From NCBI GenBank assembly GCA_003130845.1, contig QEXW01000074.1:1-56700 (forward strand): a stretch of DNA of 56,700 nt, read 5' to 3'. Position numbers and translations under genes: made by a program. The notes beneath the pieces are model-generated. The model had not been told where the DNA came from and did no database searches. It saw nothing but the letters and a program-made list of their open reading frames with translations. This DNA comes from Anaerolineae bacterium. Lineage in GTDB: Bacteria; Chloroflexota; Anaerolineae; Anaerolineales; Villigracilaceae. Shown here piece after piece: positions 1 through 56,700 of the stretch (positions are counted from its first letter, which is position 1; every line of letters starts with the position of its first letter).

Positions 1-29
1 CCCCAAGGGAGAGGGGCCGGGGGTGAGGG
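1..29. repeat. Edge copy of the GC-rich palindromic repeat
   Basis: The first 29 bases combine a GGGAGAGGGG core with a GGGGGTGAGGG tail. The same two blocks, in the same order, make up the tandem array at about 990-1170. This is probably one dispersed copy of the same repeat family, cut by the window edge, lying just downstream of the first minus-strand gene. Confidence 0.5.
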
Positions 30-590
30 TCAGCGCAACAATGTAGCGTAATACAGCGCGCCTAAAATGTGGGCAAAGGCGGCAGTGAAGAGCGCCATGC
101 CAAGCGGAATGTGAACCGCGTGCCAGAGCGCCATCAGACGGCGGGCGTTGGCCAGCGCGGAGGCTTTCATCACGGCGGTCAGGCCGGGGTCTTCCAGGCC
201 ATCGGCGGTGCGCGGAATGCGGGTATAGATATAACGCCCGACGAAGCCGCTGAACACGACCACGCCCGTCATGAGCAGGGTGACGCCCGCCAGGCCGTTA
301 AACTTCCAGGAGGAATGCAGAAACACCATGAACGGCCCGACAATGCCGGTGAAGATGTGGAATTGCAGCCAATCGGCCATGCGCCCCCAGCGCGCCGAGC
401 GTGAACGTTTGCGCAGGCTGTAGAGGGTTTCGGTCATCAACATCAGCACGAAGCCCAAAACGCCGATGGTGTGGCCGTAAAACCCACTGGCGGCAGGAAC
501 GGACTGTGTGAAGAGCAAAACACCCCCATAGGAGGCCATAATGACGAGGCAGGCGAGAAAGGCGAGCAGGAGTTCTTTTCCACGAAGCAT
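30..590 (-). CDS. Haem-b-type integral membrane protein (cytochrome b/ferric-reductase-like)
   Basis: A 186-aa protein with about five predicted membrane segments (roughly residues 7-28, 38-57, 79-95, 99-120 and 158-182). Histidines lie inside or at the ends of the helices (H40, H78, H92, then a WHAVH pair and FAH near the C-terminus), which suits bis-His haem b ligation. The exact family is not certain. It is the last gene of a minus-strand operon after a two-cluster ferredoxin and an FAD/NAD oxidoreductase, so it may pass electrons from those soluble partners into or across the membrane. The 94-bp gap to the preceding gene is filled by an octamer tandem repeat, so the two genes may not be tightly coupled. 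Confidence 0.6.
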   Translation of the reverse strand: MLRGKELLLAFLACLVIMASYGGVLLFTQSVPAASGFYGHTIGVLGFVLMLMTETLYSLRKRSRSARWGRMADWLQFHIFTGIVGPFMVFLHSSWKFNGLAGVTLLMTGVVVFSGFVGRYIYTRIPRTADGLEDPGLTAVMKASALANARRLMALWHAVHIPLGMALFTAAFAHILGALYYATLLR

Positions 591-599
591 GGTGGTTTT

Positions 600-711
600 C
601 CAGTTTTCCAGTTGTCCAGTTTTCCAGTTGTCCAGTTTTCCGGTTTGCCAGTTTTCCAGTTGTCCAGTTATCCGGTTATCCGGTTTATCGGTTTACCTGT
701 TTCCCGTTTCC
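600..711. repeat. Octamer tandem repeat, about 14 units
   Basis: An 8-bp unit of the form CCAGTTTT/CCAGTTGT runs about 14 times. It is nearly perfect at first and drifts to CCGGTTAT, CCGGTTTA and TCGGTTTA toward the right. It fills the gap upstream of the membrane gene and runs into the last codons of the oxidoreductase gene (stop at 685). A period of eight shifts reading frame with each unit gained or lost, so copy number could change the oxidoreductase C-terminus and the spacing to the next gene. Confidence 0.9.
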
Positions 712-2178
712 AATGCTCACGAACTCCGCCAGAATATCGGCAATCGGTGCGTGGGGGGTGAGCAGGCGTGAGCGGATGGGGGTGATGTCAACCTGGTCGC
801 GGATGAGTTTTTGCAGGGGGGCCGAGAGTTTCTGGTCGCCCATCACCACCGCGCCGAGCAGGCGGGTTTCGCCGACCATCAGGCGCAGGCGGTTGACCTC
901 GAAACCGCTTTGGGCGATGATAGCGTGCGGCAGTTCGCGCCAGGTTTCGCTGTCGCCGCGCGCGATGGCGAGCAGGTCGCCCTCGCCGCGTCCCTCACCC
1001 CCGGCCCCTCTCCCGGTGGGAGAGGGGGGAAGATGAGACGGCGCGTTCCCCTCGCCTTTTGGGAGAGGGGCTAGGGGTGAGGGCGCGTTCCCCTCGCCCT
1101 TTGGGAGAGGGGGTAGGGGTGAGGGCATATTCCCCTCGCCCTTTGGGAGAGGGGCTAGGGGTGAGGGCACCGCCACTGCCCCGATAATCGTCACCGTCAG
1201 CCCGGCCAGGCGGGTGACGTTGAAGGGTATGCTTTTGACGTAGTCCGTCGGCTGACCGGCCATGTTCAGCCCGGCGACGCGGCCTTGTTCGCGCGCCGGA
1301 GTCCACAGGCTATCAAGCACGTGCTTTCCGGCGGCGGGGTCGTAGGCCTGGGCCACATCTCCGGCGGCGTAAATCTCGGGCAGGGAGGTCTCCATGCGCT
1401 CGTTGACCAGGATTCCGCGTTCGCAGGCGATGCCCGCCTCGCGCGCCAGGCCGGTGCGGGGGGCGATTCCGATGGCGTAGGCTATCAAATCGGCCGGAAT
1501 CACTTTTCCATCCGAAAGGCGCGCGCCGGTCACTTTGCCGTTTTTGCCCAAAATTTCGGTCAGTTCGGTTTTGGGGTAGAGCGTCATCCCCTCGCGCCGC
1601 AGCAGGCTTTCAATCAGACGCGATTCGGTCTCATCTAGCACGGCTGGCCAGTAGCGTTCACTGCGGAAGACGTAGTGGACTTTCATGCCGCGCGCGGCCA
1701 GCCCTTCGGCCAGCTCCAGCGCGGTGATTCCGCCGCCGGTGACAAGGGCTGGGCGGCCACGTTTGGCGCGCGCCAGCAGCGCACGGGCATCTGATAAGTT
1801 ATCCAGTTTATGAACCCCGGCCAGGTTCGCGCCAGGGACGTTGAGCGGAATGGCCTGCGCGCCGGTGGCAAGCAGGAGTTTGTCGTAAGGCAAGCGCGCG
1901 CCGCCTTCCAGTTCCACTTCGCGCTCTGTCGGCAGGATGCGGACGGCGCGGGCGCGGTAGAAGCTGGCGTTCAGGCGGGCGAAATCGGCTTTTTGGTAAG
2001 GGAAAAGCAGGCTTTCTTCCAGTTCGCCGGTCAGGTAATAGGCCAGGCCGGGGCGCGAGTAGTAGCCGTGCGGGTCCTCGCTCACGACCGAGACCTCCCC
2101 GCGCTCATCCACCGAGCGGATGGCTTCCAACGCGGAAATGGCGGCAACCCCGGTGCCAATCAGCAAATAGCGTGTCAT
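685..2178 (-). CDS. FAD/NAD(P)-dependent oxidoreductase with in-frame repeat insertion
   Basis: A 497-aa flavoprotein of the pyridine nucleotide-disulfide oxidoreductase fold, as in rubredoxin reductase or the N-terminal part of NirB. An N-terminal GTGVAAISALEA motif binds FAD, TGGGITALELAEGL near residue 150 binds NAD(P)H, and IYAAGDVAQ near residue 265 is the second FAD motif. Between the catalytic part and the C-terminal domain lies a stretch of about 63 residues of PSPLAPLPKGEGNA-type repeats. It is encoded by the 42-bp tandem repeat at about 985-1172 and has no counterpart in the family. The start overlaps the ferredoxin stop by four bases (ATGA), so the two are translationally coupled, and the ferredoxin is the likely electron partner. 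The last residues are encoded by degenerate octamer repeat. Confidence 0.85.
   Translation of the reverse strand: MTRYLLIGTGVAAISALEAIRSVDERGEVSVVSEDPHGYYSRPGLAYYLTGELEESLLFPYQKADFARLNASFYRARAVRILPTEREVELEGGARLPYDKLLLATGAQAIPLNVPGANLAGVHKLDNLSDARALLARAKRGRPALVTGGGITALELAEGLAARGMKVHYVFRSERYWPAVLDETESRLIESLLRREGMTLYPKTELTEILGKNGKVTGARLSDGKVIPADLIAYAIGIAPRTGLAREAGIACERGILVNERMETSLPEIYAAGDVAQAYDPAAGKHVLDSLWTPAREQGRVAGLNMAGQPTDYVKSIPFNVTRLAGLTVTIIGAVAVPSPLAPLPKGEGNMPSPLPPLPKGEGNAPSPLAPLPKGEGNAPSHLPPSPTGRGAGGEGRGEGDLLAIARGDSETWRELPHAIIAQSGFEVNRLRLMVGETRLLGAVVMGDQKLSAPLQKLIRDQVDITPIRSRLLTPHAPIADILAEFVSIGNGKQVNR
985..1172. repeat. 42-bp GC-rich tandem repeat inside a coding sequence
   Basis: About four copies of a 42-bp unit. 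Each holds a C-rich block, a GGGAGAGGGG core and a GGGGTGAGGG tail, so a single-stranded copy can fold on itself. Forty-two is divisible by three and each unit reads as 14 codons in the oxidoreductase frame, so the array does not break the gene. The copy nearest 990-1030 is the most diverged. There are no unique spacers, so it is not a CRISPR array. Confidence 0.9.
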
Positions 2179-2438
2179 TTTCGACGCTCTGCAAAGAGAT
2201 TGGTGCGCTCAAAAGTCAACACCCCGCGCGGACAGCGCGCCACGCATTCGCCGCACGTCAGGCAGCGGCTGTTAATCACCGGCTGCCCCAGCCAGGCATG
2301 ACGACGCACGTCAATCCCGATGGGGCAGTTGAAGGAACAGATTCCGCACTGCACGCAACGCGATGAGTCAGGGGTGACTTGCCCGGCAGTGAGGGCCTCG
2401 CGGCGGGCGCGTTCGTTGCGAAAGAGGCCGCTGAACAT
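2175..2438 (-). CDS. Ferredoxin, 2[4Fe-4S]
   Basis: An 87-aa ferredoxin-like protein with two four-cysteine motifs, CVQCGICSFNCP (residues 28-39) and CLTCGECVARCP (59-70), each with the CxxCxxCxxxCP pattern for a [4Fe-4S] cluster. The frame stays open upstream, but the ATG at 2438 gives a compact protein, and the longer reading would overlap the divergent sigma-factor gene. It is the first gene of the minus-strand redox operon and overlaps the FAD oxidoreductase start by four bases, so it probably exchanges electrons with it. The spacing between clusters is longer than in classical clostridial ferredoxins. Confidence 0.8.
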   Translation of the reverse strand: MFSGLFRNERARREALTAGQVTPDSSRCVQCGICSFNCPIGIDVRRHAWLGQPVINSRCLTCGECVARCPRGVLTFERTNLFAERRK

Positions 2439-2549
2439 AGTTTTATGATACTCCCAATTTGCTTGAAAAGAATCATGACGTTTGGATGATGACAAACTCC
2501 CAAAAGAGGCGTATCTCCCAACCCATTTTTGCGTCATAATGAGTACAGG

Positions 2550-3095
2550 ATGACCACCGACAGCGAACTGCTCTCCCGCCTGGCCCGCTCGGAACGCCAA
2601 GCCTTTGCCGAAGTGTATGATACCTTCAGCCCGGGCCTGTACCGTTACGCCTACCGCCTGCTGGGAGATGCCGAAACCGCCGAAGAGTGCATGGCCGAAA
2701 CCTTCAGCCGCTTTCTGGAAGCCCTGCGGCGCGGCAAAGGCCCGCGTGATTACCTGCAAGCCTACCTGTACCGCGTGGCGCACAACTGGATTACCGACTT
2801 TTACCACCGCTCACCCCCGCCTGCCGATGAACTGCCCGAAACCCAGCCCGCGCCCGACCCCCTGCCCGAATCGGAGACGATTCGGCGCGAGGGGCAGGCG
2901 CGTTTGCGGGCGGCACTGGCCCAACTCACCCCCGAACAGCGCCAGGTGATTGCGCTCAAGTACCTGGAAGAGCTGGAAAACGAAGAAGTGGCGCGGATCC
3001 TGGAAAAGCCGGTTGGCGCGGTCAAATCCTTACAGCACCGCGCGCTCACCAGCCTGAAACGCCTGCTCACGAAGGATGTGACCGATGACCGATGA
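2550..3095 (+). CDS. RNA polymerase sigma factor, ECF-like sigma-70 family
   Basis: A 181-aa protein with a sigma region 2 (about residues 20-85, with the YAYRLLGDAETAEE and YLYRVAHNWITDFY stretches) and a region 4 helix-turn-helix (about 115-170, LTPEQRQVIALKYLEELENE). The ATG at 2550 starts just before the conserved N-terminus. A TTG seven codons upstream (2529) is possible but less likely. The gene overlaps the next one by 11 bases, so the downstream membrane protein is probably its partner or regulator. Target promoters cannot be read from the window. Confidence 0.9.
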   Translation: MTTDSELLSRLARSERQAFAEVYDTFSPGLYRYAYRLLGDAETAEECMAETFSRFLEALRRGKGPRDYLQAYLYRVAHNWITDFYHRSPPPADELPETQPAPDPLPESETIRREGQARLRAALAQLTPEQRQVIALKYLEELENEEVARILEKPVGAVKSLQHRALTSLKRLLTKDVTDDR

Positions 3096-4143
3096 ACTTG
3101 ACCCTCAATTAAAGCAATTGCTGGACGACTTGAAACCCGTCCCGCCGCGCGACCCACAGCGGGCGGCCCGCGGACGGGCGCGTTTCCTGGCCGAATCCGC
3201 CCAACCCGTATCTGAAAACGCCTTCCTGCGTCTCATCAATCAAATCCTACAATTCAGGAAGGAGCGTTTTTCGATGAACACCATTCTCACCCTTGTCTTG
3301 GTCTTTGCCGCGCTGTTTGGCGGCACCGCTGGCACGGTTTATGCCGCGCAGGATGCCCTGCCGACCGAGACTCTCTACCCGGTCAAGACCCTGACCGAAG
3401 ACCTGCGCCTGGCGCTGGCCTCCGAACCTGAAGCGCGGCTGACCCTGCTGACCGACCTGGCCCAAACCCGCGTTGAAGAAATGACCCAACTGGCCCAAGC
3501 GGGCGTCGTCCCGCCCGAAGCGACCCTGACCCGCTGGCAAGAACAAACTCGCCAGGCGCTCGAACTGGCCGCATCCCTGCCCGAAGCCGATATGCTGCGG
3601 ACGATGGAGCAGCTGCGCGACCGCCTGCGCGACCAATTGCGCCTGGTAGAGCAATGCGCCGCCACCGGCGAACCCCTCCAGACCATGACCCGCGCCCGCG
3701 ACCAGTTGCAACAACACCTGCAACTTCTTGAAAACGGCTTGGCCGACCCGCAAGGCTTCCGCAACGCAGCCCAGAACGGCTTCCCGGCGGAACAGCCCGG
3801 CGGCTATGGCCCCGGCAACCCGCCCGAAGCCACTCCCGGCTCTGGCAGCGGCTACGGCCCCGGCAACCCGCCCGAAGCCACTCCCGGCTCTGGCAGTGGG
3901 AACGGTCCCGGAAATCCGCCTGAAGCGACCCCCGGCTCTGGCAGCGGCTACGGCCCCGGCAACCCGCCCACAGCGACCCCCGGCTCTGGCAGCGGGAACG
4001 GCCCCGGAAATCCGCCCGAAGCCACCCCCGGCTCTGGCAGTGGGAACGGTCCCGGAAATCCGCCTGAAGCCACCCCAGCCCCTGGTGGTTCTGGCCCGAA
4101 CCCATCGCCGGTCCCAGGCAACGGCGGCGGCAACCGGCCTTAG
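3085..4143 (+). CDS. DUF5667-like membrane protein with 15-residue tandem repeats
   Basis: A 352-aa protein. Residues 1-60 look cytoplasmic, one membrane segment follows at about 68-90 (TILTLVLVFAALFGGTAGTV), then an exported helical domain beginning LPTETLYPVKTLTEDLRLAL, typical of the DUF5667 domain found beside ECF sigma factors in Chloroflexota and Actinobacteria. The C-terminal third is six copies of GPGNPPEATPGSGSG with Y/N variation, then a Pro/Gly tail, probably a flexible extracytoplasmic stalk. Overlap with the sigma gene suggests a sigma/anti-sigma or sensor pair. This is inferred from position, since no classical zinc anti-sigma motif is present. Confidence 0.75.
   Translation: MTDELDPQLKQLLDDLKPVPPRDPQRAARGRARFLAESAQPVSENAFLRLINQILQFRKERFSMNTILTLVLVFAALFGGTAGTVYAAQDALPTETLYPVKTLTEDLRLALASEPEARLTLLTDLAQTRVEEMTQLAQAGVVPPEATLTRWQEQTRQALELAASLPEADMLRTMEQLRDRLRDQLRLVEQCAATGEPLQTMTRARDQLQQHLQLLENGLADPQGFRNAAQNGFPAEQPGGYGPGNPPEATPGSGSGYGPGNPPEATPGSGSGNGPGNPPEATPGSGSGYGPGNPPTATPGSGSGNGPGNPPEATPGSGSGNGPGNPPEATPAPGGSGPNPSPVPGNGGGNRP
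3802..4071 (+). repeat. 45-bp coding repeat, six units
   Basis: Six 45-bp units encode the 15-residue GPGNPPEATPGSGSG repeat. They differ mostly at one Tyr/Asn codon and at synonymous sites, which points to recent expansion. The period keeps the frame. Confidence 0.9.
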
Positions 4144-4170
4144 TGTTTCACGCTGACTGTTCTAAAAGAG

Positions 4171-4201
4171 ACAAAAATCTGCCCATGAGGCAGATTTTTG
4201 T
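4171..4201. terminator. Bidirectional hairpin terminator
   Basis: A perfect 13-bp inverted repeat (ACAAAAATCTGCC and its complement) with a 5-nt loop, A-rich on the left and T-rich on the right. It lies between the ends of convergent genes and can serve both directions. Confidence 0.85.
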
Positions 4202-4228
4202 CCTTAACAGGAACAAAAATTGGCCGTT

Positions 4229-5197
4229 TCAAGGCCGATACGAATCCATAAACACATCAAAAACGTACGGACACATATTGACGTAGAAATCAGCTTCTGC
4301 CATATCGTACGTTTGCGACTTGTACGGACGACGACTGGCGAGGCGCTGCATGGTTGCTGTGCATTCGGGCGTGAAGTAGTGGTCCATATTTTCGTTTTCG
4401 CCAAAGGAATGCATCATTTCATGCACAAACGTGGCTGAAGAAAAGTAAGTTGGCGTGCTGGCGTAGAGTTCATTTACTGCGTTGCTGCACATCTGGTATC
4501 CATGTTTTTCCACGCAAGCCGTGCCAACCTCACCGCGACATTCCCCTCCAATCGAGACCGTGCTAACCGGTTCTTCGTTCCCACCGTAACCGCAGGCCGC
4601 ATAACGATGTCCGAAATGAACCACACCGATATACACGCTGTTTTTATCCACAAACGGGGATTGAAAGCGGCTGATGAAGCCTTTGGGGCCGCGGCGCGCA
4701 AACCCATAGCCCCCGTATAACTTGGCTTCACCGTTATCACCGTGCGAGAAAATAATAATTCCATCGGAGGTGGTGTAGCCCGGGCTGGCAAAATACTTTG
4801 CCAGGATTGCATCAATCGTGCCAGAGGTCTCTTGAAAATCAACCATCTCAAACCCAAAGCCTGTCAGCCTGGCCAGAATAGTGCTGGCCTCCTCCACCAG
4901 GGCTTGCGCCTGTTCACGGCTGACTGTCTGTGAATCGGTATCCACCAAAACAGAAAGACGAAACATGCCCCGCAGCGGCGTTGGGCTAGCGGTTGGAGTT
5001 GGGGTTGGGGTTGGCGTAGATGTCGGCGGAATTGGCGTTGTTGTGAGTGTGGGCAGGTCAGTTGGGGCAATTTTTATCTGGAATGGCGTTTCCGTCATAC
5101 GCAACGGGGTTTCCGTCGGCGGAACACTGGCAGGCAAGTTGCAAGCCCAAAACGCCAATACCAGTGCGGCGAGTGCAGGAATCCAAGGTTTTATCAT
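4229..5197 (-). CDS. Lipoprotein with HExxH zincin-like motif
   Basis: A 322-aa lipoprotein. A signal sequence ends in a lipobox with Cys19 (AFWAC), followed by a Thr/Pro-rich linker to about residue 75 and a globular domain. HEMMHSFGENENMDH at residues 259-273 contains the HExxH zinc motif followed by a Gly, suggesting a zinc metalloprotease. The third zinc ligand is unclear (Glu or His within the next ten residues), and several cysteines (about 200-310) could form disulfides. It has a strong AGGAGG ribosome site. No close family is recognised, and a non-catalytic role is possible. Confidence 0.6.
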   Translation of the reverse strand: MIKPWIPALAALVLAFWACNLPASVPPTETPLRMTETPFQIKIAPTDLPTLTTTPIPPTSTPTPTPTPTASPTPLRGMFRLSVLVDTDSQTVSREQAQALVEEASTILARLTGFGFEMVDFQETSGTIDAILAKYFASPGYTTSDGIIIFSHGDNGEAKLYGGYGFARRGPKGFISRFQSPFVDKNSVYIGVVHFGHRYAACGYGGNEEPVSTVSIGGECRGEVGTACVEKHGYQMCSNAVNELYASTPTYFSSATFVHEMMHSFGENENMDHYFTPECTATMQRLASRRPYKSQTYDMAEADFYVNMCPYVFDVFMDSYRP

Positions 5198-5526
5198 GGC
5201 TTACCTCCTTACTCTAAACCAATCAAAACAAATGCCCGGAAAATGCTTTGTTGCAAAGAGGGACATACTCCTTGTGCTTTCGCGCCTTCTCGCCAGATTT
5301 CCCTCCCCCCTGCCTCTTGGGGTGAGAGGAAACCACAGACAAATGCCGTGTTTGCAACAGTGCACCCGGAAAATACTACATCTGTGGGTAAATTTTTTTA
5401 AAGGGCGAATCGGAGATTCCACGCTATACCATATCAATATCATAAGCAAAATCTATCAACCTGCAACCGTGCTCTCGACGTTTCGCTCAAAATGAACAAG
5501 TGAAACCTTACAAAACGCCAAATTCT

Positions 5527-5544
5527 TTGTGACTTACTTCACAA
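5527..5544. promoter_or_regulatory. Putative Rex operator (site 1)
   Basis: TTGTGACTTACTTCACAA is an 18-bp inverted repeat with TTGTGA/TCACAA arms, matching the known Rex consensus (TTGTGA-N6-TCACAA) in both arms. It overlaps the likely -35 region (CTTACT, with TACACT 17 bp downstream) of the DRTGG operon. Rex releases DNA when NADH/NAD+ is high, which fits a hydrogen-producing NADH sink. Confidence 0.75.
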
Positions 5545-5556
5545 TATACATATTGT
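5541..5556. promoter_or_regulatory. 16-bp palindrome next to the Rex box
   Basis: ACAATATACATATTGT has perfect 7-bp arms around AC. It starts in the last bases of the Rex-like box and covers the -10/-35 spacer of the likely promoter. It could be a second regulator's site, but no known consensus is recognised. Confidence 0.4.
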
Positions 5557-5609
5557 ACACTCTGGGGTAAAATTCATCCAGACAAAGTGGAAGGAGTTAT
5601 TTTTATCGT

Positions 5610-5969
5610 ATGAATGTGCAACAATTGGTTGAAGTAGTCGAAGGAACCGTCTTGAACCCACAAGTCTCGCTAAAGCACGAGTTGAAAGGCGGTTGCGGAG
5701 CCGATTTGATGAGCGATGTCCTGGCATCGGTCAAGCCTGATGCCGTTTTGCTAACCGGATTGTGCAACATCCAAGTTGTGCGCACCGCCCAGATGGCCGA
5801 TGTGCGTGCAATTGTCTTTGTACGCGGTAAAAAACCACCAGCCGATACCATCGCCCTGGCAACGCAGGAAGGCATCCCCCTCATCACCAGCCCATTCGGC
5901 ATGTTTGAATTGTGTGGTCGGTTGTACCAAGCCGGTCTGCACAGCCTGGAAGACCCGGTCTCCAACTAA
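5610..5969 (+). CDS. DRTGG domain protein, hydrogenase-associated
   Basis: A 119-aa protein that is essentially one DRTGG-type domain: conserved GCGADLMSDVLA at about residues 28-39, and an alternating strand/helix pattern through IVFVRGKKP and GIPLITSPFGMFEL. Small stand-alone DRTGG proteins recur next to NAD-linked [FeFe] hydrogenases and are thought to be regulatory or nucleotide-binding, with no proven reaction. It opens a four-gene run (DRTGG, CBS-HATPase, DRTGG-like, PHP), and a Rex-type box lies just upstream. AAGGAG precedes the ATG at a rather long spacing. Confidence 0.8.
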   Translation: MNVQQLVEVVEGTVLNPQVSLKHELKGGCGADLMSDVLASVKPDAVLLTGLCNIQVVRTAQMADVRAIVFVRGKKPPADTIALATQEGIPLITSPFGMFELCGRLYQAGLHSLEDPVSN

Positions 5970-5973
5970 TCGT

Positions 5974-6981
5974 ATGGAAAGCCTGCACGAACTTCACGGA
6001 CGTCGCGGACGCATCATCACCGATCAGGACGCGCGCGAAATCAGCCGCGTGGAGGAACTCTCGTATGACCTGAAAATCAGCGAGGTCATGACGAGCAATG
6101 TCAAAACTGTCTCGCCCGAAATGCCGATGAACACCGTGCTTGAGATTTTGCGCGTCAACCGCATCTCGGGTGTACCCGTTCTGGAAAATGACCAGTTGGC
6201 AGGCATCTTAAGCATTGAAGATTTGGTGCGCTGCATGGAGAAAAACGAACTCCATCTCCCGGTGCGCCAATATATGAGTCAAAAAATCGTCAGCGTCAAT
6301 GCGTATGATCCGGTAGTAAAAGCCATTGAGACCTTCAGCAAAGAACGCAAAGGTCGGCTGCCGGTGATTGACGAAGCGGGGAAACTGGTTGGCATCATCA
6401 CCAAAGGCGACATCACACGTGGCATTCTCAATGCGTTGCAACGTGACTATCACGAAGAGGAGTTGCGCCGTTACCGTGCCAGCCATCTGTTCGAAGACAT
6501 CACCTCCGACCGCACCAGCCTGATTTTGCGTTATAACATCAAAGCGCGGGATTATCTTAACGGAGGCCAAGCCTCTAGCCACATCAAACGCGCCCTGCTT
6601 CGGCTAGGTGCCACCCCGCAATTAGCTCGGCAATGCGGAATTGCCATTTACGAAGCGGAGATGAACCTGATTATTCACACCACCAATGGGGGCATCATCC
6701 GCGTTCAAATTGAGCCACATCGCATTCTCATGCAAACCACCGATGATGGCCCTGGGATCGAAGACGTACAAAAGGCACTGACGCCAGGTTGGTCTACGGC
6801 CAGCCAAGAAGTGCGCGATATGGGCTTTGGCGCCGGCATGGGATTGGTCAACATTCAACGGTGTGTAGACCGCATGGAGCTAGAATCGACTCCTGGCAAA
6901 GGCACAAAACTGGTCATGGAAATCATCCTGCGACCAGAAGAACGCTTCAAAGAAACCGATGATTCAGAAAGTGCTCCCTAA
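5974..6981 (+). CDS. CBS-pair and HATPase fusion, regulatory ATP-binding protein
   Basis: A 335-aa protein starting at the ATG four bases after the DRTGG stop. Residues about 35-160 hold a tandem CBS pair (SEVMTSNVKTVSP, VRQYMSQKIVSV) that likely senses adenine nucleotides. Residues about 190-325 form a GHKL ATPase domain with DDGPGIED and GFGAGMGL boxes. There is no phosphoacceptor histidine helix, so it resembles RsbT/SpoIIAB-type kinases rather than a two-component sensor. Similar proteins sit in [FeFe]-hydrogenase operons. It may couple cell energy charge to control of the hydrogenase. Its target is unknown. Confidence 0.8.
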   Translation: MESLHELHGRRGRIITDQDAREISRVEELSYDLKISEVMTSNVKTVSPEMPMNTVLEILRVNRISGVPVLENDQLAGILSIEDLVRCMEKNELHLPVRQYMSQKIVSVNAYDPVVKAIETFSKERKGRLPVIDEAGKLVGIITKGDITRGILNALQRDYHEEELRRYRASHLFEDITSDRTSLILRYNIKARDYLNGGQASSHIKRALLRLGATPQLARQCGIAIYEAEMNLIIHTTNGGIIRVQIEPHRILMQTTDDGPGIEDVQKALTPGWSTASQEVRDMGFGAGMGLVNIQRCVDRMELESTPGKGTKLVMEIILRPEERFKETDDSESAP

Positions 6982-6995
6982 CAAGAAGGAGAAAT

Positions 6996-7334
6996 ATGAA
7001 TCTACAGGAAATTGTTCATCAACTTAATCTCACCGTAGTAACGCAACCTAAACCGCTTGAGACGATTCATCCCACCGGCGGCTATGCCTCTGACTTGCTC
7101 AGTTGCGTGATTGCAGGCGCCAAACCTGGCAACCTGTGGCTGACCATTCAGGCCCATGTCAACATCATAGCCGTCGCCTCGCTCAACGAGCTGGCAGCGG
7201 TGATTATCACAGAAAACGCTTCACCCGACCCATCCGTCATTGAAAAAGCCAATGAACAAGGTGTAACGCTGCTCGTGGCAGGCGAAACAACCTATCAGCT
7301 GGCTGGAAAGTTGTGGGAAATGGGCATTCGATAA
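6996..7334 (+). CDS. Second small DRTGG-like protein
   Basis: A 112-aa protein related in layout to the one at 5610: GGYASDLLSCVIAGAKPG at about residues 29-46 matches the conserved region of DRTGG-like hydrogenase-associated proteins, and the C-terminal half repeats the strand-helix pattern. It follows AAGGAG at good spacing, 14 bp after the CBS-HATPase gene. Two diverged copies flanking a CBS-HATPase protein suggest a complex or a nucleotide-sensing pair. The function is inferred from context only. Confidence 0.7.
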   Translation: MNLQEIVHQLNLTVVTQPKPLETIHPTGGYASDLLSCVIAGAKPGNLWLTIQAHVNIIAVASLNELAAVIITENASPDPSVIEKANEQGVTLLVAGETTYQLAGKLWEMGIR

Positions 7335-7350
7335 TGCAAGGCAGAACGGA

Positions 7351-8118
7351 GTGAAGACTTTTCGAGCGGACCTGCATGTTCATACCGTACTATCGCCCTG
7401 CGCAAGCGTGGAAATGATTCCGCCACTGATTGTGCAGGAAGCACGGCAGAACGGCATCCAACTCATTGCCATTACCGACCACAACGCCAGCGCCAACATC
7501 TCTGCGGTAATGGAAGCGGCGCGCGGGACCGACCTGGTTGTCCTGCCGGGCATGGAACTACAAACCAAAGAAGAAGTGCATCTCCTGTGCCTGTTCGATA
7601 CCCTCGAACAGGTTTTTTCATGGCAAAAACAAGTAGATAGCCTGCTACCCAACCTGCCCAACAATATCGAATACTTTGGTGAACAATTCGTTGTAGATGC
7701 CACCGGAGACTTCATCCGCCGGGAAGAACGGTTACTGCTCAACTCCGTCAATCTCACGCTAGACGAGGCTGCCGCACAAGTTACTGCCTTGGGTGGGTTG
7801 GCCATTCCAGCACATATTGACCGTTCGGCCAACGGCCTGATTGCCATTTTGGGATTGATTCCACCCGGCTTTGAAGCGCTGGAACTCTCGCGCCACATCA
7901 GCCCGGCTGAAGCCTGCCGCAAACACCCGCAAGTGGCTACCTATCCCCTTATTCAAAGCGGAGATGTACATTTGCTTGATGGGTTTCTTGGCACAACCTA
8001 CTTCCAGGTCGAATCTCCAACCATTGCCGAACTGCGCCTGGCGCTGGCCAGAAAAGAAGGCCGTTCCGTCTGGGTTACAGCCACCCCAAAAACTGACAAA
8101 AATTGTCCAAATCTGTGA
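7351..8118 (+). CDS. PHP-domain metal-dependent phosphoesterase
   Basis: A 255-aa PHP-domain protein starting at GTG. DLHVHTVLSPC near the N-terminus gives the HxH metal motif, ITDHNA near residue 48 and GMELQTKEEVHLLCLF near residues 70-86 give further metal ligands, and AHIDR and SGDVH-like segments supply the rest of the nine-residue site. PHP proteins hydrolyse phosphoesters, and this subgroup is common beside DRTGG/HATPase genes in hydrogenase operons. Its substrate is unknown. It ends the first unit, and the next 217 bp hold a new promoter. Confidence 0.85.
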   Translation: MKTFRADLHVHTVLSPCASVEMIPPLIVQEARQNGIQLIAITDHNASANISAVMEAARGTDLVVLPGMELQTKEEVHLLCLFDTLEQVFSWQKQVDSLLPNLPNNIEYFGEQFVVDATGDFIRREERLLLNSVNLTLDEAAAQVTALGGLAIPAHIDRSANGLIAILGLIPPGFEALELSRHISPAEACRKHPQVATYPLIQSGDVHLLDGFLGTTYFQVESPTIAELRLALARKEGRSVWVTATPKTDKNCPNL

Positions 8119-8213
8119 CAAACTTCCATTTTATTTCCCCTGCCTGTCTGTACAATTGAGTCAGTATATGCTCTCTGGAAACGACGCAGAACACCATTGC
8201 TGACACTTTAGAC

Positions 8214-8231
8214 AAGTGACACATTTCACAA
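8214..8231. promoter_or_regulatory. Putative Rex operator (site 2)
   Basis: AAGTGACACATTTCACAA has the same arms and 6-bp spacer as site 1, with one mismatch in the left arm. It lies about 15 bp upstream of the -35 box of the hydrogenase promoter. Confidence 0.6.
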
Positions 8232-8246
8232 TATGACATTTGTTAG

Positions 8247-8275
8247 TTGACGGATAGCCAAGATACGGGTAAACT
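8247..8275 (+). promoter_or_regulatory. Likely promoter of the hydrogenase operon
   Basis: TTGACG at 8247-8252 and TAAACT at 8270-8275 are separated by 17 bp. Transcription would start near 8282, placing Rex site 3 on the start site and site 2 just upstream, a sensible repressor layout. Confidence 0.6.
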
Positions 8276-8284
8276 AGCGACAGA

Positions 8285-8302
8285 TTGTGATTTTTTTCAC
8301 GA
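8285..8302. promoter_or_regulatory. Putative Rex operator (site 3)
   Basis: TTGTGATTTTTTTCACGA has a perfect left arm and one mismatch in the right arm. It lies immediately downstream of the predicted -10 box, covering the start of transcription of the hydrogenase genes. Confidence 0.65.
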
Positions 8303-8335
8303 TAAGTTATTTATCTCTTACCTTCGGAGTTTTGC

Positions 8336-8836
8336 ATGGAAGCAGTAACCAAACCGCACATTGACGGACTGTGTGAAGACAAGCGCGCCCTGCTGGACGA
8401 AATTATTGAACAAAACCGGGACCGGCCTGGCGCGTTGATGGTCGTACTCAATGAAACCCAAAGCAAAATTGGCTACGTATCCGTTCCGATTCAGCACTAC
8501 ATCGCCAAGAAAATGCGCGTTCCGGTGGGCGCGGTGCATGGCGTGGTGACTTTCTACTCGTTCTTCACGACCGAACCGCGCGGCAAACACACCATGAAGT
8601 TCTGCATGGGAACGGCGTGCTATGTCGGTGGCGTTCCACAACTCATGGAAAAAGCCAAGCAAATCACCGGTACCGACATCGGCAGAACCACACCTGATGG
8701 TCAACTCACACTAGAAGTTTGTCGCTGCGTCGGCGCTTGTTCACAAGCACCAGTCGTCATGGTAGATGACGAAATTGTTGGTCGCATCAAGCCGAACAAG
8801 TTCCCACAGTTAATCAAGAAACTGCTCGAAAGTTAA
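8336..8836 (+). CDS. hydC: NuoE/HydC-type [2Fe-2S] subunit (first copy)
   Basis: A 166-aa NuoE-family protein. An N-terminal helical part (residues 1-80) precedes a thioredoxin-like [2Fe-2S] domain with CMGTAC at about 91-96 and CRCVGAC at about 131-137, the full CxxxxC...CxxxC ligand set. It is the partner of the FMN/NADH subunit encoded at 9883. In HydABC-type hydrogenases this subunit helps form the flavin site. It is the first gene after the Rex-flanked promoter. NuoE, HydC and HndA are homologous, and the HydC label is taken from the HydB-type partner. Confidence 0.85.
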   Translation: MEAVTKPHIDGLCEDKRALLDEIIEQNRDRPGALMVVLNETQSKIGYVSVPIQHYIAKKMRVPVGAVHGVVTFYSFFTTEPRGKHTMKFCMGTACYVGGVPQLMEKAKQITGTDIGRTTPDGQLTLEVCRCVGACSQAPVVMVDDEIVGRIKPNKFPQLIKKLLES

Positions 8837-8865
8837 TTGTCCTCTCTTCTCGAGAGGAAAGCGGT

Positions 8866-9432
8866 ATGAAAGAAATCGCCCTGCATCTCCTGGATTTGGC
8901 CGAAAACAGCGTGAGCGCCGGTGCAAAAACGGTGAAAATTAATGTTTGCGAAGACCAAAACGCAGACTTGTTGACCGCCAGCATCGAAGACGATGGGCGC
9001 GGGATGACGCCTGAAATGGTCAAAATGGTGACCGACCCCTTTGTTACCAGTCGCACTACACGCAAAGTCGGGTTGGGCATTCCGCTCTTCAAAGCGGCGG
9101 CCGAGGCCTGCGGCGGCAATTTGTCAATCCACTCCACCCCTGGCGTTGGGACGCGCATTCAAGTTTCATTCCAACACTCGCATATTGACCGCATGCCGCT
9201 CGGCAACTTGCCGGCTACATTTTTGGGGCTTTCGGTTGCCCATCCAGAAATTCATTGGGTGTTTCGATACACCGCACGCGCAAATGGCACGGAAGAACCG
9301 TTTGAATACGATGACCAACCTATCAAAGAAACACTCGACGGCCTGCCCATCACGCACCCTGAAGTGCTTGCTTACCTGCGCAATATGCTAGAGGAAGGAA
9401 TTGGGGCAGCGCAGCAGATTCTGAAAGAATAA
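8866..9432 (+). CDS. Stand-alone GHKL ATPase domain protein
   Basis: A 188-aa ATP-binding protein with N box DLAENSVSAGA at about residues 9-19, DDGRGM near 43 and GLGIPLFKAAAE near 68. The fold ends by about residue 105 and is followed by an unrecognised 80-residue tail. It has no histidine phosphoacceptor and no sensor domain. Homologous proteins occur between hydC and hydB in many [FeFe]-hydrogenase operons, where they are thought to regulate rather than carry electrons. It lies 29 bp after hydC and 17 bp before the next gene, with a GGAGAG site ahead of the latter. Confidence 0.8.
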   Translation: MKEIALHLLDLAENSVSAGAKTVKINVCEDQNADLLTASIEDDGRGMTPEMVKMVTDPFVTSRTTRKVGLGIPLFKAAAEACGGNLSIHSTPGVGTRIQVSFQHSHIDRMPLGNLPATFLGLSVAHPEIHWVFRYTARANGTEEPFEYDDQPIKETLDGLPITHPEVLAYLRNMLEEGIGAAQQILKE

Positions 9433-9449
9433 TAAAGAAGGAGAGAACT

Positions 9450-9818
9450 ATGCCAACCGTCAAATCGCTGGAAGACCTAAAGAAAATCCGCGAAGAGGCT
9501 CTTAAGAAGCGCGAAATCAAATCCGCGCCGGGCAGCGTCCAAATTGTGGTGGGAATGGGCACGCCGGGCATTGCTGCCGGAGCACGCGAAACGCTGAAGG
9601 AAATTTTGAACTTCATCGAAGAAAAAAGCCTGACCAACATCACCGTGCGCCAGACCGGCAATATCGGTCGAGATTCGTGGGAACCGATTGTACAGGTGGT
9701 GATTGGAGATGAACCCGCCGTCACCTACGGCAAAGTGACACCCGCAGCAGCGCGACAGATTATGGAACAACACGTCGTGGGTGGTAAAGTCGTCAACGAC
9801 TACGTCATCCCGGCCTAA
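9450..9818 (+). CDS. HndB-like thioredoxin-fold protein lacking all cysteines
   Basis: A 122-aa protein with the sequence frame of HndB-type (2Fe-2S) ferredoxins: the opening SLEDLKKIREEALKK, then GMGTPGIAAGARE where the family has GMGTCGIAAGA, and TGNIGRDSWEP where the family has TGCIGxCxxEP. No cysteine remains anywhere, so it cannot hold the cluster. The rest of the fold, including VTYGKVTP, is well kept, which argues for a structural or docking role rather than decay. It sits between the GHKL ATPase and hydB. Confidence 0.85.
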   Translation: MPTVKSLEDLKKIREEALKKREIKSAPGSVQIVVGMGTPGIAAGARETLKEILNFIEEKSLTNITVRQTGNIGRDSWEPIVQVVIGDEPAVTYGKVTPAAARQIMEQHVVGGKVVNDYVIPA

Positions 9819-9882
9819 CCCCCTCGCAGTTCTGGGCGCGAAATAGCGCCAGAGAACAGTCGAGGAATTTTTCGAGGAACCT

Positions 9883-11670
9883 ATGGCTTTTTATCGTTCA
9901 CATGTACTTGTATCGGTTGACCCAGAATGCCTAGCACGCGGTGCCCATGAAATCATTGACGCACTCAATGATGAATTGATTGCGCAAGGCTTGATTGATG
10001 AAGTGCAGGTGCTGGAAACCTCGCGCATTGGCGACCCGCACCGTCTCGGACCAGATATGCTGGTTTATCCAGAAAACGTGCATTACGCCAACCTGACGGT
10101 GGATGACATTCCCTATCTGGTGGAAGAACACTTCCTGAAAGGGCGCATCGTCGAAAAGTTTCGCGCCCAAGAAAAAGTCATCACCGATGAAGAACTAGGC
10201 GCACCCAAACCCAAAGAAGTGCGCGTGGTCTTGCGCAACTGCGGCAAAATTGACCCGCACAACATCGAGGAATATATTGCCGAAGATGGGTATCAAGCGC
10301 TTGCCAAAGTGATTACTGAAATGACCCCCGAACAGGTCATCGAAGAAGTGGGCAAATCAGGTTTGCGCGGGCGCGGTGGCGCAGGCTTTCCGGCAGCGCG
10401 CAAATGGCAATTGTGCCGCCAGGTGCCAGATAATCCCAAATACCTCACCTGCAACGCCGATGAAGGTGACCCCGGCGCGTTTATGAATCGCCGCGTGCTA
10501 GAAAGTGACCCGCACTCCGTGATTGAGGGCATGATTATCGCGGCGTACGCCATCGGCGCCAGCATGGGTTACATTTATTGCCGGGCGGAATACCCAATCG
10601 CCGTGCAGAACCTAAACATTGCCATTGCGCAAGCGCGTGAATTCGGTTTCTTAGGACAAAACATCTTCGGGACCGACTTCTCCTTCGACCTCGAAGTGCG
10701 CATGGGCGCAGGAGCCTTCGTTTGCGGTGAGGAAACCGCCCTGATTGCTTCCATCGAAGGCAAGCGCGGTGAACCCCGGCCCAGGCCGCCCTTCCCAGCG
10801 GTGAAAGGGGTGTGGGGCAAACCAACCAACAACAACAACGTCGAGACATACGCCGTCGTGCCGCAAATCATCCTGAAAGGCGCCGAATGGTACGCCAGCA
10901 TGGGCACCGAGAAGAGCAAAGGGACCAAGACCTTTGCCATCGCCGGCGATGTGGTCAACACCGGCCTGATCGAAGTTCCTTTCGGCATCACCCTGCGCGA
11001 AGTGATTTACGATGTTGGTGGCGGCATTAAGGATGGCAAAAAATTCAAAGCCATTCAGACCGGTGGCCCGATGGGTGGCTGCTTGGTAGAAGAGCATCTT
11101 GACCTGCCAGTAGATTATGAAGCCCTGACCGCTGCCGGCTCCATTATGGGTTCGGGCGGCATGATTGTGATGGACGAAGATACCTGCATGGTGGACATTG
11201 CGCGCTTCTTCATGGAATTTACCCAAGAAGAATCGTGCGGTAAGTGCACCCCCTGCCGGGTCGGCACCAAACATCTGCTGGAAATTCACGAGAAAATTTG
11301 CGCTGGCAAGGGAGAACCGGCCGACCTGGATAGGTTGGATGAACTGTGCGCCGAAATCACCCGTAACTCGCTATGTGGTTTAGGACAAGGTGCACCAAAC
11401 CCGGTCATCAGCACCCTTAAGTACTTCCGCCACGAATACGAGGCGCATATTTACGAAAAACGCTGCCCGGCCAAAGTCTGCCGCGCGCTGATTCGCTTTG
11501 AAATTCAGGCGCCCGCCTGTACAGGTTGTACGGTGTGTTCGCGCAACTGCCCGGTCGAAGCCATTAGCGGCGAAAGACGGCAATTACACGTCATTGACGA
11601 TGAGAAATGCGTACGCTGTGGCATCTGCGTTCAGGTTTGTAACTTCAACGCCATCGAAATCCTAAGCTAA
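9883..11670 (+). CDS. hydB: HydB-type NADH/FMN subunit with C-terminal 2[4Fe-4S] domain
   Basis: A 595-aa diaphorase subunit. Residues 1-100 are a thioredoxin-like domain keeping only one of its usual cysteines (DPECLARGA), so its [2Fe-2S] cluster is probably lost. The NuoF core follows: GLRGRGGAGFPAARKW (FMN/NADH site), CNADEGDPGAFMNR, and SCGKCTPCRVGTK for a [4Fe-4S] cluster. The C-terminus adds two ferredoxin motifs, CTGCTVCSRNCP and CVRCGICVQVCN. The CNADEGDPGAF form and extra ferredoxin domain are typical of HydB from electron-bifurcating hydrogenases, so it likely joins NADH, ferredoxin and the hydrogenase. It pairs with the NuoE at 8336. Confidence 0.88.
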   Translation: MAFYRSHVLVSVDPECLARGAHEIIDALNDELIAQGLIDEVQVLETSRIGDPHRLGPDMLVYPENVHYANLTVDDIPYLVEEHFLKGRIVEKFRAQEKVITDEELGAPKPKEVRVVLRNCGKIDPHNIEEYIAEDGYQALAKVITEMTPEQVIEEVGKSGLRGRGGAGFPAARKWQLCRQVPDNPKYLTCNADEGDPGAFMNRRVLESDPHSVIEGMIIAAYAIGASMGYIYCRAEYPIAVQNLNIAIAQAREFGFLGQNIFGTDFSFDLEVRMGAGAFVCGEETALIASIEGKRGEPRPRPPFPAVKGVWGKPTNNNNVETYAVVPQIILKGAEWYASMGTEKSKGTKTFAIAGDVVNTGLIEVPFGITLREVIYDVGGGIKDGKKFKAIQTGGPMGGCLVEEHLDLPVDYEALTAAGSIMGSGGMIVMDEDTCMVDIARFFMEFTQEESCGKCTPCRVGTKHLLEIHEKICAGKGEPADLDRLDELCAEITRNSLCGLGQGAPNPVISTLKYFRHEYEAHIYEKRCPAKVCRALIRFEIQAPACTGCTVCSRNCPVEAISGERRQLHVIDDEKCVRCGICVQVCNFNAIEILS

Positions 11671-11677
11671 ACAAGGA

Positions 11678-11705
11678 CAGGCCGTTTTCGGCAGAAGACG
11701 GCCTG
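11678..11705 (+). promoter_or_regulatory. Intercistronic hairpin in the hydrogenase operon
   Basis: An 11-bp stem (CAGGCCGTTTT with its near-complement, one G-T pair) and 6-nt loop directly after the hydB stop, not followed by a T-run. It is more likely an RNA processing or stability element, separating the two diaphorase halves of the operon, than a strong terminator. Confidence 0.5.
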
Positions 11706-11774
11706 CTTCCACAGAAGGCCAAAGAGTAGCAGGCAGGTAAAAACCCCTGTATTGCGCGCAAAAAAGGAGGCAGG

Positions 11775-12293
11775 ATGTTGCAAGTTGCACAAGCCCCGCA
11801 CCAAGCGGGACGAGAGAAAGACCTAAAGCAAATCGTGGAAACAGCGGTAGAAAAGCACGGCGCACAAGCCGATGCTTTCATCCCCATACTGCTCGAAATC
11901 AACCGCGAGTATGGCTACATCCCTGCCGAGGCCATTCGGCTGGCACGTAAAATGTTGCACCAGCCTGAGGAGCATGTGTTGGTCTCGGAAGGACAATTAT
12001 ATGGATTGGCCTCGTTCTATCACATGCTGCACACCGAAAAAACCGGCCGGCATGTGGTGCAATTCTGCGAAAGCGCCCCCTGTCACGTCCAGGGCGGACG
12101 GGAATTGTGGAAAGCCATCCAAAAAACACTCCATCTCAAGGCGGGTGAAACCGACCCCGAGGGGCGTTTTACGCTGAAAACCGTCAGTTGCTTGGGTGTA
12201 TGCGGTGTTGGCCCGGTGATGCTGGTGGATGATGACATGTACGCGAACGTCACACCAGGACAGTTGGCAGACATCTTTGCCAAATATGAATGA
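11775..12293 (+). CDS. nuoE: NuoE-type [2Fe-2S] subunit (second copy)
   Basis: A 172-aa NuoE-family protein with the complete ligand set: CESAPC near residue 99 and CLGVC near 141. It differs markedly from the first copy at 8336 and ends 10 bp before the complex-I-type NuoF gene, its presumed partner. An AAAGGAGG site precedes the ATG. Together the two form a second diaphorase module in the same operon. Confidence 0.88.
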   Translation: MLQVAQAPHQAGREKDLKQIVETAVEKHGAQADAFIPILLEINREYGYIPAEAIRLARKMLHQPEEHVLVSEGQLYGLASFYHMLHTEKTGRHVVQFCESAPCHVQGGRELWKAIQKTLHLKAGETDPEGRFTLKTVSCLGVCGVGPVMLVDDDMYANVTPGQLADIFAKYE

Positions 12294-12303
12294 GAGGCGT
12301 GCT

Positions 12304-13941
12304 ATGAAATTCTCTCGCTCGATGGTGCTTGTCTCAAACGACCCCGATAGCGTGCGGCTTGGCGCACAAGAAGTGTACCGCCGCTTTGGGGAGAAACTGC
12401 TGGAACTCGGCTTGAACGAAGAAGTCAGCCTAGCGCAAATTACGGACATTGGCCGACACGACGCCTTGCCGCTGGTGATTATCTATCCTGAAGCGACAGC
12501 CTACGGCCCGGTCTCCGTCAAAGACGTGGACCGCATTGTTGAGGAACATCTCTACAAAGGCCGCATTGCTGAGGAACTGCTCGCCCCGGTGAAAGAACTC
12601 TCCGGGCGCATCGGTTGGCTGAAAACGCGCAAAGGCGCCAGCCCGATGGAGAAGAAAATCGTCACCCGCCGTGTGGGACGCATTGACCCCGAAAGTATCG
12701 AGGATTACATTGCCGAAGAAGGCTACCAAGCCCTGGCCAAAGCACTCGGCATGGAGCGCACCGAAATCCACGCTACGCTTGAAAAAGCCGGGCTGCAAGG
12801 GCGGGGCGGTGCGGGCTTTCCAACCGGTATGAAGTGGCGCTTTGTGGCCGGGACCAAATCCCCCAAAAAATATGTGGTCTGCAACGCGGACGAAAGCGAA
12901 CCCGGCACGTTCAAAGACCGCATTATTCTCGAAGGCGACCCGCACAGCATTATTGAAGCCATGACGATTGCGGCCTACTGCGTGGGCGCCGACGAAGGGT
13001 ACATCTATGTGCGCGGTGAATATCAACTCGCCCAACGCCGCTTAGAAAAAGCCATTCTACAAGCGCGCGAATTTGGTCTACTTGGCAAAAACATTCTGGG
13101 CTCCAACTTTAGCTTTGACCTGCATGTCCATAGTGGCGCAGGGGCGTATGTATGCGGCGAAGAGACCGCTCTGCTAGAGTCGATTGAGGGCAAGCGTGGC
13201 GAACCACGCGCGCGGCCACCTTACCCCACCACGCACGGCCTGTGGGGTAAGCCAACACTCATTAACAACGTAGAAACGCTGGCGAATGTCCCGCCCATCA
13301 TTCTAAACGGTGCAGAGTGGTACCGCTCATTTGGCACCCCCTCCAGCCCTGGCACAAAATGTTATACCATTTTGGGCAATGTTAACTTTCGGGGGCTAAT
13401 CGAGGTGCCGATGGGCATCACCCTGCGTGAAATCATCAACATCTACGGCCAAGGCATGAGAAACGGCGCCCCCTTCAAGATGGCACAAACGGGTGGTTCC
13501 AGTGGCTCGATTATCCCCGCCAGTTTACAAGATACGCCCATGGATTTTGAGTCTTTCCGCAAAGCCGGCGTTTCGCTCGGTTCGGGAGCCTTGCTGATTT
13601 GTGATGAAAACAATTGTGTGTTGGATTTGGCGATTACGCTGATGAAGTTCTTCCAATTCGAGTCGTGCGGCAAGTGCACGCCTTGCCGCGTAGGCACCGA
13701 ACGTGCGCTGCGCATGCTAACCGCCATCAGTCGGGGTGAAGGCAAATTGGAAGACCTCGATACGCTCAGCGCCATTGCCCAAGAAATGGAATATGCCTCC
13801 AACTGTGGCCTGGGACAGACAGCGGGTGTCCCCATCCGCGACACATTGAAATACTTCCGCGCTGAGGTGGAGGCGCACATTCGCCTGGGCGTATGTCCAG
13901 CCGGCGTGTGCGAAATGACACCGGAAGCGGAGAAAGTCTAA
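12304..13941 (+). CDS. nuoF: NuoF-type NADH/FMN subunit, complex-I style (second diaphorase)
   Basis: A 545-aa protein starting at the ATG at 12304. Residues 1-95 are a thioredoxin-like domain with no cluster cysteines. The core has GLQGRGGAGFPTGMKW (FMN/NADH), CNADESEPGTFKDR, the signature of respiratory complex I and HoxF-type subunits, and SCGKCTPCRVGTE for a [4Fe-4S] cluster. It stops shortly after CPAGVCEM and has no C-terminal ferredoxin domain, unlike the subunits at 9883 and 19927. It probably oxidises or reduces NAD(H) and hands electrons to the NuoG-like subunit encoded next. Confidence 0.88.
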   Translation: MKFSRSMVLVSNDPDSVRLGAQEVYRRFGEKLLELGLNEEVSLAQITDIGRHDALPLVIIYPEATAYGPVSVKDVDRIVEEHLYKGRIAEELLAPVKELSGRIGWLKTRKGASPMEKKIVTRRVGRIDPESIEDYIAEEGYQALAKALGMERTEIHATLEKAGLQGRGGAGFPTGMKWRFVAGTKSPKKYVVCNADESEPGTFKDRIILEGDPHSIIEAMTIAAYCVGADEGYIYVRGEYQLAQRRLEKAILQAREFGLLGKNILGSNFSFDLHVHSGAGAYVCGEETALLESIEGKRGEPRARPPYPTTHGLWGKPTLINNVETLANVPPIILNGAEWYRSFGTPSSPGTKCYTILGNVNFRGLIEVPMGITLREIINIYGQGMRNGAPFKMAQTGGSSGSIIPASLQDTPMDFESFRKAGVSLGSGALLICDENNCVLDLAITLMKFFQFESCGKCTPCRVGTERALRMLTAISRGEGKLEDLDTLSAIAQEMEYASNCGLGQTAGVPIRDTLKYFRAEVEAHIRLGVCPAGVCEMTPEAEKV

Positions 13942-14010
13942 AGTTATTCCATTAGGGAATGACGCTCTGTTCGCAAAGACGTACCCCCAATCAATTAGAC
14001 AGAGGAACTT

Positions 14011-16002
14011 ATGGTTCAACTTACAATCAACGGAAAACAAATCGAAGTCCCTGAAGGGACAACCGTCCTGCGGGCGGCGGAAATGGCAGGAATCCAAATC
14101 CCAACCTTGTGCGACCACAAGGAACTGACCCCCTATGGCGGGTGCCGTTTGTGCATTGTCGAAGTGCAGGGCTTCCGGGTGCCAATTGCTTCTTGTACCT
14201 TGCCGGTCAGCAACGGGATGGTAGTGAACACCGAAACGCCTGCCCTCAAGAAATCGCGCAAGTTTATCCTCTCAATGCTGTTTAGCGAACGCAATCACTT
14301 CTGCCCATTCTGCCAGGTGAGTGGTGGCGATTGTGAACTACAAAATGCAGCCTACCGCGAAGAGATGACGCACTGGCCGATGCAGCCTGGCTGGAACGGC
14401 TATCCCGTTGATTCCTCGCACCCGTATTTTGTGCTGGATAACAACCGCTGCATCTTGTGCCGCCGCTGTGTGCGCGCCTGCGCCGAGTTGGCGGGCAACT
14501 TTACCTTGAGCGTGGCCGAGCGCGGTGCAGCCAGCATTATCGTGGCCGATACCAACGTTCCCTTGGGCGAAAGCACCTGCATCAAGTGCGGTTCGTGTGT
14601 ACAAGTTTGCCCAACCGGCGCGCTGATTGACCGTACCAGCGCCTACCAGGGCCGGGAAACAGAAATCACACCGGTCAAATCGGTCTGTGTGGGCTGCTCG
14701 GTAGGTTGTACAGTCACCCTGCGCGTGCGCGATAACCGCATCGTGCGCATTGAAGGCGATTGGGAAGGAGCCGTCAATCGCGGCGTACTGTGTGAACACG
14801 GACGCTATCACCCTATGACCGAATCACGTCAGCGCATTACCACACCGTTGATGAAAAAGAACGGCAAACTCGAACCGGTCTCCTGGGACGAAGCGCTCGG
14901 CGCGATTGCAGAAAAGTTCAAGGCACTGGCCGGTGATGCACACAATGGCGCAGCTGCCATTGCCTCTACCCGCCTGCCCGTTGAAGTGCTAACAGCGTTC
15001 CGCCAACTCTTTGCCGAAAAACTCGGCGCGGAAATGGTCACCAGCACCGAAGAAGGCATGACCACCGCCGCTGTTGCAGCCCTAGCCGAAAAGCAAGGCC
15101 CCTTCGAGGGTCGGTTGGAGATGCTCAAAACCGCCGACACCGTCCTATGCATCGGCGCCAATTTAGCGCGCAGTCACATGGTCGCCGGCTTCTTCATCAA
15201 GCGCGCCTTGCCGAAAGGCATGAAACTCATCAACATTGACCCCGAAGGCGATGAGCTCGACGACCTAGCCGATGTAGCGCTCAAAAACAAGCCCGGCTCA
15301 GACCTGGCACTGATTGAGGGCCTAAAAGCCATCATTATCAAAGAAAATCTGGGACGCGTGCCAATGGCAGTACCAAACGCTGAGCAAGTGATTGCCGAAG
15401 CCGTTCAAGCCACAGGCCTGTCTCTTGAAAGCATCAGCCTAGCGGCGCGCATGCTGGCCCATGCCATTAGCCCGGTGATTCTCTACGGCAAAGGCATCAC
15501 CGCCAAACGCGATGAACGGCTGGTTGAATCTTTATATAGCCTAGCCACCCTGGTAGGTGCCATTGACAAAGAGCGGATGGGACTGCTCTCTGTGAAAGGG
15601 GAAGCCAACAGCCAGGCAGCCGCACAATTAGGCTTAGATAAACCCTTCAGCCTGAATGGCCAAAAAGCCGTGTATGCCCTGATTGGCGATGATTACGTCT
15701 CCAAATATCTGGTAGAACGATTGTCCAAAGCCCCTTACCTGGTGGTGCAGACTGCGTACGAGTCCAAACTAACCGAAGTGGCCGATGTCGTTTTGCCGGT
15801 CACCATCTGGTCAGAACAAGAAGGCCACTACGTCAGCATGGATGGGCGTGTGCAAAAGGCTGAAAAAGTCATCCAAGCGCCCGAAGATGTGCGTGATAAC
15901 CTGGCCGTGCTTACGGAAGTTGCCATGCGCATGAACATGCCCGTCAAAATAGACTGGCAAAAATCCCTCCACGAGCGCAAAGCGAGCGTGGTCATCAATT
16001 AA
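14011..16002 (+). CDS. NuoG-like iron-sulfur subunit with reduced molybdopterin-type domain
   Basis: A 663-aa protein. Residues 1-75 are a [2Fe-2S] domain (CDHKELTPYGGCRLCIVE), about 90-120 hold the His-Cys [4Fe-4S] motif (HFCPFCQVSGGDCEL), about 145-205 carry two [4Fe-4S] motifs (CILCRRCVRACAE, CIKCGSCVQVCP), and about 225 onward is a formate-dehydrogenase-like region starting CVGCSVGC. The C-terminal dinucleotide-binding domain of true molybdoenzymes is missing and no catalytic Cys/Sec is evident, so it probably acts as a wire, as in NuoG. It has no H-cluster motif. It links the diaphorases to the [NiFe] subunits encoded immediately downstream. Confidence 0.87.
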   Translation: MVQLTINGKQIEVPEGTTVLRAAEMAGIQIPTLCDHKELTPYGGCRLCIVEVQGFRVPIASCTLPVSNGMVVNTETPALKKSRKFILSMLFSERNHFCPFCQVSGGDCELQNAAYREEMTHWPMQPGWNGYPVDSSHPYFVLDNNRCILCRRCVRACAELAGNFTLSVAERGAASIIVADTNVPLGESTCIKCGSCVQVCPTGALIDRTSAYQGRETEITPVKSVCVGCSVGCTVTLRVRDNRIVRIEGDWEGAVNRGVLCEHGRYHPMTESRQRITTPLMKKNGKLEPVSWDEALGAIAEKFKALAGDAHNGAAAIASTRLPVEVLTAFRQLFAEKLGAEMVTSTEEGMTTAAVAALAEKQGPFEGRLEMLKTADTVLCIGANLARSHMVAGFFIKRALPKGMKLINIDPEGDELDDLADVALKNKPGSDLALIEGLKAIIIKENLGRVPMAVPNAEQVIAEAVQATGLSLESISLAARMLAHAISPVILYGKGITAKRDERLVESLYSLATLVGAIDKERMGLLSVKGEANSQAAAQLGLDKPFSLNGQKAVYALIGDDYVSKYLVERLSKAPYLVVQTAYESKLTEVADVVLPVTIWSEQEGHYVSMDGRVQKAEKVIQAPEDVRDNLAVLTEVAMRMNMPVKIDWQKSLHERKASVVIN

Positions 16003-16051
16003 TGGTATGGACGTTCGGGAACCATCCCCAACTCCAAAAGGAGAGACTCTT

Positions 16052-16594
16052 ATGGCAAAACCCAAAATCGCTTCAGACTGGATGTGCGGCTGCGCTGGCT
16101 GCCACATGTCCCTGCTCGATATGGATGAGCGCATCCTCAAAATTGCCGAGATGGCCGACCTGCGCTCCACACCGATTACGGACCTAAAACACCCTGACGA
16201 AAGCGGCGTAGATGTAGGTGTTTTAGAAGGTGGCATTAACAACACCGCCAGCGAAGAAGTTGCCAAAATGTTCCGCAAACGCTCCAAAATTTTGGTAGCC
16301 TTGGGCGATTGTGCCGTGTTCGGCGGTGTACCGGCCATGCGCAACTTCTGTGGCGTGGAAGCAGCCTTGCAACAAGCCTATGTAGATGCTCCCAGCAACG
16401 AACCGGGCAGCCAAATCCCCAACGACCCCGAACTGGCGACCATGACCAAAACCCGCGCCATCCACGAAGTGGTGCAGGTAGATTACAACGTGCCGGGTTG
16501 CCCGCCCGACCCAGATGTTATTTTCTACGTGCTTTCGGAGCTGGCGCAAGGCCGCAAACCAGAACTGAAAGACGAGTTATTACACTGGCATTAA
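16052..16594 (+). CDS. hoxY: [NiFe] hydrogenase small subunit, HoxY type
   Basis: A 180-aa small subunit beginning at the ATG at 16052 after AAAAGGAGA. CGCAGC at residues 12-17, GDCAVFGG near 88 and VPGCPPDP near 150 supply the cysteines for the proximal [4Fe-4S] cluster. The short length and absence of a signal peptide or extra cluster domains match cytoplasmic group 3 (HoxY-like) enzymes. It pairs with the large subunit 39 bp downstream and receives electrons from the NuoG-like subunit. Confidence 0.92.
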   Translation: MAKPKIASDWMCGCAGCHMSLLDMDERILKIAEMADLRSTPITDLKHPDESGVDVGVLEGGINNTASEEVAKMFRKRSKILVALGDCAVFGGVPAMRNFCGVEAALQQAYVDAPSNEPGSQIPNDPELATMTKTRAIHEVVQVDYNVPGCPPDPDVIFYVLSELAQGRKPELKDELLHWH

Positions 16595-16600
16595 GGCTGT

Positions 16601-16623
16601 TATCGGTACACTGATAACCGATA
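16601..16623 (+). promoter_or_regulatory. Small hairpin beside the large-subunit ribosome site
   Basis: TATCGGT and ACCGATA form a perfect 7-bp stem with a 9-nt loop between the small and large subunit genes. The AGGAG ribosome site starts at the foot of the stem, so the hairpin could tune the ratio of the subunits. Confidence 0.4.
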
Positions 16624-16633
16624 GGAGAACCCC

Positions 16634-18058
16634 ATGACTCAAAAAATTACGATTGAACCCGTTACCCGTATCGAAGGCCACGCAAAAGTCACCATCCGCA
16701 TGAAAGAAGATGGCACGGTGGAGCGCGCCTTCATGCACGTCAACGAATTTCGCGGTTTTGAAAAGTTTTGTGAAGGCCGCTTGTATTTTGAAATGCCCCA
16801 AATCACCCCCCGCATCTGCGGCATCTGCCCGGTAAGCCACCACCTGGCTGCCGCCAAAGCCGGCGATGCCCTGACCGGTCAGACCCCACCCCGCCCGGCC
16901 AGCCTGCTGCGCGAATTGATGCACATGGGGCAAATCATCCAGAGTCACGGCATGCATTTCTTTGAACTGGCCGGGCCTGATTTGCTGCTTGGCTTTGATG
17001 CCGCTCCTGAAATTCGCAACGTAGTCGGCCTGATTGGCGCCAACCCAGACCTGACGGTCAAAGCAGTGATGCTGCGTAAGTTTGGTCAGGAAATCATCAA
17101 AACCCTGGGCGGACGCAAAATTCACCCCACCTTTGCCGTACCCGGCGGCGTGAACAAGGCTCTGAAAGTCGAAGAGCGCGATGCCATTCTAAAAGGCGTG
17201 GATGCGGCCATCGAGACCATCCAAATCGGTCTGCAAATCATGAAAGACTGGGCCGAAAAGAACATGGAAGACATCAACAAGTTTGCCGTCTTCCAAACAG
17301 GTTACTTTGGCTTGATTACACCCGAAAACGGCCTGGAACTCTACGAAGGCAAAGTGCGCCTGATTGACCGGAACGGCGCCGAACTAGAACGCTTCCCGAT
17401 TGCCGATTATCTCGATTACATCGCCGAACACGTCGAACCCTGGTCGTATCTCAAATTCCCGTACTACAAAAAGATGGGCTGGCCAGAGGGCGTGTATCGC
17501 GTCGGCCCGCTCGGACGCCTGAACATCTCCGATAAGATTGACACGCCGCTGGCAAACGAGGAACTCAAGGTCTTCAAGTCGCTCAACGGCGGCAAGCCGG
17601 TCGAAAACACCCTCTATTACCACTATGCGCGGCTGATTGAAGCCTTGTTCGCCGCAGAACGCGTGCGCGTCTTGTGCGAAGACAAGGATATTCTCAGCAC
17701 CGACATCCTCAACACCCGCAAGAACTACACCGGGCATGGCGTTGGCGTCATCGAAGCCCCGCGCGGTACGCTCATTCATGATTACACCGCCGATGAACAC
17801 GGCAAACTGACCCGCGTCAACCTGATTGTCTCCACCGGCCATAATAACTGGGCCATGACCAACGCGGTAGATAGCGTGGCCAAAACCTATGTCAAAGGCC
17901 CTGATGTGACCGAGGGCATGTTAAACCGGGTCGAGGCGGCCATTCGCGCCTATGACCCCTGCCTGTCTTGTTCCACGCATGCCGTCGGCCAAATGCCGAT
18001 GATTGTGGACTTGGTCGGCCCAGATGGTGAACTCATCAAAACCATTCGGCGTGATTAA
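16634..18058 (+). CDS. hoxH: [NiFe] hydrogenase large subunit, HoxH type
   Basis: A 474-aa catalytic subunit. The N-terminal motif [11 protein letters not shown] provides C62 and C65, and DPCLSCSTH near the C-terminus provides C443 and C446, the four nickel ligands. Twenty-five residues follow H449 and should be removed by a specific endopeptidase, which is encoded at 18814. The motifs match group 3 bidirectional NAD(P)-linked enzymes. Combined with the upstream NuoE/F/G-like subunits, the enzyme should interconvert H2 and reduced nicotinamide and possibly ferredoxin. No hyp maturation genes are in the window. Confidence 0.93.
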
Positions 18059-18166
18059 TCCTGTGAAGTTGCGCTGGCGCCGCACCGCTTGACCGCCTGA
18101 TTGCTACCACCGATGAACTCTTCTTCTGCCGCACAACCCGCCCCCGGTCTGCGCTAACGCTTCTGA

Positions 18167-18216
18167 CCCCGTTTCCCTGCCATAGAACGCCACCACAGAC
18201 TCGCAGGGAAACGGGG
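18167..18216 (+). terminator. Terminator after the hydrogenase operon
   Basis: A 14-bp perfect inverted repeat (CCCCGTTTCCCTGC and its complement) with a 22-nt loop, followed by TTTGTTGT, lies 109 bp after the hoxH stop. The intervening 18059-18166 shows no convincing gene. Confidence 0.75.
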
Positions 18217-18220
18217 TTTG

Positions 18221-18250
18221 TTGTCTGTTCGCCCCAAAATCGCGTACAAT
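18221..18250 (+). promoter_or_regulatory. Promoter of the CBS protein gene
   Basis: TTGTCT at 18221-18226 and TACAAT at 18245-18250, 18 bp apart, directly after the operon terminator. Confidence 0.6.
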
Positions 18251-18294
18251 AAAAGCATCAGCCTGCCCTATCCTACAGAGAAAGGAAAATGGTT

Positions 18295-18738
18295 ATGCCA
18301 ACTGTCCGAAGCATTCTGGAAGAAAAAGGGGACACCATCTACGCGGTGGATTGTTCCGACACGGTGTATCACGCCCTAGAAGTGATGGCCGAACACAACA
18401 TCGGGGCGGTTCTGGTTGCCGAAGGTGACCGGTATGTAGGCATCTTCACCGAGCGCGATTATGCCCGTCGCATCATCCTCAAAGGGCACGACTCGCGCAC
18501 GACCCAGCTTAAAGACATCATGACGAAAGAACTGGTGACAGTCGCACCGGATACATCCGCCGAGCAGTGCATGGCGCTGATGACCAAATACCACATTCGT
18601 CACCTGCCGGTTGTGGAAGAAGGGCGCATCATTGGCCTGGTATCCATTGGCGATGTCGTAAAGCAAGTAATTGCCAACCGCGAAAGCACAATTGCGGAGT
18701 TGGAAAATTACATCCTTGGCACCGGCTACGGCCGCTAA
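18295..18738 (+). CDS. CBS-pair protein (copy 1)
   Basis: A 147-aa protein consisting of two CBS domains (about residues 8-65 and 73-130), the second with a HIRHLPVVEEGRIIGLVSIGD stretch typical of the fold. The ATG at 18295 is preferred over one six bases earlier because it has proper spacing from AAAGG and matches the start of its close paralogue at 28935. CBS pairs bind adenine nucleotides. With its own promoter between hydrogenase and endopeptidase genes, it may report energy state to this locus, but the target is unknown. Confidence 0.85.
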   Translation: MPTVRSILEEKGDTIYAVDCSDTVYHALEVMAEHNIGAVLVAEGDRYVGIFTERDYARRIILKGHDSRTTQLKDIMTKELVTVAPDTSAEQCMALMTKYHIRHLPVVEEGRIIGLVSIGDVVKQVIANRESTIAELENYILGTGYGR

Positions 18739-18758
18739 ATCTTGTAATCACCGTCCAA

Positions 18759-18795
18759 AAGGGGCGGCTTCGCATGACCGCCCCTTACTTTTTCT
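18759..18795 (+). terminator. Terminator after CBS gene
   Basis: A 9-bp stem (AAGGGGCGG/CCGCCCCTT), 10-nt loop, then TACTTTTTC. It sits between the CBS gene and the endopeptidase gene. Confidence 0.75.
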
Positions 18796-18813
18796 ATAAC
18801 GAGGCATCACCGC

Positions 18814-19320
18814 GTGAATCGTATTCTCATCCTTGGCTACGGCAACCCTGACCGGCAAGATGACGGCGTGGCTTGGCATATCCAACGCGCCCTGGCACTC
18901 GAATTTGGCTTATCGGCACCTGCATCTTACGAAGAAGAATTCCCGGCCAACGACCTGCTTGATTTTCAATTCCACCTGCAACTGACCCCCGAAATGGCCG
19001 AAGAGATTGCCGCATACCCATACGTATGCTTTGTGGATGCACATACGGGCAACATTCCCGAAGAAGTGCGGCTGATAGATGTTGAAAGTGAGTTCCAGCG
19101 CTCACCGTTCACCCATCACCTGACACCGCAATCCTTGCTCTCTATGTGCGAAACGCTCTACACCAAAAAACCCGCCGCCGTCTTACTCTCAGCGCGCGGC
19201 TACCACTTTGAATTTCAACGGGAACTCTCGCCCGAAACGGCAGCACTGGTTCCGCAAGCGGTCGCTCTCATCAAAAATTGGATTCTGACCAATCTCCCCC
19301 AACCCACATCAAACGCTTGA
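18814..19320 (+). CDS. hoxW: [NiFe] hydrogenase maturation endopeptidase
   Basis: A 168-aa protein beginning with GTG. ILGYGNPDRQDDGVAWH at residues 5-21 is the conserved start of the HybD/HoxW/HycI peptidase family, with an acidic nickel-sensing residue in the D/E position. VDAHTG near residue 72 and HHLTPQSLL near 105 supply further conserved sites. It should cleave the 25-residue C-terminal extension of the large subunit once nickel is inserted. The tight link to the hydrogenase supports this substrate. Confidence 0.88.
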   Translation: MNRILILGYGNPDRQDDGVAWHIQRALALEFGLSAPASYEEEFPANDLLDFQFHLQLTPEMAEEIAAYPYVCFVDAHTGNIPEEVRLIDVESEFQRSPFTHHLTPQSLLSMCETLYTKKPAAVLLSARGYHFEFQRELSPETAALVPQAVALIKNWILTNLPQPTSNA

Positions 19321-19351
19321 GCAACTCCCTAAAATCTGCAAGCTGCTTTGT

Positions 19352-19393
19352 CACATCGCTCGGAAAATGACACCCGGGCGATGTGCTTTTTGT
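19352..19393 (+). terminator. Terminator after hoxW
   Basis: A 12-bp stem (CACATCGCTCGG pairing with CCGGGCGATGTG, one G-U pair) with a 10-nt loop followed by CTTTTTGT. Confidence 0.8.
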
Positions 19394-19396
19394 CAA

Positions 19397-19426
19397 TTGA
19401 CTTACAGCAACGGTTCGAGATACACT
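19397..19426 (+). promoter_or_regulatory. Promoter of the formate dehydrogenase operon
   Basis: TTGACT at 19397-19402 and TACACT at 19421-19426 with an 18-bp spacer. The -35 box overlaps a perfect 10-bp palindrome, GTCAATTGAC (19392-19401), a possible operator. No Rex-type box is seen here, so control may differ from the hydrogenase. Confidence 0.6.
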
Positions 19427-19455
19427 GAACTTAACACCAAAAGGAGTAGCCGGCG

Positions 19456-19923
19456 ATGAGCGAAGAAACGTGCGACCTGCGCGAACTGGAAGTCTTGCTG
19501 GAAACCTTCCAAGGCAAAAAATATCCCGTCATCCCCATTTTACAAAAAACACAAAGCCTATATGGCTACCTACCCCAAGCAGCGCTGCGTGCAATTTCCG
19601 AAAAAACAGGTATTGCGCTCAGTCAGTTAATGGGCGTTGCCACGTTCTACGCGCAATTCCGTCTAACCCGTCAGGGGAGGCATCTCATCCGCATTTGTGA
19701 TGGAACCGCCTGCCATGTGCGCGGCGCGCCACAAAACATCGAAGCAGTCGAGGATGCGCTCAACGTTCCAGCAGGCGGCACTTCGCCCGATTATAAATAC
19801 AGCATGGAAATCGTTTATTGCCTTGGCTCGTGTGGTCTGGCTCCTATTGCCGTCGTCAATGACCAAGTATATGGCAAGATTGACCCGAAAACGTTTGTGG
19901 AACAGTTGAAAAAACTGGAGTGA
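19456..19923 (+). CDS. NuoE-type [2Fe-2S] subunit of formate dehydrogenase (third copy)
   Basis: A 155-aa NuoE-family protein with CDGTAC near residue 80 and CLGSC near 120, the full [2Fe-2S] ligand set. It follows AAAAGGAG and is three bases from the NuoF-type gene, so the two are co-translated. It forms the diaphorase small subunit of the formate dehydrogenase encoded downstream. Confidence 0.87.
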   Translation: MSEETCDLRELEVLLETFQGKKYPVIPILQKTQSLYGYLPQAALRAISEKTGIALSQLMGVATFYAQFRLTRQGRHLIRICDGTACHVRGAPQNIEAVEDALNVPAGGTSPDYKYSMEIVYCLGSCGLAPIAVVNDQVYGKIDPKTFVEQLKKLE

Positions 19924-19926
19924 ACC

Positions 19927-21846
19927 ATGCGCAAACTCGCCAGTACCGCCGACTGGATGGACCTATATCAGCAAGCGCAAAACAAACTAGCACATCAACG
20001 AACTCTACCCACCGTTTATATTGGCATGGGAACTTGCGGCATCGCTGCCGGTGCAGGAGAAATTGAAGCCATCGCGCGCCAAGAATTAAGACGGCATAAC
20101 CTGCAAGCCAATCTCATTCCCGTAGGGTGCATTGGCATGTGCTTTAAAGAGCCGTTGATGGATATCCAACTCCCCGGCTGGCCGCGCGTGACCTATGCAA
20201 ACGTCAAACCGGAAGCGGTGCCAGAAATTATCCAAAACCATCTGCTCGGTGGAAAAATTATCGAAAAACGAGCCCTCGGCCAGCTGACTGAACCAGGGCA
20301 GCAGAAAAATAAAACTATTCCTCTGCCTGAATACACAGAATTGCCGTTTTATCAAAAGCAAACGCGCATCGCTTTACGCAACTGCGGCCTCATCAACCCG
20401 GAAGACATCGAAAGTTACATTGCCCAGGATGGCTATCAGGCACTTGTCAAAGTCTTAACCAGCATGACCCCCGAAGAGGTGATTGAAGAAGTCAAGAATT
20501 CTGGCCTGCGCGGGCGCGGTGGAGCAGGTTTTCAGACCGGCATTAAGTGGGAATTTTGCCAACGCTCTCCCAAGACACCCAAATTCGTCATTTGCAATGC
20601 CGATGAAGGCGACCCCGGTGCCTTCATGGACCGTTCCATTTTGGAAGGGGACCCACACAGTGTGATTGAGGGGATGCTGATTGCTGCCTATGCCATCGGC
20701 GCCAATTACGGCTACATTTACTGCCGGGCAGAATATCCGCTGGCGATTAAGCGCTTGCAAATCGCGCTTGACCAAGCGCGCCGATATGGTTTGCTTGGGG
20801 AAAACATTCTGGGAACAGACTTTTCGTTCGACCTAGAACTATACGAGGGAGCAGGCGCGTTTGTCTGTGGCGAGGAAACAGCGCTCATCGCTTCAATTGA
20901 AGGCAGGCGCGGTGAACCCCGGCCCCGCCCACCCTTCCCGGCAATTTCAGGACTGTGGAAACAGCCCTCAAATGTAAATAACGTAAAAAGTTACGCGCTC
21001 ACCCCGCAAATCATCCTGCATGGGGCAGAATGGTTCTCAAAGGTAGGAACACCCCGCTCCCCAGGGACGGCAATCTTCGCCCTGACAGGTCAGGTGCGGC
21101 ACACCGGCCTGATTGAAGTGCCAATGGGCATCACCCTACGTGAAATTATCTACGAGATTGGCGGTGGCATCCCCAAGAAAAAGCAATTCAAAGCCGTACA
21201 GACCGGCGGCCCACTAGGCGGCTGCCTGCCCGAATCGGCCCTCGATACGCCGGTAGACTTCGATTCGCTGGTGCAGGCTGGCGCCACCATGGGGTCGGGC
21301 GGCATGATTGTGGTAGACCAAGATACTTGCATGGTCGAGTTTGCCAAATACTTTCTGACCTTTGCCACTGCTGAATCGTGCGGAAAATGCATCCCCTGCC
21401 GCATGGGTGGACAACGCATGTTAGAAATTCTGAGCCGCATTGCGCTAGGGCAAGGAACCTTAACTGACCTGGACGAAATTGAATATATTGCGCGCAACAT
21501 GCGCGAGGCATCGTTGTGCGCGCTTGGACAGCTAACGCCGGGGCCCGTCATGGCGGCTTTGCGTTTTTTCCGTGCCGAATACGAATCGCACATCTTGGAC
21601 AAATTTTGCCCGGCGGGGGTCTGTCAGGGCATGTTTCGCTATGAAATCAATACCCTAAACTGCGCCGGATGTGGACTGTGCATTAAGCCTTGTCCACAAC
21701 AGGCCATTGATGGCAAAAAGAAAGAGCCCCACACAATAGACCAGATTCGCTGCATTCGCTGTGGCGTATGTTATGAAGTGTGCAACCTGAACGCCATCGA
21801 AATTCAGCCCGCCCACAAGCAAACCGCTGCTTCGGAAGCAGGATAA
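19927..21846 (+). CDS. HydB-type NADH/FMN subunit of formate dehydrogenase
   Basis: A 639-aa protein. The N-terminal thioredoxin-like domain keeps its cysteines (GMGTCGIAAGA, PVGCIGMCF), so it can bind [2Fe-2S], in contrast with the two related subunits upstream. The NuoF core has GLRGRGGAGFQTGIKW, CNADEGDPGAFMDR and SCGKCIPCRMGGQ. Two ferredoxin motifs, CAGCGLCIKPCP and CIRCGVCYEVCN, close the protein. The HydB-type layout suggests NAD-linked, possibly ferredoxin-bifurcating formate oxidation. It lies between the NuoE gene and the catalytic subunit. Confidence 0.88.
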   Translation: MRKLASTADWMDLYQQAQNKLAHQRTLPTVYIGMGTCGIAAGAGEIEAIARQELRRHNLQANLIPVGCIGMCFKEPLMDIQLPGWPRVTYANVKPEAVPEIIQNHLLGGKIIEKRALGQLTEPGQQKNKTIPLPEYTELPFYQKQTRIALRNCGLINPEDIESYIAQDGYQALVKVLTSMTPEEVIEEVKNSGLRGRGGAGFQTGIKWEFCQRSPKTPKFVICNADEGDPGAFMDRSILEGDPHSVIEGMLIAAYAIGANYGYIYCRAEYPLAIKRLQIALDQARRYGLLGENILGTDFSFDLELYEGAGAFVCGEETALIASIEGRRGEPRPRPPFPAISGLWKQPSNVNNVKSYALTPQIILHGAEWFSKVGTPRSPGTAIFALTGQVRHTGLIEVPMGITLREIIYEIGGGIPKKKQFKAVQTGGPLGGCLPESALDTPVDFDSLVQAGATMGSGGMIVVDQDTCMVEFAKYFLTFATAESCGKCIPCRMGGQRMLEILSRIALGQGTLTDLDEIEYIARNMREASLCALGQLTPGPVMAALRFFRAEYESHILDKFCPAGVCQGMFRYEINTLNCAGCGLCIKPCPQQAIDGKKKEPHTIDQIRCIRCGVCYEVCNLNAIEIQPAHKQTAASEAG

Positions 21847-21860
21847 AAGGAGCCGAAAAC

Positions 21861-24683
21861 ATGGCAACCGTCACCCTGACCATAGATGGAAAGAAAATTC
21901 AGGCCGAAAGTGGTCAAACCATCTTGCAGGCTGCGCAACAAGCCAAGATTCGCATCCCTACCTTGTGCCATCATCCGGCCTTGCCACCTGAGGGCGCCTG
22001 CCGGATTTGCCTGGTTGAAATCGAAAAACAGCGCTCGTTACAGCCCGCATGCACATTCCCGGTCAGTGAAGGGTTAGTCATCCACACGCATAGCCCCAAA
22101 GTGCTTGAGGCGCGCAAATTCTCCCTGGAACTTTTGCTCTCTGACCACCCACTTGATTGCATGACCTGTCAGGTCGCCGGTGCTTGTGTTTTACAAGACT
22201 TGGCGTATGAATACAACGTGAGCGGAGAGCGCTTTAAGGGCATTCAGCACCGATACGAGGTAGATACTTCTAACCCCTTTATCGTTGTAGACCGAAACAA
22301 ATGCGTCCTGTGCCGTCTGTGCGTTCGCGCTTGTAATTACGCCAATGGAGTCGAGGCGATTGGCTTGGTCTTGCGCGGCTTTAACACGCACATTGGTTTT
22401 GGAGCCGATAGCAGCATGCAAGACAGCCCTTGTGAGTTTTGTGGCAGTTGCGAGGCAGTGTGTCCGGTTGGCGCGCTGCTGCCCAAGATGTCGGTTGGCA
22501 AAGGACGTTCGTGGCAGGTAAAAAAGGTCAGAACCGTTTGCTCATACTGCGGGGTAGGTTGCCAATTAGAGCTAGAAATCAAAGACAACCGCATTGTCAA
22601 GGTCAACTCCGTGTGGGATGCGCCCGCCAACCATGGCTGGCTGTGCGTAAAAGGGCGATATGGCTACGATTACGTCCATCACCCCGACCGACTCACCAAG
22701 CCAAGAGTCCGACGCTACTTGCTCGAAGGAAAAACGAAAGAAGAAAAAGGCGAAACCGGTTGGGAATGGGTAGAAACCGATTGGGATACCGCGCTGGAGA
22801 TTACAGCGCACAAGCTGCGCGCAATACGCGATACCTTTGGCCCCAACAGCATCGGTATTTTGGCTTCAGCCAAGTGTACCAACGAAGAAAATTACCTGAT
22901 GAATAAATTTGCACGGCAGGTGATTGGCACCAACAACATTGACCACTGTGCCCGGCTCTGTCACTCCAGCACCGTAGCAGGGTTAGCGACCTCCTTCGGC
23001 TCCGGCGCCATGTCAAACTCCATTGACGACATAACCGAGCAAGCCCGCGCTATTTTCATCATTGGCTCAAACACCACCGAACAACACCCGGTCATTGGCA
23101 TGCGCATTCGACAGGCGGTCAAGCAGCGTGGAGCGCGGCTGATTGTGGCCGACCCGCGCCGCATCGAAATCACCAAATTTGCCACAGCGCAGTACGGCGG
23201 CCTACACTTGCGCCACCGCCCAGGCACCGATATTGCGCTGCTCAACGGGTTGATGTACATCATCTTGCAAAATGGCTGGGAAGATAAAGACTTTATTGCC
23301 GAACGCTGTGAGGGTTTCGAGGAATTTCAAGAAACGGTCAAGCGCTATCCACCAGAGCGAGTCAGCCAAATCACCGGCGTACCGCCTGAGCAACTATACC
23401 AAGCCGCAGAAATCATGGGCAAGTGCAAGCCCATGACCGCCATCTGGGCGATGGGCATCACCCAGCACATCGTGGGTGTGCGCAACGTAATGAGCCTGGC
23501 CAATTTGCAAATGCTGCTCGGCAACATGGGCAAACCCGGCGGAGGCACAAACCCCTTACGCGGGCAGAACAATGTGCAAGGCGCCTGTGACATGGGTGGT
23601 CTGCCCAACGTCTTTCCGGCCTACCAGCCCGTCACTCACCCAGAAGTCATCCAAAAGTTCACCCAAGCCTGGGGGAGCGCACCACCACCCCAAGTCGGTC
23701 TGACCGTCACCGAAATGATTCCGAGCATAGCAGAGAAAAAAATTCGCGCCTTATATATCCTGGCTGAAGACCCGGTCATGTCTGACGCAGATGCCAACCA
23801 CACCCGTCACTGCTTGCAACAAGCCGATTTCATTGTTTTGCAGGAAATTTTCCCCACCGAAACTTCGCCGTATGCCGATGTATTGCTGCCCGGCGTAACC
23901 TTCGCCGAAAAAGATGGCACCTTCACCAACACCGAGCGGCGCGTGCAGCGCGTGCGCAAAGCCATTGAAGCGCCAGGCCAAGCACGGCAAGATTGGGAGA
24001 TTATCACCGAAATTGCCAAGCGCATCATGCACAGTGGAACACCCACCCGCAGTGAAACACCTGAAAGAGACGAAAGCCCATCATGGGCCGCCTGGGACTA
24101 CACCAGCCCTGCCGATATTTTGCGCGAAATCAACGCACTGGCGCCATCGTATGGCGGAATTACGCACGACCGACTCGAGCGCGGCGAAACGCTGCAATGG
24201 CCTTGTCCTAGCCCCGAACATCCCGGCACCCCCATTCTACACACCAAAGGATTCGCGCGCGGCAAAGGGCAGTTCATGCCGATTGACTTCCTCCCACCTA
24301 CCGAACGCCCCGATGAGGAATACCCTTTCATTCTCTCCACCGGGCGGGTGTTATATCACTGGCATGGCGGCGAACTCTCGCGCCGCGCGAGTGGCTTGCT
24401 CGAAATCTACCACCAGCCGCAAGTTGAGCTCAACCCCTTGGACGCGGAAAAACTTGGTCTCCTTGCCATAGGCACAGAGGGTCAAAAGCGCGTGCGGGTA
24501 ACCTCCCGGCGCGGCTCGATTGAATCCGCTGCGTGGATTACTGAGCGCGTTCCACCGGGCATGGTCTATGCCAATTTTCACTTTCCCGAAGCATCCGCCA
24601 ACGAACTCACTCTAGCGGCGCTGGACCCCATCTCAAAAATCCCTTCGTTCAAGGTTTGCGCGGTCAGGGTCGAGGCCGCATAA
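21861..24683 (+). CDS. fdhA: NAD-linked formate dehydrogenase catalytic subunit (Cys type)
   Basis: A 940-aa protein starting at the ATG at 21861 (an upstream in-frame ATG would overlap the preceding gene by 67 bases). The N-terminal 210 residues mirror NuoG: [2Fe-2S] (CHHPALPPEGACRIC), His-Cys [4Fe-4S] (HPLDCMTCQVAGAC) and two [4Fe-4S] motifs. CSYCGVGCQL then opens the molybdopterin enzyme. HCARLCHSSTVAGL contains the catalytic Cys367 (TGT codon) in place of selenocysteine. The C-terminal dinucleotide-binding domain is present (STGRVLYHWHGGELSRR and onward). It oxidises formate or reduces CO2 at Mo or W, exchanging electrons with NAD(H) through its diaphorase. Confidence 0.92.
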   Translation: MATVTLTIDGKKIQAESGQTILQAAQQAKIRIPTLCHHPALPPEGACRICLVEIEKQRSLQPACTFPVSEGLVIHTHSPKVLEARKFSLELLLSDHPLDCMTCQVAGACVLQDLAYEYNVSGERFKGIQHRYEVDTSNPFIVVDRNKCVLCRLCVRACNYANGVEAIGLVLRGFNTHIGFGADSSMQDSPCEFCGSCEAVCPVGALLPKMSVGKGRSWQVKKVRTVCSYCGVGCQLELEIKDNRIVKVNSVWDAPANHGWLCVKGRYGYDYVHHPDRLTKPRVRRYLLEGKTKEEKGETGWEWVETDWDTALEITAHKLRAIRDTFGPNSIGILASAKCTNEENYLMNKFARQVIGTNNIDHCARLCHSSTVAGLATSFGSGAMSNSIDDITEQARAIFIIGSNTTEQHPVIGMRIRQAVKQRGARLIVADPRRIEITKFATAQYGGLHLRHRPGTDIALLNGLMYIILQNGWEDKDFIAERCEGFEEFQETVKRYPPERVSQITGVPPEQLYQAAEIMGKCKPMTAIWAMGITQHIVGVRNVMSLANLQMLLGNMGKPGGGTNPLRGQNNVQGACDMGGLPNVFPAYQPVTHPEVIQKFTQAWGSAPPPQVGLTVTEMIPSIAEKKIRALYILAEDPVMSDADANHTRHCLQQADFIVLQEIFPTETSPYADVLLPGVTFAEKDGTFTNTERRVQRVRKAIEAPGQARQDWEIITEIAKRIMHSGTPTRSETPERDESPSWAAWDYTSPADILREINALAPSYGGITHDRLERGETLQWPCPSPEHPGTPILHTKGFARGKGQFMPIDFLPPTERPDEEYPFILSTGRVLYHWHGGELSRRASGLLEIYHQPQVELNPLDAEKLGLLAIGTEGQKRVRVTSRRGSIESAAWITERVPPGMVYANFHFPEASANELTLAALDPISKIPSFKVCAVRVEAA

Positions 24684-24706
24684 ACCTGTCTCTAGGAGCA
24701 AACCCA

Positions 24707-25084
24707 ATGGCAAAAATTCTGATTGTAGATGACGACCCAGACTTCGTTGAAACCACACGGATTGTGCTAGAAAAAGCAGGCCACACCGTGCTGGCTGCTG
24801 GCAACGGTGAGGCAGGCTTTGTGCGCGCCAGAGAAGAGAAACCCGACCTGATTGTGCTGGATGTCATCATGGATAGCGTTTTAGATGGCGTCTCACTGAG
24901 TCAACGCATGTACGATGACCCTACCATGCGCTCTATCCCCATCATCATGGTCACTTCGATAGCAAATACCGACTATGCAGAACTGTTCCCAAGCGATGAT
25001 TACATCCCTGTTCAAGCCTTTCTGACCAAACCAGTTGCCCCGGCTACCTTGCTCAAACATGTACAGAAGTTACTGGCGTGCTAA
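24707..25084 (+). CDS. Single-domain response regulator
   Basis: A 125-aa receiver domain. The acidic DDD pocket (residues 8-10), phosphoacceptor Asp52 in IVLDVIMDS, and FLTKPV near residue 108 are all present. It has no output domain. The ATG at 24707 follows TAGGAG, 23 bp after the formate dehydrogenase stop and 3 bp before the sensor kinase gene, so it belongs to the same transcript and is likely a phosphorelay intermediate with the kinases that follow. Confidence 0.9.
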   Translation: MAKILIVDDDPDFVETTRIVLEKAGHTVLAAGNGEAGFVRAREEKPDLIVLDVIMDSVLDGVSLSQRMYDDPTMRSIPIIMVTSIANTDYAELFPSDDYIPVQAFLTKPVAPATLLKHVQKLLAC

Positions 25085-25087
25085 GCC

Positions 25088-27097
25088 ATGAACACCGTAT
25101 GGCGGTTTTTGCGTAGGTTATTCTCTGCTCCCTTCCACTTGGCGCTGGTGATTTCCTTTACACTGGTGGCGGCGGTCACGATTGGCATCGGTTCGTGGGT
25201 GATTTCACGGACTATCCATGACTATCTGACAGAAACGATGAATGAACGTATCGCACGCAATGCGTTCTTGGCACAAGCCATCTATCAAGCCAATCTCAGA
25301 CACACCGCCAGTTTGGCACACCGACTGGCTCATGACACATTTGTTCAAGCTAGATTGCAGCATCCCGAACAATGGGATGAGAATACCCGCCAACTCATCC
25401 AAACCCACTTCACGGTCCTACTGACCGACCCGATGATTGAGATTCAATATCTGGTAGCCGTGCTGGATAAAAAGGGAAATCTCATGGCAGCACAAGTTGG
25501 AGCGCCGAATGGTCAGAGTGACTTAATTCATGGCGGCAATTGGAGCAGTTTGCCGGTGGTGCGCACGGCACTTGAAACCGGCCAAAGCATTTCATCTACT
25601 GAAATCATCCCCGTCGAACTGTTAACTCTGGTGAATTTAGACCAACAGGCACGCATCGAATTACAAGAGACTCCCAAAGCCGCCCCTAACATCTTTGACC
25701 CGCGTGAAGGAAGCGCTGGCCTAGCAATTGTAAGCATTGCGCCCATCCGAGAAACAACGGGGAAACTCAACGGACTGGCGTTGGTTTTACACCTGTTCAA
25801 TAACGATTTCGCACTGGTGGACCAAATCAAAACCTTGGCGCAAATAGATACGGTGACGATTTTCCTGGGCGACTTGCGCATCTCAACTAACGTCTTGAAC
25901 GACGCAGGGCAACGCGCCGTTGGCACTCGTCTGGCAGCAGAGGTCGGCGAGGTCGTGCTCAAACAAGGGCGGGAATACGTTGGCACCGCCTTCGTAGTCA
26001 AAGAAAATTACATCACCCATTACGAGCCGCTACGTAATCATGCCGGTCAAATTGTCGGTATTCTATATGTCGGTGTGCGACAGGCCTGGTTTTTACGCTT
26101 ACTAGACCAGGTCGAACAGAGAATTACCCTCACCGCGCTCGTGATGGTCTTGGCTACCTTTCTACTCGCAACGCCGGTAACACGCGTCATCACAGACCCA
26201 CTCAAGAACTTGCGTGAGATGGCGCAGGTTAGCAAACGTGTGGCGCAGGGTGAAACTGATGTGCGCCTGCCAGGGTCTTATGGCGGTGAAGTTGGTCAAT
26301 TGGCGGCTGAATTTAATGCCATGCTCGATACACTGCAAGCCACACGGGAACAATTGGTTCATTCCGAAAACCTGGCCTCGCTAGGCCAACTGGCGGCGGG
26401 GGTAGCACATGAACTGAACAATCCTCTTGGCACCATCTTGCTATATGCCGAATCCGCCGAACGGGAATGCGCCGAAGACGATGCGCGTCGCGCCGATTTG
26501 GCCATGATTATCAAAGAAACCAAACGCTGCAAACGGATTGTGGCAGACCTGCTTAACTTCTCGCGTCAGCACCAAGTGATTGCCCATCCTACCGATGTTA
26601 ATGCCTTGCTGCAGGAATTGGTTGAGATGGCGCCGCGTCGTATCAAAACCGTCACCATCCCCATTGTGACCGACTTTGACCGCACTTTGCCGCTCATCGA
26701 AGGCGACTCGGCCCAATTGCGGCAAGTATTCCTGAATATCCTAACGAATGCCGTAGAGGCAATGCCCAACGGCGGCACGCTCACCATCCGCACACGGCAC
26801 GAATCGGCAGACAAGGTGACGATTGAAATTCAAGATACCGGTGTAGGCATCCCACCTGAAAACCTGGGCAAACTATTTACCCCCTTTTTCACCACCAAAC
26901 CCATCGGAAAAGGCACCGGCCTAGGATTGGCAATTTCTTATGGGATTGTCAAAATGCACCGCGGACAAATTCAGGTCAAAAGTCAGGTTGGTCAGGGAAC
27001 AACTTTCACCATCCAACTACCGGTGAAACTTCCCAAAACCGAATCAGCCTTCGGCACGGCCTCCTACGCGGCAAAAAACGGTCAGATGATTGGGTGA
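25088..27097 (+). CDS. Membrane sensor histidine kinase
   Basis: A 669-aa kinase. Transmembrane helices at about 15-38 and 345-365 enclose a large extracytoplasmic sensor of Cache type. A HAMP domain follows (about 365-420), then the phosphoacceptor helix with His441 (VAHELNNPLGTIL), and a HATPase domain with DTGVGIPPENLG and GTGLGLAIS. Expression directly after formate dehydrogenase suggests it senses a substrate or redox ligand tied to formate/H2 metabolism. The ligand is unknown. Confidence 0.9.
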   Translation: MNTVWRFLRRLFSAPFHLALVISFTLVAAVTIGIGSWVISRTIHDYLTETMNERIARNAFLAQAIYQANLRHTASLAHRLAHDTFVQARLQHPEQWDENTRQLIQTHFTVLLTDPMIEIQYLVAVLDKKGNLMAAQVGAPNGQSDLIHGGNWSSLPVVRTALETGQSISSTEIIPVELLTLVNLDQQARIELQETPKAAPNIFDPREGSAGLAIVSIAPIRETTGKLNGLALVLHLFNNDFALVDQIKTLAQIDTVTIFLGDLRISTNVLNDAGQRAVGTRLAAEVGEVVLKQGREYVGTAFVVKENYITHYEPLRNHAGQIVGILYVGVRQAWFLRLLDQVEQRITLTALVMVLATFLLATPVTRVITDPLKNLREMAQVSKRVAQGETDVRLPGSYGGEVGQLAAEFNAMLDTLQATREQLVHSENLASLGQLAAGVAHELNNPLGTILLYAESAERECAEDDARRADLAMIIKETKRCKRIVADLLNFSRQHQVIAHPTDVNALLQELVEMAPRRIKTVTIPIVTDFDRTLPLIEGDSAQLRQVFLNILTNAVEAMPNGGTLTIRTRHESADKVTIEIQDTGVGIPPENLGKLFTPFFTTKPIGKGTGLGLAISYGIVKMHRGQIQVKSQVGQGTTFTIQLPVKLPKTESAFGTASYAAKNGQMIG

Positions 27098-27101
27098 AAA
27101 C

Positions 27102-28259
27102 ATGAATACATCACCGCCCATTCTGGTCATTGATGACGAAGCCAACATTTGTGAAGCCATCAAACGCGCGTTACAACCCCAGGGCTTTTGGGTAGAATCG
27201 GCCAGCTCAGGACAGCAAGGCCTTGAAAAAGTACGCCAAAATGAGTATGGCCTGGTCCTTCTGGATGTGATGATGCCCGATAGCAGTGGTATTGACCTGA
27301 TTCCAGCCATGCATGCCCATGACCCCAATATCGTCTGCATTATCATCACCGGCTACGCCACCGTCGAGTTAGCCATTCGTGCGATCAAACAAGGCGCGTA
27401 TGATTTTTTGACCAAACCATTTTCGGTAGATGAACTGACCCTGGCCGTTCAACAAGGAATAGAACATCGCCGGCTGATGCTGGAGTCCCAGCGCTTGCAA
27501 GCCGCCGAAGCCGAAGCACGCCGCCTAGCCGAAGAAAAAAAACACCTAGAAGAACTCGATAAAGCCAAACAACTCTTCTTTCGGCTGATGACACATGAAC
27601 TACAAGCTCCGCTTTCGGCCATCCAGTCTTACTTGCAACTGATGTTAGAAGAATACCTTACGCCAGAACAGCACAAAGACATCCTACAAAAATGCATTCG
27701 GCGGTTAGAAGAAGAAAAGAAACGACTTGGCGACCTGATTGAATTAGGACGCCTACAAAGCATCAGCACCACCACCGAAGCCGTCCCTGTCCACGTAGAA
27801 CAGATTCTGCAGCAGGTAGTCAGTGAATTAGAAAACGAAGCAACCCAAAAGCATCTCAATCTCACGCTGGAAATCCAGGCCGGTCTTCCAGCAGTGAAAA
27901 GCTCCCCCAAACAACTCAAAAGTTTATGGGAAAACCTGCTCAGTAACGCCATCAAATACACCCCAGAGGGCGGCAAAGTGACCGCTCGCCTGCGCCTAGA
28001 AGGCGACCAGATTGTAGGAGAAGTGCGCGATACCGGCATCGGGATTCCGGCCTCCGAGCAAAGACAGTTGTTCCAGGAATTTTTTCGCGCCAGCAACGCC
28101 AAAGCCTTGCCGGTGTGCGGCACCGGTTTAGGGCTGGCAATCGTCAAACGGATTGTGGATGGTGCCGGTGGAAGCATTCGTGTCGAATCCGAAGAAGGCC
28201 AAGGCACTGCCTTCATCTTCACCTTGCCACTACGCCCGTGCCCCAGCCACACAAATTGA
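27102..28259 (+). CDS. Receiver-histidine kinase hybrid
   Basis: A 385-aa soluble protein beginning at the ATG at 27102, four bases past the sensor kinase stop. Residues 1-125 form a receiver (Asp55 in VLLDVMMPDS, FLTKPF), about 130-160 a coiled coil, then a phosphoacceptor helix with His165 (MTHELQAPLSAIQ) and a HATPase (DTGIGIPASEQ, GTGLGLAIV). The receiver-first order suggests it acts as a relay: phosphorylated by the upstream kinase, it may control its own kinase activity. No DNA-binding domain occurs in this three-gene set, so the final output is elsewhere. Confidence 0.9.
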   Translation: MNTSPPILVIDDEANICEAIKRALQPQGFWVESASSGQQGLEKVRQNEYGLVLLDVMMPDSSGIDLIPAMHAHDPNIVCIIITGYATVELAIRAIKQGAYDFLTKPFSVDELTLAVQQGIEHRRLMLESQRLQAAEAEARRLAEEKKHLEELDKAKQLFFRLMTHELQAPLSAIQSYLQLMLEEYLTPEQHKDILQKCIRRLEEEKKRLGDLIELGRLQSISTTTEAVPVHVEQILQQVVSELENEATQKHLNLTLEIQAGLPAVKSSPKQLKSLWENLLSNAIKYTPEGGKVTARLRLEGDQIVGEVRDTGIGIPASEQRQLFQEFFRASNAKALPVCGTGLGLAIVKRIVDGAGGSIRVESEEGQGTAFIFTLPLRPCPSHTN

Positions 28260-28278
28260 GCCACGAACGGAGTAAAAC

Positions 28279-28761
28279 ATGGACATTGCAAAAATTCTCG
28301 AATACGCCCTCGAACGGGAATACGAAGGCAAACGCTTCTTTTGGGAAAACGCCAACCGCTTACAAAACGCTGCCGCCGCAGGAGCCTTCCGCGCAATAGC
28401 AGAAGAAGAGCAAAAACACATTGACTTCCTGGCGGCACAAATTGCCGCCCTCAACGCCGGCGTCAGCGCCGAATATCCCGACTTGCCGCCCACCCAATTC
28501 TTTGCCGAACGCGCCGAAAGCGAACAGATTGAACTGGTTGTCAATGAAGCAATGGTCTCCGACCTGCCGGTTTTGCGCATGGCCTATCTAATCGAACGGG
28601 ATTTCGCCGAATTTTACGCTCACATGGCTGCCCACGCACAGGGTGAAGCCCAAAACGTACTAGAGATGCTGGCACATTGGGAAGCCGGCCATGAACGGCT
28701 CTTTAAGCGTCTGCACGACCAAGCCTTCGAACAATATGCAGAAATGCCCTGGGGTGGTTGA
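28279..28761 (+). CDS. Ferritin-like diiron protein (rubrerythrin-type)
   Basis: A 160-aa four-helix protein. The helices carry ERE near residue 13, EEEQKHIDF near 44, ERDFAEFYAHM near 100 and HWEAGHERLF near 134, the spacing of ExxH-type diiron ligands in rubrerythrin-like ferritins. The rubredoxin domain of true rubrerythrin is missing. It probably handles iron or peroxide and protects the oxygen-sensitive enzymes encoded upstream. It follows the kinase gene by 19 bp. Confidence 0.8.
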   Translation: MDIAKILEYALEREYEGKRFFWENANRLQNAAAAGAFRAIAEEEQKHIDFLAAQIAALNAGVSAEYPDLPPTQFFAERAESEQIELVVNEAMVSDLPVLRMAYLIERDFAEFYAHMAAHAQGEAQNVLEMLAHWEAGHERLFKRLHDQAFEQYAEMPWGG

Positions 28762-28934
28762 GCCGGCAGACACCCATCCCAAGATTGGCGCCGAGAGCAG
28801 AACCGGTGAAATTTGACAAAATTTCGCACAAATTTCCTGGTTCAAGATAAACCAAAATGTCGTAAAATTGATACAATTCAGGCACGCAAACCTCCCCTCT
28901 ACCCTGATCCCTGCCGAAGAAAGGAAACCGAGCC

Positions 28935-29381
28935 ATGCCCACCGTCCGAGATATTCTAAAGAAAAAAGAAGGCAAACCCATCATTTCAGTTGCCTCAACC
29001 GATACCGTCTTTCGCGCCCTAGAAGTAATGGCCGAACACAACATCGGTGCGGTTCTCGTGACCGAAGGCGACCGGTACGTTGGCATTTTTTCCGAACGTG
29101 ACTACGCCCGCAAAATCATTCTCAAGGGGCTAGAATCCAAAAAGACCCCCGTAGGTGACATTATGACCCGCGAGATGGTCACCGTCACACCGGCCACAAC
29201 CGTTGAACAGTGCATGGAATTAATGACCAAATATCACATTCGCCACCTGCCGGTCGTAGAACAAGAACACCTGACCGGCCTCATCTCCATTGGCGATGTT
29301 GTCCACTCTATCATCTCTGACCAGAAAAGCTATATTGAAAACCTCGAAGAATACATTCACGGCACAAGCATCCTGCGCTAG
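28935..29381 (+). CDS. CBS-pair protein (copy 2)
   Basis: A 148-aa two-CBS-domain protein, closely similar along its whole length to the one at 18295 (MPTVRDILKKK start, ALEVMAEHNIGAVLV, HIRHLPVVEQEHLTGLISIGD). The two copies bracket the formate dehydrogenase/kinase region, which suggests a local duplication. AAAGGAAA precedes the ATG. A 16-bp-stem terminator follows the gene. Confidence 0.87.
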   Translation: MPTVRDILKKKEGKPIISVASTDTVFRALEVMAEHNIGAVLVTEGDRYVGIFSERDYARKIILKGLESKKTPVGDIMTREMVTVTPATTVEQCMELMTKYHIRHLPVVEQEHLTGLISIGDVVHSIISDQKSYIENLEEYIHGTSILR

Positions 29382-29395
29382 CACAGGTGGGGCAA

Positions 29396-29440
29396 GCAAC
29401 CGTCCCGAAGGTAGATGGCCTTCGGGACGGTTGCATTCTT
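29396..29440 (+). terminator. Strong terminator after CBS copy 2
   Basis: A perfect 16-bp inverted repeat (GCAACCGTCCCGAAGG with its complement) and a 7-nt loop, followed by ATTCTT. It marks the end of the formate dehydrogenase/regulator region. Confidence 0.85.
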
Positions 29441-29454
29441 GGTACAATCAGCCC

Positions 29455-31059
29455 ATGCGTCAACTTTCACCCGTATCTCTCCTCTTCTTGCTCTTTACGC
29501 TGGTCGCCTGCACCCGTGCCGCGCCGATTGATACCAACTACACGCCTCCTGCCCTGCCCGCTCCGCTAGAGAACCCAGCCTTACCCACCGGCGCCCCCCC
29601 CGCCATCCTAACATACCTACCGCCCACCCGCCTGCCCGGCAGCCTTGCCCCTACACCAACACCCAACGTTCCGCAAATCTTGCCAACGTTTACCCCGGCC
29701 GTCCACACACAAACCTTACCTGCCACCGCCACGCCTGGCCCGTTCACCCACATCGTGCAACCCGGTGAATACCCCGGCTCGATTGCAGCACAATACGGAA
29801 TCACGGTCGAAGAGCTGCTTGCGGCCAATGGCTTCGGATACGACGTGATTATTTACCCAGGTGACCAAATTCTCATCCCCGTCACCCCCACAGCCAGCCC
29901 ACAAACTGCCGCCAACGCCCAACGCATCACCTCCGACTATTTCAAAATTTTGCCAGATTCTGAATTGGTGTATGGCCCCCTCAGCAGCCTGCTAAATGTG
30001 CAAACCTACGTCAACTCCCAGGGCGGCTACCTTGCTTACTACACGCAAGACGTAGATGGAGTGATACTGAGCGGCGCCCAAATTGTAGAAAGAGTTGCCC
30101 GCGACTACTCCGTCAACCCACGCGTCTTGCTGGCCCTGCTTGAATACCGTGCCCAATGGCTTACCAACCCCAACCCAGCCCCATCCACACACGATTACCC
30201 AATTGGCTATATTGACAACTATTGGGTTGGCCTATACCGTCAACTAGCCTGGAGCGCCGATAAACTCAACCAAGGCTTTTATCGTTGGCGTGAAGGTAAA
30301 CTACAGGCTTTCACCCTCGCCGATGGCACCCAAATCATCGCCCAGCCCGGCATCAACCCCGGCACAGCCGCACTGCAAAATTTGTTCGCCTACCTCGATG
30401 ACCTAAACGCCTGGCAACTCAATACCGGCCCGAACGGCTTCTTTGCCACATACAGCCGCCTGTTCGGCTATCCCTTTGATTGGGCTATCGAACCACTCCT
30501 GCCGGCCAATCTGACACAGCCCACGCTCATTCTACCCTTTGCCAGCGGAGAAATCTGGCAATTCACCGGCGGACCACATGGCGGCTGGGGCAGCGGCTCG
30601 GGCTGGGCAGCGCTCGACTTCGCCCCCCCAGGCGGGCCGATTGGCTGCAGCGAAACCGACGCCTGGGTACGGGCTGTCGCCCCTGGCCGCATCCTACGTT
30701 CTGCAGATGGCTCGGTACTACAAGAACTCGACCAGGACGGGCTAGAACAAACCGGATGGGTCATTCTCTATCTGCACATCGCCACACGCGATAGAATTGC
30801 CGCCGGCAGCCTGGTCCAACCTGGCGACAAAATTGGCCACCCCTCTTGCGAAGGAGGCTTTACCATAGCAGCCCATCTGCACATTGCCCGCCGGTACAAC
30901 GGGGTCTGGATTCCAGCCGATGACCCTACCCTGCCGTTCGTCATGGATGGCTGGATTGCGAGCGGCAATGGCAAAGAATATGATGGCTGGCTGACCAAAA
31001 ACGGCCAGATTGTCGAAGCCTGGGATGGCGTTAACCCGGTCAACGAAATTTCGCGTTGA
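29455..31059 (+). CDS. LysM/M23 lipoprotein, putative murein endopeptidase
   Basis: A 534-aa lipoprotein starting at the ATG at 29455. The lipobox LVAC places the lipidated Cys at residue 19, followed by a Pro/Thr linker. A LysM domain lies at about 100-145 (HIVQPGEYPGSIAAQYG to YPGDQILIPV), a helical central region at 150-355, and an M23-like domain at about 360-500 with the metal residues in PHGGWGSGSGWAALDF and the closing HLH motif. It probably cuts or remodels peptidoglycan cross-links at the cell surface. TACAAT lies only 8 bp before the ATG with no ribosome site, so the mRNA may be leaderless. Confidence 0.8.
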   Translation: MRQLSPVSLLFLLFTLVACTRAAPIDTNYTPPALPAPLENPALPTGAPPAILTYLPPTRLPGSLAPTPTPNVPQILPTFTPAVHTQTLPATATPGPFTHIVQPGEYPGSIAAQYGITVEELLAANGFGYDVIIYPGDQILIPVTPTASPQTAANAQRITSDYFKILPDSELVYGPLSSLLNVQTYVNSQGGYLAYYTQDVDGVILSGAQIVERVARDYSVNPRVLLALLEYRAQWLTNPNPAPSTHDYPIGYIDNYWVGLYRQLAWSADKLNQGFYRWREGKLQAFTLADGTQIIAQPGINPGTAALQNLFAYLDDLNAWQLNTGPNGFFATYSRLFGYPFDWAIEPLLPANLTQPTLILPFASGEIWQFTGGPHGGWGSGSGWAALDFAPPGGPIGCSETDAWVRAVAPGRILRSADGSVLQELDQDGLEQTGWVILYLHIATRDRIAAGSLVQPGDKIGHPSCEGGFTIAAHLHIARRYNGVWIPADDPTLPFVMDGWIASGNGKEYDGWLTKNGQIVEAWDGVNPVNEISR

Positions 31060-31084
31060 CGCATCTGGCCCTCTCTGGTAAAAT
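31056..31084 (+). promoter_or_regulatory. Promoter of rplI
   Basis: TTGACG (31056-31061) and TAAAAT (31079-31084) are 17 bp apart. The -35 box overlaps the stop codon of the LysM/M23 gene. Confidence 0.75.
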
Positions 31085-31151
31085 GACGCGTTGGAGCGTC
31101 GTACCCTTCGCTCCAAACACCTTTTAACTCCCAGAAAGGGCTTGAAACCAA

Positions 31152-31661
31152 ATGAAAGTTTTGCTCATCAAAGACGTCTATAAACTTGGCCGTGCAGGCG
31201 ATGTCAAAAAAGTCGCCGATGGCTACGGGCGCAACTACCTGTTGCCGCAGGGGTTGGCTGTGCTTGCTACGCCCAACGCCCTCAAGCAAGCCGAAAAAAT
31301 CCGCGAAGAAGCCGTCAAACAACGCGCTGCGCTCAACCAGGAAATGAGCGCCATCGCCCAGGTTCTGAATGGTCTCGCGCTTGGCTTCCCCGCCAAAGCA
31401 GGCGAAACCGGCAAACTGTACGGCTCCATCACTGCCGAAAATGTTGCCAACGCCATCAAAACCCGCACCAACATCGAAATCAAACGCCAACAAATTGATA
31501 TGCAACCCATCCGCACACTGGGTGAACACGTTGTGCATGTCCGCTTGACGATGGACTTGGTGCCTGAGTTGAAAGTCGTCGTCTTCCGTGAAGGCGAAGC
31601 CGACCCCACGCTCAAAACCGCTCCGGCTGCCCAAGCAGAAGCCGCCGCAGAACCCGCCTAA
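31152..31661 (+). CDS. rplI: 50S ribosomal protein L9
   Basis: A 169-aa protein with the L9 N-terminal domain (MKVLLIKDVYKLGRAGDVKK, then VADGYGRNYLLPQGLA), a central helix (about 45-80) and the C-terminal domain (GKLYGSITAENVANAI). It binds 23S rRNA at the base of the L1 stalk region. The Ala/Glu-rich tail of about 20 residues is longer than usual. GAAAGGG precedes the ATG, and a terminator follows. Confidence 0.97.
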   Translation: MKVLLIKDVYKLGRAGDVKKVADGYGRNYLLPQGLAVLATPNALKQAEKIREEAVKQRAALNQEMSAIAQVLNGLALGFPAKAGETGKLYGSITAENVANAIKTRTNIEIKRQQIDMQPIRTLGEHVVHVRLTMDLVPELKVVVFREGEADPTLKTAPAAQAEAAAEPA

Positions 31662-31679
31662 TCCCTCTCATGAAAACGA

Positions 31680-31721
31680 AACATCACCGACCACACCCCT
31701 GCGGCGCCGGTCGGTGATGTT
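31680..31721 (+). terminator. Terminator after rplI
   Basis: A perfect 13-bp stem (AACATCACCGACC and its complement) with a 16-nt loop, then TTCTT. The rodZ-like gene begins only 13 bp later, so it may depend on readthrough or a promoter within this region. Confidence 0.75.
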
Positions 31722-31733
31722 TTCTTAAAGCAA

Positions 31734-33089
31734 ATGGCAAGCATTGGCGAACAACTCAAACAAGCGCGTGAAGCCCGCAAGCTGACCATCAAACAAGCCG
31801 TCCAGGCCACCCGCATCCGGTCGTATTATCTGGAAGCGCTCGAATCGGATGACCTGACAGCCATTCCTTCCCCCGTGCAAGCACGCGGGTTTTTGCGGTT
31901 ATATGCAGAGTATTTAGGGGTGAACCTCGAAGCGCTAACCGGCACCCCGGCCGATTCCGCGCCCCAGGCAGAACCAACACCGAGCCTGCCCACCACACCG
32001 GCAGCCGAGGTCCCCTCCCCAACCCTCGCCAGCGCCGCATTACCCGCACAACCGGAACCGAGCGAACCCGAAACAGTCAACCAGCGGTCTCAAGGTACTG
32101 CTGGAGCGCCCTCGCCATCCCAATTGATTTTTGAGGAAATTGGAAAAATTTTACGTGAACGGCGCGAATTGCTTAGCCTGACTCTGGACGAAATTGAGCG
32201 ACATACCCGTGTGCGGCGTCATCACCTGGAAAAAATCGAAGCAGGTGACTTTGACGACCTGCCCTCTCCCGTACAAGCGCGCGGCTTGCTAAGCGCCTAC
32301 GCCAGATTCCTCGATTTAGACGCGGAAGCCCTCTTGCTGCGCTTTGCCGACGGTTTACAAGCACGCCGCGAGGAACGCCAACCAGCCATTCCCCCACGCC
32401 AACGGCGCTCTACTCCCGTCATTCCGTTGTGGCTCAGACACTTCCTAAGCGCTGATTTGCTCTTTGGGGGCGGCATGGTCTTACTCTTGCTTGGCCTGGC
32501 CATTTGGGGCGCAGCGCGCCTAATCCCCATCAACCGCAACGGGTTGGAGCCTACGGCCACAGAAGGGCCCTCCATCTCCGAAGTGTTGCTAGCCTCACCG
32601 GTGGGCATAGAAACACCCACGACCGAGATACTGCCAACCAGCATTCCAGAACTTGGGACGCTTGCCCCTACCGATGCCCCACCCGAATCGCTGCCACCGA
32701 CCGCTACTCCCCTCATCGAATTTGTGCCTGCACCAGGGGTACAGGTCACGGTCTTGGTTGTCGAGCGTACGTACCTAAAAGTGATTGTAGACGGAAAAGT
32801 TGAACAGGAAGGGCGCGTTGTGCCGGGCGCAGCACTGACCTTTGAGGGCCGTGAACGCATCGAAGTATTAACCGGTTCGGGTGCCGCCCTGCAAATCATC
32901 TATAACCAGCAAAACTTAGGGGTCTTGGGCAGCTTTGGCGAAGTCGTCAACCGCATCTACACCCTGAACGGTGTTGAAACTCCTACCCCAACCCCCAGCC
33001 CAACCGGCACGGCTACACCCCGCCGCTCACCGACCCCCACAGCCACCCGAACGCCAGTGATTACGGACACGCCAACCCCTATCCGCTAA
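31734..33089 (+). CDS. RodZ-like protein with duplicated HTH domain
   Basis: A 451-aa protein. Two HTH_25-type domains occur in tandem: residues 3-70 (GEQLKQAREARKLTIKQ) and about 130-200 (IGKILRERRELLSLTLDE), each ending in the SPVQARGxLxxYAxxL pattern. A Pro/Thr linker joins them. A membrane helix follows at about 240-262, then an extracellular DUF4115-like beta domain at about 340-405 and a Thr/Pro tail. RodZ links MreB to the wall machinery. A duplicated HTH is unusual and may bind two partners. Confidence 0.87.
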   Translation: MASIGEQLKQAREARKLTIKQAVQATRIRSYYLEALESDDLTAIPSPVQARGFLRLYAEYLGVNLEALTGTPADSAPQAEPTPSLPTTPAAEVPSPTLASAALPAQPEPSEPETVNQRSQGTAGAPSPSQLIFEEIGKILRERRELLSLTLDEIERHTRVRRHHLEKIEAGDFDDLPSPVQARGLLSAYARFLDLDAEALLLRFADGLQARREERQPAIPPRQRRSTPVIPLWLRHFLSADLLFGGGMVLLLLGLAIWGAARLIPINRNGLEPTATEGPSISEVLLASPVGIETPTTEILPTSIPELGTLAPTDAPPESLPPTATPLIEFVPAPGVQVTVLVVERTYLKVIVDGKVEQEGRVVPGAALTFEGRERIEVLTGSGAALQIIYNQQNLGVLGSFGEVVNRIYTLNGVETPTPTPSPTGTATPRRSPTPTATRTPVITDTPTPIR

Positions 33090-33199
33090 AACTACCGGCA
33101 CACAATGCCGCAAACACGCTCTCCAGGCTAGCACAAGAGAATGCCCCTGCGGCCTGCTTCACACCGCAACAACCAGTAAACAAAAAGGAACTTATTGGT

Positions 33200-34534
33200 A
33201 TGAGCCACAAAACCTTCCACCTCATCTCCCTGGGCTGCGCCAAAAACACGGTTGATTCCGATTCTATGGCGCAATTGCTCATCCAGGATGGTTATCAGCC
33301 GGTTGAAAATGCCCGCAAAGCCGGCGTGCTGATTGTGAATACCTGCGGCTTCATTGGCCCGGCCAAAGAAGAATCGCTCAACACCCTCAAAGAATTAGCC
33401 GCCCAAAAGCGCAATGGGCAACTCTTGATTGCAGCAGGCTGCCTAACGCAACGATACGGCGTGCAAGTCGCCCAGCAAGTTCCTGGCATAGATGGCATCC
33501 TCGGCACACGCCGCTGGATGGACATTGTACAAGTCGTCAGCCAATTGCGCGCCAAACCCCATCCCGAACCACTCTACCATTTGCCAGAAGCACCTACCGT
33601 CGGAAGCGACGAACGCGACACCATCCGCGCCAGTGTTGCCGGAGCCAGCGCCTACCTCAAGGTGGCCGATGGGTGTCGCCGCCCCTGTGCCTTTTGCGCC
33701 ATTCCGCTCATCAAGGGAACCGCAGTCAGCCGCCCCTTAGAGACCATTTTGCACGAAGCGCGGCAACTGCGCGCAATGGGCGTGCGCGAACTGATTCTGA
33801 TTGCGCAAGACACCACCGATTACGGGCATGATTTGGGAATGAAAGATGGCTTGGCGACCTTGCTTGAAAACCTAGTCCAGGCCGTTCCAGAGATGGATTG
33901 GATTCGGGTCATGTATGCCTATCCCGGCTACGTCACCGACCGGTTGATTGAAGTCATGGCTTCCCACCGGCAAATCTTGCCCTATCTCGACATTCCGCTG
34001 CAACACGCGCATCCCAAAACGCTTTACCGGATGAAACGCCCCTCAAACATTGACTGGGTACACAAAACCCTGGCCAAAATGCGTTCCGCCATGCCAGAAC
34101 TGGCCATTCGCACCACCTTCATCGTGGGGTATCCTGGTGAAACGGAAGAAGAATTTCAAGCCTTGCTCGACTTCGTCCAAGAAATTCGTTTCGACCGAGT
34201 AGGGGCATTTCAGTTCTCCTTTGAGCCAGGCACCAGCAGCGAGAGCCTCGGCGACCCAATCCCCGCCGCAGTCAAACAGGAACGCTGGGAGCGGCTGATG
34301 GAACTTCAGCAGAACATCTCCCTCCAAATCAATCAATCCTATGTGGGCAAAACGCTCGACGTACTGGTGGAAGGGTACGACAAAGGTCTGACCATTGGCC
34401 GCTCGTATCGCGACGCCCCAGAGATTGATGGGCTGGTTTTCGCCGAAGGCAAAGCCGAAATTGGTCAGATGGTGCGGGTGAAAATCACCGGCGGTATGGC
34501 CTATGACCTAACCGGCACATTGTTAAAAGACTAG
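33200..34534 (+). CDS. rimO: Ribosomal protein S12 methylthiotransferase RimO
   Basis: A 444-aa radical SAM enzyme that methylthiolates Asp in ribosomal protein S12. An N-terminal UPF0004 domain opens with LISLGCAKNTVDSD and holds three cluster cysteines. CRRPCAFCAIP near residue 155 is the CxxxCxxC radical SAM motif, and a TRAM domain lies at about 375-444. The LGCAKNTVDS start and the length fit RimO rather than MiaB. A 110-bp gap upstream shows nothing beyond an AAGGAA ribosome site. Confidence 0.95.
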   Translation: MSHKTFHLISLGCAKNTVDSDSMAQLLIQDGYQPVENARKAGVLIVNTCGFIGPAKEESLNTLKELAAQKRNGQLLIAAGCLTQRYGVQVAQQVPGIDGILGTRRWMDIVQVVSQLRAKPHPEPLYHLPEAPTVGSDERDTIRASVAGASAYLKVADGCRRPCAFCAIPLIKGTAVSRPLETILHEARQLRAMGVRELILIAQDTTDYGHDLGMKDGLATLLENLVQAVPEMDWIRVMYAYPGYVTDRLIEVMASHRQILPYLDIPLQHAHPKTLYRMKRPSNIDWVHKTLAKMRSAMPELAIRTTFIVGYPGETEEEFQALLDFVQEIRFDRVGAFQFSFEPGTSSESLGDPIPAAVKQERWERLMELQQNISLQINQSYVGKTLDVLVEGYDKGLTIGRSYRDAPEIDGLVFAEGKAEIGQMVRVKITGGMAYDLTGTLLKD

Positions 34535-34595
34535 GATAAGCGTGTGAAAAGGGCAATCCAAAACCGCTCAATCTCTCTTAAACAGCGCACAACAA

Positions 34596-34627
34596 AAAAG
34601 GGCTGGTTGACCAGCCCTTTTCTTTTA
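34596..34627. terminator. Bidirectional terminator between rimO and the 918-aa gene
   Basis: An 11-bp stem (AAAAGGGCTGG/CCAGCCCTTTT) with a TTGA loop, T-rich on the right and A-rich on the left, between convergent gene ends. Confidence 0.9.
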
Positions 34628-37381
34628 GCGTATCGGCAAGTATTTCTCTTGGTAGGCTTGCCATGCCTCAGGCGACATCACCTCGCGACGTAGAATCTTG
34701 TTCCAATCGAGCATTTCGCGCAGATGAGCATAGGGAACATCGCCTTCTGGCACAAAACCGACAAAAGAACCGTTGTAATTCTCCTCTGTTCCCATGTAGA
34801 GTGCATTCGAAAGCCAAATGCGAAATAGGCCAATTGACGAGAGCCCTGGGTCATCATCGGGCAAAGCGGTCTCAAAAGTCAGCACCACCGGGCCTTCAGC
34901 AGTGTCTCCCACAGCGGCCACGGTCGCCTCATGAATCCAGCGCAGCCATTGCTCCTGCGTTACCTGCTTCTTTTCAGCATCCAAGAATGTGCGGGTGCGC
35001 TTGACCATATCTGTCGTCGTATACTTCCAATCACTCTTTCCAATCACTTGGGGGTCAAGCAGCGTATCGCCGTCTTTGGTGGCAATTGGACGGGCTACCC
35101 GCCAAGGGCTAAACTCTTCAGAAACGAAGCGCAACCAGAGAATGCTGGCGCCGACGGTGAAATCTTCACGTTTTTTGGGCTTGACAAAATAGGGACGCGG
35201 CTGGCCGGGCAGTTTGTTCTCGCGCTCGTGCTTGAGATACCAGGGCGCTTTGGCGGTCAGGCCGCCAGGCGGATGGTGTCCGCGCAAGTGCTGGCAGTGT
35301 TCAGCCGTTTCATTGCACACCGCACGGCTAACAATCAACCGGTGAGTACGCGCGTGTTCTTCGCGCCAGGCGCCCATATTTTCTTCGCGCCACTTGCCAA
35401 GAATAGCGCGCAACTCACCATATTCGCGGGCATTCTTTTGTGCTTCTTCTGCGGGGGTCAGTTTTTCCCAATTCAAATCCTGGACGTGATTAACACGCAA
35501 GGGCGTGACCGCCACAATTTCCTTCCAGGCCCAGGCTGGGAAAGTGTCTTTCATTCTCTCAATTTCTTCCAGCGCCTGCTCTTCGCTCATCTGCTCTAGT
35601 TCATAGCGGCGTTCGTCAATTGTCAGGGCAAGCAATGCCGCACGGCGAGTTTTAGGACCATTGGCTTTGATTCCCTGCAAATGTAAAGCCAGTTTGTCCT
35701 TCCAAGTTTTTTCTGGGGCATCCGCCAGGCCAGGGCGGTTGGGGTGAGCGGTCGTGTACATCTCGATTCGGGCCTGGCAACGTTTTTGGATGTCCTCATC
35801 GGAGAGGGCTTGCAGTTCTTTTTCCATTTTTGCACTATGCAAGCGAATCAACAAATCGCGCGGGCTGGCCCACGAACCATGCGCACTGCGATAACGCATG
35901 CCTGAAAAATGAATCACCATATACTGGAGCCATAGCGGAAAGCGTTCCGGCTCTGCCAAGAAACGCTCAACGACCATCTCTAATAATTCCTGGCTATTTT
36001 TATGCTCGAGCGACATGCGATATTCTTCCACTTTGGCGCGCGCAATCTGCTTGGCAGTAATTGCCCCAGAGGGTTGGTACTCGCTCAGCCAAGCCGTTTC
36101 ATCAATCGCCAGTATTGCTTCCGATTCGGCAAGTTCTTTTTGCAGAGCGTCGCGTTCTGCACAGAGCACCGACAAGTTTTGATGCACCTTTTGCAATTCC
36201 TGCTCTTTGGCCTTGATTTCTTTTTCGATTTCGGCTTGTGGGCGGCTAATAGCCGACAAACCAGCTTGGAAATTGGTCAGCTGTGCGATTTCGCTTCGCA
36301 GAAACACCAAAAGGTGTTGACGCAAGGCATTGAGACGGGCTTCACTTTCGGCGCGGCGCGACCAGCCAGGAGCAGCATTGCGCAAATTGACCTCTAGCGT
36401 AGCGGCTTCTTTTTCGAGTTCTTTTAGAAATTGTTGCCAGTTAAACAGGTGATTCCGCAACGCCAGGGGCTTATTGCCGGCGTAACTGTATTCCCCCAGC
36501 ATCGCTTTGCGCAATTCGACAACGCGCTTTAAGAAGCGAGGCTCAGCATGTTCGCCCAGTAACGCGGCAGGGTCCGTCTCTTGAAAATGCTGTTCGGCCA
36601 GGCGATAATCGGGGGGAGATTTCAGCCGCTCTAGTTCGGCAGAGAGGGTTTCGTATTTTGCTTCCAGAGGCCGCAGGTTGGTCTCGTAGGTGGGCAGTTT
36701 GCGGATAAGTTGGTCTTTGCGCCGACGGGCATTCTCTTGGGCCTCAAACAGTTGCAATTTGCGATCGTAGATGCGTTCCAGCGCTTTGATGAGTTTACGC
36801 AAACGAATCAGTTCCTCATCTACCATGCGCAAGCTAAGCGAGTACATTCTATCCAACTCGGTTAGTTCCTGCGAACGGCGCGGATGGTCTGCCCCCAACT
36901 CTTCGATACGGCGCTTTTTGGAAGCAATCAGCCGCCGAATTTCCGCTCTGCGTTCCACCCATTGCGGCTCGAATTGGCCGATAAAATATTTCTCTTTGCG
37001 CACATCACGCATGGAGGGCAGGAATTGAATAAACTGCGCGTGTAACTGATGGATTTTATTCAGTTCTGTTTCATCCACATCGCCCAACAATGCCACATAG
37101 TCTGCACGCACATCAGGCTTCAAAAAATAATCTTTGGCTATCTGGTATTCCTGCAAGGCCTGCTGCACCAAAGCGGCCTGGGTTTGATGATAGGCACGAA
37201 TATCCGCCCCCAATTCCGCAGGAGTCTTGTCTTTATAGGCTTGCCAGATGTCTATCTCTGCAAAGTAAATCAAAAAATCGCACAATTTGACTTCACGCAA
37301 AGGATAGATGGTTTTAAGCAAAAATTCGTTTTGCCATTGAAAATAGAGAGGTTGGTTCAAAGGGCCTCCGATATACTCCAC
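34625..37381 (-). CDS. Unrecognised 918-aa coiled-coil protein
   Basis: A large soluble protein with no signal peptide or membrane helix. Residues 1-130 are helical and Trp/Tyr-rich (FAEIDIWQAYKDKT). About 145-260 and 380-430 are strongly predicted coiled coils rich in Glu, Lys, Arg and Leu. The middle (about 440-640) is charged and helical. The C-terminal 200 residues (WYLKHERENKLPGQ, ASILWLRFVSEEFSPW, VVLTFETALPDDDPG) look globular with beta strands. I recognise no catalytic motif or family. It ends the operon begun by the PF00882-like hydrolase, 24 bp upstream, so the two may act together. Confidence 0.8.
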   Translation of the reverse strand: MEYIGGPLNQPLYFQWQNEFLLKTIYPLREVKLCDFLIYFAEIDIWQAYKDKTPAELGADIRAYHQTQAALVQQALQEYQIAKDYFLKPDVRADYVALLGDVDETELNKIHQLHAQFIQFLPSMRDVRKEKYFIGQFEPQWVERRAEIRRLIASKKRRIEELGADHPRRSQELTELDRMYSLSLRMVDEELIRLRKLIKALERIYDRKLQLFEAQENARRRKDQLIRKLPTYETNLRPLEAKYETLSAELERLKSPPDYRLAEQHFQETDPAALLGEHAEPRFLKRVVELRKAMLGEYSYAGNKPLALRNHLFNWQQFLKELEKEAATLEVNLRNAAPGWSRRAESEARLNALRQHLLVFLRSEIAQLTNFQAGLSAISRPQAEIEKEIKAKEQELQKVHQNLSVLCAERDALQKELAESEAILAIDETAWLSEYQPSGAITAKQIARAKVEEYRMSLEHKNSQELLEMVVERFLAEPERFPLWLQYMVIHFSGMRYRSAHGSWASPRDLLIRLHSAKMEKELQALSDEDIQKRCQARIEMYTTAHPNRPGLADAPEKTWKDKLALHLQGIKANGPKTRRAALLALTIDERRYELEQMSEEQALEEIERMKDTFPAWAWKEIVAVTPLRVNHVQDLNWEKLTPAEEAQKNAREYGELRAILGKWREENMGAWREEHARTHRLIVSRAVCNETAEHCQHLRGHHPPGGLTAKAPWYLKHERENKLPGQPRPYFVKPKKREDFTVGASILWLRFVSEEFSPWRVARPIATKDGDTLLDPQVIGKSDWKYTTTDMVKRTRTFLDAEKKQVTQEQWLRWIHEATVAAVGDTAEGPVVLTFETALPDDDPGLSSIGLFRIWLSNALYMGTEENYNGSFVGFVPEGDVPYAHLREMLDWNKILRREVMSPEAWQAYQEKYLPIR

Positions 37382-37405
37382 AAGATGGTTGAGAAGGAGA
37401 GCGTA

Positions 37406-38077
37406 TCAGCCAGAATGGGTCAGGATTGCTTGCCGTAGCATGGTGTCATTTCGCAAAGCAGCCAACATTTGACGATTGAGAGCATCCATCTGACTCAGGT
37501 GAAAAACGAAAGACTTGAGCGCCGGGTATTGTTCAGCCATGTTGACCAGGCGGGCATAAAGTGCTACACGGCGGCTGGAAGGGCGCAAAACACGTAAAAA
37601 GGTCAGCGCTGTGCGGGGTGAGGGGTCTGCCACAAACGGACGCAGGGTCTCGGCAAAAGCGTAGGCATGCTCGTCCGGAATTCCCAATTCTCGCAAAATC
37701 GGGTTGGGCGCACCGGATATATCAAATCGGCGAGGCATTTTTTCAACATAATACGTTTCGAGCAAAATGGTAGAAACCCGGCCAGAAAATATCAACCAGA
37801 GCGGCCACAACAAAATGCGCTGCTCGAGCAAAGCACGGAACTTAAGCAGGTCGGTCAGAATATGCACCAAATAGCCCTGGGTAAACGATTGCAACTGGGG
37901 GTATTTTGTAAAAAAAGAGAGAACCCTTTCCGGTGATATGTGAGTTTGTGCCCGGCGGGTTCCAGCAGCGTAACGCACATCCGGTGCAACCGCACCCCAA
38001 TAGTAATCGGAGACATCTACGGGCTGAATTTCTGCTTCGAGTTGCGCGGCAATCGCCAAGTGCGAGTAGGGGTTCAT
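37406..38077 (-). CDS. Zinc-dependent phospholipase C-like hydrolase (PF00882-like)
   Basis: A 223-aa protein starting at MNPYSHLAIA. NPYSHL near the N-terminus, GAVAPDVRY at about residue 30, QTHISPE at about 45 and GYLVHILTD at about 70 give the H/D/H/HxxxD pattern of the zinc phospholipase C/S1-P1-like family. No signal peptide is visible, so it may act in the cytoplasm, unlike secreted phospholipases C. It is 24 bp upstream of the 918-aa gene on the same strand. The substrate is unknown. Confidence 0.7.
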   Translation of the reverse strand: MNPYSHLAIAAQLEAEIQPVDVSDYYWGAVAPDVRYAAGTRRAQTHISPERVLSFFTKYPQLQSFTQGYLVHILTDLLKFRALLEQRILLWPLWLIFSGRVSTILLETYYVEKMPRRFDISGAPNPILRELGIPDEHAYAFAETLRPFVADPSPRTALTFLRVLRPSSRRVALYARLVNMAEQYPALKSFVFHLSQMDALNRQMLAALRNDTMLRQAILTHSG

Positions 38078-38195
38078 CTTCTCTGTATTGTATCGTGTAG
38101 TATATAGATTCGCTACATGCAAATCGAAATTACAAATCCGTTGTTAATCGGATTTTTACAAAATATCTATTGACTTTGATGTGAAAAACACGCAA

Positions 38196-38218
38196 GATAG
38201 AAAAAAACATTTTCTATC
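38196..38218 (+). promoter_or_regulatory. Leader hairpin 1
   Basis: A perfect 9-bp stem, GATAGAAAA/TTTTCTATC, with loop AAACA. It follows a possible TTGACT -35 box at 38170, and lies in the 299-bp divergent gap upstream of the RNase H-like gene. Confidence 0.5.
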
Positions 38219-38318
38219 GAGCAATGTAGTGGCTTCTGACCATCTCGCAGTGCATGCTTTCCCGCCATTTCATTCGACGTTCAGCCTGTATCAACGGGTC
38301 TGCTCTCGGCTTCTCTTC

Positions 38319-38356
38319 CCAATCGGCAGTCTTAATGGCTGCCGATTGGCATTTTA
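38319..38356 (+). terminator. Terminator-like hairpin in the leader of the RNase H-like gene
   Basis: An 11-bp stem (CCAATCGGCAG/CTGCCGATTGG), 9-nt loop, then CATTTTATT, ending 20 bp before the ATG. No gene on this strand lies upstream in the gap, so it would terminate or attenuate a leader transcript. Confidence 0.6.
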
Positions 38357-38376
38357 TTCCAATCAAGGAGACAGAT

Positions 38377-38910
38377 ATGTTTCGACTGGAATTTGATGGC
38401 CTGTTCCGCAGCGCCAACGATGACCATCCGACACCCGCCGGCATTATGTGTTACGGCTGGCGTATCCTGCGAGGGAAACGGGTCATCGCCCAGGGACATG
38501 GGACGTTTGCTCGCGGCCGCAACGCCAACTCAAACATCGCGGAATACTTGGCATTGGTCGAAGGCTTGGAAGCGCTGCATGACATGGGGGTCACCGAGGA
38601 ACGCGTGTTGGTGTGTGGCGATGCCAAGAGCGTAATTAACCAGATGGAAGGCGTGGCCGGTGTTTCCAGCCCGGCCGTGCGGACACTGCACGAGCGCGCG
38701 CAACGCTTGGCAGCGCAATTTCCCAACTTGCGCTGGGAATGGCTGCCACGCCGCCAGAACCGCGCCGCAGATGCGCTCTCGCGCCATGCTTTCAAACGCC
38801 TACGGCATGATTCTGTTTTGTACGATTCTATCTTGCAAAAAGTGCGCAAGAACCATCTCGCCGGACGGTTAATGGATGTTGGCGGGCTGCGAATTTACCA
38901 GCCAATTTAA
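38377..38910 (+). CDS. RNase H-like domain protein
   Basis: A 177-aa protein starting at the ATG at 38377 after AAGGAG. The RNase HI-type acidic residues are all in place: Asp7 (LEFDG), Glu near residue 53 (NIAEYLALVEGL), Asp near 81 (VCGDAKSVINQM) and Asp near 130 (QNRAADALSRHA). It likely cleaves RNA in RNA/DNA hybrids. A C-terminal extension (about residues 140-177, LRHDSVLYDSI) is not part of the core. It may alternatively act on another nucleic acid. Confidence 0.85.
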   Translation: MFRLEFDGLFRSANDDHPTPAGIMCYGWRILRGKRVIAQGHGTFARGRNANSNIAEYLALVEGLEALHDMGVTEERVLVCGDAKSVINQMEGVAGVSSPAVRTLHERAQRLAAQFPNLRWEWLPRRQNRAADALSRHAFKRLRHDSVLYDSILQKVRKNHLAGRLMDVGGLRIYQPI

Positions 38911-38921
38911 AAAATTTCGGG

Positions 38922-38927
38922 TATAAT
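38922..38927 (+). promoter_or_regulatory. tRNA-Val -10 box
   Basis: A perfect TATAAT 10 bp before the tRNA, right after the stop codon of the RNase H-like gene. No clear -35 box is visible. Confidence 0.65.
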
Positions 38928-38936
38928 TCGGCGCGC

Positions 38937-39010
38937 GGGCGCATAGCTCAGTTGGTCAGAGCGTCTCGTTTACACCGAGAAGGTCAGGGGTTCGAGTCCC
39001 TTTGCGCCCA
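38937..39010 (+). tRNA. tRNA-Val (anticodon TAC)
   Basis: A 74-nt cloverleaf. The acceptor stem pairs GGGCGCA with TGCGCCC, TAGCTCAGTTGGTCAGAGC forms the D arm, and the anticodon arm is TCTCG-TTTACAC-CGAGA with anticodon TAC. GGTTCGAGTCC forms the T arm, and A is the discriminator. CCA is not encoded. Confidence 0.97.
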
Positions 39011-39047
39011 CTCTGTATTTAGGTGAGATTTAACCCGTCCCCAAGGC

Positions 39048-39075
39048 AAGCCGTCTTGAGGACGGTTTGTATTTT
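39048..39075. terminator. Terminator after tRNA-Val
   Basis: An 8-bp stem, AAGCCGTC/GACGGTTT with one G-T pair, a 5-nt loop, and TGTATTTTG. It can also serve the convergent CoA transferase operon. Confidence 0.7.
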
Positions 39076-39076
39076 G

Positions 39077-39844
39077 TTAGATGTATAAGCGCTCTGGGTC
39101 TATCTCTTGGCGCAGTAAGCGCAATTCCTCGGCGCTGGGGGGTGCATTGACACCAATCTGTTCAGCAAGGAGCAAGTCGAAGCCGGTGTTGGCCTGCACT
39201 TCCTCTACCGTTACGCCAGGATGCAAGGCTTTCAGTCGCATGCGGCAAGTGTGTGGGTCGTAATCCATCAAGGCCAGGGTGGAAACCACCGCCATAGGGC
39301 CGCTGCCGCGTGGCAAGCCGGCGGCTTCGCGTGCGCCGGGGCCGGTCAAATAGCCAGGCGTGGTAACAAAATCCACCTTAGGAACAAAGCGGCGCAGGTC
39401 ATGTTGCACAATGGCAATCGTCCGCCAGCACAAACTGCCCACATCGTTACCGCCACCACTACCCGGCAGGCGGGCACGGGGCTGGTCGTGCGAGCCGATG
39501 ACCACTGTATTCAGGTTGCCATAGGGGTCAATTTGTGCGCCGCCCAAAAAACCATAATCCACAAACCCCCGCTGCGCGCTCTCCATTGTGTCACAAATTC
39601 CTAATGCCGAAAGCCCTTTGTGGAAGGTACGCGCCTCCCCTACCGCACGGGGCAATTCTTCTAGGATGGCGCCGGTGCCGCCAAACTCAAAAACCGGCAC
39701 CAGGTTGGGGGCAGTGGTCTTGCTGGCTAGCATCGCCGCTAACATCGGGATGCCGGTGCCGATGAAGCAAGTGGCGCCATCTTCAAACAAACGCGCCGCC
39801 ACACAAATCATCAACTCGGTTTTAGAGTAATTCGGTGCGCTCAT
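39077..39844 (-). CDS. CoA transferase beta subunit (glutaconate/IpdB-like)
   Basis: A 255-aa protein starting at MSAPNYSKTE, with ATGA overlap with the alpha subunit stop. FIGTGIPMLAAMLA near the N-terminus, EFGGTGAI and GGAQIDPYGNLNTV in the middle, and GSGGGNDVGSL are conserved in family I CoA transferases of glutaconate or IpdAB type. It is the C-terminal subunit of a heteromer with the next gene. In this operon it probably activates or breaks down an acid as its CoA ester. The substrate is not readable. Confidence 0.82.
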   Translation of the reverse strand: MSAPNYSKTELMICVAARLFEDGATCFIGTGIPMLAAMLASKTTAPNLVPVFEFGGTGAILEELPRAVGEARTFHKGLSALGICDTMESAQRGFVDYGFLGGAQIDPYGNLNTVVIGSHDQPRARLPGSGGGNDVGSLCWRTIAIVQHDLRRFVPKVDFVTTPGYLTGPGAREAAGLPRGSGPMAVVSTLALMDYDPHTCRMRLKALHPGVTVEEVQANTGFDLLLAEQIGVNAPPSAEELRLLRQEIDPERLYI

Positions 39845-40821
39845 GCCTGCCTCCGCTCGCGCCGTGCAACACATTGCGCTAGGCGCTCCTGGCCAACGCG
39901 TTCTAAATAGACCGCATGGGTAGGCAAGCCATACACCCAAGTTTGCAGATAGTCCTGCGCGCCGTCGGCTGTTTTGCTGGTTTCAACCCATTCTTTAATG
40001 GCGGGTTCATCACGACTGTAGAGATATGCCATTTCGCCGGGATGAGAGCCAAAGGGGGCATGAACCACTGCATCTACCAGGTAATACGGAATGGCAGTGC
40101 GGTCGGGCGCACGGCGAATTTCTTCTGTGGGGATAATTTGCTCGGTGCTAACAATCAGCCGTTTGCTCGCACGTGCCATTTCCAGGGCAAAGCCGCTGAT
40201 GCCGTCTATCTGACAATTCCCGAATTTGTCGGCGCGATGCACGTGAATGAGGGCCACATCCAAAATCAGCGCTGGCAGCAAGGCAACTTTAAGGCCTGTA
40301 AACGGGTCTTGCACCACTTTGGCGGCGCTGTATTTCAACAAATCGGTGCCAAGCATAGAACGGGTGGGAAGAAAGGGCACGCCCATAGCGGCTGCTTTCA
40401 TACGCCACGAGATGGCAGCGTTCGACCATTCCACACAGGTTTCCACCTGTCCCGATTCCACCGCCCGCCGCAGACACGACGAGGTGCCATACACTTCCAA
40501 GCCAATGTAGGTAATATCCAGTTTTTTGACCAGACCCGCCGCCAGCCACAGGTCCAATTCCAGCACGCCCTGCCCACAAACGCGCAAATTCTTGCGTCCT
40601 TGGCGCACAACCTCCCGCGCCAAGGACATCGGGCAGCGCACCGTGCCGTACAATTCCGTGCCGATGTAGCAACCATCCTGGACAAATTGCGCAATGGCTT
40701 CTTGCTCCGTCATCACTTTTTCGACCAATTTGCGGGTCTTACGAGTACGGTTCCATTCGCGGAACTCATCCAAGTCGAAAGGTTGAATGAGCTCTCCCTG
40801 CCCAGACTCCAAAACCTCCAT
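39841..40821 (-). CDS. CoA transferase alpha subunit (glutaconate/IpdA-like)
   Basis: A 326-aa protein starting at the ATG at 40821, with an AGGAGG site six bases upstream. Residues about 60-100 (GTVRCPMSLAREVVRQG), YIGLEVYGTSSCLRRA and LIHVHRADKFGNCQID are typical of the alpha subunit in glutaconate/IpdA-type CoA transferases. It is coupled to the beta subunit by a four-base overlap and follows the acyl-CoA dehydrogenase gene by 32 bp. Confidence 0.82.
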   Translation of the reverse strand: MEVLESGQGELIQPFDLDEFREWNRTRKTRKLVEKVMTEQEAIAQFVQDGCYIGTELYGTVRCPMSLAREVVRQGRKNLRVCGQGVLELDLWLAAGLVKKLDITYIGLEVYGTSSCLRRAVESGQVETCVEWSNAAISWRMKAAAMGVPFLPTRSMLGTDLLKYSAAKVVQDPFTGLKVALLPALILDVALIHVHRADKFGNCQIDGISGFALEMARASKRLIVSTEQIIPTEEIRRAPDRTAIPYYLVDAVVHAPFGSHPGEMAYLYSRDEPAIKEWVETSKTADGAQDYLQTWVYGLPTHAVYLERVGQERLAQCVARRERRQA

Positions 40822-40853
40822 ACTTGGCCTCCTATGGGTTATAGAGTGGTTTT

Positions 40854-42002
40854 TCAACGCTCTCGCAGCACATGTCGAGCAATCACCATCCGCTGAATTT
40901 CGCTCGTTCCTTCGCCGATGGTCATCAGCCGTGCATCGCGATACATGCGCTCCACCGGGTAGGCCCGGCTATAGCCATAGCCGCCAAACACCTGCATGGC
41001 GTTGCGGCAAACACGTTCGCCCATTTCGCTGGCAAACAGTTTGGCCATGGCCGCTTCTTGGGTATATGGCAAACCTTGTTCTTTACGCCAAGCAGCGTAA
41101 TACAGCAGGTAGCGAGCAGCCGCCATTTCGGTAGCAGCATCTGCCAGCATCCACTGAATGGCCTGAAAGCTGGCAATGGGCGCCCCAAACGCGTGTCGTT
41201 GTTTAGCGTAATCAACGGCACTCTCAAATGCAGCACGTGCCAGGCCAAGCGAAATCGCACCAATGCTAATTCGTCCACCATCGAGAGTTGCCAGGGTTTG
41301 CTGCAAACCCCGGCCTTCCTCCCCCACCAGGTTATCAAGCGGGACGCGCACGTTATCATAGGTCACAGCGCTGGTAGGCGAACCTTTGAGGCCCATTTTC
41401 TTTTCCGGCGGGCCGATTTTTAGGCCCGGCGTGTCGGTAGGAACAAGAATCATGCTCAAGGAGCGCGAGCCGCCTGCCCCATCGGTGCGGACCAGGGTGA
41501 TAATATATTCAGCAATCAGGGCATTGGTACACCACATTTTTGCGCCGTTAAGCACCCATTCATTGCCATCCTTAACAGCGCGGGTTTGAATGCCCTGCAA
41601 ATCGGAGCCTGCGCCGGGTTCGGTCAGCGCTAGCGCGCCTAATTTCCCCTTACCACTAGCTACCAGCGGCAACCATTTGCGCTTCAGCGCTTCTGAACCA
41701 TACAAAACCAGGGGGGTGGTTCCTAACCCGTTATGGGCCGCAACCGCCAAGGCTGTTGAGCCGCATGCCCAGCCCAACTCTTCAATGGCAATGGCCGCGC
41801 TGATGGCATCTACCCCGGCGCCGCCATAGGCTTCCGGTATATTCAGGCCCAACAAGCCAAGCGGACCCATCTTGCGGACGGCCGGCCAATGAAATTCACC
41901 GGTTTCATCCGTTTCCTGAGCGCGGGGTTGCACTTCCGCCGCTACAAAGTCGTGAACCGTTTTTTGCCACAAACGCTGCTCCTCGGTAAGACCAAAGTCC
42001 AT
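40854..42002 (-). CDS. Acyl-CoA dehydrogenase
   Basis: A 382-aa flavoenzyme starting at MDFGLTEEQ after [20 protein letters not shown] near residue 125 and [11 protein letters not shown] near 155 line the FAD site, and the C-terminal [11 protein letters not shown] contains the Glu typical of the catalytic base in short- and medium-chain enzymes. It dehydrogenates an acyl-CoA ester to the enoyl form. First gene of the operon with the CoA transferase subunits, it fits a catabolic acid pathway. No electron-transfer flavoprotein is encoded nearby. Confidence 0.93.
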
Positions 42003-42122
42003 AACACTCCTCCTAGGCGATGATGAAAAAGCTGCTGTAATCAGTATACAACAAACGCGATTCAATGCTTCATATTCGCTCGAGCAGCGCGCTTGGTATA
42101 AAGGATTCGACAAGCGGGCGGT

Positions 42123-42128
42123 TATAAT
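42123..42128 (+). promoter_or_regulatory. -10 box of the ABC-F gene
   Basis: A TATAAT 40 bp before the GTG start, in the gap between divergent genes. The -35 element is not clear. Confidence 0.5.
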
Positions 42129-42168
42129 TCACCTTGCAAAACGATTCGCACACCGAAACGGAAGAACT

Positions 42169-44160
42169 GTGTCATTAATTACTGTCAACAACCTGACCAA
42201 ATCCTACGGTCACACCGATATTTTTAGCAACCTCACTTTCAGCATCGCCAAAGGCGCGCGGCTCGGTATTGTTGGCCCGAATGGCATTGGTAAAACCTCC
42301 CTCTTGCGCATTTTAGCCGGGGTGGATGAACCCTCCTCCGGTAAAGTACATCGCGCCAAGGGCATCCGCATCGGGTATTTGCCACAGGAAGCCGACTTCA
42401 ACATGTCTGGAACGCTTTGGGCCGCCTGCGAAGCGGTCTTTGCCGATTTAATCGCCTTGCAAGCAGAACTCTCACACCTGGAGCGGGAAATGGCCGGGGG
42501 AGAAGAAGCCATTCTCGAACGATATGGCCGGCTTCAGCACGATTTCGAGCGGCGTGGCGGATACACCTACCCAACCCGCATGCGCCAGGTGTTAAACGGC
42601 CTGGGGTTTGACGAAAGCGATTACGGGCTGCCTCTCGAACATCTTTCCGGCGGACAGCGCACCCGTGCTTTTTTGGCCCAGTTACTGCTTTCTGAGCCAG
42701 ATGTGTTGCTGCTCGATGAGCCAACCAATCACCTTGATATGAAAGCCGTCGAGTGGCTGGAGGGCTACCTAGCACAATGGGAAGGCGCGGCGGTGATTGT
42801 CTCGCACGACCGGTATTTTCTTGATAAAGCCGCCAACGGCATTCTAGAGATGACCGCTGCCGGCGTAGAAGAATATCGCGGCAACTACAGTCACTATCTC
42901 AACCAACGACAAGAGCGCTGGGAGCGCCGTCTGCAGGTGTTCGAAAGCGAAAAAGAGAAACTGCTCAAGGAAGTGGAATACATCAAGAAGAACATCTCCG
43001 GGCAGAACACCTTGCAGGCAAAAGGCAAACTGCGCCGTCTGACGCGCATCGTACAGGCGATTGAACAAGTCGGACTGGAGGCTGTGCTGAACAGCAATTG
43101 GTCGCAACTCGATGTGGAAACCAGCACCAGCCCCTTCAGTGTGGAAGAAGCAGAGCGGCGTGTGCGTGCCTTACGTCTGCCCGATAACCGCCCACCCCAA
43201 CTGCATCTGCGCTTAAGCGCCCAAAAACGCTCTGGTGAACTGGTCTTGCGCACGCGCGACCTCTTGGTTGGTTGGCCAGGACGTCCGCTTTTCCGTGCGC
43301 CCGACATCGAATTGCGGCGCACCGAATGCGCTGCGCTGATTGGCCCCAACGGAGCAGGCAAATCTACTTTTCTCAAGACGATTTTGGGGCAAATTCCACC
43401 GCTGGAAGGTGAAGTCCTGCTTGGCGCCAGTTTGCAGATTGGCTATTTTGCCCAGGCACACGAGGGACTGAATCCGCAAAACACTCTTATCGAAGAAATT
43501 CAAACCGCTGCACCACACATGCTGCCTGCGGAAGCACGACAATACTTGGGTAAGTTTCTGTTCAGTGGGGATGATGCCTTCAAAAAAGTGGAGGTACTAT
43601 CTGGCGGTGAGCGCGGACGCCTAGCACTGGCAAAATTAGCGCTCGCAGATACCAACCTACTGCTGCTGGATGAGCCAACCAATCACTTGGATATCCCATC
43701 CCAAGAAATTTTGGAAGAAGTGCTGGAGGCTTATCCTGGCACGATTTTGCTGGTCACACACGACCGTTACTTGGTGGACGCACTGGCAACCCAAATTTGG
43801 GAAATCAACCCTGAGGGAAGCGAACTATCCATCTTCAAAGGCACATACAGTCAGATGAAAGAAGAGCGAGAGCGGCTGGCTGCTGCCGAAGCAGCCGAAT
43901 TGCAGGCGCGCAAGCCCACGCCAGCGCGTCCTTTAGAGCAGCGCACCGCCATTGGGAAAGAGCAAAGGAAGAAAAAAGCGCAGTTGCAAGAGCTGGAAAA
44001 CGCTATTGCTCGGCTCGAAGCAGAACTGGCTGACTTGACCCGAAAATTGGAAAACCCGCCCGCCGACCCGGCCAAAGTAGCACAACTGGGACGAGAGTAC
44101 GAGCGGGTTCAGCGCGAGATGGATGAAAAATTGACGCAATGGGAAGGGCTGCTAACCTAA
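42169..44160 (+). CDS. ABC-F family ATPase
   Basis: A 663-aa protein with two ABC modules. Walker A motifs are GPNGIGKTS and GPNGAGKST, signatures LSGGQRTRA and LSGGERGRLA, and Walker B is LLLDEPTNHLD in both. The inter-domain linker (about 225-300) and a C-terminal coiled coil (about 550-660) are present, with no membrane domain. ABC-F proteins act on the ribosome, rescuing stalled translation or protecting from antibiotics. The sequence does not identify which subclass. It starts with GTG. Confidence 0.92.
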   Translation: MSLITVNNLTKSYGHTDIFSNLTFSIAKGARLGIVGPNGIGKTSLLRILAGVDEPSSGKVHRAKGIRIGYLPQEADFNMSGTLWAACEAVFADLIALQAELSHLEREMAGGEEAILERYGRLQHDFERRGGYTYPTRMRQVLNGLGFDESDYGLPLEHLSGGQRTRAFLAQLLLSEPDVLLLDEPTNHLDMKAVEWLEGYLAQWEGAAVIVSHDRYFLDKAANGILEMTAAGVEEYRGNYSHYLNQRQERWERRLQVFESEKEKLLKEVEYIKKNISGQNTLQAKGKLRRLTRIVQAIEQVGLEAVLNSNWSQLDVETSTSPFSVEEAERRVRALRLPDNRPPQLHLRLSAQKRSGELVLRTRDLLVGWPGRPLFRAPDIELRRTECAALIGPNGAGKSTFLKTILGQIPPLEGEVLLGASLQIGYFAQAHEGLNPQNTLIEEIQTAAPHMLPAEARQYLGKFLFSGDDAFKKVEVLSGGERGRLALAKLALADTNLLLLDEPTNHLDIPSQEILEEVLEAYPGTILLVTHDRYLVDALATQIWEINPEGSELSIFKGTYSQMKEERERLAAAEAAELQARKPTPARPLEQRTAIGKEQRKKKAQLQELENAIARLEAELADLTRKLENPPADPAKVAQLGREYERVQREMDEKLTQWEGLLT

Positions 44161-44161
44161 C

Positions 44162-45619
44162 TCACAGCTCCAGCGGGGGCAATTTCTCCATCCCCGCTTC
44201 GCGCGCCAAGCGAGAGACCATTTCGAACAATTCCTTTTCCGGTTCTGGCTGCACAGGGCGCCGGTAGGCAGCCAGAATATTTTGTGTTTCTGCTTTGGCG
44301 CGCTGCCAGGCATCTAACGCACCGGCATCCTGCCAAGCGCGAATCGAAGCGCGGTCAATCACGCGCGAGGGCAGGTATTGTTCTTTCGAAAACAAGGCGC
44401 GGGTCTCTTTCTTTTTCAAAAAATCCGCCTTAAATTCAATCCCGGCGAACATCTCAATCGCCAGGGTATCGCTGAGGGCCTGTACGCCGCGCGCCATGCG
44501 CTTGGCCATACCAATGGCTTCGGCATCAAGCACCAGTTTTTCGGGGCTGATGCAAGCCAGGAAATCGAGCATGCCGGCCCCGGAAATCATGTTGATACCA
44601 GCCAAGGCCCCAATCATGGCCGAAACACCGCTCTCTAGGCCGGCCTGATAGTCGGCAATTTTGCCATCTGTCGCACCAAGATACGTGTGCGTAGGAAATC
44701 CCAGCGTTTTCCCCACCTGCGCATAACAGGCGTCAATCATGGCAGTTTCCACCGCGCCCATCGGGGTTGTTCCCTGGCGCATGTCAAAGATAGCAGGTGC
44801 GCCACCCCACACCAAGGGCGCGCCCGGCTGAGCCAATTGGTGAATCACAGCACCCGCCAGACTCTCGGCGGCATGCTGAACCACCGAACCAAGAATGGTG
44901 ACCGGTGCTCCCGCCCCGGCCAGCGGCATGGAAATCATCTCTGCCGGAACGCCCGCTCGTGCCAAATCTATTAGGTTTTGGCAGCCAAATTTGCTCCAAA
45001 TCAGGGGAGGCGTTGGGCAGACATCAAACACTGCCAGCGGTTTCTGCGCCAACGAGGCGCGCCCCCCGGCATACAGCGCCAGCATATCTATCATTACACC
45101 GGTCGTTTGCGCTGAAAAGGCTCCGGTGACGATTGGTTTGGTGGTGTAGAGCAACACCAGATACAGCCGATACCAATCGCCCATAGACTTCGGCACTTCG
45201 TTGCACACCACCGAAGTTGAGACGGCATCGTATGCAGGCAGGCTTTCAGCCACTTGCAAGACGCGCACCAAATGGGGCGTTTCAGAAGGAATGTGTTCCA
45301 GCGTATCCGGGTCTAGGTAATGTACCCCAGAAGAACCGGGGTCAAACTGGACTGTATCACCGCCATAGCGAACCGAGGGCTGCCCCTGCCGGTTGTACAG
45401 GAAAAATTCACGCGGCACACTGGAAACGGCCCGGCGGATGAGCGCTTCGGAAAGTTTCACCACCTCGGTCGTTTCGTTGACATCTGCTCCGGCTTCGGCC
45501 AGCAGTTGACGGGCGGCGGGTAGCTGCACTTTTACGCCGGTCTCACGCAGCAGGTGAAACGCCTCGTCAAGAATGCGGTTGACCAAGTCGGGGGCGAGGA
45601 GTTTGAAATCAGGTTTCAT
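44162..45619 (-). CDS. MttB-family methyltransferase without pyrrolysine (copy A)
   Basis: A 485-aa trimethylamine methyltransferase (MttB) family protein starting at MKPDFKLLAP. GSSGVHYLDPD, TKPIVTGAFSAQTTGV and MVSRLAREAG are among its family-like segments. The reading frame is continuous with no in-frame amber codon, so it is the non-pyrrolysine type, whose studied members demethylate quaternary amines such as glycine betaine or carnitine. It is last in the corrinoid protein/MttB/MttB operon. The substrate is undefined. Confidence 0.85.
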   Translation of the reverse strand: MKPDFKLLAPDLVNRILDEAFHLLRETGVKVQLPAARQLLAEAGADVNETTEVVKLSEALIRRAVSSVPREFFLYNRQGQPSVRYGGDTVQFDPGSSGVHYLDPDTLEHIPSETPHLVRVLQVAESLPAYDAVSTSVVCNEVPKSMGDWYRLYLVLLYTTKPIVTGAFSAQTTGVMIDMLALYAGGRASLAQKPLAVFDVCPTPPLIWSKFGCQNLIDLARAGVPAEMISMPLAGAGAPVTILGSVVQHAAESLAGAVIHQLAQPGAPLVWGGAPAIFDMRQGTTPMGAVETAMIDACYAQVGKTLGFPTHTYLGATDGKIADYQAGLESGVSAMIGALAGINMISGAGMLDFLACISPEKLVLDAEAIGMAKRMARGVQALSDTLAIEMFAGIEFKADFLKKKETRALFSKEQYLPSRVIDRASIRAWQDAGALDAWQRAKAETQNILAAYRRPVQPEPEKELFEMVSRLAREAGMEKLPPLEL

Positions 45620-45654
45620 GGGGGCCTTCTTTGGTGTATCAACGAGAAACGCGC

Positions 45655-47103
45655 CTATCTTTCTTGTGCGGCGATAATTCGCTCGAATTCGCGCACAATG
45701 GCCGGGTCCAGCGGGTCGGGCTGATGGGTTTCGAGCAGATGACGGGCTTTCTGACGCGCCCAATCGCGCGGACCGTCTTTCTTCTCTTCCCACACGTTAT
45801 AGGGGCGGCGGTCGAGATATTCTGGCACAAAAATCTCGCGCATGTGCGCGCGGGTGTGCTTATGCTTCAAAAAGTTTCCGCCCGGTCCCACCTCGCGGAT
45901 GGCCTGCAAGGCCAGTGTTTCTGAATTGACTTCAATGCCTGCCAGCACACGGCGCACGATTTCATAAATTTCACAATCCATCAGCATTTGCTCATAGGAC
46001 CAAATGCGGCTGCCGTGCAGAAAACCCACCCCAAGCAACATGTCTGAAACGACAATCGAAGCCATAAAGGTTGAGAAGGTGTTTTCTAAGCCAGCCTGCC
46101 AGTTTGGCTCTTTGGCACCGGTGGCAAAGGAACCCATCGAAATGGGGATATTGTAAAAATCGGCCAGCACACCACCGGCTGCGCCGAACAGAAAATCTTC
46201 CGGCCCGCCCCCGGTATATGCGCCGGTGCGCAAATCGGAAGCGGTTTGTGCTGCGGCATAAAAAACCGGCGCCCCCGGATAGGCCAACTGAATGAGCGCG
46301 GTAGCCGAAATGACCTCGGCATTGCCCACCACCAAATTACCGGCCAGAGTTGCCGGACCGGTCGTCAGGCAGGCGGACATGGTCATAAACCCAACCGGCA
46401 GACCAGCCTGCGCGCCAATCAGCGCAGCATCCAGGCTGCCAGCATCATGCCCCAGGGGAGGCGCGGTGCATTGCATCAGCGAAAGGACAGGCCGTTGACG
46501 CAAGGCTTCACGGCTGCCGACCAAAACGGTGGCCATCTCAACAGCGGCCTTGGCTTCGCTTTCGTTGTAAATGCTCTCGGTTTGCACGTGCTTGGTCGAG
46601 TTGCGCCAAACGGCGGCAATTTCATGCAGGCCGCGCGTATGCGCAGGTTTATCTTGCGCAGAAAGCGCCACCCAATGAAAAGCCACCTGCTCCAGCGCAT
46701 CGGCCACACGGGCAATCTCCTCCACATCTTGCAAGCGAGAACGCCGGCGCTCACCGCTGTACAAGTCAATGATTTCCACACCGCAGCCATCGGTGCCAAC
46801 CCAGACATGTTTGCCATCCAGCGGCAAATCCTGCGTTGCGTCACGCGCGGCGAGGGTGTACATGGCAGGAGCCTGCTTGAGCGCCGCTTCAATCAGGTGC
46901 GCGGGGGCTTTGACAATGCCCGTTTTGGCATCCACGTGCGCCCCATGCGCCGCCCAAATCTCCTGCGCACGCCGCGAAGGAAAACGCACCCCCACCGTTT
47001 CGATGACTTCCAGAGTGGCCTGATGAATCCGCTGCACTTCTTCAGGAGTGAACAGATTCAGGCTCAGTTTGGGATTGGCCACCGCCTTGAGAATGCCTGC
47101 CAT
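45655..47103 (-). CDS. MttB-family methyltransferase without pyrrolysine (copy B)
   Basis: A 482-aa MttB-family protein. It has the family's overall length and layout (LFTPEEVQRIHQATLEVIETVGV near the start in two blocks, GSREALRQRPVLSLM and GGPEDFLFGAAGG in the middle). It has no in-frame amber codon. It diverges clearly from copy A, so the pair may have different substrates or work in sequence. It starts eight bases after the corrinoid protein stop. Confidence 0.85.
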   Translation of the reverse strand: MAGILKAVANPKLSLNLFTPEEVQRIHQATLEVIETVGVRFPSRRAQEIWAAHGAHVDAKTGIVKAPAHLIEAALKQAPAMYTLAARDATQDLPLDGKHVWVGTDGCGVEIIDLYSGERRRSRLQDVEEIARVADALEQVAFHWVALSAQDKPAHTRGLHEIAAVWRNSTKHVQTESIYNESEAKAAVEMATVLVGSREALRQRPVLSLMQCTAPPLGHDAGSLDAALIGAQAGLPVGFMTMSACLTTGPATLAGNLVVGNAEVISATALIQLAYPGAPVFYAAAQTASDLRTGAYTGGGPEDFLFGAAGGVLADFYNIPISMGSFATGAKEPNWQAGLENTFSTFMASIVVSDMLLGVGFLHGSRIWSYEQMLMDCEIYEIVRRVLAGIEVNSETLALQAIREVGPGGNFLKHKHTRAHMREIFVPEYLDRRPYNVWEEKKDGPRDWARQKARHLLETHQPDPLDPAIVREFERIIAAQER

Positions 47104-47111
47104 ACGGCCTC

Positions 47112-47756
47112 CTATGCCAACCCCATCAACCGTTTGGCCACCGCCACCGCCCCCACCGCGTCCTCACTATAACCGTGCGCGCCGATTTCCTGCGCCCAAC
47201 CCTGTGTGACAGGTGCGCCTCCCACCATTACTTTGGCCGAGACATTGCTATCTTGCAAGGCTTCAATCACATCTTTTTGGCGCACCATCGTGGTCGTCAG
47301 CAAGGCGCTAATCGCAATAATATCGGCGTTGACTTCGCGCGCTTTCTCAACGAAAGTCATCACCGGCACATCCACGCCCAAATCATAAACCTGGAAACCA
47401 CTGGCCGAAAGCATGGTCGCCACCAAGGTTTTACCGATTTCGTGAATATCACCTTCAATCGTGCCAATCACCACTTTCCCCAAAATTTGGCGTTCGGTGC
47501 CACGCTTGGCAAATTCCGGCTCTAACACGGCCACGGCGGCTTTCATCGCTTCGCCAGCGACCACTAGCTCGGGCAAGAACATCTCCCCTTGGGCAAATTG
47601 CTCGCCCACGTAATTTACGCCCGGCACAAAGCCTTGGTTAAGAGCAACCAGCGGGTCAAGACCCTGGGCAATGGCCTGCTGGACCAACGCAGCGGCCTGC
47701 TCAGGGTCACCATCTATAATCGATTGACGCATGGCGTCGAACAAGTCTTGAGACAT
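47112..47756 (-). CDS. Corrinoid (cobalamin-binding) methyl-carrier protein
   Basis: A 214-aa MtbC/MtmC-type protein. Residues 1-85 form the helical cap domain and about 90-214 the B12-binding domain, with GDIHEIGKTLV giving the DxHxxG motif whose His binds cobalt, then the SALLTTTM and VGGAPVT segments. It takes a methyl group from the two MttB-type enzymes and would pass it to tetrahydrofolate or CoM through a second methyltransferase not found here. It is the first gene of the operon, preceded by GGAGG. Confidence 0.92.
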   Translation of the reverse strand: MSQDLFDAMRQSIIDGDPEQAAALVQQAIAQGLDPLVALNQGFVPGVNYVGEQFAQGEMFLPELVVAGEAMKAAVAVLEPEFAKRGTERQILGKVVIGTIEGDIHEIGKTLVATMLSASGFQVYDLGVDVPVMTFVEKAREVNADIIAISALLTTTMVRQKDVIEALQDSNVSAKVMVGGAPVTQGWAQEIGAHGYSEDAVGAVAVAKRLMGLA

Positions 47757-47875
47757 AACTCCTCCAGAGTAAAAAATTGCACGCACGGCTGCAACCATTC
47801 TAGCGCGATTCGTTACAAGGGTCAATCTGAACACTGTAATCCTTTGCGTATGACATCATTCATGCCGAATATCGT

Positions 47876-47881
47876 TATAAT
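47876..47881 (+). promoter_or_regulatory. -10 box of the Lrp/AsnC gene
   Basis: A TATAAT 65 bp before the ATG, in the divergent region between the corrinoid operon and the regulator gene. Confidence 0.5.
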
Positions 47882-47946
47882 TAGGGCAACGCGCTTTGTT
47901 TTTGCCTGTCAGACCACATCAACCCATTTCACCCCGGAAAACCCTT

Positions 47947-48402
47947 ATGGACGAACTCGACCGCCGCATCCTGCAACTCTTACAAGAAGATGGCCGCACC
48001 CCGTTTACGCAATTGGCGAAAAAAATCGGCCTTTCAGAGACCGCTGTCCGCTTTCGCTACAAAAATCTGGTTGAACAAGGAGTTGTGCGCACCGTATCCA
48101 TTGTTGACCCCTACGCACTCGATTTCCAAGCCCCCGCGTTGATTCACATCGCCGTTGAGGCTGGACAATTGGAAGCGGTCGCCCGACAAGTGGCCGACCT
48201 GCCCGAAACAGCCTATCTAATCGGCACGCTCGGCCCCTACGATTTGCTGGCTGAAGTCTATTGCCGCAATCTCAAACATCTCTCCGAGCTGGTGACTCAA
48301 CGCATTCAGGCCATTCCTGGCGTGCGCAGCACAGCGACCTCGATGGTGGCGCAGGTATACAAGCTGAGTTACCGCTGGTCTCCCTCGCCGGAGGAAACAT
48401 AA
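47947..48402 (+). CDS. Lrp/AsnC family transcription regulator
   Basis: A 151-aa regulator starting at MDELDRRILQLLQEDGR. Residues 1-60 form the AsnC-type winged HTH (FTQLAKKIGLSETAVRFRY), and about 70-150 the ligand-binding RAM domain (ETAYLIGTLGPYDLLAEV). Divergent placement next to the methyltransferase operon makes that operon a candidate target, with an amino acid or amine as ligand. No operator was identified. Confidence 0.9.
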   Translation: MDELDRRILQLLQEDGRTPFTQLAKKIGLSETAVRFRYKNLVEQGVVRTVSIVDPYALDFQAPALIHIAVEAGQLEAVARQVADLPETAYLIGTLGPYDLLAEVYCRNLKHLSELVTQRIQAIPGVRSTATSMVAQVYKLSYRWSPSPEET

Positions 48403-48981
48403 ATGTCAAGCGATGCTGTGAACTCAAAGCCAGCCTTGCGCCAGCGCTGCCGCGCCCTGCGCCGCGAACTGGGCCAGGAAACCCGCCAACGCGCCAGCCA
48501 AGCCATTTGCGCACATCTCGCCGCCTGGCAGGTCTTCCAGCGCGCTGAAACCATCCTGACCTATATGCCGATGAAAGCCGAAGTGGATTTGCGCCCGCTG
48601 CTAGAACAATTCCCCGCCAAACGCTGGCTCTTACCGCGCATCGTGCCGGAGGAAGAGCACCGCATGGACTTTCACCTCTACGACCCAGCGCGGCTGGTCC
48701 TGCACCCGTTTGGAATGGCCGAACCCGCGGCGGATTTGCCGGTTGTTGCGGCGACAGAAATTGAACTGGTCCTCGTGCCGGGGCTGGCCTACGACCGCCT
48801 GGGCTGGCGGCTGGGCTACGGCGGCGGCTATTACGACCGCTTCCTGGCCAGATTTAACGGCATCAGCGTGGGGGTGACCTACCAGGCGCTGCTGTTGGAA
48901 GCCGTTCCGCATGGCGAACACGATGTGCCGGTGGGGTGGATTGTGACAGAAAACGGCATACTTCAGAGTCAACCAGCCTGA
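48403..48981 (+). CDS. 5-formyltetrahydrofolate cyclo-ligase
   Basis: A 192-aa enzyme of the MTHFS family, converting 5-formyl-THF to 5,10-methenyl-THF with ATP. The N-terminal KPALRQRCRALRREL, then MPMKAEVDLRPLL and the C-terminal LGYGGGYYDRFLA are family signatures. It starts directly after the Lrp gene stop. Its link to one-carbon folate chemistry matches the neighbouring corrinoid methyltransferases. Confidence 0.92.
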   Translation: MSSDAVNSKPALRQRCRALRRELGQETRQRASQAICAHLAAWQVFQRAETILTYMPMKAEVDLRPLLEQFPAKRWLLPRIVPEEEHRMDFHLYDPARLVLHPFGMAEPAADLPVVAATEIELVLVPGLAYDRLGWRLGYGGGYYDRFLARFNGISVGVTYQALLLEAVPHGEHDVPVGWIVTENGILQSQPA

Positions 48982-49074
48982 TTGGTTTCTTTACACAACC
49001 TTCACATTCCCTTTTTTGAAACTGTACAAATAAAAATTACACTATGAGCAACCAACCCAAACAAGGAGTTGCTC

Positions 49075-49971
49075 ATGATAACGGTATTCGGCAAAAAGAT
49101 ACGGCTCTTTCGCCCGCGCACTATCTGGCTGCGCAACGTGGTGCAGTTTTTCTTCTTTGGCTTCATCGCGCTGATTGCGGTCAACCACACCCTGGCCGAG
49201 ACGGGTGGCGGGATTCCTTTCCTCTCCACCGCTTCACTTCACGCGCTGTGCCCCTTTGGCGGGGTGGTGACCATTTACCAGTACGCCACCGCCGGGACGT
49301 TCGTGCAAAAAATCCACGAATCGGCCTTCATCCTGATGATTCTCGGCTTCCTGCTGGCGATTCTGTTCGGCCCGGTTTTTTGCGGCTGGGTCTGCCCGCT
49401 GGGGACGGTGCAGGAATGGGTCAGCAAACTCGGCAAAAAGTTATTCCGCCGCCGGTTCAATCACTTCGTCCCCGCCAAACTGGATAACCTTTTGCGCTAC
49501 CTGCGCTACGGCGTGCTGGCCTGGGTGCTGTACATGACTGCCGCCACCGGCACGCTCATTTTTGCCGAATACGACCCCTACTTTGCCCTGTTCAACTTCT
49601 GGAGCGATGAAGTCGCCGTCGCCGGTCTCGCCATTTTGGGCGTTACGCTCGGCCTGTCGCTATTCGTGGAGCGCCCGTGGTGCAAATATGCCTGTCCGTA
49701 TGGCGCGGTGCTTGGCATCAGCAACCTGTTGCGGGTCTTCAGCATCCGCCGGGTGCAGGCCACCTGCAAAGCCGATGGCGCCTGCAACATCGTCTGCCCC
49801 ATGAACATCCCGGTCGATACCCAAACCACCGTCCGCGACCACCAGTGCATCTCTTGTCTCGAATGTACTTCCGAAGCCATCTGCCCGGTCGCCAAAACCG
49901 TCGTATTCTCCACCCCACTCCCCAAGAAAGCCCAGGAACTCCCCGTCCTGAACCTGCGAGGTGTGAAATGA
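49075..49971 (+). CDS. NapH-like membrane ferredoxin
   Basis: A 298-aa protein with about four membrane segments (24-45, 75-110, 145-165, 180-200). Two CPLG/CPYG loops (CGWVCPLGTVQEW, CKYACPYGAVLG) carry cysteines next to helices as in NapH/YccM/RdxA-type proteins, and the C-terminus has two [4Fe-4S] motifs (CNIVCPMN, CISCLECTSEAICP). It moves electrons across or along the membrane, usually between quinones and a periplasmic or cytoplasmic partner. It overlaps the next gene by four bases. The ATG at 49075 has an AAGGAG site. Confidence 0.87.
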   Translation: MITVFGKKIRLFRPRTIWLRNVVQFFFFGFIALIAVNHTLAETGGGIPFLSTASLHALCPFGGVVTIYQYATAGTFVQKIHESAFILMILGFLLAILFGPVFCGWVCPLGTVQEWVSKLGKKLFRRRFNHFVPAKLDNLLRYLRYGVLAWVLYMTAATGTLIFAEYDPYFALFNFWSDEVAVAGLAILGVTLGLSLFVERPWCKYACPYGAVLGISNLLRVFSIRRVQATCKADGACNIVCPMNIPVDTQTTVRDHQCISCLECTSEAICPVAKTVVFSTPLPKKAQELPVLNLRGVK

Positions 49972-50738
49972 CCCTGACCTCCAAACCCCTGGCTGCCATT
50001 GTGCTGGTCATCCTGTTCGGCGGCATCCTCTTCACCATGGCCATGGGCTGGTGGAAAACCGAAAGCACCAAAGAAGCCGCAAAATTCACCAGCGGTGAGT
50101 TTGCCGGGCAGGCCAACCCCGCCGATATTCGCGGCTCGTACACCTTTGGCGATGTGGAAAAGAACTTCGGCATCCCCTCCAGCGTGCTGGCCCAGGCCTT
50201 TGGCGTGACCGACTCCAACCCGGCGGCCTTCCCGGTCAAAAATCTCGAAACCCTCTATGCCGAAAGCGAACTGGAGGTTGGCACGGCCTCGGTGCGCCTG
50301 TTCGTGGCCTTCTACAAAAACCTGCCTTTCGATTTGAGCACCGATATTTACCTGCCGGAAAGCGCGGCGGAACTGCTCAAAGAACAGAATCTCACGCCGG
50401 AACAGGTTGCCTATCTCGAAACACACATCGCCCCATCAGCCGCCGCCGGAGCAGACGCCCCGCAGCCTGCCTCCACGCCCTTGGCGGATTCTCCCTCCAC
50501 GCCTGCGCCCACCGCTGCAGCGACTCATACCACCAGCGAAAGCGACCGCACCATCAAAGGCAAAACCACCTTCGGCGAAATCCTGGCCTGGGGTGTGCCG
50601 CGCGAAACTATAGAAGCCATCCTGGGCGGCCCGCTGCCGGCCCCCTCCGTGACGCCCAAAGATTACTGCCTGCAACATGGATTGAGTTTCGAGGACATCA
50701 AAACCAAACTGCAAGCCGAAGTAGACAAACGCAAGTGA
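49968..50738 (+). CDS. Anchored exported protein with duplicated TFGE-type motif
   Basis: A 256-aa protein coupled to the NapH-like gene by ATGA overlap. One N-terminal membrane segment (about 8-28) is followed by an external domain. Two related modules occur: IRGSYTFGDVEKNFGIPSSV at about 50 and IKGKTTFGEILAWGVPRETI at about 205, separated by an Ala/Pro linker. The motif looks like a small helical unit repeated to bind something; the family is not recognised. The coupling suggests it assists the ferredoxin. Confidence 0.7.
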   Translation: MTLTSKPLAAIVLVILFGGILFTMAMGWWKTESTKEAAKFTSGEFAGQANPADIRGSYTFGDVEKNFGIPSSVLAQAFGVTDSNPAAFPVKNLETLYAESELEVGTASVRLFVAFYKNLPFDLSTDIYLPESAAELLKEQNLTPEQVAYLETHIAPSAAAGADAPQPASTPLADSPSTPAPTAAATHTTSESDRTIKGKTTFGEILAWGVPRETIEAILGGPLPAPSVTPKDYCLQHGLSFEDIKTKLQAEVDKRK

Positions 50739-50749
50739 CCTGTCGTTTT

Positions 50750-51640
50750 TTACAGCAACAACCCCACAGCAAACAAGACAGCATAAAGCAATGCCAGTTG
50801 GGCCGTGCGCGCGAGGGTCTGGTTGAGCGCGCGGCCTTCGGTGTGGGCAAATTCGCGGTAGAGAATGACCGCCTGCGGAATGGAGAGCCAGGTCAGTAAA
50901 ACGCCCCAAGAGGCCAGGCCAAAGCTCCACAGGCCAAACGGCACCAGGTACGCGCCCAGCAGGCAGGCCAGGTATTCGGTCAACATGGCTTCGCGCCCCA
51001 ACAAGACGGCCAGGGTGCGCTTGTTGGTCTTGCCATCGGTCGGAATATCGCGGGTGTTGTTGACCACCAGGATGTTGACGATGAGCAATCCTATCGGCAC
51101 GGCAGCCCACCAGGCGGCGGGGGTGACGGTCCCCGTCTGGGCGTAATACGTCCCACACACGGCGGCCAGGCCAAAGGACAAGAACACGAACAGGTCGCCC
51201 AGGGCGTTGTAGCCGTAGGGAAAGGGGCCGCCGGTGTAGGCCAGCGCCGCCACGATGATGGCAATTCCCAAGGCCAGCACCGGCCAACCGCGCAGGTAGA
51301 TGAGATATAACCCAAGCAGAGAGGCCAGTCCGAAGATGACGACGAGTGCAAGCCGCATTTGGGCCGGCGAGACCTGCCCGGTGGCGGTGACGCGTGGCGG
51401 GCCGAGGCGGTCGGGGGTATCGGCCCCGCGCTCGTGGTCAAACAGGTCGTTGGCAAAGTTCGCACCGATTTGCATGAGCAGCGAGATGAGCAGGCAGGCC
51501 AGCGCCACCAGTGGTTGGAAGACGCCATCGCGCCAGGCTAGGGCTGCCGCCACCAGCACCGGCGCAGCCGCAGCGGGCAGGGTGCGCGGACGGGCGGCTT
51601 GAATCCAGGTAGAGAGGGGGATGTGGGAAACGTAGGTCAT
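50750..51640 (-). CDS. menA: 1,4-dihydroxy-2-naphthoate polyprenyltransferase
   Basis: A 296-aa UbiA-family protein with about eight membrane helices. NFANDLFDHERGAD near residue 63 is the first NDxxDxxxD Mg-diphosphate motif, and NNTRDIPTDGKTNKRT near 190 the second, in the form seen in MenA. It joins the prenyl chain to the naphthoate ring, so this organism likely makes menaquinone. It is divergent from the next gene. Confidence 0.93.
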   Translation of the reverse strand: MTYVSHIPLSTWIQAARPRTLPAAAAPVLVAAALAWRDGVFQPLVALACLLISLLMQIGANFANDLFDHERGADTPDRLGPPRVTATGQVSPAQMRLALVVIFGLASLLGLYLIYLRGWPVLALGIAIIVAALAYTGGPFPYGYNALGDLFVFLSFGLAAVCGTYYAQTGTVTPAAWWAAVPIGLLIVNILVVNNTRDIPTDGKTNKRTLAVLLGREAMLTEYLACLLGAYLVPFGLWSFGLASWGVLLTWLSIPQAVILYREFAHTEGRALNQTLARTAQLALLYAVLFAVGLLL

Positions 51641-51704
51641 GGTTGAATTGGGTGGATTCTACCAGCAGTGCCGCCAATCCTGGCACTTTGTCGCCGAATG
51701 CTTG

Positions 51705-51710
51705 TATAAT
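51705..51710 (+). promoter_or_regulatory. -10 box of the 51741 gene
   Basis: A perfect TATAAT 30 bp before the ATG, followed by AAGGAAG as ribosome site. It lies in the gap divergent to menA. Confidence 0.55.
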
Positions 51711-51740
51711 CCCGCTACATCAACGCACAAGGAAGAACCC

Positions 51741-52145
51741 ATGACCTACAACAAATTCTTGCGATACGTCCTGATTTTTGAAGCGGTGGCACTCAACTTT
51801 GGCACCGGCCTGTTGTGCCTGGCAGCCCCGGCCACCTTCGTGGCACAGTTTGCCGCCGAAAGCCTGCCCCCCGTCCCGCTGGAACTGATTCGCTGGTACG
51901 GCGTTCTCTTGTGGGTGCTGACCTTCTTCGTCCTGCGCATTTTGCCCGCCAACGACAATCGCCTGCTCGCCCCGGCGGTAGAAGCGCTCCTGTTTGGCGA
52001 CCTCATCCATCTCGTAGCAATTTACCTGTACTACCAGGCGCGCCCGGAGTGGAACTTTTCGTTCCTTCTCATGTTGTTCTTCACCGTTACGCTGGCTACC
52101 CTGCGCTCGGTGTGGGTATACCGCTATTACCGAAACACGCTCTAA
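51741..52145 (+). CDS. Four-helix membrane protein, unknown function
   Basis: A 134-aa hydrophobic protein with about four membrane segments (8-30, 50-72, 80-100, 106-126). MTYNKFLRYVLIFEAVALNFG is the start chosen, since a longer frame upstream crosses the promoter. No motif is recognised. It lies six bases before rsmG and may be transcribed with it. Confidence 0.7.
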   Translation: MTYNKFLRYVLIFEAVALNFGTGLLCLAAPATFVAQFAAESLPPVPLELIRWYGVLLWVLTFFVLRILPANDNRLLAPAVEALLFGDLIHLVAIYLYYQARPEWNFSFLLMLFFTVTLATLRSVWVYRYYRNTL

Positions 52146-52151
52146 CCCGGC

Positions 52152-52865
52152 ATGGAAAAACTGGCCCGTGATGCGCTCCAGATGTTCGGCATTTCGCTTT
52201 CGACGCGGCAGATTGCCCAACTGACCACGTATGAACGCGAATTGCTCGAGTGGAATCAAAAATTCAACCTAACCGCCATCCGGGATGTAGATGGAATCCG
52301 CGCCAAGCATTTTCTGGATTCGATGTCCTGCGCCCTGGCCTGGCGGGAACACATTCCCCGGCGGCTGGTGGATGTCGGCACGGGCGCAGGCTTCCCTGGC
52401 ATTGTGCTGAAAATCCTATACCCTAGCATCAAACTGACCTTGGTCGAATCGGTCGGAAAGAAAGCCAACTTCTGCGCTCACATCATCCAAACCCTTGGGT
52501 TAGATGGCGTGGAAGTGCTGACCGCCCGCGCCGAAGAGGTAGGGCGCGACCCCAAACACCGCGAAACCTACGATTGGGCCGTAGCGCGCGCGGTTGCTAA
52601 CCTGCCCGTCTTGGCCGAATACCTGCTGCCGCTGGTTCGGGTGGGCGGTGTGATGCTGGCACAAAAAGGCGAAAGTGGCCCGGCAGAAGCGCAGGCCGCT
52701 GAACGGGCCTTCAAGCTGCTTGGCGGCCGCATGCGCCAACTCATCCCGGTGGAACTGCCCGGCGTGGCCGAAGAACGTTATCTGGTCATCGTGGATAAAC
52801 CCGCCGCCACCCCACCGGCCTACCCGCGCAAGGCCGGCCTGCCCGCCAAAAAACCCCTGGTATGA
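52152..52865 (+). CDS. rsmG: 16S rRNA (guanine-527-N7) methyltransferase RsmG
   Basis: A 237-aa SAM-dependent enzyme. WNQKFNLTAIRD near residue 36 and RLVDVGTGAGFPGIVLKI near 72 are RsmG signatures, and DWAVARAVANLPVLAEYLLP near 140 is further family sequence. It methylates G527 of 16S rRNA. A Pro-rich tail extends the usual C-terminus. Confidence 0.96.
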   Translation: MEKLARDALQMFGISLSTRQIAQLTTYERELLEWNQKFNLTAIRDVDGIRAKHFLDSMSCALAWREHIPRRLVDVGTGAGFPGIVLKILYPSIKLTLVESVGKKANFCAHIIQTLGLDGVEVLTARAEEVGRDPKHRETYDWAVARAVANLPVLAEYLLPLVRVGGVMLAQKGESGPAEAQAAERAFKLLGGRMRQLIPVELPGVAEERYLVIVDKPAATPPAYPRKAGLPAKKPLV

Positions 52866-53410
52866 GCCGTTATCATCCTCTGCTCATCCTCCTGCACTGG
52901 CTTTCGGCCCTGCTGATTTTCGCTGCGTTCCTGCTGGGCATGTTCGCGCTGGCCGAAAAGCCCAATACGCCGGAAAAAATCGTTCCGCTGGGCGTTCACA
53001 TTGCGCTCGGAACGCTCACCCTGCTGCTGACAGTCATCCGATTCATCGTGCGTCGGGTCACGCACAAGCCGCTGCGCCGGGTGAAGCCTGCGCTTTCCAA
53101 GCCCAAACCGCTGATTGTGACGATGGCCGAACCGGTGCAATATCTCCTGTACCTGTTCACCTTCCTGATGTCGTTGACCGGCATCGGGCTGACGCTTCAG
53201 GCGGGGGTCTTGACCGGCTCTGGCATCCGCCTGCCCGCTGATTTTTACGCTTTCTCCCTGCGGGCAGTGCATGGCGCGCTTTCGACCATTCTTTTTGTGC
53301 TGATTGTGCTACACCTGCTCACCTGGGTTTACTTCCAGTTTATTCGGGGTGAAAACGCCTTAGCGTGGATGTGGTTCCGCGCGAAAAAGAAAGACACCCC
53401 CTCGGAGTGA
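52862..53410 (+). CDS. Cytochrome b561-like membrane protein
   Basis: A 182-aa protein overlapping rsmG by four bases. Four membrane segments (about 7-28, 42-62, 92-112, 142-165) carry histidines placed for two haem b groups: HWL near 13, HIALG near 47, HGAL near 139 and HLLTW near 153. This is the bacterial cytochrome b561 (YodB-like) pattern. It may move electrons between quinones and periplasmic partners. Its pairing with rsmG looks incidental. Confidence 0.87.
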   Translation: MSRYHPLLILLHWLSALLIFAAFLLGMFALAEKPNTPEKIVPLGVHIALGTLTLLLTVIRFIVRRVTHKPLRRVKPALSKPKPLIVTMAEPVQYLLYLFTFLMSLTGIGLTLQAGVLTGSGIRLPADFYAFSLRAVHGALSTILFVLIVLHLLTWVYFQFIRGENALAWMWFRAKKKDTPSE

Positions 53411-53642
53411 TATATCGGAAGACGCAATCCCAACCGATGGCGTACTTCCCTTCATTCTGAGCCTGATGCCGCCCGTCAATCTCTGGACAATTTGGCGCTT
53501 GTTGGCTGACATCTCGCACAGCCCAGAAGCCGACCCCCTGCGCGCGGGGCGCGATTTTCCATCAACATGCTGTACAATTAATCCACTATCCCTTCCCAAA
53601 GACCTGCCCTTCTCGACCTGCAGGGTAGCTTTGCGTAACACT

Positions 53643-53800
53643 ATGGACAACATCGAAATTTCCATTCAGCCCGGAGACATCCTCCGCTCACCGCGCTGGC
53701 GGGAGCTGAGCAACTAGAGAATTCTTTACGTGAGAGCGGAGAGACGCCCAAGACCTTACGCGCCGCCTTGCAGTTTCTGCTGGAACGGCTGAAGAGATAG
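53643..53800 (+). pseudogene. Possible frameshifted small protein remnant
   Basis: An ATG at 53643 opens a short frame (MDNIEISIQPGDIL) that stops after 24 codons, while the +2 frame from about 53690 to a TAG at 53798 reads as a well-formed helix (AEQLENSLRESGETPK, then RAALQFLLERLKR). Together they look like one small protein broken by a one- or two-base change. It could also be chance coding. Confidence 0.3.
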
Positions 53801-53803
53801 GTA

Positions 53804-53812
53804 TGCTATAAT
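53804..53812 (+). promoter_or_regulatory. Extended -10 promoter of the toxin-antitoxin operon
   Basis: TGCTATAAT is a perfect extended -10. Just downstream at 53817-53827 lies TCGTATTACGA, perfect 5-bp arms around T, a likely operator for the antitoxin. Confidence 0.65.
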
Positions 53813-53855
53813 CGTATCGTATTACGAAAGCCGTTCAATCAGGAGAACGTAAGAA

Positions 53856-54068
53856 ATGTATACTACGATCATTTCAACCAAGTATCAAGTGGTCATTCCT
53901 CGCGAAGTGCGCAAACTCTTCGATTTGCGTCCAGGTCAACGCGTCGTTTTTATCCCACATAAGAAGACCCTGCGCATGGTGGTTGTGCCGCCCATCGAGC
54001 AGGCCGAAGGCTTCCTGCCGGGCATTGACACCGACCCGCAGCGTGAAGAGGAGGATGAAGAGCGATGA
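53856..54068 (+). CDS. AbrB/SpoVT-type antitoxin
   Basis: A 70-aa protein. Residues 1-45 form the swapped-hairpin AbrB DNA-binding domain (ISTKYQVVIPREVRKLFDLR, then PGQRVVFIP), and the acidic tail (about 50-70) would wrap the toxin. It is likely to bind its own promoter. ATGA overlap couples it to the PIN-domain toxin. Confidence 0.9.
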   Translation: MYTTIISTKYQVVIPREVRKLFDLRPGQRVVFIPHKKTLRMVVVPPIEQAEGFLPGIDTDPQREEEDEER

Positions 54069-54436
54069 ACGTGGTGGACTCGAGCGGTTGGCTGGAATAT
54101 TTTGCCAAAGCCGACAACGCGGCCTTCTTTCGCCCGGCTGTTCACGATACCGAGAGATTACTCGTTCCCACCATCTGTATCTACGAGGTCTATAAGCGCA
54201 TTGCTGCCCAACGGGACGAGGAAGAAGCCTTGGCGGCGGTCGCCTGGATGACCGCCGGGAAGGTGGTTGATTTCACCCAGCAAATTGCCCTGCTGGCCGC
54301 CGACCTGGCGCTCGAACATCATCTTTCTATGGCCGACAGCATCATTCTCGCCACCGCCCGCGCCCACGAGGCGACGCTCTGGACGCAGGACGCGCATTTC
54401 CAAGGGCTGGAGGGTGTGAGGTATATCAAAAAATGA
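54065..54436 (+). CDS. vapC: VapC-type PIN domain toxin
   Basis: A 123-aa PIN ribonuclease. The acidic site is complete: Asp5 (MNVVDSSGW), Glu near residue 39 (CIYEVYKR), Asp near 88 (LSMADSIIL) and Asp near 107 (WTQDAHF). Such toxins cut tRNA or rRNA when their antitoxin is lost. It is coupled by overlaps to the antitoxin before and the HNH gene after, which is uncommon for a TA pair. Confidence 0.93.
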   Translation: MNVVDSSGWLEYFAKADNAAFFRPAVHDTERLLVPTICIYEVYKRIAAQRDEEEALAAVAWMTAGKVVDFTQQIALLAADLALEHHLSMADSIILATARAHEATLWTQDAHFQGLEGVRYIKK

Positions 54437-55557
54437 ATGGCAATGCTCTCCCTCCTGCTCCGCATCTGCCTGTTTCCGTTCTTGCGGCTGCGTTCGATGA
54501 GGTCACCAATTCCTACAAGTTCTACTGGTTTCTGGCCATCCTGGAGAGCATAAGAGAAGACGCTGGGTCAGTTCTGCCACTCAATGTGCTTCTAGCACGT
54601 ATGACCGCCGGAGTTTGGTATCCGGTCAACTATTTTCGGCTCTCGTTTGGCAAGCAGGACCAACTCGGCAAAGTGATTGCCCTCCTGGGGGAAAAATCTG
54701 GTTTGCCAATCGACAGCCCACGCTCGCATGTAACCCAAATCGCGCTCGACCATCTCCAAAAGCGGGACGAGGTCGGGCGCGAGGTTCTTTCTCTGGGGAA
54801 TTTCGTCCCCTACCGCTTTTTGCGTCCTTTCTTTGCCGAAAAATTACGCGGCACGAAGGATTGGGAAGTCAACCGCCGCATCCGCCAACTGGCAGGCCAG
54901 GAATTTAACAACGCCCATCAGCCGTGCCTATACCGATTTGTGAATTCCCCCAGTCCTAGCATTGAACTACACCCGGATTGGTCTGCCTACCTGCAGGAGC
55001 ACCTTGCCATCCTGACCGGATTCTGCCTATGGCATCTGGTCAATTACTTGCAGCGCAACAACCCCAACGTGCCGGGCATCGCTGCCAAACTGTTTGAGCC
55101 GCAAGCCCGCGACCTGACTCTGGCGCGAAAATTCTGGACTTTGGCGCTCAAACAGAACAGAACGCTGAACTGCATTTACTCCGGGCAGCCCCTTAATGTA
55201 CACGATTTCTCCCTCGACCATTTCCTGCCTTGGCGCTTCGTAACGCACGATTTACTCTGGAATCTGATTCCCACGCCCAAAGCGGTCAATTCATCCAAAA
55301 GCGACAACCTCCCCGACTTGACCTACTTCGACCCCTTTGCCCGCCTGCAATACCAGGCTGTCCAAGCCGTTTTGCAAACATCGCAAGCCCCCAAACTACT
55401 CGAAGATTACATCCTGCTATTCAAGATAAGCGGCATCGGCGACTTGAAAACAATGGATTTCAGCCACTTTCGGGATTCTCTACGCGCCGTCATTGCCCCG
55501 CAAATGCAAATCGCTGCCAACATGGGATTTTCAACGGGCTGGAAGTATATGTCATGA
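54433..55557 (+). CDS. HNH endonuclease domain protein
   Basis: A 374-aa protein. The N-terminal 250 residues are helical and unrecognised. Near 255-300, CIYSGQPLNVHDFSLDHFLPW and HDLLWNLIPTPKAVNSSKSD form an HNH nuclease fold, with the Asp-His of SLDHF as metal and catalytic site and Asn/Lys following. The beginning Cys may help the fold. It overlaps vapC upstream and the methyltransferase-HIT gene downstream by four bases each. It is likely a DNA nuclease with an N-terminal recognition or activation domain. A role in defence is an inference from context. Confidence 0.75.
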   Translation: MNGNALPPAPHLPVSVLAAAFDEVTNSYKFYWFLAILESIREDAGSVLPLNVLLARMTAGVWYPVNYFRLSFGKQDQLGKVIALLGEKSGLPIDSPRSHVTQIALDHLQKRDEVGREVLSLGNFVPYRFLRPFFAEKLRGTKDWEVNRRIRQLAGQEFNNAHQPCLYRFVNSPSPSIELHPDWSAYLQEHLAILTGFCLWHLVNYLQRNNPNVPGIAAKLFEPQARDLTLARKFWTLALKQNRTLNCIYSGQPLNVHDFSLDHFLPWRFVTHDLLWNLIPTPKAVNSSKSDNLPDLTYFDPFARLQYQAVQAVLQTSQAPKLLEDYILLFKISGIGDLKTMDFSHFRDSLRAVIAPQMQIAANMGFSTGWKYMS

Positions 55558-56396
55558 ACCTGGTTTACCGTTCGCCACAAAACCCCAATAGCCATCTTAC
55601 CGTCAAAGAGCGGATTCAGGCATCGTTTCCGGTACGTCATTTGCTCCGAAACGGCCTGATTCGTGGGCGGGTGCTGGATTTTGGCTGCGGGCTGGGGACA
55701 GATGTGAACTTTTTACGAGAAAAAGGATTCGACGTTACCGGCTACGACCCGCACTACGCCCCAGACTTGCCGTGCGGGCGCTTCGATACCATCCTATGCC
55801 TGTACGTCCTCAACGTTCTGCTGCCCGAAGAACAGGCGCATGTGCTGATGGCCGTTTCAGAATTGCTGCAACCAAACGGACGTGCCTATTTCGCCGTGCG
55901 GCGCGATGTCACCCAGGATGGCTTTCGCACGCACCTCAAACACGGCGTAAAGGTGTATCAGTGCAACGTCAAGCTTCCCTACCATAGCATCCTGCGCACC
56001 GAAAACGCCGAGATGTACGAATACCGCCCTTACAACCAAATTTCTCACCCTAACCCAAAAAACTGTTCCTTTTGCGCTCCTGAACCAGGGGGTGAACTGT
56101 TGACCGAATCGGCTACCTGCTACACCATGCTCGAAAAATTCCCCGTCGCGTCCGGTCATGCCCTGGTCATTCCAAAAAAGCACGTTGCAGACTACTTCGA
56201 ACTTTCCACGCATACCAAAACCGCTCTATGGTTGATGACCGAGCGGGTAAAAAACCTGCTGACCGAGCGCTTTCGCCCTGACGGATTCGATATCGGCGTC
56301 AACATCGGCGCAGCGGCAGGGCAAACCATGCCACACGCTCATATTTACATCATTCCGCGCTATGCCGGGAAGATGGAAAGTCTGAGTAGAAGGTGA
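55554..56396 (+). CDS. Methyltransferase-HIT fusion protein
   Basis: A 280-aa two-domain protein. Residues about 35-125 are a class I SAM methyltransferase (VLDFGCGLGTDVNFL motif I, VTGYDPHY motif II, LCLYVLNVLLPEEQ). A linker of unclear structure leads to a HIT domain at about 160-275, with a CSFC zinc-type pair at its start, PVASGHALVIPKKHV and PHAHIYIIPR. The HIT motif keeps the first two histidines (H261, H263) but has Tyr265 where the third is normal. The middle His, the usual nucleophile, is kept. HIT enzymes hydrolyse or transfer nucleotides. Coupling to the HNH gene suggests a shared pathway. Confidence 0.82.
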   Translation: MNLVYRSPQNPNSHLTVKERIQASFPVRHLLRNGLIRGRVLDFGCGLGTDVNFLREKGFDVTGYDPHYAPDLPCGRFDTILCLYVLNVLLPEEQAHVLMAVSELLQPNGRAYFAVRRDVTQDGFRTHLKHGVKVYQCNVKLPYHSILRTENAEMYEYRPYNQISHPNPKNCSFCAPEPGGELLTESATCYTMLEKFPVASGHALVIPKKHVADYFELSTHTKTALWLMTERVKNLLTERFRPDGFDIGVNIGAAAGQTMPHAHIYIIPRYAGKMESLSRR

Positions 56397-56497
56397 AAGC
56401 CGATTGTTTGCGCGTGGGCTTTAGTGTAGGATTCTCATAGCCCATTGGCCCTCAATTTACCCAATCTACTTTGAAAATTACCGAAAGGAGCCTCCCC

Positions 56498-56700
56498 ATG
56501 GACCTTTCCCCCCTCACCCAATTCCTCGCCCCCCTGCTGCCCTACCTGCTCAAAGGCGGGATCGAAGCCGCCAAAGCCGCCGCCGGCGAACTGGGCAAGC
56601 GACTCTCCGCCGACGGCTGGGAGGGGCTGAAGAAGTTGGCCGAGAAAATCGGCAAAAAGGCCGAGTCCAAACCCGCCCTGGCAGAAGCCCTGGACGACGC
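56498..56700 (+). CDS. Partial gene at window edge, amphipathic helical N-terminus
   Basis: The first 67 codons of a gene starting at the ATG at 56498 (GAAAGGAG upstream) and running off the window. The segment is helical and Ala/Lys/Leu-rich (FLAPLLPYLLKGGIEAAKAA, LGKRLSADGWEGLKKLAEKI). Such N-termini occur on effector-type proteins with NACHT, WD40 or protease modules in Chloroflexota and Cyanobacteria, but the rest is not visible, so no function is given. Confidence 0.6.
   Translation, partial: MDLSPLTQFLAPLLPYLLKGGIEAAKAAAGELGKRLSADGWEGLKKLAEKIGKKAESKPALAEALDD

Follow-up and report, generated by a model that had tools for sequence, protein, structure and literature searches.

The described proteins and systems closest to the protein studied here are SMC, Rad50 and MukB with their long helical arms, the papain- and transglutaminase-like hydrolases, and the vWA-MoxR ternary conflict systems, which are described with VMAP and iSTAND in PMC7159879. 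The gene lies in the window, by which is meant the whole 56,700-nucleotide stretch of DNA that was analysed. The arms of its product resemble those of SMC, Rad50 and MukB in consisting of long helices in antiparallel arrangement; the best fold match, over residues 205–438, has Z 10.9 with 108 residues aligned at rmsd 5.0. It differs from SMC and Rad50 in that its 918 residues hold no G-x4-GK[ST] (Walker A) motif, in its NCBIfam scores (9–18 bits against cut-offs of 300–1000) and in having an arm built from a duplicated module. In view of the missing motif and the scores far under cut-off, an SMC/Rad50 relative was rejected, and the SMC-like hits are coiled-coil noise.

The large open reading frame is real. 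From GTG 37381 it runs for 918 codons (34625–37381, minus strand), and the 58 other aligned rows, at 36–65% identity, exclude a chance ORF. Direct reading gave no evident Shine-Dalgarno site for GTG 37381. The N-terminus from TTG 37360, MNQPLYFQWQN, resembles the start of many relatives, and judged from the sequence this codon is the more likely start (Table 1); residue numbering follows the 918-aa frame throughout. The distance to the upstream PF00882-like ORF is 24 bp from the GTG and 45 bp from the TTG. On the other flank, the hairpin GGGCTGGTTGACCAGCCC is likely to be a bidirectional terminator between the large gene and a RimO-like ORF (33200–34534, plus strand). The window neighbours, named by eye, are RimO-like, PF00882-like, RNase H-like and CoA-transferase-like ORFs. 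That the product is large and soluble agrees with its hydropathy: the highest 19-residue mean Kyte-Doolittle value is 0.92, and since no such stretch averages 1.0, no membrane segment is expected.

Table 1. Features of the large gene and its flanks (positions in the window; residues in the 918-aa frame)
Feature	Residues	Position	Strand	Basis or remark
Coding sequence, likely start TTG 37360, 911 aa (GTG 37381 gives 918 aa)		34625..37360	-	Start shared with many relatives
Shine-Dalgarno-like GGAGG, 4 bases before TTG 37360		37365..37369	-	Read directly
N-terminal conserved block YFQWQNE..L.KTIYP.RE.KLRDFL	8-50	37232..37360	-	Nearly invariant columns
Helical arm module, copy 1	81-213	36743..37141	-	hhalign against copy 2
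Helical arm module, copy 2, within insert	261-387	36221..36601	-	Insert in 11/59 rows
All-helical middle domain	443-640	35462..36055	-	Model
WLQYMVIHFSGMRY.SAHGSW block	484-504	35870..35932	-	Invariant at 15/21 positions, nearly so at 2 others
C-terminal alpha/beta domain, putative cysteine hydrolase	672-897	34691..35368	-	Model, fold comparison
Cys689, first residue of helix 689-699	689	35315..35317	-	Invariant 59/59; model
His817, in strand 806-827	817	34931..34933	-	Invariant 59/59; model
Glu837, in strand 830-839	837	34871..34873	-	Invariant 59/59; model
PF00882-like ORF, 223 aa from ATG 38077, upstream neighbour		37406..38077	-	Not a conserved partner
Hairpin GGGCTGGTTGACCAGCCC with A and T runs on its flanks, between large gene and RimO-like ORF		34600..34617		Read directly

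The original prediction described the large protein as an orphan of no recognisable family. The latter holds, as Pfam, NCBIfam, PADLOC, PHROGs and PDB families leave it unclaimed; it is not a strict orphan, however, for matches, fragments counted, were found in 66 of the 152 genomes of the window organism's family. The PADLOC matches were all weak and to coiled coils, the best (E 0.0014) being to a coiled-coil part of LmuB, and the family profile drew eight chance-level hits from the PDB sequences, the best at E 0.024. DHFR-like hits (E 0.2–0.9, residues 755–832) were absent when profiles were used and were taken as chance. A genome scan, which required one of two exact peptide patterns and may miss distant relatives, gave 66 loci, 65 of them titled Chloroflexota. 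The sole locus titled otherwise (L092, Alphaproteobacteria) lies on a chimeric contig, whose reading frame, by eye, passes from family sequence to that of an ABC-transporter-type ATPase. Searches of phage, plasmid and viral contigs gave no relative (74 pattern matches but no relatives in one, no matches in two others), and such an origin was rejected. On sequence grounds this is an uncharacterised, well-conserved Chloroflexota protein family, mainly of the Anaerolineales. For the alignment, 24 of the 78 examined and matched loci were dropped as duplicates, truncated or frameshifted; among these, L030, L032, L033 and L087 are contigs that the five rows retained from the initial set already include.

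Pairing of the gene with a zinc hydrolase gene had also been proposed. A pattern of His and Asp metal ligands is typical of the zinc-dependent phospholipase C family PF00882, and the neighbouring ORF, which the ORF tool extends to 238 aa from TTG 38122, keeps five putative ligands (H6, D33, H46, H72 and D76) in all three aligned sequences; its score over residues 6–77, 21.6 bits, nevertheless stays under the Pfam gathering score of 26.8. The coupling itself failed. The large gene was matched in 10 of 61 genomes, its own included, and the PF00882-like gene in three (its own, G009 and, at a weak 35%, G050), and the two coincide in just two genomes, the window's own and G009; in the latter the large gene is reduced to decayed fragments and the hydrolase ORF is intact. 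The 632 ORFs kept from the surroundings of the 66 scan loci, which reach at most 6 kb to either side and on many contigs less, include no match to the hydrolase at E 0.01. Conserved pairing is lacking, which is the outcome that the original prediction itself named as refuting, and a coupled module is not supported.

The "two long coiled coils" of the original prediction are long helices in the model, but they represent one helical module in two copies. Aligned by hhalign, copy 1 and copy 2 gave a probability of 97.2 (E 3.6e-11), against 0.9% for a reversed-profile control, and on this sequence comparison the arms arose by duplication of one module. The second copy is present in 11 of 59 relatives and absent from the other 48, so arm length is not essential.

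The globular C-terminus, likewise foreseen, is supported by the predicted model (whole protein: mean pLDDT 90.0, pTM 0.73); folded alone (pLDDT 85.4), the domain agrees with the whole model. The 59 rows share 61 invariant columns, all at residue 474 or later, a count in which N-terminal invariants are hidden by three N-terminally short rows that were kept (L029, L045 and L081). The 56 full rows, which exclude these, give the fairer figure of 76 invariants: 66 from residue 474 onwards and 10 within residues 14–114, nine of the latter falling in the N-terminal conserved block. Besides the residues in Table 1, His491, His501, His676, Asn690, Glu691, Glu694, Gln697, His698 and Arg700 are invariant and polar, a set that a metal or cofactor site could equally well use. 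The idea that the middle domain contains a repeat (FPLWLQYMVIHFSGMRY vs FPAWAWKEIVAVTPLRV) was rejected: the two segments are in register, but the probability was 2.0%, with 0.2% for the reversed control.

The fixed Cys, His and Glu of the C-terminal domain suggest a cysteine hydrolase. Against the PDB, this domain gave 11 entries at Z ≥ 2, three of which we take to be papain-fold cysteine proteases or relatives: PaJOS clippase, the top row (Z 3.8, rmsd 5.5, 133 aligned), SERA5 (Z 3.2, rmsd 4.5, 105 aligned) and the MERS papain-like protease (Z 2.5, rmsd 4.2, 94 aligned), a Z below 4 being within reach of unrelated folds. The three alignments span domain residues 46–49 to 239–241, the cysteine being domain residue 50; this range proves nothing by itself, because the lipoprotein YmcC, a non-protease, is aligned over 49–239 at Z 2.2. 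Foldseek found nothing at E 0.001 with the whole model or the C-terminal domain, and whole-model fold searches were swamped by the coiled coil. When the 59 C-terminal domains were scanned against Pfam with a limit of E 10, 11 families were listed, none a cysteine peptidase. Comparison by hhalign (NlpC_P60 1.1%, transglutaminase core 0.3%) says little, since its control, NlpC_P60 against the transglutaminase core, also fails (0.16%). At Z 2.5–3.8, the fold searches weakly back a papain/transglutaminase-like structure for the predicted domain.

Our leading explanation, advanced tentatively, is a cytoplasmic cysteine hydrolase of papain/transglutaminase type, with a putative Cys689-His817-Glu837 triad, carried on a helical arm and belonging to a family specific to the Anaerolineales and near relatives. 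It is possible, though somewhat unlikely, that the protein is instead a non-enzymatic scaffold, its arms forming a dimeric rod or meshwork and its conserved C-terminal half a binding surface. The long helices in two copies would suit this, as would the arms' weak resemblance to coiled coils of SMC, Rad50 and BAR-type proteins; yet those SMC-like hits have been discounted above, most relatives do without the second arm copy, and the clustering of invariants in the C-terminal half, many of them polar, is more like an active or cofactor site. Such a site could also belong to a metal- or cofactor-binding protein or oxidoreductase, using invariant His, Glu and Cys around 676–700 and perhaps 491–501, which we regard as unlikely. 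H676, E691, E694 and H698 are fixed in 59/59 rows and H695 in 58/59, but to our knowledge the His695-x-x-His698 spacing is no classical zinc or di-iron motif. A twin-arginine (Tat) signal is present at seven loci, and the Tat route exports folded proteins, often with a cofactor; however, a cofactor is not required for such export, and no signal was seen in most relatives, including the window protein, which is probably cytoplasmic.

The neighbourhoods of relatives, counted at 65 of the 66 scan loci (L071 left out), bear on whether the large protein could be a conflict or surveillance component, a sensor or protease in a multi-protein complex of the vWA-MoxR ternary type. In L031, L035 and L036 a divergent AAA/MoxR-type gene lies 119–176 bp from the large gene, and in L031 and L035 a vWA (CoxE-type) gene comes after it; in L049 and L051 the large gene begins 78 bp after a vWA/BatA gene (Pfam was run on the L031 and L049 copies only). 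Of 57 loci from relatives, five have such a gene next door, and six have a zinc-ribbon protein encoded immediately upstream; five of these six match TCAD2 (ternary complex associated domain 2), though each with a score under the cut-off (E 9e-5 to 6e-3). L089, 20 bp after a WD40 protein, bears a C-terminal LuxR-type helix-turn-helix. The gene is also patchy in occurrence and decays in a close relative. These contexts are few, however, and the MoxR and vWA groups consist of closely related loci, pointing to two or three events. A TolB-like propeller gene lies downstream within 100 bp at 14 of 58 loci, and since the 13 in the tree share one clade of 26 rows (L090 lies outside the tree), this adjacency may be inherited; the neighbourhood of the largest clade looks like inherited housekeeping synteny. 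PADLOC reported nothing above weak noise for the large protein or four neighbours. VMAP-C, of which Pfam presumably includes a model, was absent from the two Pfam families that the window protein matches at E 1 and from the 25 listed of 87 for the 59 members. A conflict role is rated improbable. Least probable of all is the broader proposal of an Anaerolineales-specific surveillance or cell-fate system with a protease-type core, a duplicable arm, cytoplasmic and Tat-exported paralogues and, sometimes, vWA/MoxR, TCAD2-like zinc-ribbon, propeller or LuxR-type DNA-binding parts.

If the cysteine hydrolase reading is right, the C-terminal domain would act on a peptide or amide bond, cleaving or modifying it; the all-helical middle domain would join this domain to an arm of one or two module copies, which may govern oligomerisation or extend to a partner or substrate. 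The family is widespread, strongly conserved and unnamed, in a poorly studied but common bacterial group; many Anaerolineales are filamentous. With a genuine cysteine site it would be an enzyme specific to the lineage, with no relatives detected by sequence, and some genome bins would hold both cytoplasmic and exported copies of it; otherwise it would still offer a clear case of arm extension by module duplication, and merits a family model.

Compared with the vWA-MoxR ternary systems (PMC7159879), the family is alike in that a few relatives adjoin MoxR/vWA or TCAD2-like genes and differs in that no MoxR, vWA or TCAD gene was seen, by eye, beside the window copy. From the papain/transglutaminase-like hydrolases the large protein is set apart by a long insertion separating the first strand from the one that carries the His and by its large N-terminal helical arm, and no sequence match was found to any such family (PaJOS, the coronavirus papain-like protease, NlpC/P60, the transglutaminase core). 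It shares with them an invariant Cys at the start of a helix, an invariant His and then an acidic residue in successive strands of the model, and a weak structural overlap running from the cysteine helix through the barrel. The same chain order, Cys, His and then Asp or Glu, is seen by eye in four transglutaminase-core proteins of related genomes.

The 918-codon reading frame of the original prediction is present on the minus strand, and the upstream 223-aa ORF of the PF00882-like hydrolase (ATG 38077) stops, as claimed, 24 bp before its GTG. Examination of the window sequence revealed GGAGG at 37369–37365, preceding a TTG at 37360 from which the protein would begin MNQPLYFQWQN. Since this agrees with the start of many relatives (MAxxxYFQWQN), and since GGAGG precedes it, TTG 37360 is more likely the start than GTG 37381; the product would therefore have 911 residues and the gap to the upstream ORF would be 45 bp. 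Residue numbers here follow the 918-aa frame. The stop codon is followed by a hairpin with flanking A and T runs, read directly in the sequence, which lies between this gene and a convergent RimO-like ORF. Near the locus lie a tRNA gene and an ORF judged by eye to be RNase H-like; both are ordinary.

Coordinates of the coiled-coil protein gene, its surroundings and selected relatives
Feature	Sequence	Position	Strand	Remarks
Coiled-coil protein gene	window	34625–37381	-	intact frame, 918 codons, GTG first
RNase H-like ORF	window	38254–38910		
tRNA-Val(tac)	window	38937–39011		
Decayed gene remnant beside hydrolase homologue	L027 (G009:C94)	6950–7459		
Intervening ORF	G009	7573–8028	+	151 aa, unrelated
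Zinc-ribbon ORF directly upstream of short form	L066	5375–5959		similar ORFs: L057, L063, L064, L079, L090
Run of three genes: WD40 protein, family member with a LuxR-type HTH at its C-terminus, third ORF	L089	2–5543		
Family reading frame running into ATPase	L092	1–1216		metagenome contig

The idea of a module coupled with the zinc hydrolase was not supported. The hydrolase-like gene matched three of the 61 compared genomes, namely the window's own, G009 (72%) and, weakly, G050 (35%, E 2.2e-5), and no match at E 0.01 was found among 632 ORFs kept from 66 loci. In G009, a genus-mate, the hydrolase homologue is intact and the large gene is left as pieces (residues 8–58, 694–755 and 834–917), separated from it by an ORF which overlaps the end of the homologue. 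The pairing, conserved neither among the 61 genomes nor among the 66 loci, is therefore recent or incidental.

The protein itself was said to lack a recognisable family, and this was borne out. Pfam, NCBIfam, PADLOC and PHROGs gave weak matches alone, to coiled coils for the most part; PDB sequences gave DHFR-like chance matches (E 0.2 or worse), nothing convincing with the family profiles (best E 0.024) and no match with the profile of the C-terminal domain. A Pfam scan detected a LuxR-type helix-turn-helix (E 5.1e-11) in one of 59 family members, the distant relative L089, matched by sequence. The family is genuine, unnamed and lineage-specific. The single protein matched 10 of the 61 genomes, its own counted. 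Family profiles matched 66 of 152 Villigracilaceae genomes (fragments counted; 40 of the 88 of high quality, and 10 of 26 genera), 8 of 396 from the class and, among 400 from the phylum, those 8 again. Within the genus, 4 of 11 genomes matched: two intact copies (G000 and G006), a partial copy lying at the edge of a contig (G010) and the decayed copy of G009, whose RNase H neighbour (85%) is the closest among genus-mates. When two peptide patterns were searched for in 84,980 species genomes, 66 loci were returned, 65 with Chloroflexota titles (Anaerolineales, Anaerolineae, Anaerolinea, Brevefilum, Villigracilaceae, Chloroflexi and one Herpetosiphon, nested in a clade of Anaerolineales-titled rows) and one alphaproteobacterial. 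The last (L092) was rejected as a chimeric contig; its family reading frame continues directly into an ABC-transporter-type ATPase, a caution for automated domain-fusion calls. No relatives were found in viral contigs, phages or plasmids.

The model of the protein (mean pLDDT 90.0, pTM 0.73) has helices to residue 721, followed by a beta domain with flanking helices. In the alignment of 59 rows (24 of 78 loci being left out as duplicates, truncated or frameshifted) 11 carry an insert of about 210 residues; the remaining 48 have fewer than 40 at that position. The insert contains a second copy of the module before it (residues 81–213 against 261–387; profile probability 97.2%, E 3.6e-11, reversed control 0.9%; best single pair E 5e-11, 27% over 122 residues). 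The arms of the family are lengthened through module duplication. This long form falls into two tree groups of 8 and 3 rows, requiring two changes (0 of 500 shuffles as low); either parallel gain or a single gain combined with losses may account for this. The Tat signal SRRDFLK occurs in seven loci (L047, L049, L051, L069, L073, L083 and L091; L024 duplicates the contig of L091). Six lie in one eight-row clade (100/99), L083 being absent from the tree, and three genome bins hold Tat-bearing and signal-less copies together (L047/L048, L069/L084, L083/L050).

Neighbours were analyzed at 65 of 66 loci. At 14 of 58 loci the gene directly downstream on the same strand (≤100 bp) encodes a PD40/TolB-like propeller protein whose N-terminus has a hydrophobic stretch; the 13 of these that are placed in the tree all fall within one clade of 26 rows. 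A zinc-ribbon protein is directly upstream at 6 of 57, five of the six with a sub-threshold TCAD2 match. A divergent AAA/MoxR-type gene is found near L031, L035 and L036, followed in the first two by vWA/CoxE; at L049 and L051 a vWA/BatA gene lies 78 bp upstream. The L089 member begins 20 bp after the WD40 protein and overlaps the third ORF (stretch [31 protein letters not shown]), for which searches of Pfam, NCBIfam, PADLOC and PDB sequences gave no match at the thresholds applied. The vWA/MoxR, TCAD2-like and other contexts are hints that fit vWA-MoxR-type complexes and surveillance systems (PMC7159879). They are however few and phylogenetically nested, with none seen in the window, and a component of a conflict system is improbable.

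Across the 59 rows 61 columns are invariant, none of them before residue 474; in 56 rows (three lacking the N-terminus excluded) 66 of 76 are at 474 or later, the other ten being at 14–114. The C-terminal half has the look of a domain with an active site. Cys689 (first residue of helix 689–699 in the model), His817 (strand 806–827) and Glu837 (strand 830–839) are invariant in all 59. Folded alone (pLDDT 85.4), the C-terminal domain had no Foldseek match at E 0.001. VIA structural alignment against 996 chains gave 11 entries at Z ≥2, three of them papain-fold proteases or relatives whose alignments start beside the cysteine and extend to the last strands, namely PaJOS (Z 3.8, rmsd 5.5, 133 aligned), SERA5 (Z 3.2, rmsd 4.5, 105) and MERS papain-like protease (Z 2.5, rmsd 4.2, 94). 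Because Pelota/Dom34, a mitoribosomal protein, a Tudor protein and flagellar proteins reach similar Z, and lipoprotein YmcC (Z 2.2) spans the same range, this similarity of the modelled domain is no more than a hint. The C-terminal profile showed no link to NlpC_P60 or the transglutaminase core, but in this test those two miss each other as well. A metal or cofactor site is rather unlikely; a scaffold protein, rated second, is doubtful yet somewhat better placed. A cysteine hydrolase, slightly reduced in rating by the range shared with YmcC, is tentatively predicted as the most likely reading. The order Cys, His, acidic residue is that of papain-like and transglutaminase-like cysteine hydrolases, and Cys689-His817-Glu837 matches it.
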